A stretch of 64,000 nucleotides of DNA from Pseudooceanicola nitratireducens. GTDB taxonomy: Bacteria > Pseudomonadota > Alphaproteobacteria > Rhodobacterales > Rhodobacteraceae. Under the pieces are notes generated by a model that saw only the letters and a program-made list of their open reading frames with translations, did not search any database and had not been told where the DNA came from. Shown piece by piece: positions 1 to 64,000 of the stretch (position 1 is its first letter; every line of letters starts with the position of its first letter). The position numbers were made by a program, and so were the translations under genes. The stretch lies in contig NZ_FNZG01000001.1 of assembly GCF_900109195.1 (NCBI RefSeq), positions 558,001-622,000 of the forward strand, read 5' to 3'.

Positions 1-1914
1 GGCCACCTGATGGAACGTCAGCTGGACGAGGCGGCGGGTTACCTGCTGCGCAAGTCCCTGACGGAAAAGGGCATCAAGGTGATGTGCAAGGCCAACTCCA
101 AGGAGATCCTGGGCGAAGACGGCAAGGTCCGCGCCCTGCTTCTGGACGATGGCACCGAACTGCCCTGTGACCTGCTGGTCATGGCCGTGGGCATCCGCCC
201 CTCGACCGCGCTGGCGTCCGAGGCCGGGCTGGCCGTCGGCAAGGGCGTGCACGTGGACGACCAGATGGTGACCTCGGACGCCGATATCCTGTCGCTTGGT
301 GAATGCGTCGAACACAACGGCGCAATCTTCGGCCTGGTCGCGCCGCTTTACGATCAGGCCAAGGTTCTGGCCAACACCCTGCTGGGCAAACCCGATACCT
401 TCGTGAACAAAGAGGTCTCGACCAAGCTGAAGGTCACGGGCTGCGATCTGTTCAGCGCCGGCGACTTTGCCGAGGGCGAGACCCGCGAAGACATCGTTTT
501 CCGCGATCCCGCGCGCGGTGTCTACAAACGCCTGGTGCTGGAAGGCAACCGCATCGTCGGGGCCGTCATGTACGGTGACACCGCCGACGGGGCCTGGTTC
601 TACAGCCACATCAAGGACGCCACCGACGTGGCCGAGATGCGCGACACCCTGATCTTTGGCCCGGCGTTCCAGGGGGGCGGCACTGCGGACCCTTTGGCGG
701 CCGTTGCAGCCTTGCCGGATGATGCGGAAATCTGCGGCTGCAACGGCGTTTGCAAGGGAACCATCGTCGACGCCATCAAGGGGGGGGCAGGGGATCTGCC
801 CAGCCTGAAGGCCCAGACCAAGGCCAGCGGATCCTGCGGGACCTGCACCGGCCTGGTCGAACAGCTGCTGGAACTGACGCTTGGCGACAGCTACGCGGCA
901 CCGGCCGCCCAGCCGATCTGCGCCTGCTGTGACCTGACCCACGAAGATGTCCGTCGCCTGATCAAGTCGAAAGAGCTGAAATCCCAGCCCGCCGTCTGGC
1001 AGGAACTGGGCTGGAAGACCCCGAACGGCTGCCATGTCTGCCGCCCGGCGGTGAACTTCTACCTGCTGGCGGACTGGCCGCTGGAATATCAGGACGACCT
1101 GCAGTCGCGCTTCGTCAACGAACGCAAGCACGCCAACATCCAGAAGGACGGCACCTTCAGCGTCATGCCGCGCATGTGGGGGGGCATCACCACGCCCGAC
1201 GAATTGCGCGCCATCGCCGATGCCGCCGACAAGTTCAAGGTGCCGACCGTCAAGGTCACCGGCGGCCAGCGCATCGACCTGCTGGGCGTGAAAGGCGAAG
1301 ACCTGCCCGCCATCTGGGCCGATCTGAACCGCGCCGGCATGGTCTCGGGGCATGCCTATTCCAAGGGTCTGCGCACGGTGAAGACCTGCGTCGGCACCGA
1401 TCACTGCCGGTTCGGCACGCAGGACAGCACCGGGCTTGGCATCAAGCTGGAAAAGCTGCTGTGGGGGTCCTGGACGCCGCACAAGGTCAAGCTGGGCGTT
1501 TCGGGCTGTCCGCGCAACTGCGCCGAGGCCACCTGCAAGGATGTCGGTATCGTCTGCGTCGACAGCGGCTATCAGGTCGGTGTCGCGGGGGCTGCGGGCA
1601 TGGACGTGAAGGAAACCGAACGTCTGGCCGATGCCACCACCGAGGAAGAGGCGATCGAACTGACCACCGCCTTCATCCAGCTCTATCGGGAAAACGCCAA
1701 ATACCTCGACCGGCCCTACAAATGGGTCGCGAAAGTGGGGCTCGACTGGGTCAAGGAACGCGTGGTCGACGACCTGGACAGCCGCCGCGCCCTGGTCGAA
1801 CGGTTCGAGATTTCCCAATCCGTCTATCGCAAGGATCCCTGGGCCGATCACGTTGAAAACGAACGCAAACGCTATGCCCCCCTTGCAGATCTAACCCTGG
1901 AGGCCGCGGAATGA
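1..1914 (+). CDS. nirB: Assimilatory nitrite reductase, large subunit (5' partial)
   Basis: Large subunit of cytoplasmic NAD(P)H-nitrite reductase, which reduces nitrite to ammonium. The reading frame is open to base 1, so the start and most of the FAD/NAD part lie outside the window; the ATG at 10 is internal. Visible in order: the end of a pyridine-nucleotide oxidoreductase fold, two BFD-like [2Fe-2S] domains with Cys pairs around 735-870 and 915-1050, and the sulfite/nitrite reductase half with siroheme/[4Fe-4S] cysteines near 1387-1405 (CVGTDHC) and 1507-1537 (GCPRNCAEATC). Its stop overlaps the nirD start (ATGA at 1911), implying translational coupling. Family assignment is secure. Confidence 0.95.
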   Translation, partial: GHLMERQLDEAAGYLLRKSLTEKGIKVMCKANSKEILGEDGKVRALLLDDGTELPCDLLVMAVGIRPSTALASEAGLAVGKGVHVDDQMVTSDADILSLGECVEHNGAIFGLVAPLYDQAKVLANTLLGKPDTFVNKEVSTKLKVTGCDLFSAGDFAEGETREDIVFRDPARGVYKRLVLEGNRIVGAVMYGDTADGAWFYSHIKDATDVAEMRDTLIFGPAFQGGGTADPLAAVAALPDDAEICGCNGVCKGTIVDAIKGGAGDLPSLKAQTKASGSCGTCTGLVEQLLELTLGDSYAAPAAQPICACCDLTHEDVRRLIKSKELKSQPAVWQELGWKTPNGCHVCRPAVNFYLLADWPLEYQDDLQSRFVNERKHANIQKDGTFSVMPRMWGGITTPDELRAIADAADKFKVPTVKVTGGQRIDLLGVKGEDLPAIWADLNRAGMVSGHAYSKGLRTVKTCVGTDHCRFGTQDSTGLGIKLEKLLWGSWTPHKVKLGVSGCPRNCAEATCKDVGIVCVDSGYQVGVAGAAGMDVKETERLADATTEEEAIELTTAFIQLYRENAKYLDRPYKWVAKVGLDWVKERVVDDLDSRRALVERFEISQSVYRKDPWADHVENERKRYAPLADLTLEAAE

Positions 1915-2243
1915 GCTGGATCGACATCGGATCAATCGAGGACATCCCCCTGCGCGGGGCCCGCGTGGTCAAGACGCCCAGGGGCTGCATCGCGGTCTTC
2001 CGCACCGGCCTGCAAGAGGCCTATGCCGTCTCGGACACCTGCCCGCACAAGGGCGGGCCGCTGTCGGACGGGATCGTGCATGACCGCAAGGTGACCTGCC
2101 CGCTGCACAATTGGGTCTTTTCGCTGGAAACAGGCCAGGCCCAGGGCGCGGACGAAGGCGCGATCGAGACCTTCCCCCTGAAGGTCGACGGCGGGCGCAT
2201 CCTGCTGGACGGCACGTCTGTCGGCAACAAGAGCGCCGCGTGA
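1911..2243 (+). CDS. nirD: Assimilatory nitrite reductase, small subunit (Rieske type)
   Basis: Small partner of NirB, 110 residues, the usual family size. It is a single Rieske-like domain and retains both ligand motifs (CPHKGG and CPLHNW), so it probably binds a real [2Fe-2S] cluster and passes electrons within the nitrite reductase complex; some NirD homologues lack these ligands. The start ATG overlaps the nirB stop, and its TGA shares a base with the nasA start (TGATG at 2241-2245). This places it firmly in the nirB-nirD-nasA operon. Confidence 0.95.
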   Translation: MSWIDIGSIEDIPLRGARVVKTPRGCIAVFRTGLQEAYAVSDTCPHKGGPLSDGIVHDRKVTCPLHNWVFSLETGQAQGADEGAIETFPLKVDGGRILLDGTSVGNKSAA

Positions 2244-4912
2244 TGGACGGCGCGGCCCTGCCCGGATCCACCCCGGCCCCCGCCGCCCATGCGGGAACCG
2301 AGGTGCGCTCGACCTGCCCCTATTGCGGGGTGGGCTGCGGCGTGCTGCTGACGGCGGACGGGCAGGGCGGGCTTGCCGTCCGGGGCGACCCGGACCACCC
2401 GGCGAACCGCGGGCGGCTGTGCTCCAAGGGGTCGGCGCTGGCGGAAACCGTGGGGCTTTCGGGACGTCTGCGCGCGCCGGTCGTGAACGGGGCCGAGGCC
2501 GGCTGGGACGAGGCGCTGCAACTGGTCGCGGACCGTTTCCGCGACACGATTGCCGAACACGGGCCGGATGCGGCGGCCTTCTACGTCTCGGGTCAATTGC
2601 TGACCGAAGATTACTATGTCGCCAACAAGCTGATGAAGGGCTTCATCGGGTCGGCGAATATCGACACGAATTCAAGGCTGTGCATGGCGTCTTCGGTAGC
2701 GGGGCACAAACGCGCCTTTGGCACCGACACCGTGCCCGGCACCTACGAGGACCTGGAACAGGCCGACCTGGTGGTTCTGGTGGGGTCGAACCTGGCCTGG
2801 TGTCACCCGGTGCTGTATCAGCGGCTGCTGGCCGCCCGGGCAGAACGTGGCACCAAGATCGTGGTGATCGACCCGCGCCGCACCGCCAGCTGCGACCAGG
2901 CCGAGATGCATCTGGCCATCGCGCCGGGTGGCGACGTGCCGGTCTTCAACCGCCTGCTTGCGCGGCTGTACGAGGGCGGGGCGCTGGATAAGGAATTCCT
3001 GGCGCGCACCAATGGTTTCGACGATGCTTTGCGGGCGGCGCTGACCTCGGACCCCGATCTTGCGGGCGTGCCGGTCGCGCAGCTGGATGCCTTCTGCGAC
3101 CTCTGGATGCAGCACGACAAGGTCGTGACGATCTACAGCCAGGGGGTGAACCAGTCGACCTCGGGGTCGGACAAGGTGAACGCAATCCTCAACTGCCACC
3201 TGGCCACGGGTCGGATCGGCACGCCCGGATGCGGGCCTTTCTCGGTCACCGGTCAGCCCAATGCCATGGGCGGGCGCGAGGTCGGCGGCCTGGCCAACAT
3301 GCTGGCCTGTCACCTCGATCTGGAAAACCCCGACCACCGCAGCGCGGTGCGGGAATTCTGGGGCGCGCCCTCCGTGCCCGACGCCCCCGGCAAGAAGGCG
3401 GTCGAGATGTTCCGCGCTGTCGGCGATGGCCGGATCAAGGCGCTGTGGATCATCCACACCAACCCGGCCGTCACCATGCCCGACGCGGATGCCGTGCGCG
3501 CCGCCATCCAGGGCTGCGATTTCGTTGTGGTCAGCGACATCACCGGGGCCACCGACACCGCGCGGCTGGCCGATGTGCTGCTGCCCGCCAGTGCCTGGGC
3601 CGAAAAGGACGGCACCGTCACCAATTCCGACCGGACCATCAGTCGCCAGCGCTCTGTCCTCCCCGCGCCTGGCACGGCCCGCCCCGACTGGGATATTCTG
3701 GCCGAGGTGGGTCGTCGGATGGGCTGGGGCACGGCCTTCGACTATGAAACCCCGGCCGAGATCTTTCGCGAATATGCCGCGCTTTCGGGTATCACCGGCC
3801 AGTTCGGACGGGATTTCGACATCTCGGCCCTCAGCGATCTGGACGACGCGGGCTATGACGCCCTGTCGCCCGCACGCTGGCCGCTGACGCCGACGCGGCA
3901 GGGCGGGCGGTTCTTCGGGGACGGGCAGTTCTTTCATCCCGACGGCAAGGCACGGTTCATCCCGGTGACGCATCGCCCGCCGGCGGCGCGCACCGACCGG
4001 CGCTATCCCTTCCGGCTGAACACGGGCCGGATCCGCGACCAGTGGCACACGATGACGCGCACCGCCCTGTCGCCGCGCCTCTCGGCCCATCTGGCCGAGC
4101 CCTATCTGGATATCCACCCTGCCGATGCCGCCGAACTGGGCGTGTCGCCCGCCGATCTGGTGCAGGTGCACAGCCCCGCCGGTCAGGCCATCCTGCGCGC
4201 CCGCATCACCGATGCGCAACGCCGGGGCGAGGTCTTTGCCCCCATGCATTGGACCGGTGAAACCGCGCCCTCGGCCCGGATCGACGCGCTGGTGCCGGGT
4301 GAAACCGATCCCGTCTCGGGGCAGCCGGAAAGCAAGGCCGCCGTGGTCCGCGTGACCCGGCTGGCAGCCGCATGGTATGGCTTTGCGGTCTCTTCCGCCC
4401 CGATGGCATTGGACACGCCCTATTGGGCGCTGGCCCGCACCGGCGCGGGCTATCGCGCGGAACTGGCGGGGCTTGATCCGGTCGAGGACTGGGAAGACAC
4501 GGCCCGCCGCCTGCTGAATGCGCCGGACAGCGCCCGCGCCATGATCGTCACCGATCCGGGCCGGGGCAGCGCCCGTGTCGCCCTGTTCGACGGCGACCGT
4601 CTGATCGGCGCGCTTTTCGTGGCGCGCGAACCGGTGGCGGTGATGCGCGATTACCTGGCGACCCTGCCGGGCAGCGAGGAACCCGGCGTGCTCTCGGGCC
4701 GTCCGGCGGGGGACCGCCCCGATCCCGGCCCGATCCTGTGTTCCTGCTTTGGCGTCGGGGTGAACACCATCGTCACCGCGATCGAAACCCAGGGGCTGGC
4801 CACGGTCGGCGCAATAGGAGAGGCCCTGCAGGCGGGCACCAATTGCGGCTCGTGCCGGCCCGAGATTGCCGCTATTCTTGCCCGTGTCCATCAACAGGAG
4901 GCGGCGGAATGA
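2243..4912 (+). CDS. nasA: Assimilatory nitrate reductase catalytic subunit with C-terminal BFD domain
   Basis: Cytoplasmic molybdopterin (bis-MGD) nitrate reductase, 889 residues, reducing nitrate to nitrite for NirBD. The N-terminal [4Fe-4S] motif is CPYCGVGC (C25, C28, C32) with the fourth Cys at residue 60 (RLCSKG). The molybdopterin oxidoreductase and dinucleotide-binding domains follow. The last ~60 residues form a BFD-like [2Fe-2S] domain (CSC and CGSC pairs), typical of NAD(P)H-linked NasA proteins. An upstream in-frame ATG exists inside nirD, but the start at 2243 overlaps the nirD stop and leaves the usual short lead before the Fe-S motif. The stop overlaps the next start (ATGA at 4909). 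Confidence 0.95.
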   Translation: MDGAALPGSTPAPAAHAGTEVRSTCPYCGVGCGVLLTADGQGGLAVRGDPDHPANRGRLCSKGSALAETVGLSGRLRAPVVNGAEAGWDEALQLVADRFRDTIAEHGPDAAAFYVSGQLLTEDYYVANKLMKGFIGSANIDTNSRLCMASSVAGHKRAFGTDTVPGTYEDLEQADLVVLVGSNLAWCHPVLYQRLLAARAERGTKIVVIDPRRTASCDQAEMHLAIAPGGDVPVFNRLLARLYEGGALDKEFLARTNGFDDALRAALTSDPDLAGVPVAQLDAFCDLWMQHDKVVTIYSQGVNQSTSGSDKVNAILNCHLATGRIGTPGCGPFSVTGQPNAMGGREVGGLANMLACHLDLENPDHRSAVREFWGAPSVPDAPGKKAVEMFRAVGDGRIKALWIIHTNPAVTMPDADAVRAAIQGCDFVVVSDITGATDTARLADVLLPASAWAEKDGTVTNSDRTISRQRSVLPAPGTARPDWDILAEVGRRMGWGTAFDYETPAEIFREYAALSGITGQFGRDFDISALSDLDDAGYDALSPARWPLTPTRQGGRFFGDGQFFHPDGKARFIPVTHRPPAARTDRRYPFRLNTGRIRDQWHTMTRTALSPRLSAHLAEPYLDIHPADAAELGVSPADLVQVHSPAGQAILRARITDAQRRGEVFAPMHWTGETAPSARIDALVPGETDPVSGQPESKAAVVRVTRLAAAWYGFAVSSAPMALDTPYWALARTGAGYRAELAGLDPVEDWEDTARRLLNAPDSARAMIVTDPGRGSARVALFDGDRLIGALFVAREPVAVMRDYLATLPGSEEPGVLSGRPAGDRPDPGPILCSCFGVGVNTIVTAIETQGLATVGAIGEALQAGTNCGSCRPEIAAILARVHQQEAAE

Positions 4913-5799
4913 CATTGGCGACCCATGTCCGTACCTTGGGGCGCGGACCGGGGCGATCGCGATCCCTGACGCGCGACGAGGCAACAGAGGCAATGCAGAT
5001 CATGCTGTCAGGAGAGGCCGAGCCTCAGGCGGTCGGCGCGCTTCTGATGCTTTTGCGGATGAAAGGCGAAACCGCCGAGGAAATCGCCGGCTTTGCCGAG
5101 GCCGCCCAGGCGGCGATTGCGCCGGTGCAGGGCGTGGCGCTGGACTGGCCCTCTTATGCGGCGGGGCGCACCCGGGGGCTGCCGCATTTCCTGACCGCCG
5201 CCCGGCAGATCGCCGACGCGGGCCACCCGGTGCTGATCCACGGCTGGAACGGGGCCGATACGGCGGTGCGCGACGGCCTGACCGCGCGCGGCATCGCCCG
5301 CACCGAGACAGCGGAAGAGGCCAGCGACCGGATCGCCCGCGACGGCATCGCCTATATGCAGATCGAAACCGCGCATCCCGCGCTGTTTGCCCTGCTGAAC
5401 CTGCGCGGCGTTCTGGGCCTGCGGTCCTGCGTCAACACCGTCTGCCGGATGCTGAACCCGGGCCGGGCCAGGGCCAGTGTGCAGGGGGTGTTCCACCCGC
5501 CGTACCGCCTTCTGCAATCGGATGCCGCGCAGCTTCTGGGCTGGCGGTCGCTGAGCGTGATCAAGGGCGGCGGCGGCGAATTCGAGCGCAACCCCGCCAA
5601 GGACATCGCCGCCTTTGGGCTGCGCGCGGGCCAGCCGTGGCAGGACACCTACCCGGCGCTAACCGACGAAACCCGGCGGCTGAATGCCGATGTGCAGGAC
5701 GAGGCCTTCGAACGCGCTATCATTGAAGGCACGAAACGCATCGCCCTTGATACCCTGGCCGGACGCGACGCCCCGGCGGAAACCCACGAACCGGCCTGA
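4909..5799 (+). CDS. ybiB: TrpD2/YbiB-type glycosyltransferase-family protein
   Basis: 296 residues with the anthranilate phosphoribosyltransferase fold: an N-terminal helical bundle (about 1-75) and a larger domain ending in the VIKGGGGEFERNP stretch. Known YbiB/TrpD2 proteins have this fold but bind nucleic acid and are not tryptophan enzymes. The gene overlaps nasA by four bases (ATGA) and precedes cysG, so it is co-transcribed with nitrate assimilation genes. No tryptophan genes are nearby. Its role here is unknown; a helper or regulatory function in nitrate assimilation is inference. Confidence 0.8.
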   Translation: MTLATHVRTLGRGPGRSRSLTRDEATEAMQIMLSGEAEPQAVGALLMLLRMKGETAEEIAGFAEAAQAAIAPVQGVALDWPSYAAGRTRGLPHFLTAARQIADAGHPVLIHGWNGADTAVRDGLTARGIARTETAEEASDRIARDGIAYMQIETAHPALFALLNLRGVLGLRSCVNTVCRMLNPGRARASVQGVFHPPYRLLQSDAAQLLGWRSLSVIKGGGGEFERNPAKDIAAFGLRAGQPWQDTYPALTDETRRLNADVQDEAFERAIIEGTKRIALDTLAGRDAPAETHEPA

Positions 5800-5842
5800 T
5801 CGCCGACCCACCACGCAGCCCTGACCCAATAGGAGCCACGTC

Positions 5843-6883
5843 ATGAAAGCCTTCCCGATGTTCATTCGCACCACCGACCGCCGCGTGGTCATCGTGGGTG
5901 GTGGCGAACAGGCGGCCCAGAAGGCCCGGCTGATGTTGAAGACCGACGCGCAGATCGTGCTGGTCGCGCCCGAGCTGGACGAGGAACTGACCGCTTTGGT
6001 CGAAGAGGGCCGGGCGACGCAGGAAACGACCCTTTCGGCGGCCAGTTTCGACGCGGCCGCCATGGCCTTTATCGCCACCGGCTGCCCCGGCTTTGACGGG
6101 GCAGCCCAGGCGCTGGCCCGCGCTGCGCGCTGCCCGGTGAACGTGGTGGATCGCCCCGACCTGTGCGACATCACCACGCCCGCCATCGTCGATCGGGACC
6201 CGATCGTGGTGGCGATCGGCAGTGAAGGCACCTCTCCGATCCTGACGCGCGAGATCAAGACCCAGCTGGAGACCCTGCTGCCGCCGCGCATGGGCGCGCT
6301 GGCCGCGCTGGCGGGCCGTCTGCGCCCCGCCGTCGCCCGCGCCATCCCGCACCACCAGCGCCGCGCCTTCTGGGGCTGGGTCTTCCGGGGTGCCCCCCGG
6401 GCCGCCTGGAACCGCGGGGCCGAGCGTGAAGCAGCCACCGCCATCAAACAGGCCCTGGCTGAAGGGCGCGCGCCCGAAACCGACCGGGCCGGCCTTCTGT
6501 CGCTGATCGACGCGGGCGCGGGGCAGTCAGACCTGATGACCCTGCGCGCCGTCGCCCGCCTGCAAGAGGCCGATGTGATCTTCCTCTCCGGGGATCTGCC
6601 GCAGGACCTGCTGGAGCTTGCCCGCCGCGATGCCGAACGGGTGATCCTGCCTGCGCCCGGCTCTGGCACCGCCTTTCCGCTGGACGGGTTTGAACCCGCC
6701 CTTCTGGCCGAGGCCCGCGCAGGCCGCCGGGTCGTGCGCCTGAGCGGTGCAGCGGATTACGCGCATCTGTCTTGCCTTCCCGCGCCCTCGGGCTGTGATC
6801 TGGAACAGATCCCCGGTGTCGTGCTGGCTGAGGCCTCGGACAATCAGACGCGCACCCCTGGTCGCGCCGCGCCTTTGCGCTGA
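5843..6883 (+). CDS. cysG: Siroheme synthase (CysG-like) with shortened methyltransferase part
   Basis: 346 residues. Residues 1 to about 215 are the bifunctional precorrin-2 dehydrogenase/sirohydrochlorin ferrochelatase module (NAD-binding IVGGGEQAAQKA near residue 16, then ITTPAIVDRDPIVVAIGSEG). It would make siroheme for NirB. A full CysG is about 460 residues and ends in a uroporphyrinogen-III methyltransferase. Here only about 110 residues resembling its first lobe remain, and the usual GAGPGD motif reads DAGAGQSD, so methylation is probably done by another protein. The start at 5843 follows an AGGAG ribosome site. A 43-base gap separates it from the upstream gene. Confidence 0.85.
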   Translation: MKAFPMFIRTTDRRVVIVGGGEQAAQKARLMLKTDAQIVLVAPELDEELTALVEEGRATQETTLSAASFDAAAMAFIATGCPGFDGAAQALARAARCPVNVVDRPDLCDITTPAIVDRDPIVVAIGSEGTSPILTREIKTQLETLLPPRMGALAALAGRLRPAVARAIPHHQRRAFWGWVFRGAPRAAWNRGAEREAATAIKQALAEGRAPETDRAGLLSLIDAGAGQSDLMTLRAVARLQEADVIFLSGDLPQDLLELARRDAERVILPAPGSGTAFPLDGFEPALLAEARAGRRVVRLSGAADYAHLSCLPAPSGCDLEQIPGVVLAEASDNQTRTPGRAAPLR

Positions 6884-6921
6884 CATTCCGAAAATCCCGC
6901 GCTAAGCATGTCCCCGACAAG

Positions 6922-6941
6922 CGGGCCCGTCACCGGGCCCG
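6922..6941 (+). other. Strong hairpin without U tract between cysG and the FAH gene
   Basis: CGGGCCCG at 6922-6929 and again at 6934-6941 form a perfect 8-bp stem around a 4-base loop. No run of T follows, so this is not a classical intrinsic terminator. It may separate the two transcription units or protect an mRNA end. Confidence 0.4.
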
Positions 6942-6990
6942 GGCCGGGGGGAGGAGCCCTGCGGCTTTGCCAGCCCGAAGGACCAGACCC

Positions 6991-7872
6991 ATGCGCATTC
7001 TCCGTTTCACCCGCCCCGACACCCCTGAAGCACAGCCCGAGATCGGCATCCAGATCCAGGACCCCTCGGGCGATCTGGTGGTGCCCCTTTCGGCCGTGGC
7101 CCCCGATGCACCTCAGGACATGATCGCCCTGATCGCCGGCTGGGACGCCATCGCCCCGCAGTTGGCAGATGCCGCGTCGCATCGCGCCCAGGCCCTGCCG
7201 CTTGTCGATCTGACCCTGGCCGCCCCGGTGCCGAACCCGCAAAAGATCCTCGCCATCGGCTTGAACTATGCCGACCATATCGAGGAAACCGGCCTGCCGA
7301 CCCCCACCAACCAATTGTGGTTTTCCAAGCTGCCCAATGCGGTGAACGCCCCCCATGGCGACATCGAACTGCCCCGCACCGGCACCCAGATGGACTGGGA
7401 GGTCGAGATGGTCGCGGTGATCGGCAAGGGGGGGCGCCACATCAGCGCCGCCGAGGCCCCCGCCCATGTCTTCGGCTATGCGGTCGGCAATGACGTCAGC
7501 ATGCGCGACTGGCAGATGAAGACCCCGCAGTGGATCCTGGGCAAAAGCTTTGACACCCATGCGCCCTTCGGCCCCGCCATCGTGACCGCGGATGAGATCG
7601 GTGATCCCCATGGGCTGGATATCACGTGTTCGGTCAACGGTGAGATGCGGCAATCGTCGAACACCCGCCACCTGCTGTTTTCGGTCTGGGACCAGATCGA
7701 GGAGCTGAGCCGCGTGATGACCCTGATGCCCGGCGACGTGATCTTCACCGGCACCCCCGGCGGCGTTGGCATGGGCATGCAGCCGCCCGTCTACCTCCAG
7801 CCCGGCGACGTGGTCCGCTGCGCGATCTCGGGGCTTGGCGCGATCGAGAACCGGGTGGTGGCGGAAGGGTGA
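6991..7872 (+). CDS. Fumarylacetoacetate hydrolase family protein
   Basis: 293 residues of the FAH superfamily, soluble metal-dependent enzymes that hydrolyse, decarboxylate or isomerise acylpyruvate-like substrates. Typical landmarks are present: the KILAIGLNYADH entry to the core domain, the metal-binding acidic residues of DWEVEMVAVIG, YAVGNDVSMRDWQ, and the C-terminal GDVIFTGTPGGVG loop. The start at 6991 leaves the usual short N-terminal domain; a longer frame upstream has no ribosome site. The substrate cannot be told from sequence. It stands alone between the nitrate operon and an accessory region. Confidence 0.9.
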   Translation: MRILRFTRPDTPEAQPEIGIQIQDPSGDLVVPLSAVAPDAPQDMIALIAGWDAIAPQLADAASHRAQALPLVDLTLAAPVPNPQKILAIGLNYADHIEETGLPTPTNQLWFSKLPNAVNAPHGDIELPRTGTQMDWEVEMVAVIGKGGRHISAAEAPAHVFGYAVGNDVSMRDWQMKTPQWILGKSFDTHAPFGPAIVTADEIGDPHGLDITCSVNGEMRQSSNTRHLLFSVWDQIEELSRVMTLMPGDVIFTGTPGGVGMGMQPPVYLQPGDVVRCAISGLGAIENRVVAEG

Positions 7873-8017
7873 AGTAGGGGCAAAAACCGCGTCCCGCCGC
7901 CCTTCACCATCAAGGCAAAGGTTCGACACAGGCAACGGCCGCATTGCGCAGCGACGCCTTGCGAAGTCTTGGCAAGGGGCTATCCTGCCAAGATTGTAGG
8001 TTGGGTCTCGTTGTCCA

Positions 8018-8745
8018 ATGGTTACCCAATACAGTTTCGATAGTATCGTTTTCGGCTCGGTCTTCGCCGCCTGTTTTCTGTTCTTCATGGTATTGGCGGC
8101 CTATCTCCGGTCGCCAGGTGCCAAGGGCAGGGCGGGCGAAAGACGCGTCCGTGCCAGACTGCAGCGCATCTTCAAGAAGACCAACGCCCAGATCCTCAAC
8201 GATCTGACCCTGCCCAGCCAGGGCGGGACAACGCAGATCGACCATATCGTTGTCTGCAACACTGGTATTTTCGTCATTGAGACGAAGAACATGTCCGGCT
8301 GAATCTTCGGCGGGGAAAATGACAAAACCTGGACCCAGGTGATCTACGGCAGCAAGACGTGCTTACAAAACCCGCTGCGGCAGAATTTCCGCCATGCGAA
8401 GACGCTCGAGGACCTGCTGGGCGTGAACCCCGACATCCTGCGCAACATTGTCGTCTTCGTCGGAAGTGCCCGGCCAAAGGCTGAGCGCCCCGCCGGCGTC
8501 CTGTGGAGCCTGCGGGCCTTGACCGAATTCATCTCTGCCAGCCGTCTTGCCGCCCTGACGGACGCCCAGGTTATTGATAGCAGATCCGAGAGGCCGCGCT
8601 TCATAACACCCGCGCCACGCGAAAAGCGCATATAGAGAACCTGAAAGCCGAGACCGCGCAAAAGGCGCAGCAGGGCCCGTCATGCCCGCGTTGCAGCGGC
8701 GACCTCCATCAATCTAGCCGACCGTCAAAGTCTTGCGTCGCTTGA
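8018..8745 (+). pseudogene. Broken NERD-domain (nuclease-related) protein
   Basis: The frame starts with an N-terminal membrane helix (about residues 10-30) and a NERD domain with its nuclease-like core: Asp75 in TQIDHIVV and Glu88/Lys90 in VIETKN. A TGA at 8300-8302 replaces the tryptophan codon expected after ETKNMSG. The same frame then continues the domain (IFGGENDKTWTQVIYG and onward) to about 8570. The C-terminal part, IENLKAETAQKAQ followed by a Cys pair in SCPRCSGDL (8680-8706), lies in another frame, so a frameshift near 8565-8590 is also needed. The zinc-ribbon end is degenerate. Two lesions argue for real decay rather than one sequencing error. Confidence 0.75.
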
Positions 8746-8941
8746 GGCGGGTGAGGGGTAGAGAGTGATCCGCCATCCTCGAAAGGGTCGGCACCGAATT
8801 GGATCGATCAAGGTTCAGGAAACACAACGCGGCCAAGTAAAAATGTAACGGTCTAGAATGTCGGATAAATCGCGTTTGGGTTGCGTGTGTCTATCACTGC
8901 ACCTAGTGTCCCGGTATTGAAATTCTCTAGGTCCGCGAATT

Positions 8942-9181
8942 GTGAGCGACGAAATCAGATTTGATTTATCGGATGCCAATCAGCCCAAGCGGCGTAAATG
9001 GTGGCGTTGGGCAATCGGCATCCTACTGTTGCTAGCGTTTTGCGATGACGATGACGATAGGAAGCGCGAGTACTGTTATATATTCGGCGATGATAAGCGT
9101 CTGTGCTTCGATGACCCGTTGCCTCAAGACAAAGACTGCTACCTTGAGGCCGACGACAGGGTGCGCTGCTATGATCGTTAG
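8942..9181 (+). CDS. Small hypothetical protein with membrane/lipobox-like segment and a duplicated Cys-Asp motif
   Basis: 79 residues from a GTG start with a weak ribosome site. A basic segment (KRRKWWRW) is followed by a hydrophobic stretch ending LLLLAFC, which could be a transmembrane anchor or a lipoprotein signal, then a DDDDD run. The C-terminal part contains the same pattern twice: CYIFGDDKRLCFDD and CYLEADDRVRCYDR. This internal repeat is the main reason to believe it is translated. The function is not recognised; an exported disulfide-bonded or metal-binding peptide is possible. It lies just outside the left end of the tRNA-Cys element. Confidence 0.45.
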   Translation: MSDEIRFDLSDANQPKRRKWWRWAIGILLLLAFCDDDDDRKREYCYIFGDDKRLCFDDPLPQDKDCYLEADDRVRCYDR

Positions 9182-9326
9182 AAAGCGCGCCGTGCACCGG
9201 TCATGTACCCCAGAGCACTGACGTTCGATCGACGAGTTGACGGTGTCGTGGTCCCTAGGTGGAAACAGAACGTACACGGCAACGCTGGCGAATGTGAAGA
9301 CTCACCTCGCCATGCCGGTCATAAAT

Positions 9327-9392
9327 CCGCTAAGTCATTGAAACCGTTTGGAGGCGAGTACCGGAATCGAACCGGTGTACACGGATTTGCAA
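9327..9392 (-). repeat. attL: 66-bp direct repeat carrying the 3' half of tRNA-Cys
   Basis: Bases 9327-9392 are identical to 14770-14835 (offset 5443). Positions 9349-9392 copy the tRNA-Cys gene from the anticodon loop to the CCA end; past 9392 the tRNA match stops, so this copy is a fragment and not a gene. This is the classic footprint of site-specific integration into the 3' end of a tRNA gene. Confidence 0.92.
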
Positions 9393-9422
9393 GACTTGGT
9401 ATGTGGCTGAAAATGCTGACTA

Positions 9423-9475
9423 AAGTGTTTAGATTGAAGGGCGAAATCGGCGGAACAATACGCGAATGTTTAGAC
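9423..9475 (+). promoter_or_regulatory. Candidate integrase arm-type sites, left end
   Basis: GAATGTTTAGAC at 9464-9475 and a 9/12 match (AAGTGTTTAGAT) at 9423-9434 lie just inside attL. The exact 12-mer occurs twice in tandem just inside attR. Repeated sites next to both cores are what tyrosine integrases use as arm sites; binding is inferred. Confidence 0.55.
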
Positions 9476-9506
9476 CGTCGATCTTAGTGATGGTTGTCGA
9501 TCAGAG

Positions 9507-9908
9507 CTAGGAGTTAGGGTTCTTTTCCCAGTTCTCGATTTTGGCGACGAACTCGGATAGTGCAGCGCTTCTGTTGATCTCAGAATCTAAGAAGGAGAAT
9601 TCTTCGGAGACAATCGCTGATCCTGTTCTCTCTAGGGAAAACTCGTAGCAACCTCCTTCGGTGTCCAGATTTGGGTTGTACCGGACAACCCGCCAGAAAC
9701 CCAACTCCTTGGTAGATGCATTCCGGACCAAGCCCCATGCGAACGAACGGTTGTAGCCTGAAGATATCCAACGCTCATGGTCGATCAGGTTGATTTTGTA
9801 AGGGAGAGGCATTCTTACGATCCACGCAGTTGAGGCGCACGCATATTGTATCGAACTTGGACGTTTCAGGTTAGGTTTGAGGGTTAGTTTTCGGTCCAAA
9901 CCCAACAT
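9507..9908 (-). CDS. Hypothetical protein, island cargo
   Basis: Up to 133 residues, soluble, no recognised domain. The sequence looks like a real globular protein (ERWISSGYNRSFAWGLVRN, then an alternating strand-like region and a C-terminal helix ending FVAKIENWEKNPNS). A second ATG at 9812 gives a 101-residue version beginning MPLPYK and may be the true start. It is transcribed away from the neighbouring gene at 9933, with at most 24 bases between them if the longer start is used. The function is unknown. Confidence 0.6.
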   Translation of the reverse strand: MLGLDRKLTLKPNLKRPSSIQYACASTAWIVRMPLPYKINLIDHERWISSGYNRSFAWGLVRNASTKELGFWRVVRYNPNLDTEGGCYEFSLERTGSAIVSEEFSFLDSEINRSAALSEFVAKIENWEKNPNS

Positions 9909-9932
9909 TGGTCAACACAAACCGATGCAGCG

Positions 9933-10391
9933 GTGCGGCACGAGAAAGCCACCGCTGGGCAGTATGAAAAATTTCAGGTTGCAGACGAATCCTTATCGGT
10001 CATCTTAGATGTGAAACAATGCAAGAGTGGGTTGATGTATACACTTGAGGACCTAGCGGAAGCCAAGGCGGAGCTTTGCACTTGGCTTGGACGTTTTGAT
10101 CGATACACAGGCAATAATCCCCAAAAGTACCAGTCAAATATAAGGACGGCACAGCGCAAGGTCAGTGTAATCGAAAGCTCATTGAGGGCTGTCGGGGCGA
10201 TCCCACTCTCCGCTGTTGAGTTGCTGGAGAAAGAGCTGGATGCAGCTTTCCCTAATGCCCAAAATAAGCAAATCGTAGAATACAATGGACGAAATTTTCA
10301 GCGGCGTTACTGGCCGGTCGAAAAGAGCCGATCCGGAAAGTCTGTGGTCAAGTGGGGAAAATTTTGGGCTGAAATTTCGCTTGACGTTTGA
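9933..10391 (+). CDS. Hypothetical helical protein, island cargo
   Basis: 152 residues from a GTG at 9933; the frame is open further upstream, so the start is uncertain. Composition suggests mostly helices (LEDLAEAKAELCTWLGRF, VELLEKELDAAF) followed by a basic tail (FQRRYWPVEKSRSGKSVVKW). No family is recognised. It is divergent from 9507-9908, and the two may share a control region. About 330 gene-free bases follow before the kinase gene. Confidence 0.55.
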   Translation: MRHEKATAGQYEKFQVADESLSVILDVKQCKSGLMYTLEDLAEAKAELCTWLGRFDRYTGNNPQKYQSNIRTAQRKVSVIESSLRAVGAIPLSAVELLEKELDAAFPNAQNKQIVEYNGRNFQRRYWPVEKSRSGKSVVKWGKFWAEISLDV

Positions 10392-10721
10392 CACCCGCTC
10401 TCGCCAAGCGCGATGGGAGGCGCGCTCTGAATCAGTCTGTCACGCAGGCTGCGGTGAGGGGCCGAGCAGCGCATTAACGCAAGGAAGGCCGCGCACAGCA
10501 TGACGCCCAAAGTCTTCAAAAAGGGGTGGGAAGCGGAGGTTCATTGAGCCAAGTTGATGGTGGCCAAGTGAACCTGTCTGACGCACGGTGCCCGTCAAAG
10601 GTACGAGAGAAATGGAGCCATTCAACCCCAAACGCTGTTGATCTAAGGCTCATTGCGCTTTATGCCGCCACAGAGCATATATGCTGTGTGAGGCTACACG
10701 TTCGGCTGGGAGCAATTTGAA
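10392..10721. other. Leader region upstream of the kinase gene
   Basis: 330 bases without a convincing gene. The right part holds the 22-bp palindrome at 10669-10690 and a GGGAG ribosome site at 10708-10712. Nothing else is recognised. Confidence 0.5.
10669..10690 (+). promoter_or_regulatory. 22-bp palindrome, candidate operator of the kinase/partner operon
   Basis: The core AGCATATATGCT (10674-10685) is a perfect 12-bp palindrome. It is extended on both sides by CACA/TGTG, with one mismatched pair in between. It lies about 30 bases before the kinase start codon, where an autorepressor would block transcription. No HipB-like repressor is visible, so the binding protein is unknown. Confidence 0.5.
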
Positions 10722-11513
10722 TTGACGCCAACTACCGGAACGCTGAACGGAGACCCTCTGCCTTTTGATGCAGTGAGAAGCATAAACTCACTCTTTCGAG
10801 GCCAAGTTCAGTTAGAAGATGGTTCGGTTCAGCCGTGCCTTTTGAAGAACATTGACCGTATAGAGGTCGTGAACGAATTGATTTCCAATTTGATCGCGGC
10901 TCGCCTCGGGCTTCCAGTGCCGAGAGCGGTTCTAACTTTTGTGCCTGATGAATTTAATGGCAAAAATCAGTTCTCAAAAGCACACAAAATAAAAGGTGGT
11001 GTTGTCGTCTTTTCTAGCGTCGACGTGCAAACACCCAATCTCGCTCAACGCGTGAGCTCTGCGCACCCATTGGGCCAGAAAATAATTTCTCATGCTCTCA
11101 ATGCATGGGCGAAGAAAAGTGGCCTGTATGGGTTTGATACTTGGGTTGCCAACGTTGATAGGCATGCGGGCAATTTACTATTTGGTAGCCGGAACGAAGT
11201 ATGGCTGGTTGACCACGGAAGATGTTTTACAAAAGAAGATTGGTCCCCACATGATCTGAGGCCAAATATTCAGTACCTGAACAGGCTCAGGGAGTGGTAC
11301 ACGCAAATCATGGATCCCGCGACCCGAAGTGCTACTGTGTCGGAGCTTCCAACTGTTCAAGGCACGATCGGCGCTTTGAACGTTGGCTCTATCTTGACTG
11401 ATAGTTTGGCTTCTGGCCTGACTGACGCTGGAGAACAGGATGCTTTGCGTGATTTTCTGACTACGCGTGTCAGTCGCATTACCACCGACGCCACCGCCGC
11501 GCTACAGCCGTAA
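10722..11513 (+). CDS. HipA-like kinase domain protein (HipA_2 type)
   Basis: 263 residues. Kinase landmarks are visible: Lys42 in QPCLLKN for ATP, NEL at 51-53 beginning a helix, the catalytic loop NVDRHAGNLLF (Asp146, Asn151), and the metal-binding Asp164 in WLVDHGRCF. The protein is shorter than HipA (about 440 residues) and matches the compact HipA_2 type. The start is TTG at 10722, preceded by GGGAG nine bases upstream; the next in-frame stop upstream is at 10689. It probably phosphorylates a protein or RNA-linked target; the target is unknown. The next gene follows after 16 bases. Toxin or defence roles are inference from relatives and island setting. Confidence 0.75.
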   Translation: MTPTTGTLNGDPLPFDAVRSINSLFRGQVQLEDGSVQPCLLKNIDRIEVVNELISNLIAARLGLPVPRAVLTFVPDEFNGKNQFSKAHKIKGGVVVFSSVDVQTPNLAQRVSSAHPLGQKIISHALNAWAKKSGLYGFDTWVANVDRHAGNLLFGSRNEVWLVDHGRCFTKEDWSPHDLRPNIQYLNRLREWYTQIMDPATRSATVSELPTVQGTIGALNVGSILTDSLASGLTDAGEQDALRDFLTTRVSRITTDATAALQP

Positions 11514-11529
11514 AGGGGGATGAGGTCCA

Positions 11530-12435
11530 ATGGTCGATATACAGTTTAGCGCCTCATCGTTTCCTTCACTTCAAGGGCGCGACGAAGCGCTCTGGGCACC
11601 TATTTTCTTGACGCCGATAGCTGGATCTCCGGAGCGCCTGGTTGCAGCGGTCGCCGTCGTGAGTGGCGAAGAACGGTATATTTCCGTTGCGACAGGGCTT
11701 GAGAAGCTAAGGTGTCTTTATGGAGAAAATTCGCAGCTTATCCTTGCAGCCACGCATGCTGCGCTCGCTGAGTTTGAAGCGGAGCTGAAAGACCGAGGTA
11801 GGATCGCTCTTACAACCCCTCTACAACAAGGAGGAATTATCTCTGTTGGAGAGGCGCGGAGGGTTGCAGCCAATGATCTTAAAAGCATGGCGCTAAATTG
11901 GCTTCGGACGATTTCGTCGTTGCACGACAATTTCGCGCTTCAAGTCATGCCTGGGAATGACATCGCCCCCCGAAAGCCTAGGGGGGAGCAGCTTCCCGCG
12001 AGTGTCTGGGATTTCGCTGTAAGGAAGAAGTCACCGATCAGTAACTACTTCAACGCTTCAATCAGGGATAGAAGTCGCAGGGGTGCGCCACTCTCCAGGG
12101 TGGATCTCGATTACCAAGGAAAACGAGTAATTGCAAATTTCAGCACTATTCGCTCTTATGTGGCTGATGTTCGAGGCGAATTTAATCGAATGACGCGACG
12201 CCTTTGGGAGTTAGATGTAAGTCAAGTGAGGGCCGGCCATTACGATAGCGACGCCGTGATATACGAGCTGATAATTCAAAAGCCAGTGCTGGAGGATTTC
12301 CAAAATAGAGCTGATCGCATTTCTAATGCTTTGGAGGACCTAAAGGGGCAGGCTGACGAGAAGAACCTCGTTCTTCGGCAGTTTGATAACGCCGGGCAAA
12401 TCGTCGAACATCTCGAGCGCAAGGAAACCGCTTAG
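11530..12435 (+). CDS. Unrecognised partner protein of the HipA-like kinase
   Basis: 301 residues, 16 bases after the kinase gene and with a GAGG ribosome site (11522-11525), so co-transcribed. No family is recognised with confidence. The first ~80 residues (WAPIFLTPI, VAAVAVVSGEERYISV, GLEKLRCLYG) have the strand-helix look of DUF3037, a family often found beside HipA_2 kinases, but the protein is more than twice as long. A central basic region (RKPRG, RDRSRRGAPL) and a C-terminal helix likely to form a coiled coil (about 260-300) follow. An antitoxin, substrate or effector role for the kinase is inference. Confidence 0.7.
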   Translation: MVDIQFSASSFPSLQGRDEALWAPIFLTPIAGSPERLVAAVAVVSGEERYISVATGLEKLRCLYGENSQLILAATHAALAEFEAELKDRGRIALTTPLQQGGIISVGEARRVAANDLKSMALNWLRTISSLHDNFALQVMPGNDIAPRKPRGEQLPASVWDFAVRKKSPISNYFNASIRDRSRRGAPLSRVDLDYQGKRVIANFSTIRSYVADVRGEFNRMTRRLWELDVSQVRAGHYDSDAVIYELIIQKPVLEDFQNRADRISNALEDLKGQADEKNLVLRQFDNAGQIVEHLERKETA

Positions 12436-13228
12436 AAAAAGGATTGAGGTCTGACTAAGTCGTGAGGTGCGATGCAAAGTGCGCCTTGCGTCTATCGCCA
12501 CGGTGCCAGCAGAACTACACAGTCTGCGGATACAGTACCGCAGCCTCAGGGGCTGCTTTCCGCTCGCGGTGTGGGCCAGAAAGACGGGCGGCCAAAGTGG
12601 CCCTCTAAATTTCGGCTTGCGGGGCGGGGGCAAGTACCTACGCGCGCAACGAATGCGCGCTCTCCGCCCGTTTTCCATCCTGCCCAGGCGCGGAGGCTAG
12701 GTCTCTTTTGGCGGAAATGTGGCTTAGGGCCACGGAGGCACGTTTAGATCGCCGACGTTGCCCTTTTAGCGTAGCTGGGGCGAGCGACGGACAAGGCGCA
12801 GCCCTCTAGCGCCCCACAGCGAGCTCAGCGGCCCATTGGAGCGCAACGATCAGCCTCTCGTCCCCGAAGACATACACATCGAAGGGGGCGGGAGGCGGAC
12901 CACATGCTCTCACCCCTTGTTCCTGTATACATTTAGTGACACTCCCTCCGAACTTCTCTCCAGCGAGTGGACTTCATGGCGAACTAGCTTACGCTCAAGT
13001 CCTTCTTTTTGAGCTCAAGCGTCTGGTGTGTGGGGAACACAGCGCGAACAGAGTGAGGCGTACTGACACCCTCCATCAGAATCATCTGCTATCTACAGCC
13101 CGTCTGTTGCCAGGGATTCAGCCGGCGAATACCTTTGCTATGAGAACGATTGCATGGGCGGAAACGCACATTCAGACGAAAGGATGCGCGAGCGTACTTA
13201 GGTAAAGGCGCAGCAACGGTGGACGGAA
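12436..13228. other. Gene-poor stretch inside the island
   Basis: 793 bases in which no gene is supported. Short open frames on the plus strand lack protein-like composition and ribosome sites. On the minus strand 12806-12973 encodes a protein-like tail ending IVALQWAAELAVGR but has no good start, and may be a gene remnant. A small inverted repeat (GCGCGC...GCGCGC near 12640-12660) is present. It could hold cis-acting sequences of the element. Confidence 0.4.
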
Positions 13229-13402
13229 ATGGCACGCACTACGATTGAAGATAAAGCACTGAGATTGCTCAATGCTTTCGAACGTGCAGGGAGAACGGTG
13301 GGGCGTGTCACTGTCGACGGTCGTAAGATCGAACTTGTGTTGGCGGGTGATCAACCTGGTGACGAATTTGAGGGGATAGATATGCGCCATGGCAAAACGT
13401 GA
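13229..13402 (+). CDS. Small protein overlapping the integrase start (candidate directionality or accessory factor)
   Basis: 57 residues, beginning MARTTIEDKALRLLNAFERA and followed by a strand-like VGRVTVDGRKIELVLAG. A GGACGGAAATG context serves the start. The last 14 bases overlap the integrase gene in another frame, so translation is coupled. Small basic or acidic proteins directly before the integrase are common in Rhodobacteraceae islands and can act as excision factors; no assignment can be proved here. Confidence 0.6.
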   Translation: MARTTIEDKALRLLNAFERAGRTVGRVTVDGRKIELVLAGDQPGDEFEGIDMRHGKT

Positions 13403-14393
13403 GCTTCCGAAGCATGTCTATCGGCAACGCAACGGCATCTATTTTCAGCGCCGTGGTTGGCCTTCTCAGAAATTTCAAAGCGAATTCGGAACGCCAGAAT
13501 TTTGGCAGGAATATGCGGCGATACTTTCTCAGAAGGATGGCCCGCGTACAGTTATCTCTCGCAACTTCGGGGCGCTGATTGACGATTATAGGAAATCGCC
13601 CAGGTATCGAAACCTGAAACCCCGTACTGGTTTGGACTACGACAAACATCTCGACTTCTTTCGCGAGATCATGGGCGAGGCGAACCCGGCCAAAATGCAG
13701 CGCAAGGATGTGATCCGAATGCGCGATGCGAACGCCGAAAAGGCCTATTTCGCCAACTACTCACTTCGCGTGCTCCGGGTTCTGATGGAACACTGCGTCG
13801 ACCTGGGGTGGCGAGACAACAATCCTGTTCGTGGGGTGCCCGAGCTGAAGACCGTCAAGAAAGAGCGCGAGCCGTGGCCGCAGGAGTTGCTGGACACCTA
13901 TCGCGACACTTGCGCTCTGGGCACGCGGGAACGGCTGGTGATGGAGCTCTGCGTCGGGACGGGGCAGAGGATCGGCGACGTCCTGGAAATGCGTTGGTCC
14001 GACATTCAGGACGGCGGCTTCGTGGTTCGTCAGAACAAGACCGGCAAAGAACTCTGGGTGCCAATCCTGCCGGAGCTCAAGATGGCATTGGACGCGGCCA
14101 AGCGGAATTCGGTCTTCATCCTGACGAATGAGCGGGGAACCAACCGTTGGTCCTATCGCGGGGCCTCTGCTGCCGTCAGAAATGTCAGGGAGCGCATCGG
14201 AGCTCTCGACTACGATATCCATAGCTGGCGGTACAACGCGGCCTGTGAGCTTGTGGAGGCGGGCTGCAATGATGACCTGGTAGCCTCTGTGACGGGCCAG
14301 AGCCCGGCTATGGTGCTGCACTACACAAAGAAAGTGCGCCAGAAGGTTAGGGCGCTACAAGCTCAGCAGCAGCGCACTAAGCTGACCCGTTGA
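13389..14393 (+). CDS. int: Tyrosine recombinase/integrase
   Basis: 334 residues. An N-terminal arm-type/core-binding region (about 55-150) is followed by the catalytic domain. Visible active-site residues are Arg194 (TGQRIGDVLEMRW), Lys217 (NKTGK), His278 and Arg281 (HSWR), and nucleophile Tyr312 (HYTKK). The second histidine of the family motif (usually TGHS) is Gln304 (TGQS). The gene reads toward the intact tRNA-Cys at the right att site, the usual arrangement. It is translationally linked to the small gene before it. It would catalyse integration and excision between the 66-bp repeats. Confidence 0.92.
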   Translation: MAKRELPKHVYRQRNGIYFQRRGWPSQKFQSEFGTPEFWQEYAAILSQKDGPRTVISRNFGALIDDYRKSPRYRNLKPRTGLDYDKHLDFFREIMGEANPAKMQRKDVIRMRDANAEKAYFANYSLRVLRVLMEHCVDLGWRDNNPVRGVPELKTVKKEREPWPQELLDTYRDTCALGTRERLVMELCVGTGQRIGDVLEMRWSDIQDGGFVVRQNKTGKELWVPILPELKMALDAAKRNSVFILTNERGTNRWSYRGASAAVRNVRERIGALDYDIHSWRYNAACELVEAGCNDDLVASVTGQSPAMVLHYTKKVRQKVRALQAQQQRTKLTR

Positions 14394-14452
14394 GGTCATC
14401 CGTCATTAGACCTGCGAGGGTCCGATAATTTTGAATATCTAAATAGGGATAA

Positions 14453-14656
14453 ATGATGGAAAATTTTTTCGCTGCGGTCCTCACGCTTGTGTGGGTGGTT
14501 GTCGTGATTTGGGTGTTTTGGCAACTGTACATCACAGTGCCAAGCACGATGGCCAGTTCCCGGCGGCGCAGCCCGGCGGCATGGGTTGTGATTGGTTTCC
14601 TCTTTAGTCCCCTAGTGTCGATAAGTCTGCTCTTCATGCTCGGAAATGCAGACTAG
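14453..14656 (+). CDS. Small two-helix membrane protein at the island edge
   Basis: 67 residues starting MMENFF, with two strongly hydrophobic segments (about 8-30 and 45-63) joined by a short basic loop (SSRRRSPAA). GGGATAAATG precedes the start. It lies between the integrase and attR. Its function is unknown; small toxins, holin-like peptides and superinfection-immunity peptides share this look, but nothing specific supports any of these. Confidence 0.55.
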   Translation: MMENFFAAVLTLVWVVVVIWVFWQLYITVPSTMASSRRRSPAAWVVIGFLFSPLVSISLLFMLGNAD

Positions 14657-14720
14657 GCGACGTCCAAGGCTGGCCAAGCGAGGCCCGAGAGTCTGCCATC
14701 GTGGGAACAGAACAAAAACA

Positions 14721-14744
14721 GAATGTTTAGACGAATGTTTAGAC
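14721..14744 (+). promoter_or_regulatory. Candidate integrase arm-type sites, right end (tandem)
   Basis: GAATGTTTAGAC occurs twice back to back (14721-14732, 14733-14744), about 25 bases inside attR. An identical copy lies inside attL at 9464. This spacing and repetition fit integrase arm binding. Confidence 0.6.
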
Positions 14745-14769
14745 TTGCGTCACCGCGTCAGCACGAAAC

Positions 14770-14835
14770 CCGCTAAGTCATTGAAACCGTTTGGAGGCGA
14801 GTACCGGAATCGAACCGGTGTACACGGATTTGCAA
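14770..14835 (-). repeat. attR: 66-bp direct repeat overlapping intact tRNA-Cys
   Basis: Identical to 9327-9392. It covers the 3' half of the tRNA-Cys gene (14792-14835) plus 22 bases downstream of it. Strand exchange would occur within this block. Confidence 0.92.
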
Positions 14836-14865
14836 TCCGCTGCGTCACCACTCCGCCAACTCGCC
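14792..14865 (-). tRNA. trnC: tRNA-Cys (anticodon GCA)
   Basis: A 74-base cloverleaf on the minus strand. The acceptor stem GGCGAGT pairs with ACTCGCC, U is the discriminator base and CCA is encoded (14792-14794). The anticodon loop reads TTGCAAA with anticodon GCA, and the T arm carries GGTTCGATTCC. The gene was restored intact by the element inserted at its 3' side. Confidence 0.97.
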
Positions 14866-15043
14866 TCGGAACGGTTCGCGTGGACTAGCCGATCTTGGCG
14901 GGTCCTGCAAGCACCTAGGCGCATCGCTGCAACGTTTTGCAAATTTGTGAAGGGCGATTAAGCCTTTGCGCAGGGTTGCCGTTGCCGCAAAGCGAAGTTT
15001 GTGGCATGACCGCCGCAACAGAATTCGAACGGACAATTGCTCT

Positions 15044-15697
15044 ATGACCGATTTCGCAGCGCGTCGCGTCATGATGGTGGACAATCAGATCCGCCCTTCG
15101 GACGTCACCAAGTTTCCCATCATCGACGCCATGCTGGCCGTCCCGCGTGAAAATTTCGTGCCGGGCGACAAGAAGGAAGCGGCCTACCTGGGCGAGAATA
15201 TCGACCTGGGCCAGGGGCGCGTGGTGCTTGAGCCGCGGACGCTGGCCAAGATGCTCGACACGGTCGACATCCAGCCCGACGAACTGGTTCTCGATCTGGG
15301 CGCGGGCTCGGGCTATTCGGCGGCCGTCATGGCCCGCATGGCCGAGGCCGTGATCGCGGTCGAGGAAGACACCGCCCTGATCGCCGACGCTGAACAGGCG
15401 CTGACCGCGGCCGGGGCCGACAATGTCGTCCTGGTCGAGGGCAAGCTGACCGAAGGCGCGGGCGAACACGGACCCTATGACGTGATCGTGGTGGAAGGGG
15501 CGGTGGAACACTTGCCCGAAGGCATCACCGATCAGCTGCGCGACGGCGGCCGGATCATTGCCCTGTTCGCCGAAGGCCGGCTGGGCGTGGTCCGCGTGGG
15601 ATATCGCATAGATGGAAAGATGACATGGCGCTTTGCGTTCAATGCAGGTGCCCCGGTTCTGCCGGGGTTTGAAAAACACCAGGCATTCACGCTCTGA
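15044..15697 (+). CDS. pcm: Protein-L-isoaspartate O-methyltransferase family protein
   Basis: 217 residues with the SAM-binding [18 protein letters not shown] motif (about 85-102) and the N-terminal [12 protein letters not shown] and VPRENFVP segments of the Rhodobacteraceae PCMT-like group. Known family members repair isoaspartate in aged proteins. In alphaproteobacteria this short form usually sits just before a TolC-type gene, as here (37-base gap), so a link to the export channel is possible. The start at 15044 was chosen because it gives the conserved [17 protein letters not shown] beginning. Confidence 0.88.
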
Positions 15698-15734
15698 CCA
15701 TAAAAAGCCGGAAAACGGCACAAGAGGCAGGCAG

Positions 15735-17159
15735 ATGAGCAGACAGAAGAACAGATTGAAAATCGCGGTGGCGGCCCTGGCCGTGACGGCGTCCACCGTG
15801 CTGGCCCCGGTCAAGGTCACGGCCGAGACGCTGGCCGATGCCATGGCCGCGGCCTACAAGCATTCCGGCCTGCTGGAACAGAACCGCGCCCTGCTGCGGG
15901 CCGCGGATGAAAACGTCGCCCAGGCGATGTCGGCCCTGCGTCCGATCGTCGGCTGGTCTGCCGACCTCAGCCGGACCTATTCCATCGGTGCCTCGGCCAG
16001 CACCGGCTTTGCCGAGGTCTCGTCGCAGTCCACCGCCGCCTCGATCAACCTGACCACGCAGATCGTTCTGTTCGACGGCGGCCAAAGCGCCCTTGGGGTC
16101 GAGATCGCCAAGGAATCCGTTCTGGCCACCCGCGAAGGTCTGACCGCTGTGGAACAGCAGGTCCTGCTGCGCGCCGCCGTGGCCTATCTGAACGTCCGCC
16201 GCACGTCCGAATTCGTCGCCCTGCGTCAAAGCAACCTGCGCCTGATCACCCAGGAACTGCGCGCCGCGCAGGACCGGTTCGAGGTGGGCGAGGTGACCCG
16301 CACCGACGTGTCGCTGGCCGAGGCCCGGCTGGCCGCCGCGAAATCCGGCCTGGCCGCCGCCCAGGGTGACCTGGCCCAGGCCCAGCTGGAATACCTGGCG
16401 GCCGTTGGCCACAAGCCCGGCGCGCTGACGCCTTCGGGCGCGCTGCGCAACCTGCCGCGGTCGCTGGATGCGGCTGCCGCTGCGGCGCTGCGCACCCATC
16501 CGTCGATGGCCCAGGCGCGCCGCCAGGTGACCATCGCGGAACTGCGCGTGCGCCTCGCGGACGCGGCCCTGTCGCCTAGCGTGTCGCTGAACGGGTCCCT
16601 TGGGCTGTCGGACACGCTGAACACCGCTGCCCACGGCCGGTCGGCCACTGTTGGCATCGGCGCGTCGCAGACGATCTATGCCGGCGGGCGGCTCAGCTCG
16701 CTCCAGCGGCAGGCGATGCAGAATCGCGATGCCGACCGGGCGAACCTGCACGTTGTCTCGCATAATATCCGTCAAAATGTCGGCAATGCGCTGGCCACGC
16801 TGCAGGTTGCGCAGGCCTCGATCCAGGCAAGCCAGCAGCAGGTGCGCGCCGCCCAGGTGGCCTTCCGCGGTGTCCGAGAAGAGGCGACGCTTGGCGCCCG
16901 GACGACGCTGGACGTGCTGAACGCCGAACAGGAATTGCTGGACGCACGGGCAAATTTGATCTCGGCACAGGTTGACGAGTTGAGCGCAGGGTATAATCTG
17001 CTCGCCGCGATGGGAGAACTCACCGCACAGAAACTGAAGCTCAAGGTCAGAATCTACGACCCCGCAGGCTACTACAATCTTGTGAAGGATGCCCCGGCGG
17101 GTCGGAGCGAACAGGGTCAGAAACTTGACCGTGTTCTGCGCAGAATCGGAAAAGAGTAA
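15735..17159 (+). CDS. tolC: TolC-family outer membrane channel protein
   Basis: 474 residues. A signal peptide (about 1-29, cleaved near VTAETLADA) precedes two repeated outer-membrane efflux protein domains, each with long amphipathic helices (for example AQDRFEVGEVTRTDVSLAEARLA is characteristic of the family). It would form the trimeric outer membrane duct for type I secretion or drug efflux; no inner-membrane partner lies beside it. The start at 15735 follows GAGGCAGGCAG. It is probably co-transcribed with the upstream methyltransferase. Confidence 0.92.
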   Translation: MSRQKNRLKIAVAALAVTASTVLAPVKVTAETLADAMAAAYKHSGLLEQNRALLRAADENVAQAMSALRPIVGWSADLSRTYSIGASASTGFAEVSSQSTAASINLTTQIVLFDGGQSALGVEIAKESVLATREGLTAVEQQVLLRAAVAYLNVRRTSEFVALRQSNLRLITQELRAAQDRFEVGEVTRTDVSLAEARLAAAKSGLAAAQGDLAQAQLEYLAAVGHKPGALTPSGALRNLPRSLDAAAAAALRTHPSMAQARRQVTIAELRVRLADAALSPSVSLNGSLGLSDTLNTAAHGRSATVGIGASQTIYAGGRLSSLQRQAMQNRDADRANLHVVSHNIRQNVGNALATLQVAQASIQASQQQVRAAQVAFRGVREEATLGARTTLDVLNAEQELLDARANLISAQVDELSAGYNLLAAMGELTAQKLKLKVRIYDPAGYYNLVKDAPAGRSEQGQKLDRVLRRIGKE

Positions 17160-17230
17160 AATCCGCCGTATCCATTGAGTAGAAACGCCTATCGCGTTAC
17201 CTTGACGCTAGGCAAATCGGCGGGAATACC

Positions 17231-18922
17231 ATGTCAGATCCTGTAACCAATGTGCAGATCGAGGATGTTTTGTCCTCGATTCGGAAACTCGTATCCGAAG
17301 AGGTCCGGGCCCAAAGCCGGGATGTCGTCGCCGAGGCGATTCCAGCACGCGTTGGCAGACCTGGCACCAATGGCACGGCACAGACGGGCGAGGGGGCGGA
17401 CAAGGCCCCGACCGAAGGTACTAAGCCCGATGGCCGTCTGATCCTGACCCCGGCGCTGCGCGTGGACACGCCCGCGCCGGTGGAACCGCTGCATGATGAC
17501 CAGGACGATTCGGAGTCCTTTGCCGATCACGGGGCCGATCATGGCACCGACCAGATCGCCGAAGCCCGGTTCGTGCATGCCGAACCCGAGGATGAGCCCC
17601 GCGCCGAAGCCGACCTTCTCAGCCTGATGGACCGCGTCCGCGCAGCAGGGGCCAAGGCCGCCACGATCGAGGAAAAGCGCCCCGCGGGGATCTCGGCCGT
17701 GTCGCGGCCCCAGGCAGGGGCACCGTCCGAACCAACCTCGCCCGAGAACGCGATCGAGGCGGCGCTGGCCGCGCTTGGGTCCGACCCCTTTGACGGCGGG
17801 CGCGATGCCGATGCCGACGATGCCGCCGACATGGCTGATGTTCAGCCCGTCGCGGAAGACGCCACCGCAAAGGACCGCACTGCACAGGACGACACCGACG
17901 CGCAGGTCACGCCGCTGTCGATGCCGGCCTCGATCCTGAACGACGACGAATGGCTGGCCCAGCTTTCGGCGCTTGGGCTGACCCGCAAGGCGGCCGACCC
18001 GGACGAGGTCATCGCCACCGCAGCGGCCGCCCTGGACGAAGAAGACCTTTCGGACGAGGATATCGAAATCGGGTCCTACGCTCGCAGCGCCGCCCCGGCC
18101 GAGGACGAGGGCGACGACATCGTGCCGACCTTCCTGCGTCATCAGGGCATCACCACCCTGCGTCAGCGCGTGACCGAGGTCGAAAACGTTGTCACCGAAC
18201 ACGGCGGCGACTGGGAACCCGAAGCGGACGAGGAAACCGACGCCGCCCCCGGCCCGCAGGCCGGCCCGGTGCCCTGGATCGACGACGAGGACCTGGACGA
18301 GACCCGCAAGCCGGTCTTCGGTGCGGACGCCGACGATGACATCTGGGCCGTCGATCCGATCGACGATCCCGATCAGGCGGCGATGGATGTGGCTCTGGCC
18401 CCGGAAGCAACACCCGACATTGCCCCGCAAGCCCCCGCAGAAACAACCGCCCGCCCGGCCATAGAGACCGCGTTCCTGGCGCTGACCGCGAAACAACGCG
18501 CAGCCGCCGACGCGGACCGGCCCCCCATGACGGTGGTCTTCGATTCCGCCCGCCGCGCCCAACCAGCCGAACCTGCCGCGCCAGAGGTTGCAGCGTCACC
18601 GGTGTCTGATGCCGCTGTCGAACCGACGCAATCCGCGCCTGAGACTGTTGAGGCCGACACCCCGACCGAGGCCGAACCAGCCACCGACTGGCAGGACGTC
18701 GCGGATCAGGATGCCTTGGACCAGGAAGCCCTGGCGACCGCCGACCGCGAGGCCCTGACGGAAGAGCCGGTTCTGCTGGACGAAGACATGCTGCGCGACA
18801 TGGTATCGGAAATCGTCCGGCAAGAGCTTCAGGGTGCCCTGGGCGAACGCATCACCCGCAACGTGCGCAAGCTGGTGCGCCGCGAAATCCACCGCGCGCT
18901 GGCGTCCTACAACATCGACTGA
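17231..18922 (+). CDS. PopZ-like (DUF2497-type) acidic polar-organizer candidate
   Basis: 563 residues. A short N-terminal helix (NVQIEDVLSSIRKLVSEEV) and a C-terminal helical region (about 515-563, LRDMVSEIVRQELQGAL then two more helices) are ordered and resemble DUF2497/PopZ ends. The roughly 450 residues between are Asp/Glu/Ala/Pro-rich and probably disordered, as in PopZ but far longer. In Caulobacter PopZ (about 177 residues) builds a polar matrix holding the chromosome origin; a similar role here is inference. A clear terminator follows. Confidence 0.55.
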   Translation: MSDPVTNVQIEDVLSSIRKLVSEEVRAQSRDVVAEAIPARVGRPGTNGTAQTGEGADKAPTEGTKPDGRLILTPALRVDTPAPVEPLHDDQDDSESFADHGADHGTDQIAEARFVHAEPEDEPRAEADLLSLMDRVRAAGAKAATIEEKRPAGISAVSRPQAGAPSEPTSPENAIEAALAALGSDPFDGGRDADADDAADMADVQPVAEDATAKDRTAQDDTDAQVTPLSMPASILNDDEWLAQLSALGLTRKAADPDEVIATAAAALDEEDLSDEDIEIGSYARSAAPAEDEGDDIVPTFLRHQGITTLRQRVTEVENVVTEHGGDWEPEADEETDAAPGPQAGPVPWIDDEDLDETRKPVFGADADDDIWAVDPIDDPDQAAMDVALAPEATPDIAPQAPAETTARPAIETAFLALTAKQRAAADADRPPMTVVFDSARRAQPAEPAAPEVAASPVSDAAVEPTQSAPETVEADTPTEAEPATDWQDVADQDALDQEALATADREALTEEPVLLDEDMLRDMVSEIVRQELQGALGERITRNVRKLVRREIHRALASYNID

Positions 18923-18944
18923 GTGTCTCTATGAGACGCGCACA

Positions 18945-18972
18945 CAGGGCCCCACTGCGGGCCCTGTTTTTG
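18945..18972 (+). terminator. Intrinsic terminator after the PopZ-like gene
   Basis: CAGGGCCC (18945-18952) and GGGCCCTG (18959-18966) form an 8-bp stem followed by TTTTTG. It lies 22 bases past the stop codon. Confidence 0.85.
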
Positions 18973-19418
18973 TTTCTGCGTCATGTGGAGCGCCCTAGTG
19001 CGCGTCCTGTGGTTCTGGCTTTTCCTGTGGTTTCCGCAGGCTCGGTACGGAAGATGCGCAGCGGGATTTGGGGGGCGTGCCTGATGCTTGCGAGGACAGG
19101 CACGAGCCCATTCGCCAACGACTTGTCATCCTTGGAACGAGCTGACGACATCCTCTAGCGGACTTGGGGACCATGCGAGGGGAGGGGGACTACACAGGTG
19201 GCTTCCGGTGCGGTCATCGCGAGAGCCAGTCCGCAACTTTAGCCGTCGTCTGATAACGCCGAGAGGGGACCACCCTGCGGGCTGGCGCGACCTTGGCGAG
19301 CTGCGCAACGACATTGCAACGGGCCGCGTCTTTGCGCCCTACAGGGGCCGTTATCCGGCCTCTGGGCCGTCCCGGAGGGCTGCGAAGGCCCGTAGCCCCA
19401 GACCGCCCGCCCGGACCC
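18973..19418. other. Gene-free interval between two convergent units
   Basis: About 450 bases with no supported gene. It contains an 8-bp inverted repeat (CGTGCCTG at 19076-19083, CAGGCACG at 19096-19103) with a 12-base loop. The frames crossing into cobQ are antisense shadows. Confidence 0.5.
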
Positions 19419-20885
19419 TCAGCGCGCAACAGGGGCGGCGATGTCCCAGAGCGCGTCCAGGTCGATGTGCTGCGCCACATGGGCGGCCAGGGCGTCCAGG
19501 ACCTCTTCGACGCCCGCCTCGTAGGACAGGCCCGAGGCCGCGCCCATCCGCGCCAGATCCGCCGCCCGGAATCCATCCGAGGCATAGAGCCCATGCAGAT
19601 AGCAGCCGCGCACCCGACCGTCGGGGCTGGAGGCCCCCTCGGGCGTGTCACCGATGCGCAGCCAGGCGCGGGCGCAATCCGGCCCCGTGGTGCGGCCCAG
19701 GTGGATTTCATACCCCTTCAGCGCCGCGCCGCTTTCGGGATGCACCGCGTCGGTCAGGGTGACCCGTTTCGCCGGCGTCATGACCGTCTCGATATCCAGA
19801 TGGCCAAGGCCCGGGTGACGTCCCGGCCGCCCCTCGATCCCCTCCGGGTCGTCGATCCAGCGCCCCAGCATCTGGTAGCCGCCGCACAGGCCCAGCACAT
19901 GACCGCCGCGCCGGATATGCGCCGCCAGGTCGATGTCCCAGCCCTGGGTGCGGAAATGTTCAAGATCCGCGATCGTCGCCTTGGACCCGGGGATCAGCAC
20001 CATGTCGGCATCGCCGGGCAGGGGGCGGCCGTTCGGGATGATCTCGACCTGGACGCCGGGTTCCGACGACAGCGGGTCGAGGTCGTCGAAATTCGCGATC
20101 CGGTTCAGCTTGGGCACGGCGATGCGGAAGGGGCGGTCACCCTGACCGGCGGGGCCCGAGCCAAGGTCGAGGACATCCTCGGCCGGCAGCCGCCAGGCCT
20201 GATCGAACCAGGGCACCAGCCCAAGCGCGGCCCAGCCCGTCCGGTCGGCGATTTCGCGCATGCCCTCGTCGAACAGCGTCGGGTCGCCGCGAAAGCGGTT
20301 CACCAGGAAACCCTTGATCCGCGCCGCATCCGCGTCGGCCAGCACCGCCTGGGTGCCGACCAGCTGGGCAATCACGCCGCCCCGGTCGATATCGCCCGCC
20401 AGCACGACCGGCACGTTCGCGGCTTCGGCAAAGCCCATGTTGGCCAGGTCGCCCGCGCGCAGGTTGATCTCGGCCGGGCTGCCGGCCCCTTCGATCACCA
20501 CCAGGTCGACGCCTTCGGCCAGGCGGTGGAAGCTGTCCAGGATCCGCGCCATCAACGCCGGTTTCTCGCGCGCATAGTCCCGCGCGGACAGGGTGGCATA
20601 GCGTTCGCCCTGCACGATCACCTGCGCGCCGGTGTCCGTCTCGGGCTTCAGCAGCACGGGGTTCATGTCGGTGTGCGGGGCGATGCGGGCGGCGCGGGCC
20701 TGCAGGGCCTGGGCGCGGCCGATCTCTCCTCCGTCGTGGCTTACGGCGGCATTGTTCGACATGTTCTGCGGCTTGAAGGGCGCGACGCGCAGCCCGCGAT
20801 CGGCAAAGGCGCGGGCGATCCCCGCCACCAGCAGGGATTTCCCCACGTTGGACCCGGTGCCCTGGATCATGAGTGCGCGCGTCAT
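19419..20885 (-). CDS. cobQ: Cobyric acid synthase
   Basis: 488 residues, the normal family length. CobQ amidates four side chains of adenosylcobyrinic a,c-diamide using glutamine and ATP in cobalamin synthesis. The N-terminal ATP-binding domain begins [16 protein letters not shown] (P-loop-like) with [10 protein letters not shown]. The C-terminal class I glutamine amidotransferase half carries the nucleophile Cys in [10 protein letters not shown] and the catalytic His near the end. The start at 20885 is chosen because the family begins with MTRALMIQG; the frame extends upstream through non-conserved sequence. No other cobalamin genes and no cobalamin riboswitch are visible next to it. Confidence 0.95.
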
Positions 20886-20960
20886 CCTGTCCCCCGCCTG
20901 CGTGATAAGGGCCCCGTCTTGCCGACATGGGCCCATCTGCCTTGCCAGCGGTTTGAGCAT

Positions 20961-20993
20961 AAAAAAACGCGCCCCGAAAGGGCGCGTCTTTTT
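20961..20993. terminator. Bidirectional intrinsic terminator
   Basis: An A run (20961-20967), an 8-bp stem ACGCGCCC/GGGCGCGT with a 5-base loop, and a T-rich run follow each other, so it can stop transcription from either side. It lies just past the DUF6280 stop on the minus strand. Confidence 0.8.
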
Positions 20994-21034
20994 CTGGTAT
21001 GGGCCGCGATCCCCGAAGGGATCAGGCCCATGCG

Positions 21035-21355
21035 TTATGCAGCGTCGGCTTGTTCCGCTGCGTGGCGGCGTTCGCTTTCTTCGCGCGACAGCGCGACCGA
21101 GGTGCGGACACCGCGGGACACGAACTCCATCAGGCCCGAAACGACACGTTCGTTCGGGTCGATGCCGGCGCAGCTCAGAACTTCGCGACCGTCGCGGGAC
21201 CGGGCCCAACGTGCGATCTGTTCCGGGCCGTTTCCGTATTTCTTGTCATCGGCAATGGCATCGTCCAGGGCAGCCAGGACGACGGCAGCGAACAGTTTCC
21301 GCGAGCGGTTGCCCTGTTCGTTGTTGAATGCGGTGCCGTCAACGAAATCTTTCAT
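21035..21355 (-). CDS. DUF6280 family protein
   Basis: 106 residues beginning [20 protein letters not shown], a small soluble protein strongly conserved in Rhodobacteraceae and recognised as DUF6280. It appears mostly helical, with [16 protein letters not shown] and a C-terminal charged helix. The function is not known. It is monocistronic, with a strong terminator, and is divergent from efp across a 234-base region. Confidence 0.85.
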
Positions 21356-21589
21356 ATCTCGACCTTTGTTATTGCTCTTGCGATTAGGGCGTGGCGCCGT
21401 TTATGGCGATTTTGTGTCGATTCGGGTGGGCAAGTTTTTCAACCCTGTTATGCAGCAGATGCATATCTAATCAACACATTTCCCGTCGCGTTCCCCCAGG
21501 TGTCAGGCCCGCGCAAAGCTTGCCAGATACCAGAGGGCCAGATATAGGACCGCGTTGACAAGGATCAACCCGGATAGGCGGTATTTGGC

Positions 21590-22153
21590 ATGCCAAAGAT
21601 TAACGGAAACGAAATTCGGCCCGGAAACGTGCTTGAGCATAACGGCGGTCTCTGGGCGGCGGTCAAGGTCGACCACGTCAAGCCCGGCAAGGGCGGGGCC
21701 TTCGCCCAGGTCGAGATGAAGAACCTGCGCAACGGATCGAAGCTGAACGAACGCTTCCGGTCTGCGGACAAGGTGGAACGCGTTCGCCTGGAACAGAAGG
21801 ACATGCAGTTCCTGTTCGAATCCGACGGCGTGCTGACCTTCATGGACACCGAGACCTACGACCAGGTCGAACTGCCCGCCGACCTGCTGGGCGAACGCCG
21901 CCCGTTCCTTCAGGACGGCATGACCATCGTGGTCGAATTCCACGAATCCGAGGCGCTGAACGCCACCGTGCCGCAGAAGGTCACCTGCAAGATCGTCGAG
22001 ACCGAGCCGGTCGTGAAGGGCCAGACCGCTGCCAATAGCTTCAAACCCGCGATCCTCGACAACGGCGTCAAGGTCATGGTGCCGCCCTTCGTGGGCCAGG
22101 ACGAAGACATCATCGTCAACACCGAGACCATGGAATATTCGGAACGCGCCTGA
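21590..22153 (+). CDS. efp: Elongation factor P
   Basis: 187 residues with the three-domain EF-P layout. The loop that reaches the peptidyl-transferase centre reads KPGKGGAF with Lys34 at the tip, the residue that is modified in lysine-type EF-P. It relieves ribosome stalling at proline runs. The C-terminal ends in the usual [12 protein letters not shown]-like motif. A strong terminator follows 48 bases later. epmA/epmB-type modification genes are not in the window. Confidence 0.97.
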
Positions 22154-22201
22154 CGTGGTCCGGCCCCGGTGCGGGGCAGGGTTCTGAACCATCATACATG
22201 G

Positions 22202-22234
22202 AAAAGGCCCCGGAGCGTCTCCGGGGCCTTTTTC
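22202..22234. terminator. Strong bidirectional terminator after efp
   Basis: A 14-bp stem (22202-22215 with 22219-22232) with a 3-base loop, flanked by AAAA and TTTTT. It serves efp and also lies just past the convergent ygfZ-like gene. Confidence 0.92.
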
Positions 22235-22270
22235 GTTTGAACCTGACCGGCGCGGTCTAGTCTGGCGCGC

Positions 22271-23023
22271 TCACTCCGGCACGGTGACTGTCGCGCCTGC
22301 GGCTTCCATCCCGTCGCCGATCCGGTCGAACCGCAGATAGGCCAGCGCGCGGTCGCCCGCACGGCTCAGCAGGGTGCCGACCGGCTTGCCATCGCGCAGG
22401 ATTTCGGTCCCGGGGGATGCGTCGCCGTCGACATGCACCAGCCGCAGGCCTTTGCGCAGTTCGGTCTTGTGCTTCATCCGGGCGGTGACTTCCTGCCCGA
22501 CATAGCACCCCTTGCGGAAATCGACGCCGTTCAGCCGTTCGAACCCCATCTCCAGGATATAGCTGTCGGGCCCAAGGTCCCGGCCGCTTTCCGGCACCAG
22601 GTTTTCCACCTGAAGCGCGGTGAAATCGCTGCCGTCATCGCCGCCCTCGGGGCCATACAGCCGCCAGCCAAGCGCAGCGCTGCGCGGGTCCGTCACCGCG
22701 CCTGTGGGCGCATCGCCGGTGCCCCGCCGGACTGACAGGCCGGTCTCTTCGATCGTCACGTCGGCGCGCAGCTTGTACATGGTCAGGCGCTGTTTCAGCA
22801 TGTCGGCCCAGACCTCGGCCACGTCCAGCAGCACGCCGTCGCCGTCGGCCACCAGGATGAAATCCGCAATCAGCTTGCCCTGGGGCGTCAGCAACGCCGC
22901 ATAGACCGGCCCCTTGGACAGCTTGCCCAGGTCGTTCGTCACGAGGTTCTGCAGGAAATCGCGCCAGTCGGCCCCACCTAGACGCAGGATACGGCGGGCA
23001 CCATCGGGCTTTTCACTTGTCAT
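22271..23023 (-). CDS. ygfZ: Folate-binding YgfZ/GcvT-domain protein
   Basis: 250 residues of the YgfZ (IBA57) family, tetrahydrofolate-binding proteins that help build or repair certain [4Fe-4S] clusters. The signature motif KGCYVGQEVTARMKHK is present at about residues 170-185, along with FLQNLVTND near the N-terminus. The start at 23023 gives a normal lead; the longer frame has no family similarity. It is divergent from the glycosyltransferase at 23085 across 61 bases. Confidence 0.92.
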   Translation of the reverse strand: MTSEKPDGARRILRLGGADWRDFLQNLVTNDLGKLSKGPVYAALLTPQGKLIADFILVADGDGVLLDVAEVWADMLKQRLTMYKLRADVTIEETGLSVRRGTGDAPTGAVTDPRSAALGWRLYGPEGGDDGSDFTALQVENLVPESGRDLGPDSYILEMGFERLNGVDFRKGCYVGQEVTARMKHKTELRKGLRLVHVDGDASPGTEILRDGKPVGTLLSRAGDRALAYLRFDRIGDGMEAAGATVTVPE

Positions 23024-23084
23024 TCGTCTGCTCACTTTGCATGGCTTCGGGTCAGATATAACACTCCTGACCGCGGACAAAACC

Positions 23085-23774
23085 ATGCGCGCCCCGATCT
23101 CTGTCATCATTCCCACGCTGAACGCAGGCGCGGCGCTGCCGGGCTGCGTCGCGGCCCTGATGGAGGGGCTGGAGGCCGGGCTGATCCGAGAGGTCATCGT
23201 GACCGACGGCGGATCCACGGACGACACCACAGCCATCGCCGATCAGATCGGGGCCGAGCTTGTCACCGGCGCGGCATCCCGCGGCGGGCAGCTGCGGCGC
23301 GGCTGTGCGGCGGCGGCGGGCGACTGGCTGCTGGTGCTGCATGCCGACACGCAATTGGCCCCGGGGTGGACCGATGCCGTCGCCGATCACCTGGGCCTGG
23401 ACGCCCCCGCAACCTTCCGGCTGGGGTTCGATCAGGGCGGGGCAGGGGCCGCGATCACCTCGGCCTGGGCGAACCTTCGTACGAGGCTGTTCAACCTGCC
23501 CTATGGCGATCAGGGGCTGCTGATCCGGGCCGCACAGTTTGAGGCCCTGGGCGGCTACGCAGACATCCCCCTGATGGAGGATGTGGACCTGGCGCGCCGC
23601 CTACCAAAGATCACCCCTCTGCCGGTTACCGCCCGAACAAGCGCCGCCAGATACGTCCGGGAAGGCTGGTTGCGCCGGGGTCTTCGGAACCTGACCCTGC
23701 TGCTGCGCTATCGGCTTGGGGCCGACCCGCACGCGCTAGCGCAAGCTTATCGGCCGTCATCCCGTCGGTCCTGA
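23085..23774 (+). CDS. Family 2 glycosyltransferase (TIGR04283 type)
   Basis: 229 residues. It begins with the GT-A fold (ISVIIPTLNAGAAL, VTDGGSTDDT), has VLHADTQL where the metal-binding DxD lies, then GDQGLLIRAAQFEALGG and LMEDVDLARR, typical of the TIGR04283 group often found near pigment or lipid genes. Substrates are unknown. Its last 149 bases overlap the 3' end of the convergent ABC transporter gene; family resemblance (REGWLRRGLRNLTLLLRYRL) continues inside the overlap, so the overlap is real for this gene. Confidence 0.88.
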   Translation: MRAPISVIIPTLNAGAALPGCVAALMEGLEAGLIREVIVTDGGSTDDTTAIADQIGAELVTGAASRGGQLRRGCAAAAGDWLLVLHADTQLAPGWTDAVADHLGLDAPATFRLGFDQGGAGAAITSAWANLRTRLFNLPYGDQGLLIRAAQFEALGGYADIPLMEDVDLARRLPKITPLPVTARTSAARYVREGWLRRGLRNLTLLLRYRLGADPHALAQAYRPSSRRS

Positions 23775-25608
23775 ACTGCAGGTCATGCAGCCGGGCGTAT
23801 AGCCCGCCATGGGCCAGCAGATCCTCGTGCGTGCCTTCATCCACGACGCGGCCGCGATCCATCACCACGATCTTGTCGGCCTCGCGCACGGTGGACAGGC
23901 GATGCGCGATCACCAGAACCGTGCGACCATGGCTCAGCCGGTCCAGCGCGTCCTGCACGACCTTCTCGGATTCCGCATCCAGGGCCGAGGTCGCCTCGTC
24001 CAGCAGCAGGATTGGCGTGTCGCGCAGCAGGGCGCGGGCGATGGCCACGCGCTGACGCTGCCCGCCCGACAGGTTCGACCCGCGCGGCCCCACGGGGCTG
24101 TCCAGGCCCTGCGGCAGCTTGGGCAGGAAATCGGCCACATGGGCGGCCTTCAGGACCTCTTGCAGGCGCTCTTCGCTGACGTCGGTGCGGCCCAGCAGGA
24201 TGTTTTCGCGCAGCGTCTCGTCGAACAGGGCGGCGTCCTGTGACACCACCGACATCAGACCGCGCAGGTCGGGCAGGGACATCCTGTTCACGCCCACGCC
24301 GCCGATCTGCACCTGGCCCTCCTGCGGGTCGACCAGACGGGTCAGTAGGTTGAAGACGGTGGATTTCCCCGCGCCCGAGGCCCCGACCAGCGCGGTGGTC
24401 TGCCCGGCCTTGGCCACAAGGTTCAGCCCGTGCAGCACCTGGGTGTCGCCATAGGACAGGTTCACACCTTTCAGCGCCACGCCCGGCACGCCCGTGGGGG
24501 CGGGGACAGGTTTGGCGGGGGACTGGATGGTCGGCACGACCTCCATCAACGCGCGGACCCGTTCGATGCCCGAGGCCGCGACCTGCCAGACGCCCGACAC
24601 CGTGCCCAGACGGCGCAGCGGTTCAAAGGCAAAGCCGATGGCGGTGAAGAAGGACATGAATTCGCCCACGGTCTTCTCGCCCGAGATGATCTGACCGCCG
24701 CCAAAGATCAGCACGCCCAGGAAGCCGACCCCGGCCATCACGTCGATCAGACCGGGGATGGCGGCGGTGCCCAGGGTGGCGCGGACCTCGGCCCGGACCA
24801 GATCGTCGGTCAGCCCGGCGAACCGGTCGGACTGATAGCGTTCCAGCCGGTTCAGCTTGACCGGGACCATGCCGTGAAAGACCTCGTCCAGGCGGGTGGC
24901 CAGACGTGCGCCGAAATCCCGCGCCTCGCGCGACCGGCGGCGCACGAAGCGCTGCACGATGATCGAGGGCAGCACCAGGATCGGCGCGCCGACCAGCGCA
25001 ATCAGCGTCCAGCGCCAGTCGACCGACACCGCGACCCCCATCAGGATCACCAGCGCCACCGCATCGCGGCCCGCGCCCGTCAGGATGGCGTTCCAGACAT
25101 CGTTGATCGAGGTCACGTCGCTTTGCACCCGCTGGATCAGGTAGCCCGGCGGATGGGTCTGGTGGAACACCCCGTCCTGCCGCATCAGCCGCGCCAGCAG
25201 GTCCTTGCGGATCTCGGCCGAGGAGGTCTGGGAAATCCGCGCCAGCAGCACCTTCTGCGCCACCGAGGCCAGCGCCCGCAGCACGAAGATCGACAGGATC
25301 GCCGCGCCGACCCAGCCAAGCGCTCCGGTGTTGCCCTGGATGAAGACGTCGTCGAACATCGGCTTCATCATCCACGACAGCGCACCCAGCATGGAGCCTT
25401 CCAGCGCCATGAAGACCAGCGCCGCCAGCATCCACCAGATGTGCCGGTGCAGATATCCCCGCCACAGCCAGGTCAGAAGCCCGCGTGCGTGCTGGCCTCC
25501 GTCCGTGCTGGCGGTGGTCTTGTCCAGCTGGGGGATCGCCTGATCGGGCTGGGCGGCGGGCGTCTTGGCACCCGCAATCTGGCTTTGGTCCTGGGCTGTC
25601 TCGCTCAC
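23626..25608 (-). CDS. ABC exporter, ATP-binding/permease fusion (MsbA-like)
   Basis: 660 residues. A ~35-residue acidic/polar lead is followed by a six-helix transmembrane domain and a nucleotide-binding domain with Walker A GASGAGKST, signature LSGGQRQRVAIARAL, Walker B ILLLDEATSALD and the H-loop AHRLST. It is a homodimeric type IV exporter of the MsbA/lipid-drug group; the substrate is not known. The start is GTG at 25608, which overlaps the stop of the upstream phosphatase gene (GTGA), indicating coupling. The last ~50 residues after the usual end (LHDLQFRTD) are an extension that runs under the convergent glycosyltransferase gene. Confidence 0.92.
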   Translation of the reverse strand: MSETAQDQSQIAGAKTPAAQPDQAIPQLDKTTASTDGGQHARGLLTWLWRGYLHRHIWWMLAALVFMALEGSMLGALSWMMKPMFDDVFIQGNTGALGWVGAAILSIFVLRALASVAQKVLLARISQTSSAEIRKDLLARLMRQDGVFHQTHPPGYLIQRVQSDVTSINDVWNAILTGAGRDAVALVILMGVAVSVDWRWTLIALVGAPILVLPSIIVQRFVRRRSREARDFGARLATRLDEVFHGMVPVKLNRLERYQSDRFAGLTDDLVRAEVRATLGTAAIPGLIDVMAGVGFLGVLIFGGGQIISGEKTVGEFMSFFTAIGFAFEPLRRLGTVSGVWQVAASGIERVRALMEVVPTIQSPAKPVPAPTGVPGVALKGVNLSYGDTQVLHGLNLVAKAGQTTALVGASGAGKSTVFNLLTRLVDPQEGQVQIGGVGVNRMSLPDLRGLMSVVSQDAALFDETLRENILLGRTDVSEERLQEVLKAAHVADFLPKLPQGLDSPVGPRGSNLSGGQRQRVAIARALLRDTPILLLDEATSALDAESEKVVQDALDRLSHGRTVLVIAHRLSTVREADKIVVMDRGRVVDEGTHEDLLAHGGLYARLHDLQFRTDGMTADKLALARAGRPQADSAAAGSGSEDPGATSLPGRIWRRLFGR

Positions 25609-26285
25609 GCCGCGGCCTTTCGTGTCAGGTAGGATCTTTGCATGTCCTGGTGATCGTACTCGCTGCGGATCCAGTCTTCAAAGCTGATTTGTCCCTGGGC
25701 CAGCCGCGCCTCGTAGCAATCCAGGATGTGGTCCAGCACCCCGGTCTTGGTCCATTTGAAATGGATGTAGCGCGGGCTCAGCATCCTTCGGGCCTGGGCG
25801 ACGGTTTCGCCCTCGTAAGTGATCAGCCACAGCGCGGCGGCCAGGCCGGACCGGTCGGCCCCGGATTTGCAGTGCATCACGAAGGGTTTCTCGGCCGCGC
25901 GGAAGGCATCGAAAAGCTGCAGGAAGAAGTCGCGCGGCGGGGCCATGCGGGCCACCATGTTCACGTCGATCATCCGCAGCCCCAGGGCCGCGCAATCCTG
26001 CTGTTCGATCAGATAGGGGGCCCCGCCATTGGTGCCGCGCAGGTTGATCACCGTGCGGATGCCAAGCGCCTTCATCTTCTCAAGATGCCGCCGGTCGGGG
26101 TGGTTCGACCGATAGACCCCCGGCGCGACCTGGTGGAAATTGGACCACAGCTTGCGCAGGATCCCGTGGTCGAAATAGCTGGTATAGAACTCGGCCCGTC
26201 GGCGCAGGGCGGGTGTGTCCGGGGCCACGTTGAAGGAATGGCGAAAGGCGCGCTCCTTCTCTTTCAGTCTTTGAAACAGGCCCAT
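25605..26285 (-). CDS. Tyrosine/dual-specificity phosphatase family protein
   Basis: 226 residues with the Cys-based phosphatase loop HCKSGADRS (HCX5R), preceded by the conserved RTVINLRG strand and general-acid region. It may dephosphorylate a protein or a small phosphorylated substrate. The C-terminal region (SPRYIHFKWTKTGVLD) is shared by a Rhodobacterales group of such proteins. It is the first gene of a two-gene unit: its TGA overlaps the GTG start of the exporter. Confidence 0.88.
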   Translation of the reverse strand: MGLFQRLKEKERAFRHSFNVAPDTPALRRRAEFYTSYFDHGILRKLWSNFHQVAPGVYRSNHPDRRHLEKMKALGIRTVINLRGTNGGAPYLIEQQDCAALGLRMIDVNMVARMAPPRDFFLQLFDAFRAAEKPFVMHCKSGADRSGLAAALWLITYEGETVAQARRMLSPRYIHFKWTKTGVLDHILDCYEARLAQGQISFEDWIRSEYDHQDMQRSYLTRKAAA

Positions 26286-26403
26286 GGCGATGCCTCGGCT
26301 TTCCGGTTGATCCCTGATCCGGGATCAGCCCGGCCCGCCCCATGTAGGCGAGCGGCGGGCGCGGGGCAAGCGATCGCCCCTAACGGCGCCCCTGACCGCG
26401 CCC

Positions 26404-27525
26404 CTAACCGCGATTGGGCAGCGACGGGGCGACGGCCCTTGCGATCGCCCGCGCCTCTTGCGCGCTGGCGGCCAGCTGACCGGTGGAAGACGCGAAGTAA
26501 GAGCAGAAGAACAACCCCGGCTCGGGCGAGGGCGCGCCGCTGACCAGGGGATGCCCGTCATCGTCCAGCGCCGCGCAATGCGGCCCGAACAGCGGCCGCA
26601 GATCCGAGGTGTAACCGGTCGCGGCGATGATTGTGTCGAAGGGATGCACCGTGCCGTCGGTAAAGGCGACGCCCGCGCCGTCCAGCCGCGCGATCCCCGG
26701 GGCGACACGGATGCGGCCTTCGCGGATTGCGGCCAGGGCCCCGACATCGATCATCGGGATGCGCCCGTCTTCGGCCACCATGGTCGCCGGACCCTTTTCA
26801 TAGGCGTTCAGCCCGTATTCCTCTGGCCGGCCGACCTGTCGGCGCAGGATCGGCGCGGTCAGGCGATCCGCCAGCCGGGGGCCCAGAAGCCGCGACATCA
26901 GCCCGAAGGACGTGATGGGCATGCCGAACAGTTCCTTCGGCAGGATCTGAACCGGGCCGCGCACCGACAGCGTGACCTCGCCCCCCGCATTGGCCAGGTC
27001 CAGCGCGATGTCCCCGGCGGAATTGCCGAAGCCCACCACCAGAACGCGCTGACCACGGTGAGGGCTGGGGTTGCGGTAGTCCTTGGAATGCAGGATCGGC
27101 CCGTCGAAATCGCCCGGCCAGTCAGGCACCTTCGGCTTGCCGTTCAGCCCCGTGGCCATGACCAGCGTCCCGGCCTCTTCCGCGCCCTGGGAATGGGTGA
27201 CCCGCCAGACCGGCCCTTCGCGGCGGATCGACAGGACCTCGTGCCCGAACTTGGGCTTTAGGCCGTGGTGTTCGGCATAGGCGTCAAGATAGGCGATCAC
27301 CGCATCGCGCGACGGATAGCGCCCGGCGCTTTCGGGAAAGGGCAGGCCGGGCAGACCCGAACGCCCCCGTATCGTATGCAGGGCCAGGCTGTCATAATGG
27401 CTGCGCCAGCTGGACCCGACCGTATCGGCGCGCTCCAGGATGACCGGGCGGGCCCCGACCTTTTGCAGGCAGGCCCCGACGGCAAGCCCGGTCGGACCAG
27501 CCCCCACAACGATCACCTGCTTCAT
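26404..27525 (-). CDS. NAD(P)/FAD-dependent flavoprotein monooxygenase-like enzyme
   Basis: 373 residues. The FAD-binding GAGPTGLAVG lies at residues 8-17, and the NADPH-binding second Rossmann motif GFGNSAGDIA is near residue 170, with KDYRNPSPHRGQ before it as in flavin-containing monooxygenase and YUC-type proteins. It ends with an ATGYTSDLRPLF segment typical of the group. The start at 27525 places the FAD motif at the very N-terminus, as usual; a longer frame is unlikely. The substrate is unknown. It is divergent from the aminotransferase gene at 27682. Confidence 0.88.
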   Translation of the reverse strand: MKQVIVVGAGPTGLAVGACLQKVGARPVILERADTVGSSWRSHYDSLALHTIRGRSGLPGLPFPESAGRYPSRDAVIAYLDAYAEHHGLKPKFGHEVLSIRREGPVWRVTHSQGAEEAGTLVMATGLNGKPKVPDWPGDFDGPILHSKDYRNPSPHRGQRVLVVGFGNSAGDIALDLANAGGEVTLSVRGPVQILPKELFGMPITSFGLMSRLLGPRLADRLTAPILRRQVGRPEEYGLNAYEKGPATMVAEDGRIPMIDVGALAAIREGRIRVAPGIARLDGAGVAFTDGTVHPFDTIIAATGYTSDLRPLFGPHCAALDDDGHPLVSGAPSPEPGLFFCSYFASSTGQLAASAQEARAIARAVAPSLPNRG

Positions 27526-27681
27526 GACAAACCCTTTCACCAATTGTGCGTCAGGACACACGCTGAGGTCGCATCTGTCAACGCCGCCGCCGCCCGTCAG
27601 GCCGGAATTGCACTGCAGCAGATTGACGCCGCTGGCGGTGCCGCTAACAGTGGGCCGTCACGAACAGATTACAGGTGCCAG

Positions 27682-28878
27682 ATGACCCTTGCCGCAGGCC
27701 GCCCCTACCTTGCCATTCCCGGTCCCTCGGTCATGCCCGATGCGGTCCTTCAGGCGATGCATCGCCCGGCGCCGAACATCTACGAAGGCGCGATCGTCGA
27801 CATGGTGCGGGCCATGATCCCCGACCTGACCGCCGTTGCCGGCACGAATAACAAGGTCGCAATTTACATCGCCAATGGTCACGGCGCCTGGGAAGCCAGC
27901 CTGAGCAATATCGCCAGCGCCGGGGAAAAGGTCCTGGTCTGCATCACCGGGCGCTTCGGCAATGGCTGGGCCGAGATGGCCGAGGGGCTGGGCATCGTCG
28001 CGGACCGCCTGGATTTCGGCAAGACCGACGGCATCGACGCCGCCCGCCTGGAAGAGGCGCTGCGCGCCGACACCAACCACGATTACAAGGCTGTCCTGTT
28101 TAGCCATGTCGATACCGCGACCTCGCTTCTCAACGACCCCCGGGTGCTGCGGAAGGCGCTGGATGCCGCCGGACACCCCGCGCTGCTGATGGCGGATTGC
28201 ATCGCCTCCATGGGGTGCGAGGAGTTCCGCATGGACGACTGGGGCGTCGACGTGGCCCTGACCGGCAGCCAGAAGGGCCTGATGGTCCCGCCCGGCCTGT
28301 CGTTTGTCTTCGTCAGCCCCAAGGCCGAGGCCGTGCGCCACGCGATGCCGCGCGTCTCGCGCTACTGGGACTGGGTGCCGCGCCTCGACGCGGAATTCTT
28401 CTATCAGTTCTTCGGCGGCACCGCCCCGACGCATCACCTGTACGGCCTGCGCGCCGCGCTGGACCTGCTGCACGGCGAAGGCATGGAGAACGTCTGGAAA
28501 CGCCACGACACGCTGGCCCGCGCCATCTGGGCCGCTTGCGAGGCCTGGGGATCGGGCAACGGCGCGCTGCGCATGAACGTCCAGGATCCCGCGCTGCGGT
28601 CCCATGCGGTGACCGCGCTGTCGCTTGGCGGCAAGGACGCGGCCCGGCTGCGCGCCTGGGTGGCCGAGAACGCCGGCGTCACCCTGGGCATCGGCCTGGG
28701 CATGGAAACCCCCGAGGATCCGCGCGGCGAAGGCTATTTCCGCATCGGCCACATGGGGCATCTGAACGCCCATATGGTGCTGGGTATGCTGGGCACGGTC
28801 CAGGCCGGCATGCAGGCGATCGGCGTGCCCTATGGCCCCGGCGCGCTGGATGCGGCGGCGGCGATCACGGCCGTCTGA
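27682..28878 (+). CDS. Class V aminotransferase (serine-glyoxylate/alanine-glyoxylate type)
   Basis: 398 residues, PLP-dependent. The N-terminal PYLAIPGPSVMPDAVLQAM is typical of serine-glyoxylate aminotransferases. The PLP lysine lies in LTGSQKGLMVPPGL, and the aspartate is in LMADCIASMG. It probably transfers an amino group from serine or alanine to glyoxylate in C1/C2 metabolism. The start at 27682 follows a weak ribosome site, but the sequence before it is not conserved in type. Confidence 0.9.
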   Translation: MTLAAGRPYLAIPGPSVMPDAVLQAMHRPAPNIYEGAIVDMVRAMIPDLTAVAGTNNKVAIYIANGHGAWEASLSNIASAGEKVLVCITGRFGNGWAEMAEGLGIVADRLDFGKTDGIDAARLEEALRADTNHDYKAVLFSHVDTATSLLNDPRVLRKALDAAGHPALLMADCIASMGCEEFRMDDWGVDVALTGSQKGLMVPPGLSFVFVSPKAEAVRHAMPRVSRYWDWVPRLDAEFFYQFFGGTAPTHHLYGLRAALDLLHGEGMENVWKRHDTLARAIWAACEAWGSGNGALRMNVQDPALRSHAVTALSLGGKDAARLRAWVAENAGVTLGIGLGMETPEDPRGEGYFRIGHMGHLNAHMVLGMLGTVQAGMQAIGVPYGPGALDAAAAITAV

Positions 28879-28932
28879 AGGCCTAGACGCTGACAGATGG
28901 TGAAGACGGCTGGGGGCGGCATGCACGCGCCT

Positions 28933-29118
28933 TCAGTCTCGGCGCAGGCGGTCGATGCCCAGATTGATCAGCCAGCCTGCCGCCATCACCGCCGGAAAGC
29001 CGAACAGCGACCAGATCACGCCGAAGATCCACAGCAGGTTGAAGAACCCCATGACCAGCGTGGGGCCCGTGTAGTTCGGCGCGCGTGTCACGCGATTTGA
29101 GAGGCGGCGGTCAGACAT
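28933..29118 (-). CDS. Small membrane protein
   Basis: 61 residues with a polar basic N-terminus (SDRRLSNRVTRAPNYTGPT) and one or two hydrophobic segments (LVMGFFNLLWIFGVIW and FGFPAVMAAGWLINLGI), ending in RLRRD. It looks like a genuine inner membrane peptide; the function is unknown. It follows the hisC-like gene on the same strand with a 197-base gap. Confidence 0.55.
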   Translation of the reverse strand: MSDRRLSNRVTRAPNYTGPTLVMGFFNLLWIFGVIWSLFGFPAVMAAGWLINLGIDRLRRD

Positions 29119-29315
29119 CTTTGGTCCTGCGGCGATCCCGATGAACCCCTACGGGCATCCCCGCCAGGGCCATCCTGTGACGCCCTGGCAGGGTCCGGCG
29201 GGACCCATGGGGCATTCAGGAAATCTAGACCACGGGTCCTTTGCGTCACGTAAATTCTGCGTGCGCCGCTGCGCAGCATAGGCGCAGGGGTGTAGGAAGG
29301 CCGCGCGGCCTCGAT

Positions 29316-30431
29316 CTAGCCCTGGGCGGTCTCGCGGGCGTCCTTCAGCGCCGGGCCGAAGTGTTCGGCCAGCACCGCCATATCAGCGTCCGTGCCGCAG
29401 GAGACGCGGATGCAGCGGTCCTGTGGGGCGACAAACGGCATCCGCACGAAGACACCGCGCCGGGCCAGGGCCGCCACCATCGCGCGCGCCTGATCTCCGG
29501 TGCCGCCCATGTCGACGGTCACGAAATTGGTGGCCGAGGGCAGGGCCGTCAGCCCGTGGTCCTTTGCGACTCCGGCAATCGTCGCGCGCGAAGCCCGGAC
29601 CTGGTCCACGACCTGCGCCAGATATTGCTGATCCTCCAGCGCCGCCAGCGCGGCCACCTGGGCCGTGCGGTTCATGCCGAAATGGTTGCGGATCTTTTCA
29701 AACGCCCGGATCAGCGGCGTGGCCCCGATGGCATAACCGATCCGCGCCCCTGCCAGCCCGTAAGCCTTTGAGAAGGTGCGCATGCGGATTAGGCGGGGAT
29801 CCTCGATATCCAGATCGACGGCGGCCTCGGCGGGCGCAAATTCGGCATAGGCCTCGTCCAGGACGAACAGGGTGTCCGGGTTCAGATCCTCAAGCGCCGT
29901 GGCGATGTCTTCGCCGCGCCAGTGGCTGCCCATGGGATTGTCCGGATTGGCCAGATAGACCAGCTTGGCCCCGGTGTCGTTCGCGCGGGCGATCAGGGCG
30001 GGCAGATCCTCGGCATCATCGCGATAGGGCACCATCTCCAGCACGCCGCCAAAGCCGTTCACGTGGTAGTTGAAGGTCGGATAGGCCCCGGATGAGGTCA
30101 CGACACCATCGCCCGGTTCGACCACCAGCCGCACCAGATAGCCCAGAAGCCCGTCGATGCCTTCGCCCACGACGATATTTTCGGGCGTGATCCGATGGTG
30201 CGCGGCCAGCGCCTGGCGCAGGTCGTGACTGATGGAATCGCCGTATTTCCAGATCTCGCGGTCGGCCTTTTCCATCGCCTTCAGCACCCGGGGCGAGGGG
30301 CCGAAGACGCTTTCATTGGCCCCAAGGCGTGCGGCAAAGGGGGCGCCCCGGTCGCGTTCCAGCGTTTCCGGCCCGACGAAAGGCACCGTTGCGGGCAGGC
30401 TCTCGACCAGTTTGGTGAACCTTGGTGGCAT
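29316..30431 (-). CDS. hisC: Histidinol-phosphate aminotransferase-like PLP enzyme
   Basis: 371 residues, fold-type I aminotransferase. Landmarks are GANESVFGPSPRV near the N-terminus, the PLP aspartate/tyrosine region FVLDEAYAEF and the Schiff-base lysine in TFSKAYGLAGARIGYA. HisC converts imidazole acetol phosphate and glutamate to histidinol phosphate; relatives also act on aromatic amino acids, and no other his genes are nearby, so the assignment is to the family. It is divergent from the crotonase gene. Confidence 0.82.
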   Translation of the reverse strand: MPPRFTKLVESLPATVPFVGPETLERDRGAPFAARLGANESVFGPSPRVLKAMEKADREIWKYGDSISHDLRQALAAHHRITPENIVVGEGIDGLLGYLVRLVVEPGDGVVTSSGAYPTFNYHVNGFGGVLEMVPYRDDAEDLPALIARANDTGAKLVYLANPDNPMGSHWRGEDIATALEDLNPDTLFVLDEAYAEFAPAEAAVDLDIEDPRLIRMRTFSKAYGLAGARIGYAIGATPLIRAFEKIRNHFGMNRTAQVAALAALEDQQYLAQVVDQVRASRATIAGVAKDHGLTALPSATNFVTVDMGGTGDQARAMVAALARRGVFVRMPFVAPQDRCIRVSCGTDADMAVLAEHFGPALKDARETAQG

Positions 30432-30615
30432 TGCAATTCCTCCCCTTCCGGGCCGCTTCGGGCCGACGTGTCTGCGCCGGGATACCCGGGGCCATGGGGT
30501 GGGGGCAAGGGAAAGCCCTTTCGTGATGCCCCGGACGTGGTGCCCCGCGAATGACGCCCCGCTAGTGACGCTATGTCGGACTGGCGCGCGGACTGCCGCC
30601 GGGGCAGTCTGCCGC

Positions 30616-30634
30616 CAATTGATTTGGTCAATTG
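30616..30634. promoter_or_regulatory. 19-bp inverted repeat, candidate operator before the crotonase gene
   Basis: CAATTGA and TCAATTG are perfect inverted 7-mers around TTTGG. The element ends 5 bases before the GGGAGG ribosome site and 18 bases before the ATG, so a bound regulator would block expression. Confidence 0.5.
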
Positions 30635-30652
30635 AATTGGGAGGACCGAAAG

Positions 30653-31441
30653 ATGAGCCGAGTAGACACGCAGATCCGCGATCACGTTGCCCACGTGACC
30701 CTGACCCGCGCCGACAAGATGAACGCCGTCGATCCGGAGATGGCCGAGGCCATCGTCGCCGCCGGCGAAGCCCTGAAGGGCAACGAGGAGATCCGCGCCG
30801 TGCTGCTTTCGGCCGAGGGCAAGGGCTTTTGCGCCGGCCTTGACGTGGCCAGCTTTGGCCAGCACGCCAGCGGCGGCGACCAGACCGACCGTATCGTCGC
30901 CCGGACCCATGGGCCGTCGAACCTGATGCAGCAGGTCGCCATGGTCTGGCGCGAGGTCCCCGTGCCGGTGATCGCTGCGGTGCATGGCGTGGCCTTCGGC
31001 GCGGGCTTCCAGCTGGCCCTGGGTGCGGATGTGCGCATCGCGGCCCCCGGCACGAAATTCGCGGTGATGGAGGCCAAGTGGGGCCTGGTGCCCGACATGG
31101 GCGGCATGGTCCTGATGCCGAAACTGATGCGCTCGGACGTGATCCGTCTGATGACCTACACGGCCGAACCGGTCAGCGCCGAGAAGGGCGTCGACTGGGG
31201 GTTTGTCACCGAAATCGCCGAGGATCCGCACGCCCGCGCGCTGGAGATCGTGACGAATATCGCGCAGAAGTCGCCCTCGGGCACGCGGCTGGCCAAGTCC
31301 CTGATCGCCGTGGCGGAAAGCAATTCTTCCGAGGCCGAGGTGCTGATGGCGGAATCCGTCGAACAGGCCAAGCTGATCGGTGGCAAGCACCAGCAGGAAA
31401 TCGTCATGGCCAACATGCAGAAGCGCGCGCCGAACTTCTGA
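30653..31441 (+). CDS. Crotonase/enoyl-CoA hydratase family protein
   Basis: 262 residues of the crotonase fold, acting on acyl-CoA thioesters. The oxyanion-hole segments are visible: GKGFCAGLDVASF near residue 60 and VHGVAFGAGFQLALGADVR near 105-123, followed by KWGLVPDMGGMVLMPKL. The exact reaction cannot be told. The start at 30653 follows GGGAGG; a short frame upstream is unneeded. A palindromic candidate operator lies just before it, and a long gene-free region follows. Confidence 0.9.
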   Translation: MSRVDTQIRDHVAHVTLTRADKMNAVDPEMAEAIVAAGEALKGNEEIRAVLLSAEGKGFCAGLDVASFGQHASGGDQTDRIVARTHGPSNLMQQVAMVWREVPVPVIAAVHGVAFGAGFQLALGADVRIAAPGTKFAVMEAKWGLVPDMGGMVLMPKLMRSDVIRLMTYTAEPVSAEKGVDWGFVTEIAEDPHARALEIVTNIAQKSPSGTRLAKSLIAVAESNSSEAEVLMAESVEQAKLIGGKHQQEIVMANMQKRAPNF

Positions 31442-32314
31442 GGTTTTGGGGTTCGTCGGGCTTCTGGTCCGGCGGACCGCCCCACGGCTGGCGTCGGGGG
31501 GAGTATTTCTTGCAAGATGATAGGGAACCGGGTCGCTTTGGATTTCGGGCCGGTTTTGGTCGGGGGGCTAGGGTTGTCTTGGGCGGAGCCATTGTCTGGC
31601 CGGGTGCCCCTGGGCGGGCCGTGCTGTTGAGTATTTTGGGCAAGATGATCGATCGGGCGGGGCTTGGAGGAGGGGGGGCGCTGAGTTCCATGCGGGTCTT
31701 TTGGGGACTTGGAGCCAGAGGGTTTGGCAAAGCCGCGCTTTGGCGGGGCGAACGGGCAAGAGTTTTAGGTGATTTGAAGGTGCGGGCGGCTCTTTATTTG
31801 ATTGCCGGTGCTTTGGGCCTATCTGGAGCGGCCCGGGAGTGGTGCCTGTAGAGTTTTATCCTTCGGGGTGCGCTTTGGGCGCGTTGGCCGGGCGAGTGAT
31901 CTTCGCAAGTTGAAGGGCGCGGGGGGCTGTTGCACCCAAAGGTTCCGTGATGATCCGGGTGAGTGCCCGTCCGCGATGTTCTTTTCGACTGGTGGGGATG
32001 AGCGAGCTTTGCGAGGCCGGGGGCGCTTGCCAGCCATTTGGCCGAGCAATCGGGGGTCACGGAAGAAACGAAGCAGTGGAGGGATCTGCGAGCGCGTTCT
32101 TTGTAGGCGTAATCTGAGGTTCTGTCCGCTAGGGATCGCGGTGCTATGGGGCAGATGTGTCGTGCGGCGCGGGAAGCTTAGGGCCGTGCTGAGCCGAAAG
32201 GAAGGGGTGCCTTTTCGCGGCACAGAGGAAGCGGTGGCGACGGCGAAGTAGTGGCGGAGATACGATGCATGGGCATACGATGCATGCTCTGAAGAAAGCC
32301 CTAATGTCACAAAG
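31442..32314. other. Long gene-free region with small repeats
   Basis: Almost 900 bases. Open frames on either strand lack protein-like composition. The sequence contains a 21-base repeat in two copies (31501-31521 and 31629-31649, 18/21 identical, GAGTATTT...GCAAGATGAT) and ATACGATGCATG twice at 32260-32271 and 32275-32286, shortly before the terminator of the minus-strand gene. No RNA family is recognised. Confidence 0.5.
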
Positions 32315-32345
32315 AAAAAGGCCGGCGCGGGTGCGCCGGCCTTTT
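32315..32345. terminator. Strong bidirectional terminator
   Basis: A 13-bp stem (32316-32328 with 32333-32345) with a 4-base loop, flanked by A and T runs. It lies 19 bases past the stop of the minus-strand acidic protein gene. Confidence 0.9.
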
Positions 32346-32364
32346 CGGTTCGTCCTAGTGAAGA

Positions 32365-34923
32365 TCAGCCTGCAATCCGTTCCTCGGGGCGGAAGTTGAT
32401 CCGGTCTGAGACGGTGAACTGACCCGCCGCGACCTTGCGCAGCTTGCCTTCGCGCAGCAGGCGGCCGAAGTGGCGCAGCCCGTCCTCGCGAGAGAATTCG
32501 TCGGCCAGCGCCTGGCGCGCCTTGCCCATCAGCTGGGGCCGGGTGAATTCGTCACGGCCTTCGATGAAGGCGAGATAGGAGGCCGCGGCCTCGAGGATCT
32601 CGGGCAGCTCGAAGGCCCCGACGCGATCCGCGAATTCGGTGAAGGACGCGGCGTTGGCGGCGGCGGCGCGGGCGTGGGCCTTAGCCCCGTGGTCCATGTC
32701 TTCGTCGCGGATCTGGCGCTGCTCGGCCTCTTCCTCGCGCTGGGCGAGGTCGGCGACGCGGATGCGGCGGGGGCGCACCGGCCCGGCCGAGGCGTCACGG
32801 TCGACGCGCTGTTCGGCCACCAGTTTCAGCGGCGCGGGGCGGTCTTCGGCCCGGCGGGCCGGCGTGTCGCCGCGCAGGGCGGGGCGGCGCGGGCGGACCA
32901 CCTGGGCCAGGTCGTCGCGGTAGGCGTCGGCCTTTTCCTGGCTGTCGTCCTCGGGTTCGACACCGGCTTGTTTCTCGGCCTTGGTGGCGGCCACGGCGGC
33001 GCGCAGATGAGCGATCGCCGACCGGCGGCGGGTGCCATCGCTGTCACCCAGCTGGTTGTTGGTTTCCGCCAGGATCCGGTCCATGTCGCCATCGGCGCGG
33101 TCCATCAGGCGGCGGCGCGGAGAGATGCGGGGCTGGTCGTCCTGCGCCGGGGCCGCGTCTTCGACGGCGGCCTGGGCGGCTTCGTCCTCTTCCCACTGGG
33201 CGATGTCGGCGGCGCGCTGCGCGTCCTCGACGTCGTCTTCGTCCTGGTCGTCCGCAACGAGCGCATCGTCATAGGCGTCCGCGTCGTCGGCGTCGTCCGC
33301 CGCATCCCAGGAGGTCGTGTCGAAATCCTCGTCCTGCGCGTCTTCGTCGTCGAGGCTGTCTTCGACCATGTCGGCACCGGCGATCTCATCCTCCAGCGCT
33401 TTCAGCTCGCTCTGAAGCTCGGCCTCGTCCTCGGGGCTGAGGGTGCTGTCGCCGTAGGTGCGGACGGGGGTGTCCTCTTCTTCCTGCAGGGTGCCGTCCT
33501 GAACGGCGGCGTCGAAGTCGCGGCGCTTGACCTTCAGCACGCGGGCCACGGGGCGCGCGGGGGCGGCTTCGGGTTCGGCCTGCTGAACCGGGGCCTCGGC
33601 CGGGATGCTGTCGTCAAAGCTGGCGTCGTAGCTGGTGTCGGGCTCGGCTTCGACGGCGTCCCCGTCATGAGCCGCGTCATAGGCTTCGTTATGGGCCACT
33701 TCGGCGTCTTCGGCTGCGTCGTCACCGGGCGTCTCGGCATAGGCCAGGGCGGCGGTCAGATCGAAACCCTCGTCAGCGTCCTCGTCCTCGACTTCGTCGG
33801 CCTGCATCCAGTCGTCGCCTTCAACGTCGTCCTCTGCTTCGTCTTCGGCCAGGGTTTCACCGATCGCTGCGATGGCGTCGTCGATCTCGGCCTCGGTCTG
33901 CGCGTCAGGGGCGTCGTCCAGGTCCTCATCGGCCATGGCGAAGGGCGCGTCGGCAGCTTCTGCGACGTCGTCATAATCATCGTAGTCGTCGTCGGAGGCG
34001 GCACTGTCATCCAGCAGCATCTCGGGCATGGGATCGGCGGCAACGGGGGTGTTGTCGACGTCCGACAGGTTGCCCAGCAGGGCGGCGTCGCGGCTGTCCA
34101 GCTGTTCGTCGGCGTGTTCGTCTTCGCTGAAATCCGAGGGGGTGAATTCGGTGTCAGTCGGGCGGTTCTTGCTGACCACGTCGCGGATGCGCTGCAGCTT
34201 GGCCGCGACCGAAGTCATCTCGGACACGGGGCGCAGGGGCGTGGCGGATTTCGGGGCCTCGGGCGCGTCGGCAACGGGGGCCTGGGCGGCTTCGATGCGG
34301 GCGCGGCGGGTCGGGCCGGTCGAGACATGCACGTGCTTGCGCGTGGCCAGCTTGCGCGGGGCCGGGCGGGGCGCGGCGGTTTTGGCGGGTACGATCGCCT
34401 GGGCGGTCACGGCACGGGCCTTGGGGGCAGAGGGCGCGGGGGCCTCTGCCTTGGGCGCGTCCTCGGCGGACGGGGCTTCGTCAGCGACGGCTTCGGTGAT
34501 CTCTTCCGTGATCTCTTCCGGGGCTTCGGCCGCGGGTTCTTCGATGACATCCTGGGCGGTGTCTTCGTGGGCGTCTTCGGCAACGGGCTGGGCTTCGGCC
34601 TGCGCGGGGGGCGTCACGGCTTCTTCGTCAGCCACATCTTCTGCCACGTCGGCCTGGTCCAGCGTGGCACTGTCCTGACGCAGCACGATACCGGTGTCGT
34701 CCTGGCGGGCTTCGACCCGGCGGGCGGCGGCGCGGCTGGCCAGACGGGCCAGAAGCTCGGGGTCGGGGGTCGGCGGTTCGGCCCCGAAGAAACGGTCATC
34801 CGCAGCCAGGTCGCGGAAATATTCGGCGATCGCCTTCATCGTGGTGAAAGCGTCATCGAACCCTTCGAGAGTGCACGAAAACGTGCCATAGGACACGGTA
34901 AGAATTTTGTTAGACTCAGCCAC
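32365..34923 (-). CDS. Very acidic 852-residue protein with structured ends, function unknown
   Basis: The first ~60 residues (ILTVSYGTFSCTLEGFDDAF, then MKAIAEYFRDLAADDRFFG) and the last ~110 residues (FELPEILEAAASYLAFIEGR, GLRHFGRLLREGKLRKVAAG, ISDR-like end) look folded. The middle 650 residues are dominated by Asp, Glu and Ala with RRAR- and PRR-type basic patches and are probably disordered. There is no signal peptide or membrane helix, so it is cytoplasmic. I recognise the N-terminus as that of a conserved Rhodobacteraceae hypothetical protein. The long antisense frames on the other strand are composition artefacts. Confidence 0.75.
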   Translation of the reverse strand: MAESNKILTVSYGTFSCTLEGFDDAFTTMKAIAEYFRDLAADDRFFGAEPPTPDPELLARLASRAAARRVEARQDDTGIVLRQDSATLDQADVAEDVADEEAVTPPAQAEAQPVAEDAHEDTAQDVIEEPAAEAPEEITEEITEAVADEAPSAEDAPKAEAPAPSAPKARAVTAQAIVPAKTAAPRPAPRKLATRKHVHVSTGPTRRARIEAAQAPVADAPEAPKSATPLRPVSEMTSVAAKLQRIRDVVSKNRPTDTEFTPSDFSEDEHADEQLDSRDAALLGNLSDVDNTPVAADPMPEMLLDDSAASDDDYDDYDDVAEAADAPFAMADEDLDDAPDAQTEAEIDDAIAAIGETLAEDEAEDDVEGDDWMQADEVEDEDADEGFDLTAALAYAETPGDDAAEDAEVAHNEAYDAAHDGDAVEAEPDTSYDASFDDSIPAEAPVQQAEPEAAPARPVARVLKVKRRDFDAAVQDGTLQEEEDTPVRTYGDSTLSPEDEAELQSELKALEDEIAGADMVEDSLDDEDAQDEDFDTTSWDAADDADDADAYDDALVADDQDEDDVEDAQRAADIAQWEEDEAAQAAVEDAAPAQDDQPRISPRRRLMDRADGDMDRILAETNNQLGDSDGTRRRSAIAHLRAAVAATKAEKQAGVEPEDDSQEKADAYRDDLAQVVRPRRPALRGDTPARRAEDRPAPLKLVAEQRVDRDASAGPVRPRRIRVADLAQREEEAEQRQIRDEDMDHGAKAHARAAAANAASFTEFADRVGAFELPEILEAAASYLAFIEGRDEFTRPQLMGKARQALADEFSREDGLRHFGRLLREGKLRKVAAGQFTVSDRINFRPEERIAG

Positions 34924-35122
34924 GGTTTCTCTCGCCTCTTGTCACTGCCTGTATGGGGGGACATGACTTTTCCCACCTCTGTCGGCCCTGACGATGCGTC
35001 CCAACAGGTTCGAATCTAAGGAAGGGACCGTGTCATTTTGTGACAATTTCGTGGAAGCTGTCCACTTTGGCCCCTAATCAGAGACAATCCCAATCACTTC
35101 AATACCGGGTTTATGACCATCA

Positions 35123-35833
35123 ATGTCTGAAGAAATCGTTAGCGCCGAAGGACCTGTGCTGCTGTTCGGCGGTGCTCTGACGCCTGCCGCACAGGCCGCG
35201 CGCGATGCGCTGATCCCCTGGGCAGAGCTGAAGGATGCGCCCCTTGTGGCCGCAGACGGCGGCGCGCGGCTGGTGCTGGGGGGCGGGCTGGTGCCCGATG
35301 CGGTGATCGGTGATTTCGACAGTTTAAGCGATGCGGACCGCGCGCAGCTGGACCCGGCGCGGCTGCACCACATCCGCGAACAGGAAACCACGGATTTCGA
35401 CAAGGCGCTGCGGTCGATCCGCGCCCCGGTCGTGGTCGGCATCGGGTTCCACGGCGCGCGCATCGACCATCACCTGGCGGCGATGTCGGTTCTGGCGCGC
35501 CATCCCGACCGGCCCTGCATCCTGGTCGGGGAAGAGGACGTCACCTGCCTTTGCCCGCCCCGGATCACCCTGGACATGACCCCGGGCGACTGGCTGTCGC
35601 TGTATCCGCTGGCCCCGGTGACGGGCCGGTCAAGCGGGCTGGACTGGCCGATCGACGGGCTGGACTTTGCCCCCGACGCCCGCATCGGCACCTCGAACCG
35701 GGTCGGCGCGGATCAGGTCCGGCTGACGATGGACGCCCCGGCGATGCTTCTCATATTGCCGCGCCGGGCCCTCCGCCCGCTGCTTGCGGCGCTGTCACGG
35801 TCTGACGCGCGATGGCCCTCTCGCGCAGGATGA
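35123..35833 (+). CDS. thiN: Thiamine diphosphokinase
   Basis: 236 residues. It transfers pyrophosphate from ATP to thiamine, making thiamine diphosphate. Family motifs: VAADGGARLVL, DAVIGDFDSLS and QETTDFDKALR in the catalytic domain, and the C-terminal thiamine-binding part with GLDWPIDGL and SNRVGADQVRL. Its 3' end overlaps the convergent transporter gene by 83 bases. It is divergent from the acidic protein gene across 199 bases. Confidence 0.93.
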   Translation: MSEEIVSAEGPVLLFGGALTPAAQAARDALIPWAELKDAPLVAADGGARLVLGGGLVPDAVIGDFDSLSDADRAQLDPARLHHIREQETTDFDKALRSIRAPVVVGIGFHGARIDHHLAAMSVLARHPDRPCILVGEEDVTCLCPPRITLDMTPGDWLSLYPLAPVTGRSSGLDWPIDGLDFAPDARIGTSNRVGADQVRLTMDAPAMLLILPRRALRPLLAALSRSDARWPSRAG

Positions 35834-36701
35834 CGTAAAGCCCCGCGCCGCAGGTGATCGCGATCCCGACCGAGGCAAGCCCGTTCGGCAGGTCGGAAAA
35901 GACCACCCAGCCGATCATCGTGGCCGCCGGAATTTCCAGGTATTGCATCGGGGCGAGCGTGGCCGAAGGCGCATAGCGCAGCGACCAGGTCATCAGCAGG
36001 TGACCGAAGGATCCCAGCACGCCCAGCACCAGGTACAGCCAGATCGCGCTGTCGGGGATCGCCGCGAAGCTCAGCCCGGGCAGATCCAGCGCCGCGCCCA
36101 GTCCGGCCAGCGGAAGCAGCAGGGCGACGGCCATCACGCCGCTGACCCCCTGCATGGCGATCGGATCGGTTTCCTTGGCGATCCGCCGGGTCACCAGCAT
36201 GAAGAACGCAAAGCTGAAGGCGACAAGGACCGGCAGAAGAGCGGGCCAGCCGACCTGGGCAAAGCTGGGCTGGATCACCAGAAGCGTGCCGACAAAGCCG
36301 ACCGCACAGGCGCTTAGGCGCCGCCAGCCGACCTCTTCCCCCATGAAACGCCAGCCAAGCAGCAGCAGGATGAAGGGCATCACGAAAGCGATGGCGATGG
36401 TTTCCGCCAGCGGCAGGAACCGGAGCGAGGCAAACATCAGCCCGACCCCCGCCACATGGGTCACGGTACGCAGGAAGACAAAGAAGGTGACCCGCCGCGA
36501 CATGGCAAAGGGACGGCGCAGCAGATAGGCCAGCGGCACCAGGAACAGCGCCTGCATGGTGAACCGCAGCAGCACCACCTGGAACACGGGTTGGCCCAGC
36601 TCGGGCTGGCCCAGAAGTTTCGCGGTCGCATCGCTTAGGGGCGCAACAAGGCAGAAGCCCAGCATCAGCATGATACCCAGAACCGGGCGGTCTTCGGACA
36701 T
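35751..36701 (-). CDS. DMT-family transporter with two EamA domains
   Basis: 316 residues with about ten hydrophobic segments arranged as two EamA repeats (for example ALLPVLVAFSFAFFMLVTRR and AIWLYLVLGVLGSFGHLLMTW). It would be an inner-membrane exporter of a metabolite; the substrate is unknown. The start at 36701 (MSEDRPVLG) has an AGGAAAAG ribosome site; a longer in-frame start at 36716 is less likely. The C-terminus ends in a charged, Gly-rich tail that overlaps thiN. Confidence 0.88.
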   Translation of the reverse strand: MSEDRPVLGIMLMLGFCLVAPLSDATAKLLGQPELGQPVFQVVLLRFTMQALFLVPLAYLLRRPFAMSRRVTFFVFLRTVTHVAGVGLMFASLRFLPLAETIAIAFVMPFILLLLGWRFMGEEVGWRRLSACAVGFVGTLLVIQPSFAQVGWPALLPVLVAFSFAFFMLVTRRIAKETDPIAMQGVSGVMAVALLLPLAGLGAALDLPGLSFAAIPDSAIWLYLVLGVLGSFGHLLMTWSLRYAPSATLAPMQYLEIPAATMIGWVVFSDLPNGLASVGIAITCGAGLYVILRERAIARQTVTAPQAAGGGPGAAI

Positions 36702-36819
36702 GTCTTTTCCTGTCAATTCGGGTCAGACATGAAGATCACGGGTGCCCCCTTCGGGTCCAGCCCGAAGGGCGCGCACGGCGCGACATACCCGCCTCTGCAG
36801 GGATGCGCCGGCGTGGGGA

Positions 36820-38199
36820 TCAGCAGTTGGGCACGTTCACGGCCAGGCCGCCAAGTGACGTTTCCTTGTACTTTTCATGCATGTCGCGCCCGACCTGCCG
36901 CATCGTTTCGATCGCCGCATCCAGGGGCACGAAATGCGTGCCGTCGCCGCGCAGCGCCAGCGATGCCGCGCTGACCGCCTTGATCGCGCCCAGGGAATTG
37001 CGTTCGATGCAGGGCACCTGCACCAGGCCCTTCACCGGGTCGCAGGTCATGCCCAGGTGATGTTCCAGCGCGATTTCGGCGGCGTTCTCGATCTGCTCGG
37101 GCGTGCCGCCCATCACGGCGCAAAGCCCCGCTGCCGCCATGGCCGAGGCCGATCCCACCTCGGCCTGGCAGCCTGCTTCGGCACCCGAGATCGAGGCGTT
37201 GAACTTGACCAGCCCGGCAATCGCGGCGGCGGTCAGCAGAAAATCGGGCACGCGCGCCTCGGCTGCTCCCGGGACATGGTCCAGGTAATAGCGGATCACA
37301 GCGGGCACCACGCCGGCCGCGCCATTGGTGGGCGCGGTGATCACCTGTCCTCCGGCGGCGTTTTCTTCGTTCACGGCCATGGCGTAGATGGCGATCCAGT
37401 CGTTGACCACATGCGGCGCGGCCAGGTTCAGCCCGCGATCGCGGATCAGCTGGTCACGGATCGCCGGGGCGCGGCGGCGCACGTTCAACCCGCCGGGCAG
37501 GATGCCCTCGGTCTCCAGCCCCCGGTCCATGCAATCGCGCATCACCTGCCAGATCCGCAGGCTGCCCTGTTTCAGCGCGGCGGCCCCGCCGCCACTGCGC
37601 GCGACCTCGTTGCGTTCCTTCATCTGCGCGATGCTCAGCCCCGAGCTGCGCGCCATCTCCAGCATCTCTGCGGCCGACTTGAAGGGGAAGGGCACCGGTG
37701 CGCCTTCGTCGCTGGCGGTGCCAGCGGCCAGTTCATCCGCGGTCAGGACAAAGCCGCCGCCGATGGAATAGTAGATCTCGGACAGGATGACGTCGCCCTG
37801 GCTGTCCAACGCCTCGATCGTCATACCGTTTGCGTGGCCGGGCAGGGGGGCATCGAAATCGAACCGCAGGTCGGTTTCGGGGTCGAATTTGAGCGTGGGC
37901 AGATCCGCCGGGGTGATCTGCCGGGTCTTGTGGATCTCGGCCAGGGTCGCCTCGGCGGCCTCCTGGTCGAACGTGTCGGGGCGGAACCCCGCAAGGCCTA
38001 GGATCACCGCGCGGTCGGTGGCATGGCCCTTGCCGGTGAAGGCCAGCGATCCGTAAAGCGTCGCCCGCAGGCCCGAGGCGGAGAAGGGCGCGGCCCGCAG
38101 ACGGTCCAGGAACCGCGCCGCCGCCACCATCGGGCCCATGGTATGGGACGAGGACGGGCCGACGCCGATCTTGAAGACATCGAAAATGGACAGGAACAT
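36820..38199 (-). CDS. sdaA: L-serine ammonia-lyase (iron-sulfur dependent)
   Basis: 459 residues, single-chain type. It deaminates L-serine to pyruvate using a [4Fe-4S] cluster. The N-terminal beta domain starts with [19 protein letters not shown]. The C-terminal alpha domain carries the cluster-binding region [20 protein letters not shown]. The start at 38199 gives the conserved [12 protein letters not shown] beginning. It is divergent from rpiA across 258 bases. Confidence 0.95.
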
Positions 38200-38457
38200 G
38201 GGGCAGACCTTTGGTTTCTTCCATGATCCTGACCGATAACGGCGCGGACACACCACCGGAAACGACGCTCGCCCGCGCGAAAACGCCGGTCACCCTTGCA
38301 GTCGGGCAGGCAGTGGGGGCCTGGCTGTGCGATCTCGCACAATCCTGCGCCGTCGCCGTGGCGCAGGAACGCGATGCGCGACCGGGCCGACCAATTCCAT
38401 CTCGCCCTTCGGGGTCCCGCGCCCTATAAGCGAGACACCCCAGAGGAGAGCACGCCC

Positions 38458-39246
38458 ATGTCCGGAGATCTGTCACCCATCGACAAGGCCAAGTATGTCG
38501 CGGCCAAGCGATCCGTGGATTATGTCGAGGACGGGATGCGGGTTGGTCTGGGCACCGGCTCGACCGCCGCATGGATGGTGCGCTGTCTGGGCGAACTGGT
38601 GCGAGAGGACGGCCTGAAGATCAAGGGCGTGCCCACCTCGACCCGCACCGCACAGCTGGCCCGAGAGGTCGGCATCGACGTGATTTCCCTGGACGAGGCC
38701 AAGTGGCTGGACCTGACCATTGACGGGGCGGATGAATTCGACGGCGGGCTGAACCTGATCAAGGGCGGCGGCGGCGCGCTGCTGCAGGAAAAGATCGTGG
38801 CCACCGCGTCCGACCAGATGATCGTGATCGCGGACGTGGGCAAGCAGGTGGACACGCTCGGTGCCTTTCCCCTGCCGATCGAGGTCATCCCCTTCGGCTG
38901 GCAGACCACCCAGGCCCTGGTCGAGGAAACGCTGATCTCTCTGGACGTGCTGGGCCGGAATTCGACCCTGCGGATGAACGGCGCGACGCCCTTTGTGACG
39001 GACGAGGGCAATTACATCCTCGATCTGCACCTCAACCGCATCGGAGAACCGCGCCAGATGGCGATGGTGCTGAACCAGATGCCCGGCGTGGTCGAGAACG
39101 GGCTGTTCATCGACATCTGCGACTGCGTGATCGTGGGCTATGGCGACGGCCGGGTTGAGGTGCGCGACATCAACGCCGGCACGGTCGAGGAAAGCCGGCT
39201 GGATTTTCTGGAAGACGACAACCTGTTCGCCGATCTGGGGGATTGA
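38458..39246 (+). CDS. rpiA: Ribose-5-phosphate isomerase A
   Basis: 262 residues. It interconverts ribose-5-phosphate and ribulose-5-phosphate. Family motifs: GLGTGSTAAWMV (phosphate loop), TIDGADEFDGGLNLIKGGGG with catalytic Asp/Lys, and ALLQEKIVA. The start at 38458 follows GAGGAGAG. A terminator candidate lies at 39389. Confidence 0.95.
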   Translation: MSGDLSPIDKAKYVAAKRSVDYVEDGMRVGLGTGSTAAWMVRCLGELVREDGLKIKGVPTSTRTAQLAREVGIDVISLDEAKWLDLTIDGADEFDGGLNLIKGGGGALLQEKIVATASDQMIVIADVGKQVDTLGAFPLPIEVIPFGWQTTQALVEETLISLDVLGRNSTLRMNGATPFVTDEGNYILDLHLNRIGEPRQMAMVLNQMPGVVENGLFIDICDCVIVGYGDGRVEVRDINAGTVEESRLDFLEDDNLFADLGD

Positions 39247-39651
39247 TCGGATGGGGGCCGGGGTCTCTAGTTTCTCTCGGAACGGTGGTTGAGTGAGCCG
39301 CTTGCGAAATCGCCTTGGTGACGTAGCCACCCTTGTTTTAATTTCGTCCGTACATTCGAGTTAAGTCCCGCCCGGCGGCACGCCGGGCAGCGCCGACCCG
39401 CCCCCCTGGGGCGGCGCTTTTGCGCCACCCCGCGGGCCGGCGCTGCCCTTTGCACAGACCTCAGAACTTGATGTGCCGGTTTGAAAGGGGATTTGCGCCC
39501 CAGGGCTCCGCCTGTGATCTGGCGGCCCGCACGCACATCAAACCCGCATGACCCTGCATGCCTGCAGGGCAAGGGCCATTGCACTGGCCATCCCCGCCCC
39601 CATGTGGGATAGGAATGCGCAACGACCCAAGGATGCCGGAAAGTGAGTGAT
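39247..39651. other. Interval between rpiA and gor
   Basis: About 400 bases with no supported gene. It contains the terminator candidate at 39389-39421 and a second hairpin-prone stretch (GCCCGGCGGCACGCCGGGC at 39370-39388). The first 120 bases are less GC-rich and could carry a small RNA, but nothing is recognised. Confidence 0.45.
39389..39421 (+). terminator. Candidate terminator after rpiA
   Basis: AGCGCCG (39389-39395) pairs with CGGCGCT (39412-39418) with inner C/G pairing, followed by TTTT. It lies 140 bases past the rpiA stop. Confidence 0.6.
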
Positions 39652-41013
39652 ATGAGCGATTTCGACTATGACCTCTTCGTGATCGGAGGCGGCTCGGGCG
39701 GGGTGCGCGCCGCCCGTGTGGCCGCAGGCGAAGCCGATGCCAAGGTCGCCATCGCCGAGGAAAGCCGCTATGGCGGCACCTGCGTCATCCGCGGCTGCGT
39801 GCCCAAGAAACTGATGGTCTTTGCCAGCACCTACAGCGACATGGTCGACGACGCCCGCGCCTATGGCTGGGACCTGAACGACGGTGACTTCCACTGGCCC
39901 AAGTTCCAGCAAAAGCTCTCGGCTGAACTGGAGCGTCTGGAAGGCGTCTACCAACGCCTGCTGGACGGATCGGGCGTCGAACGCTTCGACCAGCGCGCCA
40001 AGTTGGCCGATGCCCATACGGTCGAACTGGCCGACGGCACGAAGAAGACCGCCAAGCACATCCTGATCGCCACCGGCGGCACCCCCGTCCGCCCGGACCT
40101 GGAAAACGCCGACCTGGGCATGGTCAGCGACGACATCTTCGACATGAAGGACCTGCCCGGGTCGATCCTGATCATCGGCGGCGGGTATATCGCCTGTGAA
40201 TTCGCCGGCGTCTTCAACGGTCTCGGGGTCGAGGTCACGCAATATTATCGCGGGGCGCAGATCCTGCGCGGCTTCGATGACGAAGCCCGCGGGCTGATCG
40301 CGGAAGAGATGCGCACCAAGGGCGTCGACCTGCATTGCGGCACCGACATCCTTGAGATGTCGAAAGACGGCGATGGCATCCGCGTCAAGGCCACCAACGG
40401 CACCGAAAAGGTCTTTGACAAGGTGCTCTTTGCCACCGGACGCCGCCCCAACAGCCGCGACATGGGGCTTGAGGACCTGGGCATCGAACAGGGTCGCAAC
40501 GGAGAGATCCTGGTCGACGAATATTCCCAGACCAAGGTGCCTTCGGTCTATGCGATCGGCGACGTCACCGACCGCGTCAACCTGACGCCGGTGGCAATCC
40601 GCGAAGGCATGGCCTTCGTGGAAACGGTCTTCAAGGGCAACCCGACCAGCCCCGATCACGACCTGATCCCGACCGCGATCTTCACCCAGCCCGAGATGGG
40701 CACCATCGGCCTGAGCGAGGAAGCCGCCCGCGACCAGGAGCCGATCGAGGTCTACGTCAGCTCGTTCAAACCCATGCAGCAAAGCTTTGCAGGCCGGTCC
40801 GATCGTGTTCTGATGAAACTGATCGTCAGCCAGGAAACCCGCAAGGTTCTGGGCTGTCATATCGTCGCCCCCCAGGCCGGAGAGATGATCCAGCTGGCCG
40901 GCATCGCCGTAAAGATGGGGGCAACCAAGGAAGATTTCGACCGCACCGTGGCGGTGCACCCGACCATGGCGGAAGAAATCGTGACAATGCGGGTTCCGAC
41001 CCGAAAGTCTTGA
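39652..41013 (+). CDS. gor: Glutathione-disulfide reductase
   Basis: About 453 residues, an FAD flavoenzyme that reduces oxidised glutathione with NADPH. FAD motif VIGGGSGGVRAARVAA is near residue 10; the redox-active disulfide is GGTCVIRGCVPKK; the NADPH motif is IIGGGYIACEFAGVF; and the C-terminal catalytic HPTMAEEIV is present. The start is ATG 39652 (MSDFDYD); an in-frame GTG at 39643 is possible and would add three residues. It stands just before the hflKC group. Confidence 0.95.
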   Translation: MSDFDYDLFVIGGGSGGVRAARVAAGEADAKVAIAEESRYGGTCVIRGCVPKKLMVFASTYSDMVDDARAYGWDLNDGDFHWPKFQQKLSAELERLEGVYQRLLDGSGVERFDQRAKLADAHTVELADGTKKTAKHILIATGGTPVRPDLENADLGMVSDDIFDMKDLPGSILIIGGGYIACEFAGVFNGLGVEVTQYYRGAQILRGFDDEARGLIAEEMRTKGVDLHCGTDILEMSKDGDGIRVKATNGTEKVFDKVLFATGRRPNSRDMGLEDLGIEQGRNGEILVDEYSQTKVPSVYAIGDVTDRVNLTPVAIREGMAFVETVFKGNPTSPDHDLIPTAIFTQPEMGTIGLSEEAARDQEPIEVYVSSFKPMQQSFAGRSDRVLMKLIVSQETRKVLGCHIVAPQAGEMIQLAGIAVKMGATKEDFDRTVAVHPTMAEEIVTMRVPTRKS

Positions 41014-41077
41014 ATTTTGCCCTGAAATGCACAGTTTTGGGGACAAGAGCGAACACAGGTAAGTGAGAAGGATAGCT

Positions 41078-42235
41078 ATGGCTGGTAATTCGGGCGGCCC
41101 TTGGGGCGGCGGCGGTAATTCCGGCGGAGGGCGGCAGCAGCCTCCCTCTGGCGGCGGAGGGGGCGGGCGACGCCCCGAGGGGGATGGACCGCAGATCCCG
41201 GATATCGACGATCTGATGCGCAAGGGTCAGGACCAGCTGCGCGTGCTCATGGGCGGGCGCGGCAACGGCGGCGGGGCCAATGGCTCTGGTGGTGCGCCGG
41301 GCGGGCCCAAGCTGACCCGCGGCTCGGTCGTGATCGGCCTTGGCATTGCGGCGGCTCTTTGGCTGACCGCCAGCTTCTACACCGTCCGACCCGAGGAACA
41401 ATCGGTCGAGCTGTTCTTTGGCGACTACTATTCCACCGGCAACCCCGGTCTGAACTTCGCGCCCTGGCCCTTCGTCACCTACGAGGTGATCCCGGTGACC
41501 CGCGAACAGACCGAGGATATCGGCGTGGGCGGTCAGCGCGGCGGTGACGCCGGCCTGATGCTGACCGGCGACGAGAACATCGTCGACATCGATTTCCAGG
41601 TGGTCTGGAACATCAGCGATCCCAGCAAGTTCCTGTTCAACCTGCGTGACCCCCGCATGACGATCCGCGCCGTGTCCGAATCCGCTATGCGCGAGATCAT
41701 CGCGCAGTCCGAACTGGCCCCGATCCTCAACCGTGACCGTGGTGCCATTGCCGGCCGCCTGCGCGACCTGATCCAGTCGACGCTGGACAGCTACGACAGC
41801 GGCATGAACGTGGTCCGCGTGAACTTTGACAAGGCCGACCCGCCGGCCCAGGTCATCGACGCCTTCCGCGAGGTCCAGGCGGCCGAGCAGGAGCGCGAGC
41901 GCCTGACCAACCAGGCCGATGCCTATGCCAACCGCGTCCTTGCCGGCGCACGGGGTGAGGCCGCGCAGGTCCTGGAAGAATCCGAAGGCTACCGCGCCCG
42001 CGTCGTGAACGAGGCCGAAGGTGAAGCCAGCCGCTTCAGCGCGGTTCTGGAAGAATACGCCAAGGCCCCGGAAGTGACCCGCAAGCGTCTGTACCTGGAG
42101 ACCATGGAAGAGGTGCTGGGCCGCGTCGACAAGATCATCCTGGACGAACAATCCGGTGGTCAGGGCGTCGTTCCCTACCTTCCGCTGAACGAACTCCAGC
42201 GCAACCGAAGCAACGATCAGCAGGGGGGCAACTGA
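41078..42235 (+). CDS. hflK: HflK, SPFH-domain regulator of FtsH protease
   Basis: 385 residues. The first ~80 residues are Gly-rich and flexible, followed by one membrane helix (VVIGLGIAAALWLTASFYTV) and a periplasmic SPFH/band 7 domain beginning VRPEEQSVELFFG. It forms the large HflKC cage around FtsH in the inner membrane and restrains proteolysis. The start at 41078 has an AGAAGGA ribosome site. hflC starts one base after its stop. Confidence 0.95.
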   Translation: MAGNSGGPWGGGGNSGGGRQQPPSGGGGGGRRPEGDGPQIPDIDDLMRKGQDQLRVLMGGRGNGGGANGSGGAPGGPKLTRGSVVIGLGIAAALWLTASFYTVRPEEQSVELFFGDYYSTGNPGLNFAPWPFVTYEVIPVTREQTEDIGVGGQRGGDAGLMLTGDENIVDIDFQVVWNISDPSKFLFNLRDPRMTIRAVSESAMREIIAQSELAPILNRDRGAIAGRLRDLIQSTLDSYDSGMNVVRVNFDKADPPAQVIDAFREVQAAEQERERLTNQADAYANRVLAGARGEAAQVLEESEGYRARVVNEAEGEASRFSAVLEEYAKAPEVTRKRLYLETMEEVLGRVDKIILDEQSGGQGVVPYLPLNELQRNRSNDQQGGN

Positions 42236-42236
42236 C

Positions 42237-43238
42237 ATGAAACGCTCTGGTTTCCTTTTGATCGCAGTCGCCGTTCTGGTGATGGTCGCTCTCAGCTCGC
42301 TCTTCATCGTGGATGAACGCGAAAAGGCCCTGGTGCTGCAGTTCGGCCGCGTCGTCGACGTGAAGGAAGACCCCGGTCTCGCCTTCAAGGTGCCGCTGAT
42401 CCAGGAGGTCGTGCGCTATGACGACCGCATCCTGTCGCGCGACACCGACCCGCTTGAGGTCACGCCGCTGGATGACCGCCGCCTGGTGGTCGACGCCTTT
42501 GCGCGCTACCGCATCACCGATGTGGAACAGTTCCGCCAGGCCGTTGGTATCGGTGGCATCTCGGCTGCGGAAAGCCGGCTCGATTCGATCCTGCGCTCGC
42601 AGATCCGGGAGGTGCTGGGTTCGGTGTCCTCGAACGACATCCTCTCGGCGGACCGGGCGGCACTGATGCTGCGCATCCGCACCGGCGCACGGGACGAGGC
42701 CGCGAACCTCGGGCTTGAAATCATCGACGTCCGACTGAAGCGCACCGACCTGCCGCGCGAAAACCTTGATGCGACCTTCGCCCGGATGCGGGCCGAACGG
42801 GAACGCGAGGCCGCCGACGAAGTCGCACGCGGCAACGAGGCCGCTCAGCGCATCCGCGCCCAGGCCGACCGGACCCAGGTGGAAATCGTCTCGGACGCAA
42901 ACCGCCAGGCCGACATCATCCGCGGTCAGGCCGATGCGCGCCGGAACGCCATCTTCGCCGAGGCCTTCGGTGCCGATCCGGAGTTCTTCGACTTCTACCG
43001 GTCGCTGACCGCCTACCAGCGCGCGCTACAGGACGGGAATTCGACCATGGTGATCAACCCCGACAATGAGTTCTTCACCTATCTGAAGTCCACCGGTGGC
43101 GCTGCACCCGCGGCCCGCCCGGCGGCGGCCCCTGCGGCCGATGCGGCCCCCGCCGGCGCGGCTCCGGCTGATCCTGCGCCCGACGCCCCGGCCGAGCCGG
43201 TCACGTCCGGGACCGGAGAGGCCCCCGCGACCGAATGA
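42237..43238 (+). CDS. hflC: HflC, SPFH-domain partner of HflK
   Basis: 333 residues with an N-terminal membrane helix (FLLIAVAVLVMVALSSLFIV) and an SPFH domain (VDEREKALVLQFGRVV). A long helical region rich in Ala, Arg and Glu follows, and ARRNAIFAEAFGADPEFFDFYRSL ends the family core. The last ~50 residues are an Ala/Pro-rich tail. Its stop overlaps the DUF2065 start (ATGA at 43235). Confidence 0.95.
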   Translation: MKRSGFLLIAVAVLVMVALSSLFIVDEREKALVLQFGRVVDVKEDPGLAFKVPLIQEVVRYDDRILSRDTDPLEVTPLDDRRLVVDAFARYRITDVEQFRQAVGIGGISAAESRLDSILRSQIREVLGSVSSNDILSADRAALMLRIRTGARDEAANLGLEIIDVRLKRTDLPRENLDATFARMRAEREREAADEVARGNEAAQRIRAQADRTQVEIVSDANRQADIIRGQADARRNAIFAEAFGADPEFFDFYRSLTAYQRALQDGNSTMVINPDNEFFTYLKSTGGAAPAARPAAAPAADAAPAGAAPADPAPDAPAEPVTSGTGEAPATE

Positions 43239-43444
43239 CGGGTCTGCTGATCCTGGCCTTCGGGCTTGCACTGATCCTGGAGGGGCTGGCCTATGCGCTG
43301 GCCCCTTCGCTTGTGGAACGCCTGCTCGAGGCGCTGAGGGCGCTGACCCTGGATCAGCGCCGCCTTCTGGGCCTGTCGGCGGTCACCCTGGGCGTGCTTC
43401 TGGTCTGGCTGGCGCGCGCGCTTGGCACCCAGCTGGGCGTCTAG
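43235..43444 (+). CDS. DUF2065 small inner membrane protein
   Basis: 69 residues with two hydrophobic helices (LLILAFGLALILEGLAYAL and LLGLSAVTLGVLLVWLARAL), matching the DUF2065 family (YjeT-like), which is usually located next to hflKC. It overlaps hflC by four bases and precedes the protease gene. Its role is unknown; the context suggests it belongs to the membrane quality-control group. Confidence 0.88.
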   Translation: MTGLLILAFGLALILEGLAYALAPSLVERLLEALRALTLDQRRLLGLSAVTLGVLLVWLARALGTQLGV

Positions 43445-43607
43445 CCGCGCCGCCCCCGAGAGCGTAAGCCTTTTCACGCCGCCTTCACGCGCCTTTGTCT
43501 ATCCGCGATTGGCTTTGAGTTGCGGACATGCCACCCTACATATCAAACCAGTGATATCCGGCGCGCCGGGCAAGGCCGCGCCACGTTCCATTCAAGGAGA
43601 AACGGGA

Positions 43608-45173
43608 GTGAGCATTGAAATGACATCTCCGCAACAGGCACACCGACAGGACCGGGGGCAGGAACAGGGGCAGGGGCTCGGCGGCAGGACCCGGTCCGGG
43701 GCCCGCGTGATCGCACGGCCCATGAAGGCCGCGACAGGGGCGCAGCTGATGCGCTCGCGCGGGTTCGTGACGCTGCTTCTGGCGACCCTTCTGGTGCTGG
43801 CCCAGGCCATCCAGGCCATGGCGCGCCCCGAAAGCTTTGCCGACCTCGCCGACCGCTTCAGCCCGGCGGTGGTCAATATCACCACCTCGACCATGGTGGC
43901 GGGCCGTGAACAGGGCTCTCCGATCGTACCCGAAGGATCCCCGTTCGAGGATTTCTTCCGCGAATTCCAGGACCGCAACCGTGGTGACCGCGCGCCGCGC
44001 CGCTCCTCGGCGCTTGGATCGGGTTTCGTGATTTCCGAAGACGGCTACATCGTGACGAACAACCACGTCATCGCCGGCGCCGATGAGATCACCATCGAAT
44101 TCTTCAACGGGACCGAGTTGGACGCCGAACTGGTCGGCACCGACGAAAAGACCGACATCGCCCTGCTGAAGGTCACCGCCGACAATGCGCTGCCCTTCGT
44201 CAACTTCGGCGACAGCGACCTGGCCCGCGTGGGCGACTGGGTCGTGGCCATGGGCAACCCGCTTGGTCAGGGCTTCTCGGTCTCGGCCGGGATCGTTTCG
44301 GCCCGCAACCGCGCGCTCTCGGGCACCTATGACGACTACATCCAGACCGACGCCGCCATTAACCGCGGCAACTCGGGCGGACCGCTGTTCAACCTCGACG
44401 GAGAGGTGATCGGCGTAAACACCGCGATCCTGTCGCCCAATGGCGGGTCCATCGGCATCGGTTTCTCGATGGCTTCCAACGTCGTGAAGGGCGTGGTCGA
44501 CCAGCTGAAGGAATTCGGCGAAACCCGCCGTGGCTGGCTGGGCGTGCGCATCCAGGACGTGACCGAGGACATGGCAGACGCCATGGGCCTGGAAACCGCC
44601 TCGGGCGCGCTGGTCTCGGACGTGCCGGAAGGTCCGGCGATGGAAGCGGGCATGCAGGCCGGTGACGTCATCACCTCGTTCGACGGGGTCGAAGTGGCCG
44701 ACACCCGTGGCCTGGTCCGCCAGGTCGGAGCCACCCAGGTCGGCAAGACCGTGCGTGTGACCGTCTGGCGCGATGGCAAGACCGAAACGCTGAAGGTCAC
44801 CCTGGGCCGCCGCGAAGAGGCCGAGGCACAGGCCGTGCCCGCCGCCCAGCCGGGCGGAGAAGAGCCGGTCGAGAAGGACCTGATGGGCATGTCCCTGTCC
44901 TCGATCACCGCCGATCTGGCCGAACAGCTGGGGCTGGATGCCGATGCAAAGGGGCTTGTGGTGCGCGACGTCGACGAGGCATCGGAAGCCTATGAGAAGG
45001 GCCTGCGCGCCGGGGACCTGATCACCGAAGCCGGTCAGCAGCAGGTCTCCACGATCTCGGAGCTTGAGGAACGCGTGGCCGAGGCCGCGGACGCGGGCCG
45101 CAAGTCGATCCTGCTTCTGATCCGCCGCGAAGGTGAGCCGCGCTTTGTCGCGCTGCCGATCTCGGACCAGTGA
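43608..45173 (+). CDS. degP: Do-family periplasmic serine protease (DegP/DegQ/MucD type)
   Basis: 521 residues. A basic polar lead (1-45) precedes a signal segment (FVTLLLATLLVLAQAIQAMA). The trypsin-like domain has the catalytic triad His in NNHVIAGADE, Asp in KTDIALLKV and Ser in RGNSGGPLF. Two PDZ domains follow (GWLGVRIQDV and a second from about residue 430). It degrades or refolds misfolded envelope proteins. The start is GTG at 43608 with AAGGAG eight bases upstream; an ATG at 43620 is an alternative. It follows hflKC, a common alphaproteobacterial arrangement. Confidence 0.93.
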   Translation: MSIEMTSPQQAHRQDRGQEQGQGLGGRTRSGARVIARPMKAATGAQLMRSRGFVTLLLATLLVLAQAIQAMARPESFADLADRFSPAVVNITTSTMVAGREQGSPIVPEGSPFEDFFREFQDRNRGDRAPRRSSALGSGFVISEDGYIVTNNHVIAGADEITIEFFNGTELDAELVGTDEKTDIALLKVTADNALPFVNFGDSDLARVGDWVVAMGNPLGQGFSVSAGIVSARNRALSGTYDDYIQTDAAINRGNSGGPLFNLDGEVIGVNTAILSPNGGSIGIGFSMASNVVKGVVDQLKEFGETRRGWLGVRIQDVTEDMADAMGLETASGALVSDVPEGPAMEAGMQAGDVITSFDGVEVADTRGLVRQVGATQVGKTVRVTVWRDGKTETLKVTLGRREEAEAQAVPAAQPGGEEPVEKDLMGMSLSSITADLAEQLGLDADAKGLVVRDVDEASEAYEKGLRAGDLITEAGQQQVSTISELEERVAEAADAGRKSILLLIRREGEPRFVALPISDQ

Positions 45174-45233
45174 TCCGCTGATCCGATACGATCCGGGCCG
45201 GGCCATGCGGCCCGACCGACCCAATCCAACCCC

Positions 45234-45261
45234 GAAAGGCCGCGCCGATGCGCGGCCTTTC
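45234..45261 (+). terminator. Candidate terminator after the protease gene
   Basis: GAAAGGCCGCG (45234-45244) and CGCGGCCTTTC (45251-45261) form an 11-bp stem with a 6-base loop; the T run is short. It lies 60 bases past the stop. Confidence 0.7.
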
Positions 45262-45587
45262 TGCTTGCGCAGCGCTGTTCGCGCGGGGCTGTGTACATGT
45301 TGCGGGGCGGAGGGGGAAATGACCCGGTCAATCCGGCCGCTCGCCTGTTAGTTGAACCGGGCGTAGGCGCAGGAGGAGCCATTTGGCACACTAGAGCCTG
45401 TGGTGAAAATCTTTGAAAACAAGGGGCTTAAAGGGCTTTCCCTACCCGAAAGAACAGGCCCGTTTCCACTTTGGCAACGAAACCTGCGCCGAAGCCTCAA
45501 ACCGATCATTTCCGAAACTTTGCCATTTTTTCGTCCCAAATAGTAATTAATAAATACCCCGAGCAGATAGGTAGAGCAGGTAGAACA
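45262..45587. other. Interval before the membrane-anchored unknown gene
   Basis: 326 bases without a supported gene. The right end is AT-rich (TAATTAATAAATACC at 45543-45557) and probably carries the promoter for the gene at 45588. Nothing else is recognised. Confidence 0.45.
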
Positions 45588-46430
45588 ATGCTTACGGAAT
45601 CTTCGAGCAAAACATCCCTGTGGGGTGGGCTCAGCGCGGGGGCGAAGACCGCCGCAATGGGCACGGCAGGGGTCGCCCTTTGGGGGTCTCTCGCGTTTTA
45701 TTTCGTAGTGGGCGGAGAAGAAGCACAGGTCGCGGATACGCTGGAGCCGTCGGAACGGCTGTTCCTGCGGATGGAACTTCCCGAAACGGTGCTTCTGGAC
45801 GGATGTGTCGAAAACTTTGGCGGGTCCGCCTGTGCCGACAAGGGCTGGATCATCATCTCGGAAAACAAGGAACGCGCACGGTCGACCATGATGCCGCGGG
45901 GCCTGACCGAGGCGATGCCCGCGCCGCTCTGGACCGAGGTGGTGGCGCGCCATTCCATGTCCGATGCCGACTGCAAGGCCACGCTGGAAAAGGAACTGCC
46001 CGAGTGGCTGGGCAGCGGATCCCGCGCCCGCCCGGGCCTGCACGCCACGCTGGTGCCCGACCGGTTCACCGCCTGCCAGGCCCGCGCGTCGGGCATTGAT
46101 CCGGTGATCGACGCCCAGGCCTTCTGGATCATGAAGGACCACAAGATCGTTGCCGAACTGCGCTGTTCCCTGCCGGTTGAAGACCGCAGCGCGGATTGTC
46201 AGCTTTCGGCCTTCCCCGACCACGGCGACTATGTCGTGTCCTATTCGCGGCTGCCCGCCGCCAACGTGTCGTCCATCGTCGATCAGACGGGGCACATGAT
46301 GGGCGTCCTGTCCTCGAACATGCCCGAAGGCATGCAGGACCGCGTCGATCTGAGCTTCCTGGATGGGAAGATCGCCTTTGACGAGGCCTCGGCCCATGCG
46401 CTGTCCTCGCTAGGCAACATGGTGCGCTGA
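45588..46430 (+). CDS. Membrane-anchored periplasmic protein, function unknown
   Basis: 280 residues. One N-terminal membrane helix (MGTAGVALWGSLAFYFVVGG, about 23-42) anchors a domain with cysteines that could pair (LLDGCVENFGGSACADKG, DADCKATL, FTACQARA, ELRCSLP, ADCQLSAF). I considered an invasion-associated locus B type fold but cannot confirm it. The start at 45588 is the first methionine before the helix; an upstream frame from 45471 is less likely. A terminator follows. Confidence 0.7.
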   Translation: MLTESSSKTSLWGGLSAGAKTAAMGTAGVALWGSLAFYFVVGGEEAQVADTLEPSERLFLRMELPETVLLDGCVENFGGSACADKGWIIISENKERARSTMMPRGLTEAMPAPLWTEVVARHSMSDADCKATLEKELPEWLGSGSRARPGLHATLVPDRFTACQARASGIDPVIDAQAFWIMKDHKIVAELRCSLPVEDRSADCQLSAFPDHGDYVVSYSRLPAANVSSIVDQTGHMMGVLSSNMPEGMQDRVDLSFLDGKIAFDEASAHALSSLGNMVR

Positions 46431-46451
46431 GAGCTTTTTGAATCTGATGCG

Positions 46452-46478
46452 AAAGGGCGGAGCGATCCGCCCTTTTTC
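46452..46478 (+). terminator. Intrinsic terminator
   Basis: AAAGGGCGGA (46452-46461) pairs with TCCGCCCTTT (46466-46475) with a GCGA loop, followed by more T residues. It ends the gene at 45588-46430. Confidence 0.88.
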
Positions 46479-46529
46479 TTTTCCGGCCCGCCGATCTGCT
46501 CACCGCGCCCTGACGTGCGCGTTTCGCCC

Positions 46530-47132
46530 CTAAAGCGCGTCGGGATCCTGGCGCAGCTCGATCACCGCATCGGGCAGGGGGTCTCTTTCCACGTCGATCT
46601 CTGCCAGCCCCAGCTTGCGCGCGCCCGCCAGCGACAGGATCCCGCTGTCGAGCCCGAGCGGTGCCTGGTAGCGCCGCACCGCCTGGCGCGTCGCCTTGTC
46701 CATCAGCCCGTGTTCCCGCCCGCGATACAGCCCGCGCGCCTTCAGCGACCGCTGAAGAGAGGCCACGAAATCCCGGGTCAGCATGTCGGGGCAGGGGGTG
46801 CGGAACCACAGTTCGCGCCGTTCGCGGACGATGCGCTGCTGGGTTTCGGTCTTGTAGACGGCCGGGGCCTCGACCGTGCCGTCCGAGCGCACCTGCGCCG
46901 GCTGCATCAGGATCTGTTCGGTGACGGTTTCGATCACGGCGGGGCTGGCCTCCTGTCCCCAGCAGGCGTCGGCGGGGGATCCCGGCGGCGGGGTGGAGTG
47001 GATCTGGATGACCTCGGGTTCGCCCACGCCCGGGACGGGCAGGGGCATGTCACAGGCGACAAGGGCCGTGATGGCAAGCCCGGCGGTCAGCGACCGGATT
47101 TGGATGCCCCTTGCGGACCCCCGGGAGGGCAT
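46530..47132 (-). CDS. Peptidoglycan-binding-domain lipoprotein
   Basis: 200 residues. A signal sequence ends in a lipobox (ITALVACDM), so Cys near residue 27 is probably lipidated. The C-terminal part contains a PG_binding_1-type domain (DFVASLQRSLKARGLYRGREHGLMD, then RQAVRRYQAPLGLDSGILS). It probably attaches to cell wall material. The start at 47132 gives a normal signal peptide; the longer frame is not supported. Confidence 0.75.
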   Translation of the reverse strand: MPSRGSARGIQIRSLTAGLAITALVACDMPLPVPGVGEPEVIQIHSTPPPGSPADACWGQEASPAVIETVTEQILMQPAQVRSDGTVEAPAVYKTETQQRIVRERRELWFRTPCPDMLTRDFVASLQRSLKARGLYRGREHGLMDKATRQAVRRYQAPLGLDSGILSLAGARKLGLAEIDVERDPLPDAVIELRQDPDAL

Positions 47133-47400
47133 TGCGCGGTCTTGGGCACGGGGGGAGGCGCTGGCGTCCGGGCGGCGCGCATGGGCCACGCCAGGGGGGG
47201 CGGTGCGTCTGCCTGGGATCATCGGGGCCTGCTGCTCTCTCTCGGGTCGCGCGCCCTGAGGGCGGGATCTGGCGCAGTCTATCCGGTTTCGCGGGCCGGC
47301 GGAAGGGGCGGGGGCATGGCCCGGGATCGTCACCTTCGGGACGGTGCCGGACTGCGCGCGCCGGGTTTCGGCTCCCCGAGTGCTTTCCGGCGCGGCCCGA

Positions 47401-47823
47401 TCAGCCTGGTCCAGGGTCGCCGGGCATATGGTCCCCCGGCCCGCCGGGGCGCAGCAGCTCATCCAGCATGTAGGAGATATCCTCGACCTCTTCGGCGATC
47501 ACATGGGTGACCTCGTTCTCGCGCTGAAGCCGGCCTGTGACCCGCAGCATCCGCCCGGCAATCACCGCGCGGCGGAACCGTTCGTAAAGCTTGCGCCAGA
47601 CGATGACGTTCACCACGCCGGTCTCATCTTCAAGCGTCAGAAAGATCACCCCCTTGGCGGTGCCGGGGCGCTGACGCAGGATCACCAGCCCGGCCACGGC
47701 GATCCGCGCCCCCTGTGGCGGCAGGTCCAGCATCCCGGCCGGAAGGCAGGCGGGCGGGCGCGGCCAGGGATGGGGATCGGGCTGGCGCGGATCGGGAAAG
47801 GGCGGGGGCGTGACATCGCGCAT
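47401..47823 (-). CDS. Stand-alone OB-fold protein equal to the C-terminal domain of DnaE2, SOS-box promoter
   Basis: 140 residues from the ATG at 47823 (another start at 47733 gives 110). From about residue 35 the sequence matches the C-terminal OB fold of error-prone polymerase DnaE2: RIAVAGLVILRQRPGTAKGVIFLTLEDETG followed by VNVIVWRKLYERFRR and VTHVIAEEVEDIS. The polymerase itself and the imuA/imuB genes are absent. A LexA box lies directly upstream. It is either a remnant of an imuA-imuB-dnaE2 operon or a small independent SOS protein; single-stranded DNA binding is inference from the fold. Confidence 0.7.
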   Translation of the reverse strand: MRDVTPPPFPDPRQPDPHPWPRPPACLPAGMLDLPPQGARIAVAGLVILRQRPGTAKGVIFLTLEDETGVVNVIVWRKLYERFRRAVIAGRMLRVTGRLQRENEVTHVIAEEVEDISYMLDELLRPGGPGDHMPGDPGPG

Positions 47824-47827
47824 ACCT

Positions 47828-47842
47828 GAACAAATAGCGAAC
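47828..47842 (-). promoter_or_regulatory. LexA (SOS) box, GTTC-N7-GTTC
   Basis: On the minus strand the sequence is GTTC-GCTATTT-GTTC, an exact match to the alphaproteobacterial LexA site. It ends four bases before the ATG at 47823, so LexA would block both promoter clearance and the start region; the true translation start could be the downstream ATG at 47733. It faces away from the ferredoxin gene. Confidence 0.75.
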
Positions 47843-47935
47843 AACGTAACGTCCTGCAAGCTTTGCGGGATGGCGCGGCAGATTGGGGGCTGGCAGGGCG
47901 GCAGAAGCATGTCTAGATACGCAGCGAACAGGTAA

Positions 47936-48271
<336 letters not shown>

Positions 48272-48281
48272 GGTGGCGGGG

Positions 48282-49121
48282 GTGCTCAGGCCCTTCGGCT
48301 CGCGCGCCCCGAGCCCGCCCTTCGGGGCGCGGCGCAGGCGTTTGCGCCCCTGGGGCCCGCGCGCCCGCCGCGCGGCGTCCATGGCGGGCCTGTGGCTGGC
48401 GGCGCTGGCCCCCGCGGTCGGGATGACCTCTGCCGCCCGGGCCCAGAACGCCGCCACCCGCGCCAATGCCGCGCCCACGGTGCTGGCTGCCCGCTATGAC
48501 GGCCCCACGACCCGCTACGCCCACGGCGTGCTGGGCGATGCGATCGAACATACGACCCTTGTCCTGACGCTGGACGACGGGGTGGAGCGCCGCTTTACCC
48601 TGCCCGAAACCCTGGTCTTCGAGGACACCGCCCCCCGGCTGGCCGATGTCTCGGGCGATGGCCGCCCCGAGGTGATCGTGGTGGAAAGCGACGTGAAGCT
48701 GGGCGCGCGTCTCGCGGTCTACACCGCCCAGGGCCGGCTGACGTCCACCGCTCCGATCGGGCAGGCCAACCGCTGGCTGGCCCCGGTCGGTGCCGCGGAC
48801 ATCGACGGCGACGGCGCGATCGAGATCGCCTATGTCGACCGCCCGCATCTGGCCCAGATCCTGCGCCTTGTGCGCCTTGAAGGCGACGACCTGATCGAGA
48901 CGGCAACGCTGCGCGGCGTCACCAATCACCGGATCGGCTGGGACTATATCGTCGGCGGCATCCGCACCTGCACCGGCCGCCCCGAGATCATCCTGTCCAC
49001 CGGCGATTTCCTGGCGAACCTGTCGATCTTCTGGGCCCGGGACCAGCGCCTTGATACCCGCGCCGAGGGCCGCTTTACCGGCCGCGACAGCCTCGAGGCC
49101 CTGCTGCGCTGCGAAGGGTAG
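48282..49121 (+). CDS. Exported VCBS/FG-GAP repeat-like protein
   Basis: 279 residues. A very basic lead (FGARRRRLRPWGPRARR) is followed by a hydrophobic signal segment and an AARA cleavage site. The mature part holds two FG-GAP/VCBS-like units: RLADVSGDGRPEVIVVESD and VGAADIDGDGAIEIAYVDR, which have the calcium-binding DxDGDG pattern. The start is GTG at 48282 with GAGG eight bases upstream; an ATG at 48381 would also leave a signal peptide. Function unknown, probably cell-surface or periplasmic. Confidence 0.75.
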   Translation: MLRPFGSRAPSPPFGARRRRLRPWGPRARRAASMAGLWLAALAPAVGMTSAARAQNAATRANAAPTVLAARYDGPTTRYAHGVLGDAIEHTTLVLTLDDGVERRFTLPETLVFEDTAPRLADVSGDGRPEVIVVESDVKLGARLAVYTAQGRLTSTAPIGQANRWLAPVGAADIDGDGAIEIAYVDRPHLAQILRLVRLEGDDLIETATLRGVTNHRIGWDYIVGGIRTCTGRPEIILSTGDFLANLSIFWARDQRLDTRAEGRFTGRDSLEALLRCEG

Positions 49122-49351
49122 GCCTAGGGCGGTTCCGCGGGTCACAGCGAACGCTTCACTTGTACCAGGCGGTCCGGCTCTCGGGAAAATACCTCTTAAA
49201 ATCGGCTAGGCATCAAAGACCCACAGAGATTTCCAGACACAGGGCAAGCGTCATGCCCCCTCCTCCCCCTCTGCCACAACGAACCAATGCCGGGCCAATC
49301 GACCCCGCACGCAAAACCGGGCCAAACCCGCCCCCGACCAAACCAGACAAA

Positions 49352-49378
49352 GAAAAAGGGGCCCGAACCGGACCCCTT
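49352..49378 (-). terminator. Intrinsic terminator after purD
   Basis: On the minus strand AAGGGG pairs with CCCCTT (with inner CC/GG pairs and one mismatch), followed by TTTTTC. It lies a few bases past the purD stop. Confidence 0.75.
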
Positions 49379-49382
49379 CACC

Positions 49383-50660
49383 TTACCCCAGCATCCGCCA
49401 GCCGATGTCGGATCGATAGAACCCCTCGGGCCAGTCGATCGCCTGCGCCATGGCATAGGCGCGGTCGCGGGCCTCCTGCAGGGTGGCCCCGCGGGCGGTG
49501 ACGTTCAGCACCCTTCCGCCGGTGGCCAGAACCTGGCCCTTTGCTTCGCCCTGACCCTGGGTCGTGCCGGCGTGGAAACACACCTGGGATGAGCTCTCCT
49601 CCAGCGCGTCCAGACCGCGGATCACCGTGCCCTTGTCGTAGGCCCCGGGATAGCCCTTGGCGGCCAGCACCACGGTCATCGCATGGTCATCCGCCCAATT
49701 CGCCCGCGCCTTGTCCAGCGTGCCCTCGGCGGCGGCGATCAGCAGGTCCAGCGCCTGGGCCCCAAGCCGCAGCATCAGCACCTGGCATTCCGGGTCGCCA
49801 AAGCGGCAGTTGTATTCCACCAGCCGCGCCTGGCCGTCCTTGATCATCAGCCCGACATAAAGAACCCCGGCATAGGGGGTGCCGCGCTTCTCCATCTCGC
49901 GCAGGGTCGGATAGACGATCTGGTCCATCACCTGGGCCTGGATCTCGTCCGACAGGACCGGCGCGGGGGAATAAGCCCCCATGCCGCCGGTGTTGGGGCC
50001 TTCGTCGCCGTCAAAGGCGCGCTTGTGGTCCTGGGCGGTGCCCACGGGCAGGGCGTTGACCCCGTCGCACAGCACGAAGAAGGACGCCTCTTCGCCCTCC
50101 ATGAATTCCTCGATCACCACTTCGGCCCCGGCGGATCCGAATTCACCGCCGAACATGTCGTCGATCGCGGCGAGGGCGGTTTCTTCGTCCATAGCGACGA
50201 TCACGCCCTTGCCGGCGGCCAGACCGTCGGCCTTGACGACGATCGGCGCGCCCTCGGCGCGGATGTAATCCTTGGCGGGCCCGGCTTCGGTGAAACGGGC
50301 GTATCCGGCGGTCGGTGCCCCGGCGGCGTCGCAGATTTCCTTGGTGAACCCCTTCGAGGCCTCAAGCCGCGCAGCTTCTTTCGACGGGCCGAATACCAGA
50401 AAACCAGCATTTCGCAGGTCATCCGCCACCCCGGCGGCCAGAGGAGCTTCGGGCCCGACGATAATGAAATCGATCGCGTTTTCTTCGCAGAACTGGGCGA
50501 CGACACCGCCGTCCAGGATGTTCAGATCCGCACATTCCGCGATCTTGGCGATACCGGCATTGCCCGGGGCCACGATCAGCTTGTCGCACTTGGGATTTTG
50601 CAGCGTGGCCCAGGCCAGCGCATGTTCGCGGCCGCCGCCGCCAAGGATCAGGATGTTCAT
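49383..50660 (-). CDS. purD: Phosphoribosylamine-glycine ligase
   Basis: 425 residues, ATP-grasp enzyme of purine synthesis joining glycine to phosphoribosylamine. The N-terminus MNILILGGGGREHALAW and the ATP-grasp region (PIVVKADGLAAGKGVIVAM), the family pattern HDHKRAFDGDEGPNTGGMGAYSP-like segment and the RFGDPECQ metal site are present. It is a single gene with its own terminator. Confidence 0.96.
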   Translation of the reverse strand: MNILILGGGGREHALAWATLQNPKCDKLIVAPGNAGIAKIAECADLNILDGGVVAQFCEENAIDFIIVGPEAPLAAGVADDLRNAGFLVFGPSKEAARLEASKGFTKEICDAAGAPTAGYARFTEAGPAKDYIRAEGAPIVVKADGLAAGKGVIVAMDEETALAAIDDMFGGEFGSAGAEVVIEEFMEGEEASFFVLCDGVNALPVGTAQDHKRAFDGDEGPNTGGMGAYSPAPVLSDEIQAQVMDQIVYPTLREMEKRGTPYAGVLYVGLMIKDGQARLVEYNCRFGDPECQVLMLRLGAQALDLLIAAAEGTLDKARANWADDHAMTVVLAAKGYPGAYDKGTVIRGLDALEESSSQVCFHAGTTQGQGEAKGQVLATGGRVLNVTARGATLQEARDRAYAMAQAIDWPEGFYRSDIGWRMLG

Positions 50661-50760
50661 GGACAGGTCCCCCGGGGATGCTTTTGCGGGGTTCTAGGCA
50701 GGCCGGGCCGCAAAGGCAACGGGCAAGGGGCCGCAGCGCGCAAACCCTCGCCCCAGGACC

Positions 50761-52026
50761 CTAGTGCAGCCGCTTGCGCACGGCCCGCAGCGCGGCCCAG
50801 GTGGCCAGGACCACCAGCGGCGTGATCCCCGCCGCCATCCAGGTCTTGCTCAGCCCGATTTCCTTGCCGAAGGGGGCCGCCACGTATAGCGCCAGCGAGG
50901 TCGCGTAGTAGGAAATCGCCACGACCGAGAGCCCTTCGACCGTGTGCTGCAGCCGCAGCGCCTCGTCCGAGCGGCGGTCCATGCTGACCAGCAGTTCGCG
51001 GTTCTGGCGCGACAGCTCGACCTCGACCCTGGTGCGCAGCAGCTCTCCGGCGCGGCGGGCGCGGTCGGTCAGCCGGGTCAGCCGGTGGCCCGTGGCCTCG
51101 ACCGTGCGCATGGCCGGGTCAAAACGGCGCATCATGAATTCGCCAAAGGTCTGGCGCCCCTCGAACCGGGTCTCGTTCAGCGCGTCGATGCGGATCGTCA
51201 CGATCCTCTCATAGGCCGCGGTTGCCGACATGCGAAACGTGGCCCGCGTCGCCAGTTGTTCCAGCCTGGCCGAGATGTCCAGCAGCGCCTGCAGCGACAC
51301 CTCGGCTGCCCCGTCCGAGGTGCCAAGCGTCGCGACCTCTTGGGCCAGTCGTGTGCCCAGATCGCTTAACGCCGGACCCATTTCGCGGGCGCGCACCAGC
51401 CCCAGCATGGCCATGGCGCGATAGGTCTCGATCTCGAGCAGCCGTTGCACGATCCGCCCGACACGCCCGGGGCCCACATCGGGGCGCACCAGCACGGAAA
51501 ACCGCATGTCGCCATCGGGGGCGGGGCGGAAATCCCCGGCGATCACGGCGGAATTGTCCAGCACGCGCGACGCGGCCAGGCTGTCGGGCGCATGATCGGA
51601 CCGGATGATCGCCAGCGCCTCGGCGTCGTCCTCGATCCGGCGGATGCGGAACCGGGCCGAGGCCATGCGCAGCCCCGGGCCGTCGGCCAGCACGCGTTGC
51701 GCCAGGGCGGTGACATCGCTTTCCTCGGGGCCCCAGATCAGGATCGTGACGAATTCCGTGTGGCTTTCCCATTTCAGGTTCAGCGGCCCAAGCCGGCCCG
51801 ACCAATGGGTCGCGTCCTCTTCGGGCGGGGTCTGGCAGGCTCCCTGAATCAGCCGGTCCAGCTGCGCCCGTTCCGCCGCCCGGTCGCGTTCGATCCGCCG
51901 TTCGGGGCGCAGGGCGACGAACCAGGCATGGGTCGGGGCCTCGATCGAGGGGAAGGGCCGCGCGTGCAATTCGTCCACGGTGGCGGCGCGGTGCGGGTGA
52001 TCGGCGGTGCGGGGCGTGTCGGTCAT
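50761..52026 (-). CDS. DUF3422 family membrane-anchored protein
   Basis: 421 residues. The N-terminal region (HPHRAATVDELHARPFPSI) and GPLNLKWESHTEFVT are signatures of DUF3422. Two hydrophobic segments at the C-terminus (about 360-380 and 390-415) anchor it in the membrane. Long helices precede them. The function is not known. Confidence 0.88.
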   Translation of the reverse strand: MTDTPRTADHPHRAATVDELHARPFPSIEAPTHAWFVALRPERRIERDRAAERAQLDRLIQGACQTPPEEDATHWSGRLGPLNLKWESHTEFVTILIWGPEESDVTALAQRVLADGPGLRMASARFRIRRIEDDAEALAIIRSDHAPDSLAASRVLDNSAVIAGDFRPAPDGDMRFSVLVRPDVGPGRVGRIVQRLLEIETYRAMAMLGLVRAREMGPALSDLGTRLAQEVATLGTSDGAAEVSLQALLDISARLEQLATRATFRMSATAAYERIVTIRIDALNETRFEGRQTFGEFMMRRFDPAMRTVEATGHRLTRLTDRARRAGELLRTRVEVELSRQNRELLVSMDRRSDEALRLQHTVEGLSVVAISYYATSLALYVAAPFGKEIGLSKTWMAAGITPLVVLATWAALRAVRKRLH

Positions 52027-52251
52027 CGTCAGGTCCGGGTTTCGGGTTGGGTGTGTCGGTTTTGTGCGTCGGGGCGGGCGGTCCCGGCGCAGGCTGTCGT
52101 TGCGTCAAGATAGCCGAAGGCGCGGGCGAAATCGCCCTGTGGCGGGGCCTTGGGACAGGATGCCGCAGCCCCGCGCGCGCCAATCAAGCCAGCAAGGGGG
52201 TTCCGGCTAAGCCTCCGGAAATGCATGCAAAAGTATGCCGGATTTGCCCGG

Positions 52252-53298
52252 TCAGCAGATCCGGGGAAGCTGTTCCCCGACCAGCATGTCGACGATCCTC
52301 TGGCCGCCGAAGGCGGTGCGCATCACCGCCGGCACGCTGCCCTTGGGGCCGGCCCGCCCGATCACGACGGCACCGCGCCCGGCCTCGGTCCCGCGCATGG
52401 CGGTCAGGGCGGCCTCGGCCTGATCTTCGGGCACAAAGACGACCAGCGTGCCCTCGTTCGCCAGATACAGCGGATCCAGCCCGAGGATCTCGCACATGCC
52501 CTTCACCTCGGCGCGCAGGGGCAGGGCGGTCTCCTCGATCTCGACCGTCACGCCCGCCGCTTCGGCCATTTCATTCAAGGCCGAGGCCAGACCGCCCCGC
52601 GTCGCATCCCGTGCGGCGCGGGTATCGGGTGCGGCCGCCAGCACCGCCTGCATCAGGTGGTTCAGCGGCTGGCAATCCGATTGCAGCGGCGTCGACAGGG
52701 CCAGGTCGCCCCGCGCGGCCAGGATCGTGGCACCATGGTCCCCTAGCACGCCGTTGACGATGGCGACGTCACCGGGGCGGATATGCTCGGCCCGGATGTC
52801 GCAGCCCGGCGCGATGACGCCCACGCCCGCCGTGGTGATAAACACCTGATCACAGGACCCGCGCCCGACGACCTTGGTGTCACCTGTGACGATCCGCACG
52901 CCCGCCTTCGCGGCCTCGGTCGCCATGGACGCCACGATGCGGCGCAGCAGGGCGATTTCGGTGCCTTCCTCGATGATGAAACTGGCCGAGAGCCACAGCG
53001 GCACCGCACCGCCCACGGCCAGATCGTTGACCGTGCCGCAGACCGCCAGCTTGCCGATATCGCCGCCGGGAAACTCCAGCGGGGTCACGACGAAACTGTC
53101 GGTGGTAAAGGCCAGCTGCGCACCGGGCTCTTGCAGCGCGCCGGTCATCAGCCGCGCCTGATCCTCGGATCCGGGCGGCAGGAAGACATCCGTGAAGACC
53201 TCTTCGATCAGGTCGCGCATGGCGCGCCCGCCGCCGCCATGGGCCAGGGTCACATGGCTGTCGCGCAGTCGGGAAGGTTTGGGGCTGGGGGCGTTCAT
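52252..53298 (-). CDS. hypE: Hydrogenase maturation protein HypE (carbamoyl dehydratase)
   Basis: 348 residues. HypE accepts a carbamoyl group on its C-terminal cysteine and dehydrates it to thiocyanate, the source of the cyanide ligands of [NiFe] hydrogenase. The C-terminus ends PRIC, so the acceptor Cys is in place. The N-terminal HGGGGRAMRDLIEEVF and the ATP-binding GTVNDLAVGGAVPL and VTGDTKVV are typical. The start at 53298 gives the normal family beginning. It is the last gene of the hup/hyp unit, 26 bases after hypD. Confidence 0.96.
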   Translation of the reverse strand: MNAPSPKPSRLRDSHVTLAHGGGGRAMRDLIEEVFTDVFLPPGSEDQARLMTGALQEPGAQLAFTTDSFVVTPLEFPGGDIGKLAVCGTVNDLAVGGAVPLWLSASFIIEEGTEIALLRRIVASMATEAAKAGVRIVTGDTKVVGRGSCDQVFITTAGVGVIAPGCDIRAEHIRPGDVAIVNGVLGDHGATILAARGDLALSTPLQSDCQPLNHLMQAVLAAAPDTRAARDATRGGLASALNEMAEAAGVTVEIEETALPLRAEVKGMCEILGLDPLYLANEGTLVVFVPEDQAEAALTAMRGTEAGRGAVVIGRAGPKGSVPAVMRTAFGGQRIVDMLVGEQLPRIC

Positions 53299-53324
53299 AT
53301 CGGGCCTCGTATCTTTGCTGGCGC

Positions 53325-54473
53325 TTATTCCGCCGGTTCCATCAGCCGCGCGCCGCCATAGGTCCAATAGGCCGCGCAGGCCCCTTCGGAGCTGACCATC
53401 AGCGCGCCAAGCGGCGTGTCGGGCGTGCAGCCGCGCCCGAACTGGGCGCAGGCCGTGGGCTTCATCCGGCCCGTCATCACCGCGCCACAAGAACAGCCCT
53501 CGGGTTCGGCAACGGGGGTGCGACCCCCGGCGGCGGCATAGCCGATGCCGAACTTGGTTTCCGCGTCATAGACCAGGTACCTGTCCCGGATCCGCAAGCC
53601 AGAGGCGTCGATTTCCCCCAGCCCCCGCCATTCGAAACTGGGGCGCGGTTCATAGACATCCGCAATCGCGGCCAGAGACACCGGGTTGCCATGCTCCGGC
53701 ACAACGCGGGCATATTGGTTTTCGATCTCGGCGCGGCCATCGCGGATCTGTTCCAGCACCATCAGCACCGATTGCAGCAGATCCAGCGGCTCGAACCCCG
53801 CCACCACCAGCGGCTTGCCGTAGTCGTCCGCAATGAAATCATAAGGATGCACACCGATTACCATGGACACATGGCCGGGGCCCACAAAGCCGTCCAGCTG
53901 CATCATCGGATCGTCCAGCAGCGCCTTCAGCGGCGGCGGCACGGTGATGTGGTTGCAGAAGACGGTAAAGTTGGTCAGCCCCTCGCGCGCGGCCTGCTGG
54001 ATCGACAGCGCGGTCGAAGGCGTCGTGGTCTCAAACCCCAGCCCAAAGAACACGACCTCACGATCCGGATTGCGGCGGGCGAGTTCCAGCGCGTCCAGAG
54101 GCGAATAGACCGTGCGCACATCCGCGCCGCGCGATTTCGCCTGAAGCAGCGATCCCTTCGCCCCCGGCACCCGCATCGCATCGCCGAAGGTGGTAAAGAT
54201 CACCTCGGGCCGTTCCGCGATCTCGATACATTCATCGACGCGGGCCATGGGCAGCACGCAGACCGGACAGCCGGGGCCGTGGATGAATTCGATCCCCTCG
54301 TGCACCAGTTTATCAAGGCCGTAGCGGAAGATCGCGTGGGTGTGGCCGCCGCAGATCTCCATGATCCGGACGGGGTGATCCCTGGTCGCGCCGATCTGGT
54401 CGGTCACGCGGGCGATGGCGGCCAGCAGGGCCTTGGCGGCCTTAGGGTCTCGGAATTCCTCGACGTATTTCAT
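53325..54473 (-). CDS. hypD: Hydrogenase formation protein HypD
   Basis: 382 residues. With HypC it forms the scaffold on which the Fe(CN)2CO unit is assembled. Conserved motifs: MEICGGHTHAIFRYG, GPGCPVCVLP, CNHITVPP and the C-terminal [4Fe-4S] cysteines in CSCGAVMTGRMKP and CAQFGRGCTP. It overlaps hypC by four bases (ATGA). Confidence 0.97.
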   Translation of the reverse strand: MKYVEEFRDPKAAKALLAAIARVTDQIGATRDHPVRIMEICGGHTHAIFRYGLDKLVHEGIEFIHGPGCPVCVLPMARVDECIEIAERPEVIFTTFGDAMRVPGAKGSLLQAKSRGADVRTVYSPLDALELARRNPDREVVFFGLGFETTTPSTALSIQQAAREGLTNFTVFCNHITVPPPLKALLDDPMMQLDGFVGPGHVSMVIGVHPYDFIADDYGKPLVVAGFEPLDLLQSVLMVLEQIRDGRAEIENQYARVVPEHGNPVSLAAIADVYEPRPSFEWRGLGEIDASGLRIRDRYLVYDAETKFGIGYAAAGGRTPVAEPEGCSCGAVMTGRMKPTACAQFGRGCTPDTPLGALMVSSEGACAAYWTYGGARLMEPAE

Positions 54474-54796
54474 TGGCTTCCCTCCAGCGCCTTGTCGGCT
54501 TGGATGTCACGGTCACCCGCAAGGGCGCGGTCCCCCTCGGCCATGGCCTCCAGCGTCTCCTGCGCTTCGCCCAACCCGCGCAGCGCCTCGAGCGTTTCCG
54601 CGGCCTCGTCCGCGTCGATCACCGCCATGGCGAAACCCACGTGGATCAGCACCCATTCGCCAACCAGATCGGCAAGGGGGCGATCGGCGACACAGGCCAG
54701 AGAGACCTCGCGCCGCACGCCAGAGACCTCGGCCATGCCCATCAGCCTTGCCTCATCCGTAATAGCCACGATCTGGCCGGGAATGCCCAGACACAT
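54470..54796 (-). CDS. hypC: Hydrogenase maturation chaperone HypC
   Basis: 108 residues. It begins MCLGIPGQIV with the essential Cys2 that binds iron after Met removal, and then EWVLIHVGFAMAVIDADEA, typical of HypC. The tail is longer than average. It carries the iron group between HypD and the hydrogenase precursor. It starts 3 bases after hupR and overlaps hypD. Confidence 0.96.
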   Translation of the reverse strand: MCLGIPGQIVAITDEARLMGMAEVSGVRREVSLACVADRPLADLVGEWVLIHVGFAMAVIDADEAAETLEALRGLGEAQETLEAMAEGDRALAGDRDIQADKALEGSQ

Positions 54797-54799
54797 TGC

Positions 54800-56272
54800 T
54801 TAATCCTCCTCGGCGATCGACGCGTGGGGTTCGATCCCATAGCGGTCGAGTTTTGCGCGCAGACCGACGCGGGACAGGCCCAGTTCGGCCGCCGCGCGGG
54901 ATTTGTTCCACTTCAGTCGGGTCAGGGTTTCGCCCAGAATGCGCATCTCCATGATCTCGACCCGGTCCTTCAGCGTGCCGTCCAGCTGGGTGAAATCCGG
55001 CATGGTCCCGTGGCCTTCGCCCTGCGGGTCGCGCGCCTGCAGGATGTGGCGCGAAATCAGGTCGGCCCCAAGGGTCACGTCCTGCGCCAGGATCAGCATC
55101 CGGGTGATTTCATTGCGCAGCTCGGGCAGGTTGCCGGGCCAGTCGTAGGCTTCCAGGAAGACGATGGCGTCGGGCGCAATGCCGCGCGCCACCTTGCCGT
55201 GTTCGGTGGCGGCCTCGCGCAGGAAGGCCTCGGCCAGCAGGGCCACGTCGGTTCCGCGGTTGCGCAGCGGCGGCATGGTCAGTTCGGTCACCTGCAGCGC
55301 GTAATACAGATCGGTGCGGAACCGCCCCTCGGCCACGCGGTCGCGCAGGTCGCAATGCGACCCGGCGACAATGCGGGCGGTGGTGGTCAGCACCTCATGC
55401 GCGCCAAGCGGCTGGAACGCCCCTTCGGTCACGATCCGCAGCAGCGCCATCTGCATCACCGGCGACAGTGCATCAACGCCGTTCAGAAAGATTGTCCCCC
55501 GGTCGGCCTTCTGCAAAAGCCCGGTGCGCGACTGGGTGACGCCGGGCAGGGACCCGCGCCGCGCGCCGAAAAGTTCCGCCGCCAGGGCTTCATCCCCCAG
55601 GCCGGCGCAGTTGAGTTCATAGAACGGCCGGTCGGCGCGCAGGGACCCGTAATGGATCGCGCGGGCCAGGTCGGTCTTGCCGGTCCCCGGTTCGCCCGTG
55701 ATCAGCACCGGCACGTCGAAACTGGCGAAATGGCGTGCCTGGGCGATGGTCGCGTTAAGCGAGGAATTCGCCCCCCGCAGCACCTTGTCAAAGCCCAGCC
55801 CGGCCTGCAGCAGACGCCGCCGTTCCTCGGTCCGGGCCGAGGCCGCGGTGCCCAGGTACTTCATCTCAAGCGTCATGCGTTCGTGGTCGCGCGCCAGTTC
55901 GAACAGCCGCGTGGCGTTCTTCACTGCCATCACCAGCTGATCGGGATGCCAGGGCTTGGTGATGAACTGATAGATGCCCGCGTCGTTGATCGCCTGGATC
56001 ATGTCGCCGGTTTCCGTATAGCCGGTGACGATGATGCGCACGGTGTCGGGCCAGCGGTCGCGCACCTCGGTCAGCAGCTCGATCCCGGTCTTGCCGGGCA
56101 TCCGCTGATCCGAGACGATGACCTGAACCCAATGGTCCTCCATCAGCTGCCAGGCCTGGGCGGCGTCGGCGGCCTGAAGCACGTTGAAGTCGTCCTCAAG
56201 CGCCATGCGCATGGCGGCGACGGAATGCGGTTCGTCATCGACGACCAGGATGGTGGGCAGGGTTTCGACCAT
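54800..56272 (-). CDS. hupR: Hydrogenase transcription regulator HupR (NtrC-family response regulator)
   Basis: 490 residues: receiver domain (phosphoacceptor Asp55 in [10 protein letters not shown]), AAA+ domain from about 170 to 400 with Walker A GEPGTGKT at 193-200, and a Fis-type helix-turn-helix at the C-terminus ([20 protein letters not shown]). The sigma-54 contact motif GAFTGA reads GSLPGV (240-245), and the Walker B acidic pair is replaced (IFLNG at 261-265). This agrees with Rhodobacter HupR, which is known to work without sigma-54. It would control hup transcription in response to hydrogen through a HupT-type kinase not in the window. The start overlaps the hypB stop. Confidence 0.93.
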
Positions 56273-57180
56273 CACTCGGCCGCCTTTGCCTGGCGTTTGG
56301 CCTGGGCTTGTGACCGCAACCAGCCGATCCACTGGTTCAGCCCCTCGCCAGTACGGGCGGAAACACGAATGACCTCGATCCCCGGATTGACCCGTTTCAG
56401 GTTTTCCTCGTACAGGTCCAGGTCGACGTCGCAATGCGGGGCCAGGTCGACCTTGTTCAGCAGCGCCAGCTTGGATGCGGTGAACATATCGGGGTATTTC
56501 AATGGCTTGTCCTCGCCTTCGGTGACCGAGAGGATCGCGACCTTGCAGTCCTCGCCCAGGTCGAAGGCGGCGGGGCAGACCAGGTTGCCGACGTTTTCTA
56601 TGAACAGGGTCAGCCCGTCGCCGAGGGTCAGGTGATCCAGCGCATGGCCCACCATATGCCCGTCCAGGTGGCAGCCCTTGCCGGTGTTCACCTGCACCGC
56701 CGGCGCGCCGGTTTCGCGGATGCGGTCGGCGTCATTGGTGGTCTGCTGGTCGCCTTCGATCACTGCAACGGGGGCATCCCCCATGGCGCGGATCGTGGCA
56801 CAAAGCAGCGTCGTCTTGCCCGACCCGGGCGAGGACACGAGGTTCACCGCATAGATCCCTTGATCCGCCAGTCGCTGACGGTTCACCGCCGCATAGCGGT
56901 CGTTCTGCGACAGGATGCCGGTCTCGATCTCGATCAATCGGTCCTGCGACATGCCGGGCACCTCGGTGCCGGCGGGGCCGTGGCCAAAGTGGATGTCATG
57001 CGGGTGATCGGCGTGGTGGTCGTGGTCCAGCTCGCCGGGGGTATGGTGGTGATGATCGTCGTGGGAATGCCCGTGATCATGGCCATGATCATGCCCGTGG
57101 CGATGGCCATAGTGGTGCCCATGGTGAGTCCCATGTCCGCCAGCCAGTTTCGCATCTCCGCATCCGCAAACGGTACACAT
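56272..57180 (-). CDS. hypB: Nickel-inserting GTPase HypB with histidine-rich segment
   Basis: 302 residues. It begins MCTVCGCG (metal-binding Cys motif), then a His-rich stretch (about 15-65, mostly His/Asp/Gly) that can store nickel, followed by a GTPase domain with P-loop [11 protein letters not shown] and [10 protein letters not shown]. It delivers nickel to the hydrogenase large subunit with HypA. It overlaps hypA by one base and hupR by one base, so these genes are translated in close linkage. Confidence 0.97.
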
Positions 57181-57521
57181 CAGACGACCTCCATGTCCTT
57201 GATCTGCATTTCATCGCCGCCCTGGGGCAACAGCTTGCCGCCGCCGCAATCGGGGCAGGGTGACAGGCGCTCGGCGATCTCGACCTCTTTCATGCAATCA
57301 TAGCAAAGCGCACGGCCCGGCAGGTCGATCATCTCAAGCGCCGCGCCCTCGGCCTTGGAGCCGCGCATGACGACCTCCCAGGCGAAGCTGAGCGCGTTTT
57401 TCTCGACCCCCGCGAATTTGCCGATTTCCAGCCGCACGCGGGTGACGCGGGTCACGTCCGGGCGGTCGGCGGCCTGATCGACCACACGGCGGATGCCTTC
57501 GCATAGGGACATTTCATGCAT
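57180..57521 (-). CDS. hypA: Nickel/zinc chaperone HypA
   Basis: 113 residues. The N-terminal [10 protein letters not shown] contains the nickel-binding His2; the zinc finger is formed by two CxxC pairs ([10 protein letters not shown] and SPCPDCGGG). It works with HypB to insert nickel. The start at 57521 overlaps the hupK stop. Confidence 0.96.
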
Positions 57522-58494
57522 CGCAGGCCTCCTTTCCGGCGGGGTCCAGGCGAACCGGCGCACAGGGATCAAGGATATCCAGCAGCAGGGGCCCAAGGCC
57601 GGCCTTGTCGGAGGGCAGGCTGGCCAGCGTCAGGTCCAGCACGCCGCCCGGTGCCAGCAGGCTGTCGGTCGGGGTGATGCGGGTCAGGGCCGTCACTGTG
57701 TCGCCTTCGGTTTCGATGGCGACAGCATAGACGCCCCGCGTGGCGGGGACCATGGCCTGACCGGGGGCCAGCGCGCGGGGCGCGGGCAGGGCGCCGGCCA
57801 GCACCATCTGCACGTCGAACAGCCGTGCGGCGGCCCGCCACAGCGGCCCGCGCCCCCGGGTGGCGGCAAGATGCGCCATCACCGGATGGGCGAGATGGCG
57901 GGCAGCGGTGGAATTCTCGATGGCCGCCGCGCCCCAGATGGTTTGGTCGTCGGCCGCCGGTAGGGCATGGGCCGTGGCCTCGCCCGGGGCGAAACATTGG
58001 TCGATCCCGCGCAGGACCGGCGCGCAGCCCTGGTCCGAGGCCAAGAAATGGTCGAAATCCTGGGGCGTGGCCGGGGCGGTTCCGGCCGGGCCGAAAAGCG
58101 CCTTGGCCACGCCGGACCCCGCCGCCCCCGTGCGGGAGAGGAGACCTTGAGGGGCAGGGTGGGGATCGCTGTTGGGATCGGTAAGGGGCGCGATCGGCGG
58201 CACCGCCCGCGCACCCAGGCCAAGATGCCCGGGCCAGGCCACGCAGAGTTTCAGCAGATGATCGCGCAGGATCTCGCGCCCGATGTCGGCCCTCTGAATC
58301 TGCGCCTGCGCCGGATCGGGCCGGCCAAGCGCGGTCGTCACCGCCGCCGCCTGGGCCGCGCGGCACAGGGAAAACAGCCGGGGCAGAAGCGCCGCCACCT
58401 CTGTCACCGGCTTGCCAAGCACCAGCCGGTCCAGCGGAAGGCCGGGGCTGCGGCGCGCGACAAGCGGCGGTGAAAGGGGGGCGGCGAGGGTCAT
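57514..58494 (-). CDS. hupK: Hydrogenase assembly protein HupK
   Basis: 326 residues. HupK proteins are distant relatives of the hydrogenase large subunit that help assemble it. Here the C-terminal motif is DPCAPVRL, where a true large subunit has DPCxxCxxH, so the second active-site cysteine is missing and it cannot be a catalytic subunit. It sits between hupJ and hypA with short overlaps on both sides, in the Rhodobacter order. Confidence 0.85.
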
Positions 58495-59324
58495 TCGGCG
58501 GTTTCCCGACGGTCGCCGGCCAGCCCGGCGGTTAGCACTGCGCGGCGGGTCGGGCTATCGGTCAGGATGGGCACCGGCTGCTCCTCCGGCCCTTGCGTGC
58601 CGGCCTCGCTCTTGGCCTGCGCCTCGGCCTCGACCGCCAGCGCCTCTTCCCGCGCGGCGCGGATGTCGGCGGCGCGGTCGGTTTCGGCGCGATGCTCTTC
58701 CTGGAATAGCGCCTGCATCACCGCCTGCGCGACCTCGACCGCGTCCTTGTGGCGGGTGAAATCCCCCATGGGCGAGAACAGCGAACAGGCCTTGTAGCCG
58801 CCGATCTGCGGCCGCGTGTTATGGATGAATTCATAGGTCCCCGAGGGGAAGTCGATGTGTTCTTTGGCCCCGGTTTCCAAGCTCCACTCCGTGCCATCGG
58901 GCAGCAGGATCAGGTTCATGAACCAGGGCGCGATCAGCACGCCCAGGATCATGCCGTCATGCGGACGGAAGCCCACGGCCTCGACCCGCAGCGCCTTGTT
59001 CACCAGGGGCACGTCGCGCATCTTGGAATGCCAGACCTCGTTGAAGTCATCGACCAGACGGGCGGTGATCTCTTCAATCCGGCGGGCGGTGATCATCGCC
59101 TCGGCACCGGGATCTTCCAGCACCATGAACTGCGCGGCAGGGGCGGAACAGGTCGGGCAGGACCAATCCTCGGGCAGGGCGGTGAAGGGCGTGCCGGCGT
59201 CGATCTGGCGGCTGTCGTCGCCTTCGGCCGGGTCATAGGGGGTCCAACAGACCTTGCATTCCATCACGGCCTGCGGGCTGATCTTGTCCAGCGCGCCCAG
59301 GTAGGATCCTTCGAAGGTGGTCAT
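58491..59324 (-). CDS. hupJ: HupJ: rubredoxin-HybE-type fusion
   Basis: 277 residues. Residues 1-~70 form a rubredoxin domain with CxxC pairs MECKVCWTPYDP and DWSCPTCSAP. The rest is a HybE/HupJ chaperone domain (RVEAVGFRPHDGMILGVLIAPWFMNL). Many bacteria have separate hupI and hupJ genes. It would help assemble the small subunit under oxygen. Start and stop overlap hupH and hupK (ATGA). Confidence 0.9.
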   Translation of the reverse strand: MTTFEGSYLGALDKISPQAVMECKVCWTPYDPAEGDDSRQIDAGTPFTALPEDWSCPTCSAPAAQFMVLEDPGAEAMITARRIEEITARLVDDFNEVWHSKMRDVPLVNKALRVEAVGFRPHDGMILGVLIAPWFMNLILLPDGTEWSLETGAKEHIDFPSGTYEFIHNTRPQIGGYKACSLFSPMGDFTRHKDAVEVAQAVMQALFQEEHRAETDRAADIRAAREEALAVEAEAQAKSEAGTQGPEEQPVPILTDSPTRRAVLTAGLAGDRRETAE

Positions 59325-60136
59325 CGGATCGCCTCGATCACTTCGCGCAGCCGTTCGCCGCTGTCGGTCAGATCTTCGCGCGCGGCCAGGGCGACCTCGG
59401 GCATCTCGGTGACCTCGTAGGTGTCGAGGATCAGCTGATCGGTGGAATTGTAGAACTGCACGTGCCAGGTACGGGGCAGGGCGGTGGCGGTGATCCGGCA
59501 ATTGCCATAGCCGCGCGACAGGATGTCGACCGACCCTTCGCCCAGACGCGCCGAAAGCCAGGCCAGGTCTTCCTCGGTATGGGGCAGCAGGGTCAGGTTG
59601 ACCACATGCAGCGGGGCGGGACCGGCCCGGGATTTGTCCGTCAGTTCGTTCAGCAGGGCGGGGGCGTTGACGACGCCGGCACCTGCGGGATCCGAGGTGG
59701 CGGGGCGATAGGGTTCAAAGGCGCGCGACAGGGCGTCCTGCGGCACCTGGGCGACCTCGACCCGGTCCACCCCGGCCCCGGACAGGCACCAGACCCCGGC
59801 AAAGACCGATTCCTGCACCCGCACGGCGGGGATGCCGCGGATCTTCATGGCGACTTCGCCTTCGCCCAGGGTTTCGTCCACGACCTTGCGGGCCTCGGGC
59901 GGCAGGGCGGACAGATCGAAGGTTTCCGCCGGGCCGCCGGTGGCGATCCGGTCGCAGGCCTGCGCGACCGAGGTCAGCAGGTCCAGCGCCGCCTGAGGCG
60001 CACCTTCGACCTCGGGCAGGTGATGGGAATAGGTGCGCATGTCCTGCGGCATGGACATGTATTCCAGGTCCTCGCCCTCTTCGGGGGCCTGTGATCCGGG
60101 GCCGTAGCCCGTGGGCGGCAGGTGGAAGTTCTGCAT
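59321..60136 (-). CDS. hupH: Hydrogenase expression/formation protein HupH (HyaF-like)
   Basis: 271 residues of the HupH/HyaF family, assembly proteins for the [NiFe] hydrogenase. Recognisable are the LHVVNLTLLPHTEEDLAWL and RGYGNCRITATALPRTWHVQFYNS segments. The start at 60136 follows GGAGAGGA. It overlaps hupJ by four bases. Confidence 0.9.
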   Translation of the reverse strand: MQNFHLPPTGYGPGSQAPEEGEDLEYMSMPQDMRTYSHHLPEVEGAPQAALDLLTSVAQACDRIATGGPAETFDLSALPPEARKVVDETLGEGEVAMKIRGIPAVRVQESVFAGVWCLSGAGVDRVEVAQVPQDALSRAFEPYRPATSDPAGAGVVNAPALLNELTDKSRAGPAPLHVVNLTLLPHTEEDLAWLSARLGEGSVDILSRGYGNCRITATALPRTWHVQFYNSTDQLILDTYEVTEMPEVALAAREDLTDSGERLREVIEAIR

Positions 60137-60210
60137 TGTCCTCTCCCCTTTGGGTGCCATTGTGTGGCGGGTGCCATTGTCTGGCGGGTGTCTGTGTTCG
60201 GCAGGTGGCG

Positions 60211-60594
60211 TTATTCGGCGGCCTCGGGGGCGGCCAGAAAGCGCGGGATGCGCGCGATGTAGTCGTCCCAGTCGCGGACCCGGGCGATGCCGCCCAGGGC
60301 CGCGCCGTCGCGGAAGAAGATCAGCGACGGGGTCTTCAACACGCCCGTGGCCTCGCGCAGGGCGGTTTCGATGCTGTCGCCGCAGACCGCACAGTCAAAG
60401 GCGCGCTGGAAGGCCATGTGCAGTTCCGGCAGGACCACTGCCACATCCGGCGTCTCGAGGTTGCGGGCTGCATCGCCGGGCACAAAGACCACATGGGTGC
60501 CGGGGGCTTGGGTGAAGGCGTCAAGGTCGGCCTGGTTTTCCAGCCGGGGCCAGCCGAATTCGGTTGTCAGACGGTCAACTAGCGGGTGGGTCAT
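60211..60594 (-). CDS. hupG: Hydrogenase accessory protein HupG (HyaE-like thioredoxin fold)
   Basis: 127 residues with a thioredoxin-like fold (HVVFVPGDAARN, VAVVLPELHMAF, TPSLIFFRDGAAL) but without a standard CxxC active site in the family position; a CAVCGD pair lies further along. HyaE/HupG proteins act as chaperones for the Tat-exported small subunit. It lies between hupF and hupH. Confidence 0.88.
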   Translation of the reverse strand: MTHPLVDRLTTEFGWPRLENQADLDAFTQAPGTHVVFVPGDAARNLETPDVAVVLPELHMAFQRAFDCAVCGDSIETALREATGVLKTPSLIFFRDGAALGGIARVRDWDDYIARIPRFLAAPEAAE

Positions 60595-60598
60595 GGTC

Positions 60599-60919
60599 CT
60601 ATCCTTCGGTTCGGCCAGCGGCCTGAGCGGCCAGAAGATGCGGCGGAAGCTGCGGCCCCCGCGCGTCGATATCGTCAAAGGCATCGCCGCCGGTGCCGCC
60701 CGCCATCACGTCGCGCAACCCGTCCAGCGCGGCGGCGATCAGCGCGGCGTCCTGGGCTGAAATCACCTCTCGCGCCGCGCCAAGATGGGTCAGCACCCAG
60801 GTGCCCGGCGGCACAGGCCCGGTCAGCGACAGGTCGATCAGCGCCTCTTCGCGGCCATCGCTGGCGCGGGCGGCGATCCCGTCGACCGAGAGCACCTGCA
60901 TGGGGACGCCGACGCACAT
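60599..60919 (-). CDS. hupF: HypC-family chaperone HupF
   Basis: 106 residues beginning MCVGVPMQVLSVDG, a HypC paralogue with the N-terminal Cys and PVPPGTWVLTHLGAAREV. In other species HupF protects the large subunit at higher oxygen. It starts four bases after the hupD stop. Confidence 0.9.
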   Translation of the reverse strand: MCVGVPMQVLSVDGIAARASDGREEALIDLSLTGPVPPGTWVLTHLGAAREVISAQDAALIAAALDGLRDVMAGGTGGDAFDDIDARGPQLPPHLLAAQAAGRTEG

Positions 60920-60923
60920 CGGA

Positions 60924-61532
60924 TCAGGCCCCGGCCGGGAAGAACCGGTCGTCACCGGTGCGGCAGGCGACATCCTCGGACGGGCGTTCGCCTTCATAGC
61001 GGTCGCGGGTCAGCGAGGCATCGGCCAGGTCCGGCGTCTCGGTCCGGCCGTCGGCGGCGTGGATACCACGCGCGGCCAGCCAGTCGCGGGCGATCTGCAC
61101 GGCGGCGGGAATGCGGGCGGCGGTGGCGTCCCGCAGCCCGCCGCCAAAATCCTCAAGCTCGACCGGCTGCACGCCGATCAGCATGATTTCTTCGGGGCAA
61201 TAGCCCATCAGCTGGGCGGTCGCGATCACGTCCTGGAACCCGGTCTGATGCAGCGACATCTTCTTGGCCCCCATGAAGGCGGGGACGTCCTCGCCCTCGA
61301 CGATCTTCATGGTGCCGGGCGCGAGCCCGTAGTCGACGGCGTCGAAGACGACCATGACCTCGGCTTCTTCCAGGAACGGCAGCAGATACAGCCCCTGTGT
61401 TCCGCCATCGAGGATCTTCACCGTATCAGGGTAGGAGAGCGTTTCGGCCAGATGTTCGACGCAGCGCACGCCAAAGCCTTCGTCTGCCCAAAGCACATTG
61501 CCGATGCCAAGGATAAGCGCGTTGCGGCCCAT
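60924..61532 (-). CDS. hupD: Hydrogenase maturation protease HupD
   Basis: 202 residues. It removes the C-terminal peptide of HupL after nickel insertion. Nickel-sensing residues are visible: Glu in GNVLWADEGFG, Asp in VFDAVDYG, and His in MSLHQTGFQD. A C-terminal tail of about 30 residues is longer than usual. A strong AGGAGG precedes the ATG at 61532. It is separated from hupC by 344 bases containing a terminator. Confidence 0.95.
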   Translation of the reverse strand: MGRNALILGIGNVLWADEGFGVRCVEHLAETLSYPDTVKILDGGTQGLYLLPFLEEAEVMVVFDAVDYGLAPGTMKIVEGEDVPAFMGAKKMSLHQTGFQDVIATAQLMGYCPEEIMLIGVQPVELEDFGGGLRDATAARIPAAVQIARDWLAARGIHAADGRTETPDLADASLTRDRYEGERPSEDVACRTGDDRFFPAGA

Positions 61533-61876
61533 GATGTCCTCCTGTTGCCTGATCGGGCTCCTCTTCCCGACGGGTGACTGGAAACTTATCGCTTTGAATG
61601 GGGCGGTGGATGGCCCGCATGCGGTTCTGGCGGATTTCTTGCAAGTTGCTGTTTTAGCGTGGGAAATGGTCAATTGTGTGGGGGCGGTGCATCTTTTGTG
61701 TGGTTATCGAGTGTCCGGCTTATTGTTAAACTGGTTACAAAATGACCATAGCTCCCGAATCCACCCTGCACAGCCCCGACCAAAGCAGCAAACGCCCTTC
61801 CATCCGCGCAGGAAAAAGGGCGGACCAGAAGGCCCGCCCGATCGCTGTTCTAAATGCCCGCAATCCGCGGAAACGA
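61533..61876. other. Interval between hupC and hupD
   Basis: 344 gene-free bases that split the hup genes into two blocks. It contains the terminator at 61813-61839, and downstream of it on the minus strand an AT-richer stretch (about 61620-61745) that could hold a promoter for hupD onward; no consensus sigma-54 or FNR site was seen. Confidence 0.55.
61813..61839 (-). terminator. Intrinsic terminator after hupC
   Basis: On the minus strand GGGCGGGCC pairs with GGTCCGCCC (one G-T pair) around TTCT, followed by TTTTT. It stands inside the hup cluster, past hupC. Confidence 0.85.
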
Positions 61877-62617
61877 TCACTCCGGATCGTCGTCCTTGAA
61901 GGTGCGGTGGCCCGAGATCATGGTCGAAACCATCGACTGACGGGACATGATGTCTTCGCGGATCGCGGCATAGATGTGGATCATCATGAAGATCACGATG
62001 AAATACATGCCGATGTGATGCAGCGTGTGCAGCACCATGGAATTGCCGATCCAGTCGCGCAGCGGCCCGAAGATCGCATCCAGCAGCGACCCATGCCCCA
62101 GCCCTTCCGCATAAAGCGCCATGCCGGTCACGATCATGAAGGTCATGCCGACCGTCATGAAGAAGAACATGGCGATCTGTGCCAGAGGGTTGTGGCCGAC
62201 GTATTTCTTGGGCGTGCGCTCCAGAAAGGCGTACCATTTGATCTCATGCCAGACCTCGCGCCACCAGGACTTGCGGTGCAGCGGCACGTAGAACATCTGC
62301 CGGGCGTGGGAATTGCCCACGAAGGCCCAGTAGATGCGCCCGAAGAAGCCCACGGTCATGATCATCCCGGCGGCAAAATGCGCGAACCGGATATAGCCAA
62401 AGACGAACTGATGCGTGGCCTCGGCGATCTGCATCGAGGGCGGGGGCGATCCGATGAACCACCCCGTCACGATCAGGGTCAGGATCGCCGCCGCATTGAT
62501 CCAGTGCCACAGGCGCACCGGGGCCTCGTAGACGTAGACGCTGGTGCGGCGGGTGATGGTGCGGCGGTCGGCCTCGGTGGCGTCGCCGGTCAGCTGTGTC
62601 GATGAATAATCGCTCAT
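61877..62617 (-). CDS. hupC: Hydrogenase b-type cytochrome subunit
   Basis: 246 residues with four transmembrane helices and haem-ligand histidines (RLWHWINAAAI, YIRFAHFAAGMIM, LHTLHHIGMYFIVIFMMIHI). It anchors HupSL to the cytoplasmic membrane and passes electrons from hydrogen to quinone. The start at 62617 overlaps the stop of the small upstream gene (ATGA). Confidence 0.95.
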   Translation of the reverse strand: MSDYSSTQLTGDATEADRRTITRRTSVYVYEAPVRLWHWINAAAILTLIVTGWFIGSPPPSMQIAEATHQFVFGYIRFAHFAAGMIMTVGFFGRIYWAFVGNSHARQMFYVPLHRKSWWREVWHEIKWYAFLERTPKKYVGHNPLAQIAMFFFMTVGMTFMIVTGMALYAEGLGHGSLLDAIFGPLRDWIGNSMVLHTLHHIGMYFIVIFMMIHIYAAIREDIMSRQSMVSTMISGHRTFKDDDPE

Positions 62618-62817
62618 TCCCGCACCTCGTCGCTGTGCCGGCGGGCCTGCCGCCAGGCGATCAGCGCGGCAAGGGCAAGCGCAGCAAGCCCAAGCCCCGC
62701 CCCGAAATGCGCCATCCCATGGTCCGACACCGGCGCATGAACCCCATGCGCCAGGGCAGGTCCGGTGAAGCCCAGAAGCACCGTCAGGGTGCAAAGGTAA
62801 CGTGCCGTCTGTTTCAT
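62614..62817 (-). CDS. Small exported/membrane protein between hupL and hupC
   Basis: 67 residues. A signal-like segment (TARYLCTLTVLLGFTGPALA) is followed by a His-containing stretch (HGVHAPVSDHGMAHFG) and one C-terminal hydrophobic helix (GLGLAALALAALIAWRQARR). The ATG at 62817 has a GGAGGAGAG ribosome site and the stop overlaps hupC, so it is translated as part of the hydrogenase operon. I do not recognise a named family. A metal-binding or membrane-assembly role is inference. Confidence 0.72.
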   Translation of the reverse strand: MKQTARYLCTLTVLLGFTGPALAHGVHAPVSDHGMAHFGAGLGLAALALAALIAWRQARRHSDEVRE

Positions 62818-62837
62818 GGTCTCTCCTCCCATCGAGA

Positions 62838-64000
62838 TCAGCGGACCTTCACTTCGGTCAACTCTTCGCCCTCGGGCGACATGACATGCGTGGAACAGGC
62901 CAGGCAGGGGTCGAAACTGTGCAGCGTGCGCAGGATCTCGACCGGTTCTTCCGGGCGTTCCATGGGCGTGTTCATCAGGCTGGCCTCAAACGCGCCGATA
63001 TTGCCGGCGGTGTCGCGGGGCGATCCGTTCCAGGTGGTCGGCACCACGCATTGGTAGTTCTCGATCCGGCCGTCCTTGATCTTGATCCAATGGCCAAGCG
63101 CCCCGCGCGGAGCCTCGGTCGCGCCGACGCCTTTGGCCTCTTTCGGCCAGGTCGAGGGATCCCACTTTTCGATATTCGCCGTGGTTTCGTCGCCGTTCTT
63201 GATGTTCTGCACCAGCTTGTCGAAGAAATGCTTCTGCAAACGACCGCAGTATTCGGATTCCAGCGCCCGCGCGGCGGTGCGTCCCAGGGTCGAGAAGATC
63301 GCCTCCATCGGCAGGTTCATGTCACGCAGGAAGCCGTCGACCTGGTTCTTGATGTCCTCATGGCCCTTGGCATAGCCCACCACGTAGCGGGCAAGGGGGC
63401 CGACCTCCATCGCGTGGCCGCGCCAGCGCGGGGCCTTGATCCAGGAATACTTGGCCGCCTCGTCCAGTTCCTTGATGTTGGTCTTGGTGCCCTTGGCATT
63501 GGGACCCAGTTCGAACTTGGCCTCGGTGACGCCGTCCCAGGGGTGCAGGCCCTTGCCCGGCTCGCCATAGGTGTACCAGGAGTGGTCGACGAATTCCTGC
63601 ACCTGTTCGGGGTCGCGCATGTCGACGTCATGCACCTCGTTGAGGTTGCCGTTGATGATCGCGCCGCGCGGCAGGTGAAGCTGCTCGGGGCTGAAATCAT
63701 TCGGGTTTTCTGGGATGTCGCCATAGGCCAGGCAGGCCTTCGACGACAGGCCGCCGCCATAGAGCCAGCTTTTGTAGAAGCCGCCGATCGCCTTGACGTC
63801 GGGAAGATAGACGTTGCGGTTGAATTCGTCGCACTTGTCGATGATCGAGGACACCAGGTTCAGGCGTTCCATGTTGATCGCGCCGACAGCCCCGGTGGAA
63901 TGCACGTTGATCGGGCAGGGCACGCCGCCGACCAGCCAGTTGGGATGCGGGTTCTTGCCGCCAAAGATCGTGTGGACCTTGACGATTTCCTTCTGCAGGT
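62838..64000 (-). CDS. hupL: [NiFe] uptake hydrogenase large subunit (5' partial)
   Basis: The C-terminal ~387 residues of the catalytic large subunit; the frame continues past the window end. It oxidises hydrogen in the periplasm. The C-terminal active-site motif DPCLACSTH is followed by a 15-residue tail ([15 protein letters not shown]) that HupD would remove after the His. The [16 protein letters not shown]-type segment is visible at the window edge. It is 20 bases upstream of the small hup gene. The active-site N-terminal cysteines are outside the window. Confidence 0.97.

Follow-up and report, generated by a model that had tools for sequence, protein, structure and literature searches.

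What does a gene do behind a LexA-type box if it encodes nothing but the last domain of a DNA polymerase? The question is raised by positions 47401-47842 of the window, by which we mean the whole stretch of 64,000 nucleotides analyzed here. An earlier note on this DNA had taken the interval for a gene with a LexA box that stems from the OB domain at the C-terminus of DnaE2, and this reading was borne out: the coordinates are correct, the ORF and an exact box are both present, and the gene is conserved as a free-standing unit matching only the end of DnaE2. Sequence comparison leads us to consider it likely that the gene encodes the C-terminal OB domain of DnaE2, the SOS translesion polymerase, from which it has become detached, and that it acts in trans with a DnaE2 lacking this domain.

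A DnaE2-type OB domain encoded on its own

The locus contains the following features:

47401..47823, minus strand: coding sequence of a free-standing DnaE2-type OB domain (P0001; 140 aa; ATG at 47823, stop ending at 47401), with a W-P-R-P-P segment at residues 20-24 and the OB fold at about residues 38-116
47828..47842, minus strand: LexA-type box GTTCGCTATTTGTTC (read 47842..47828), an exact GTTC-N7-GTTC 4 nt upstream of the OB ATG
47831..47838, minus strand: -10-like sequence inside the LexA box, with the letters GCTATTTG, less perfect than the 58-locus consensus TATATT
47854..47859, minus strand: -35-like TTGCAG, picked by eye in this genome
47948..48271, plus strand: neighboring gene from the ORF list, divergent from the OB gene, which from its sequence we take to be a 2Fe-2S ferredoxin; a synteny marker outside the proposed system

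Profile searches place the OB protein at the end of DnaE2. It matches the Pfam OB fold PF01336 with 49 bits, above the cut-off of 27, and its top NCBIfam model is the error-prone polymerase PRK05672 (1.1e-31), of which it covers profile positions 944-1039 of 1047 only. The score is far under the whole-protein cut-off of that model, as would be expected of a single domain. The next NCBIfam model, a DnaE1, follows at 5.2e-9, and the score against the SSB family PF00436 is 17.2 bits, below the cut-off of 26. The AlphaFold2 model of the protein contains five strands at a mean pLDDT of 82, and the top PDB matches returned for it by Foldseek are OB-containing proteins (for instance Stn1, asparaginyl-tRNA synthetase, and RPA). 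None of the ORFs surrounding the OB gene (44-52 kb of the window) encodes a polymerase core, ImuA, or ImuB.

The LexA-type box and the predicted promoter

GTTC-N7-GTTC is the LexA motif of alphaproteobacteria. By itself the motif is near chance, with 2 exact occurrences in the 64,000-nt window against 1.64 expected, and 136 genome-wide against 78 for the reversed motif. The second exact site in the window lies at 13035..13049 on the minus strand, and the count of two is about what chance yields. What exceeds chance is the conserved placement of the box upstream of the OB gene. The copies found free-standing in related genomes carry the exact box in 58 of the 61 loci inspected and in 75 of 79 loci from named genomes, with no reversed-motif control site in either set; the two sets have some assemblies in common, so these counts are not fully independent. 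Eight of the free-standing copies, all with a box, were picked up with a relaxed pattern, which also brought in the fused copy of G362. The three exceptions among the 61 are G035 (one mismatch), G192 (no box), and G340 (contig end), and one of the four named loci without an exact box is likewise at a contig end. The OB gene thus carries the box of the alphaproteobacterial LexA (SOS) regulon, and LexA would be expected to bind there and to make the gene inducible.

Alignment of 58 upstream regions on the box showed that the first six bases of the N7 have the consensus T-A-T-A-T-T. A TTG located 18-16 nt ahead of the box is commonplace in these loci (T-T-G at 88, 62, and 74%), and here it lies one base closer. 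The gap between box and ATG is most often 2 nt (30 of 55 loci, two of them fused, in one set; 52 of 79 named loci). With a -10 element within the box and a 2-nt gap, the transcript would be expected to begin close to the A of the ATG. The OB mRNA is therefore predicted to be leaderless or nearly so, with a promoter that LexA would cover.

The rest of the DnaE2 mutasome lies at three other loci

The source genome (4.06 Mb, 99% complete, 32 contigs) was searched for the remainder of the system. A search for the C-family polymerase domain returned two genes, one DnaE1-like and one DnaE2. The earlier note had taken the polymerase, imuA, and imuB to be missing; all three are present at other loci (on C19, C19, and C18, respectively), each with a LexA-type box:

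C19:200640-203642: dnaE2 without OB domain, about 400 kb away from the OB gene at C19:605404-605823
C18:501060-502721: imuB
C19:977663-978163: imuA, found by genome-wide search

The note had also raised the question of a full dnaE2 elsewhere in the genome, and what was found is a dnaE2 that ends where its OB domain should start. A Pfam scan of this DnaE2 detected the PHP, polymerase, finger, and HhH domains and no OB domain. The protein retains PLPLF near its C-terminus, a form of the clamp motif in alphaproteobacteria according to passages of a 2013 survey (PMC3919608). The 1047 positions of PRK05672 are tiled by the two genes, with DnaE2 covering 6-939 and the OB protein 944-1039, so both genes together make up one DnaE2, split in two. 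There is no covalent link between the pieces, as the OB open frame has only 186 codons and the polymerase lies at C19:200640 and the OB gene at C19:605404.

The ImuA of the source genome scores 31.7 bits against an NCBIfam cut-off of 150 and has no Pfam match, so its assignment rests on similarity to the ImuA of a relative. Dispersed imuA genes in the 16 split genomes are very divergent, with 35-44% identity to the ImuA of a fused operon (one example is L138 951..1697, minus strand). Given this divergence and the low NCBIfam score, annotation pipelines may overlook them. In a tblastn search, the 9-kb imuB loci of split genomes contained no imuA. The idea that imuA is absent from split genomes was rejected when a genome-wide search found it at a fourth locus, in the source genome and in all 15 other relatives having both pieces of DnaE2.

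Boxes are conserved at these loci as well. Upstream of dnaE2, GAAC-N7-GAAT occurs in 16 of 17 split loci of near relatives, including G009 and G034, where it was found on a second check; the remaining locus (G001) is cut by a contig end. All 20 loci from further genera have the dnaE2 box with at most one mismatch (reversed control: 3 sites, one orientation only), 7 of them exact and 13 deviating at the same base. An exact GAAC-N7-GAAC lies upstream of imuB in 17/17 split genomes, and imuA has an exact box in 16/16. Two consensus groups of LexA sites, GTTC and GAAC, are distinguished in passages of PMC6473078. The putative mutasome is thus spread over four loci (OB, dnaE2, imuB, and imuA), each with a LexA-type box. 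In G034 (L063, G034:C1:1555000-1564000), the DnaE2 gene lies in two frames of 188 and 901 codons, either a damaged gene or a sequencing error, and the free OB and its box are intact.

The difference between the boxes bears on an addition to the trans model, in which the split serves as a timing device, a two-key lock. The operators of dnaE2 (mostly GAAC-N7-GAAT) and OB (exact GTTC-N7-GTTC) would differ in strength, and the complete enzyme would form only at a particular strength or duration of the SOS response. A dnaE2 box that is off at the same base in 13 of the 20 genera and in 16/17 near-relative loci fits this idea, as do the exact boxes of OB (58/61), imuA (16/16), and imuB (17/17). If the dnaE2 box is indeed the weaker one, the polymerase would be released ahead of the OB protein, an order that would fit a lock. 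However, the dnaE2 box is exact in 7 of the 20 genera, and operator strength is gauged here from the match to the consensus. We regard the timing device as doubtful.

Co-occurrence of the free OB and OB-less DnaE2

Among 60 relatives, 36 belong to the same family. A free OB together with an OB-less DnaE2 occurs in 16 of these, neither piece in 19 (DnaE2 being fused or lacking), the polymerase alone in one (G020, 66% complete), and the OB alone in none. A short OB frame in G030 was excluded as the contig-end piece of a fused copy, since the fragment ends in SRDFH. In the 24 relatives outside the family, every OB match lies in a frame above 1000 aa.

A wider survey of 394 genomes of this large, mostly marine family, nearly one per genus, found a free OB in at least 170. 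An OB match is present in 348 of them, of which 150 and a further 80 were classified; the 118 weaker matches were left unclassified, so 170 is a lower bound. Of the first 150 matches, 149 are free-standing (open frame of at most 520 codons in 148, plus G192) and one is fused (G362). G192 was counted as free-standing since its frame, 683 codons by the search, has 132 codons in the fetched DNA. From the next 80 genomes, 21 were counted, with E values of 1e-41 or better. Nine further short frames, with E values above 1e-40, were not counted and are assumed to be fused copies broken at contig ends, which was checked for G030 only. Among named genomes (the best 80 of 593), 79 have the sought motif, and the OB is free-standing in 79/79. 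The carriers include Ruegeria, Roseivivax, Marivita, Roseovarius, Shimia, Pelagimonas, Tropicimonas, Rhodovulum, Gemmobacter, and Planktomarina.

The two pieces are nearly always found together. Genera with a free OB also have an OB-less DnaE2 in 58/60 and 76/80 cases in two batches, or 134 of 140 in all, while among 20 genera without an OB match (20 listed of 46), DnaE2 is absent from 16 and present in OB-less form in 4. In the counts over these 140 and 20 genera, "OB-less" was deduced from the sole OB match of a genome lying elsewhere and not from reading every C-terminus. Fisher's exact test on 58/60 versus 4/20 gives p=2.4e-11, without correction for the tree. Two OB matches each were found in G080, G336, G281, and G366; for G336, which also has a second DnaE2, the OB-less polymerase was counted on the strength of a fragment at a contig edge (77% identity). 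On a DnaE1 tree of the 36 genomes, the best tree has 8 trait changes (7 when the very long branch of G035 was dropped together with G020), and both traits change together each time except in G020. Well-supported branches leave 2-3 independent pairs of co-loss, and the sign test is not significant.

The exceptions fall into two groups, both of which count against the trans model. Six of the 140 free-OB genera have no OB-less DnaE2: no DnaE2 was found in G096 (100% complete), G106 (91%), G163 (84%), and G403 (77%), and only a fused DnaE2 in G281 (100%) and G366 (71%). Those in the two complete genomes are hard to put down to bad assembly:

G096:C4:2083561-2083959: free OB of G096, with no DnaE2 in the genome at E 1e-150
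G281:C33:517865-518194 (L294): free OB of G281, with a fused DnaE2 of 53% identity at G281:C26:105049-107973

Conversely, the four of the 20 OB-negative genera with an OB-less DnaE2 are G089, G109, G143, and G187. In G089 (99% complete; polymerase at L129, G089:C77:36500-42500), there is no OB match even at E 0.01, which makes this genome either a natural test of an OB-less DnaE2 working alone or a case of an assembly gap.

These genomes speak for the main rival to the trans model, in which the freed OB became an ssDNA-binding protein in its own right, induced in the SOS response and modulating RecA, SSB, or some other polymerase, while DnaE2 functions in its absence. G096 and G281 keep a free OB without an OB-less DnaE2, and G089, G109, G143, and G187 keep the polymerase with no OB detected. 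An OB-fold protein with its own promoter and box would suit such a role, and the W-P-x-P-P segment ahead of the fold could dock on another partner. Yet 134 of 140 free-OB genera retain the OB-less DnaE2, and the OB-only state was found in 0/36 family genomes among the relatives. Taken with the linker and the rate of the OB core described below, this leaves the independent role an unlikely reading.

Origin of the split

In a tree of 24 DnaE2 cores, the 17 OB-less polymerases group together as a single clade (SH-aLRT 99.6), with the fused pair G320 and G362 as its sister. The 17 split DnaE2s stop 1-46 residues past the motif R[LM][TS]L[RK]xHP...L[TS]P, whereas the 7 fused ones continue from it into the OB domain. 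A W-P-x-P-P or W-H-x-P-P segment precedes the fold in 58 of 61 free OBs, and W-P-x-P-P in 69 of the 79 from named genomes. The linker of the fused G362 DnaE2 contains PWPRPPACL, a stretch like those found ahead of the fold in most free OBs, so the break probably occurred just ahead of the W-P-x-P-P segment. That this segment was already in the linker of a fused polymerase also argues against the independent role.

The ends of the two products differ from those of fused DnaE2 in another respect. An SRDF[H/R] motif is described at the C-terminus of about 77% of DnaE2 in passages of PMC3919608. It is present in 6 of the 7 fused ends (G320 ends in AREFR) and in 0/17 split polymerase ends; the end of G002, outside this count, is likewise without it. 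All 20 free OBs that were aligned also lack the tail. The tree, with all 17 split polymerases ending after the same motif, suggests that a single fission, in an ancestor of many Rhodobacteraceae, probably parted the OB domain from the polymerase.

Selection and constraint

The OB gene is under purifying selection, with dN/dS of 0.11-0.23 (ten pairs of near relatives); the values for DnaE2 are 0.11-0.14 (three pairs). Selection on the OB gene bears on the possibility that it is merely what an internal deletion has left behind, or the decaying end of an imuA-imuB-dnaE2 operon that once stood here. The locus does hold just a single domain of a known protein, and the earlier note had named, as the case that would reduce the gene to a remnant, a full operon at this spot in relatives together with a lack of purifying selection. 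The dN/dS values do not support that case, and the box and the free-standing state (seen in 170 or more of the 394 family genomes) are conserved. In 76 of 80 named loci the ferredoxin gene is the divergent neighbor of the OB gene; it is also present in 15/15 relative loci, and the split polymerases form one old clade. On these grounds we rejected the remnant reading, which we consider highly improbable.

The OB core furthermore keeps the same relative rate whether or not it is attached to the polymerase. The ratio of OB-core to polymerase distance is 0.87 where DnaE2 is split and 0.85 where it is fused, and there are 0 fixed differences in 79 columns between split and fused OB cores (15 split, 7 fused). 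Had the domain acquired a new function, a shift in its constraint should be seen. The unchanged rate and the absence of a fixed difference thus weigh against the independent role, and unchanged constraint together with co-occurrence favors an OB domain that is doing its old job in trans. A Mantel correlation of r=0.80 may reflect shared species history alone and is taken as consistent only. An AlphaFold2 model of the fused G320 DnaE2 was poor (pLDDT 58) and was excluded from the argument.

A model for an OB domain acting in trans

In the model that we prefer, fission parted the polymerase, with its PHP, palm, fingers, HhH, and PLPLF clamp motif, from the OB domain, and the two genes came to lie far apart. 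Since imuA and imuB are likewise separate, the result would be a four-locus mutasome under LexA-type boxes. DNA damage would release LexA from all four loci, and the small OB protein would be translated from a leaderless or nearly leaderless mRNA. It would then join the OB-less DnaE2, with ImuA and ImuB, and provide the domain that handles ssDNA or template in trans. Along with the exceptional genomes, a dnaE2 box that is mostly one base off consensus counts against this model. The more specific proposal is a two-piece translesion polymerase present in at least 170 of 394 genomes, in which the OB is a subunit of its own, induced in the SOS response and translated from a leaderless mRNA under LexA repression, and mutagenesis by the four-locus mutasome needs two independently timed products. 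We put this forward tentatively, as a possibility somewhat less probable than its opposite.

We regard the underlying arrangement as a real variant of the DnaE2 mutasome, old and widespread, with the OB of the polymerase turned into a separate gene that has a LexA-type box. A stand-alone nucleic-acid-binding domain that is damage-inducible, as predicted here, would offer a natural test of the role of the OB in C-family polymerases, and the same system would test the idea that mutagenesis is gated in cells by keeping one domain back. The bacteria concerned (Ruegeria, Roseovarius, Shimia, Rhodovulum, and others) are a common group, and their mutasome would be misread by surveys that seek only an imuA-imuB-dnaE2 operon or a DnaE2 of full length.

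Comparison with known systems

The literature searched, with older imu-cassette and LexA-regulon papers outside its coverage, contained no description of a split DnaE2 or a free OB gene. The 2013 survey reports several DnaE2 proteins without an OB domain, and the passages concerned give no separate OB gene (PMC3919608); the split may explain some of these sequences. In a 2026 survey, multimeric error-prone polymerases are divided into 11 types, one feature among them being an ImuB split into iPolY and ImuB-C; its main text has no match for "OB domain", "OB-fold", or "Rhodobacter", and OB occurs only among the domain labels of a figure legend (PMC12926913). The main text of a D. shibae LexA study, to the extent available, has no match for dnaE or imuB (PMC6473078).

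Compared with the ImuA-ImuB-DnaE2 mutasome, homologs of all three proteins are present in the source genome with LexA-type boxes. The LexA-controlled imu cassette can be contiguous or split according to passages of PMC3919608, whereas here four single genes occupy separate loci without an operon, and DnaE2 lacks the OB domain and the tail motif. Fused imuA-imuB-dnaE2 operons, some on plasmids, occur in the same family and are built from the same protein families; they differ from the split set in that the OB is attached and the SRDFH tail is present in 6 of the 7 examined. Such a cassette lies on a plasmid of D. shibae (PMC9426580). A match was found in 829 plasmid records, none of which has a single place covering 80% of the query; among the 25 listed, 21 are annotated as error-prone DNA polymerase and 4 are unannotated. 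In genus g1, some genomes (L065 and L067) have a fused dnaE2 beside imuB, and in L065 imuA too, in place of the split set. It is possible that a mobile operon has replaced the chromosomal split form.

With SSB the OB protein has the OB fold in common, while its PF00436 score stays under the cut-off (17.2 versus 26 bits). The closest known counterpart is the C-terminal OB of DnaE2 itself. The free form differs from it in that a gene of its own, with a box of its own, encodes it some 400 kb away from the polymerase in this genome, and in lacking the SRDF[HR] tail, but it corresponds to the same region of PRK05672 (944-1039), has the same predicted OB fold, and shows 0 fixed differences in 79 core columns.
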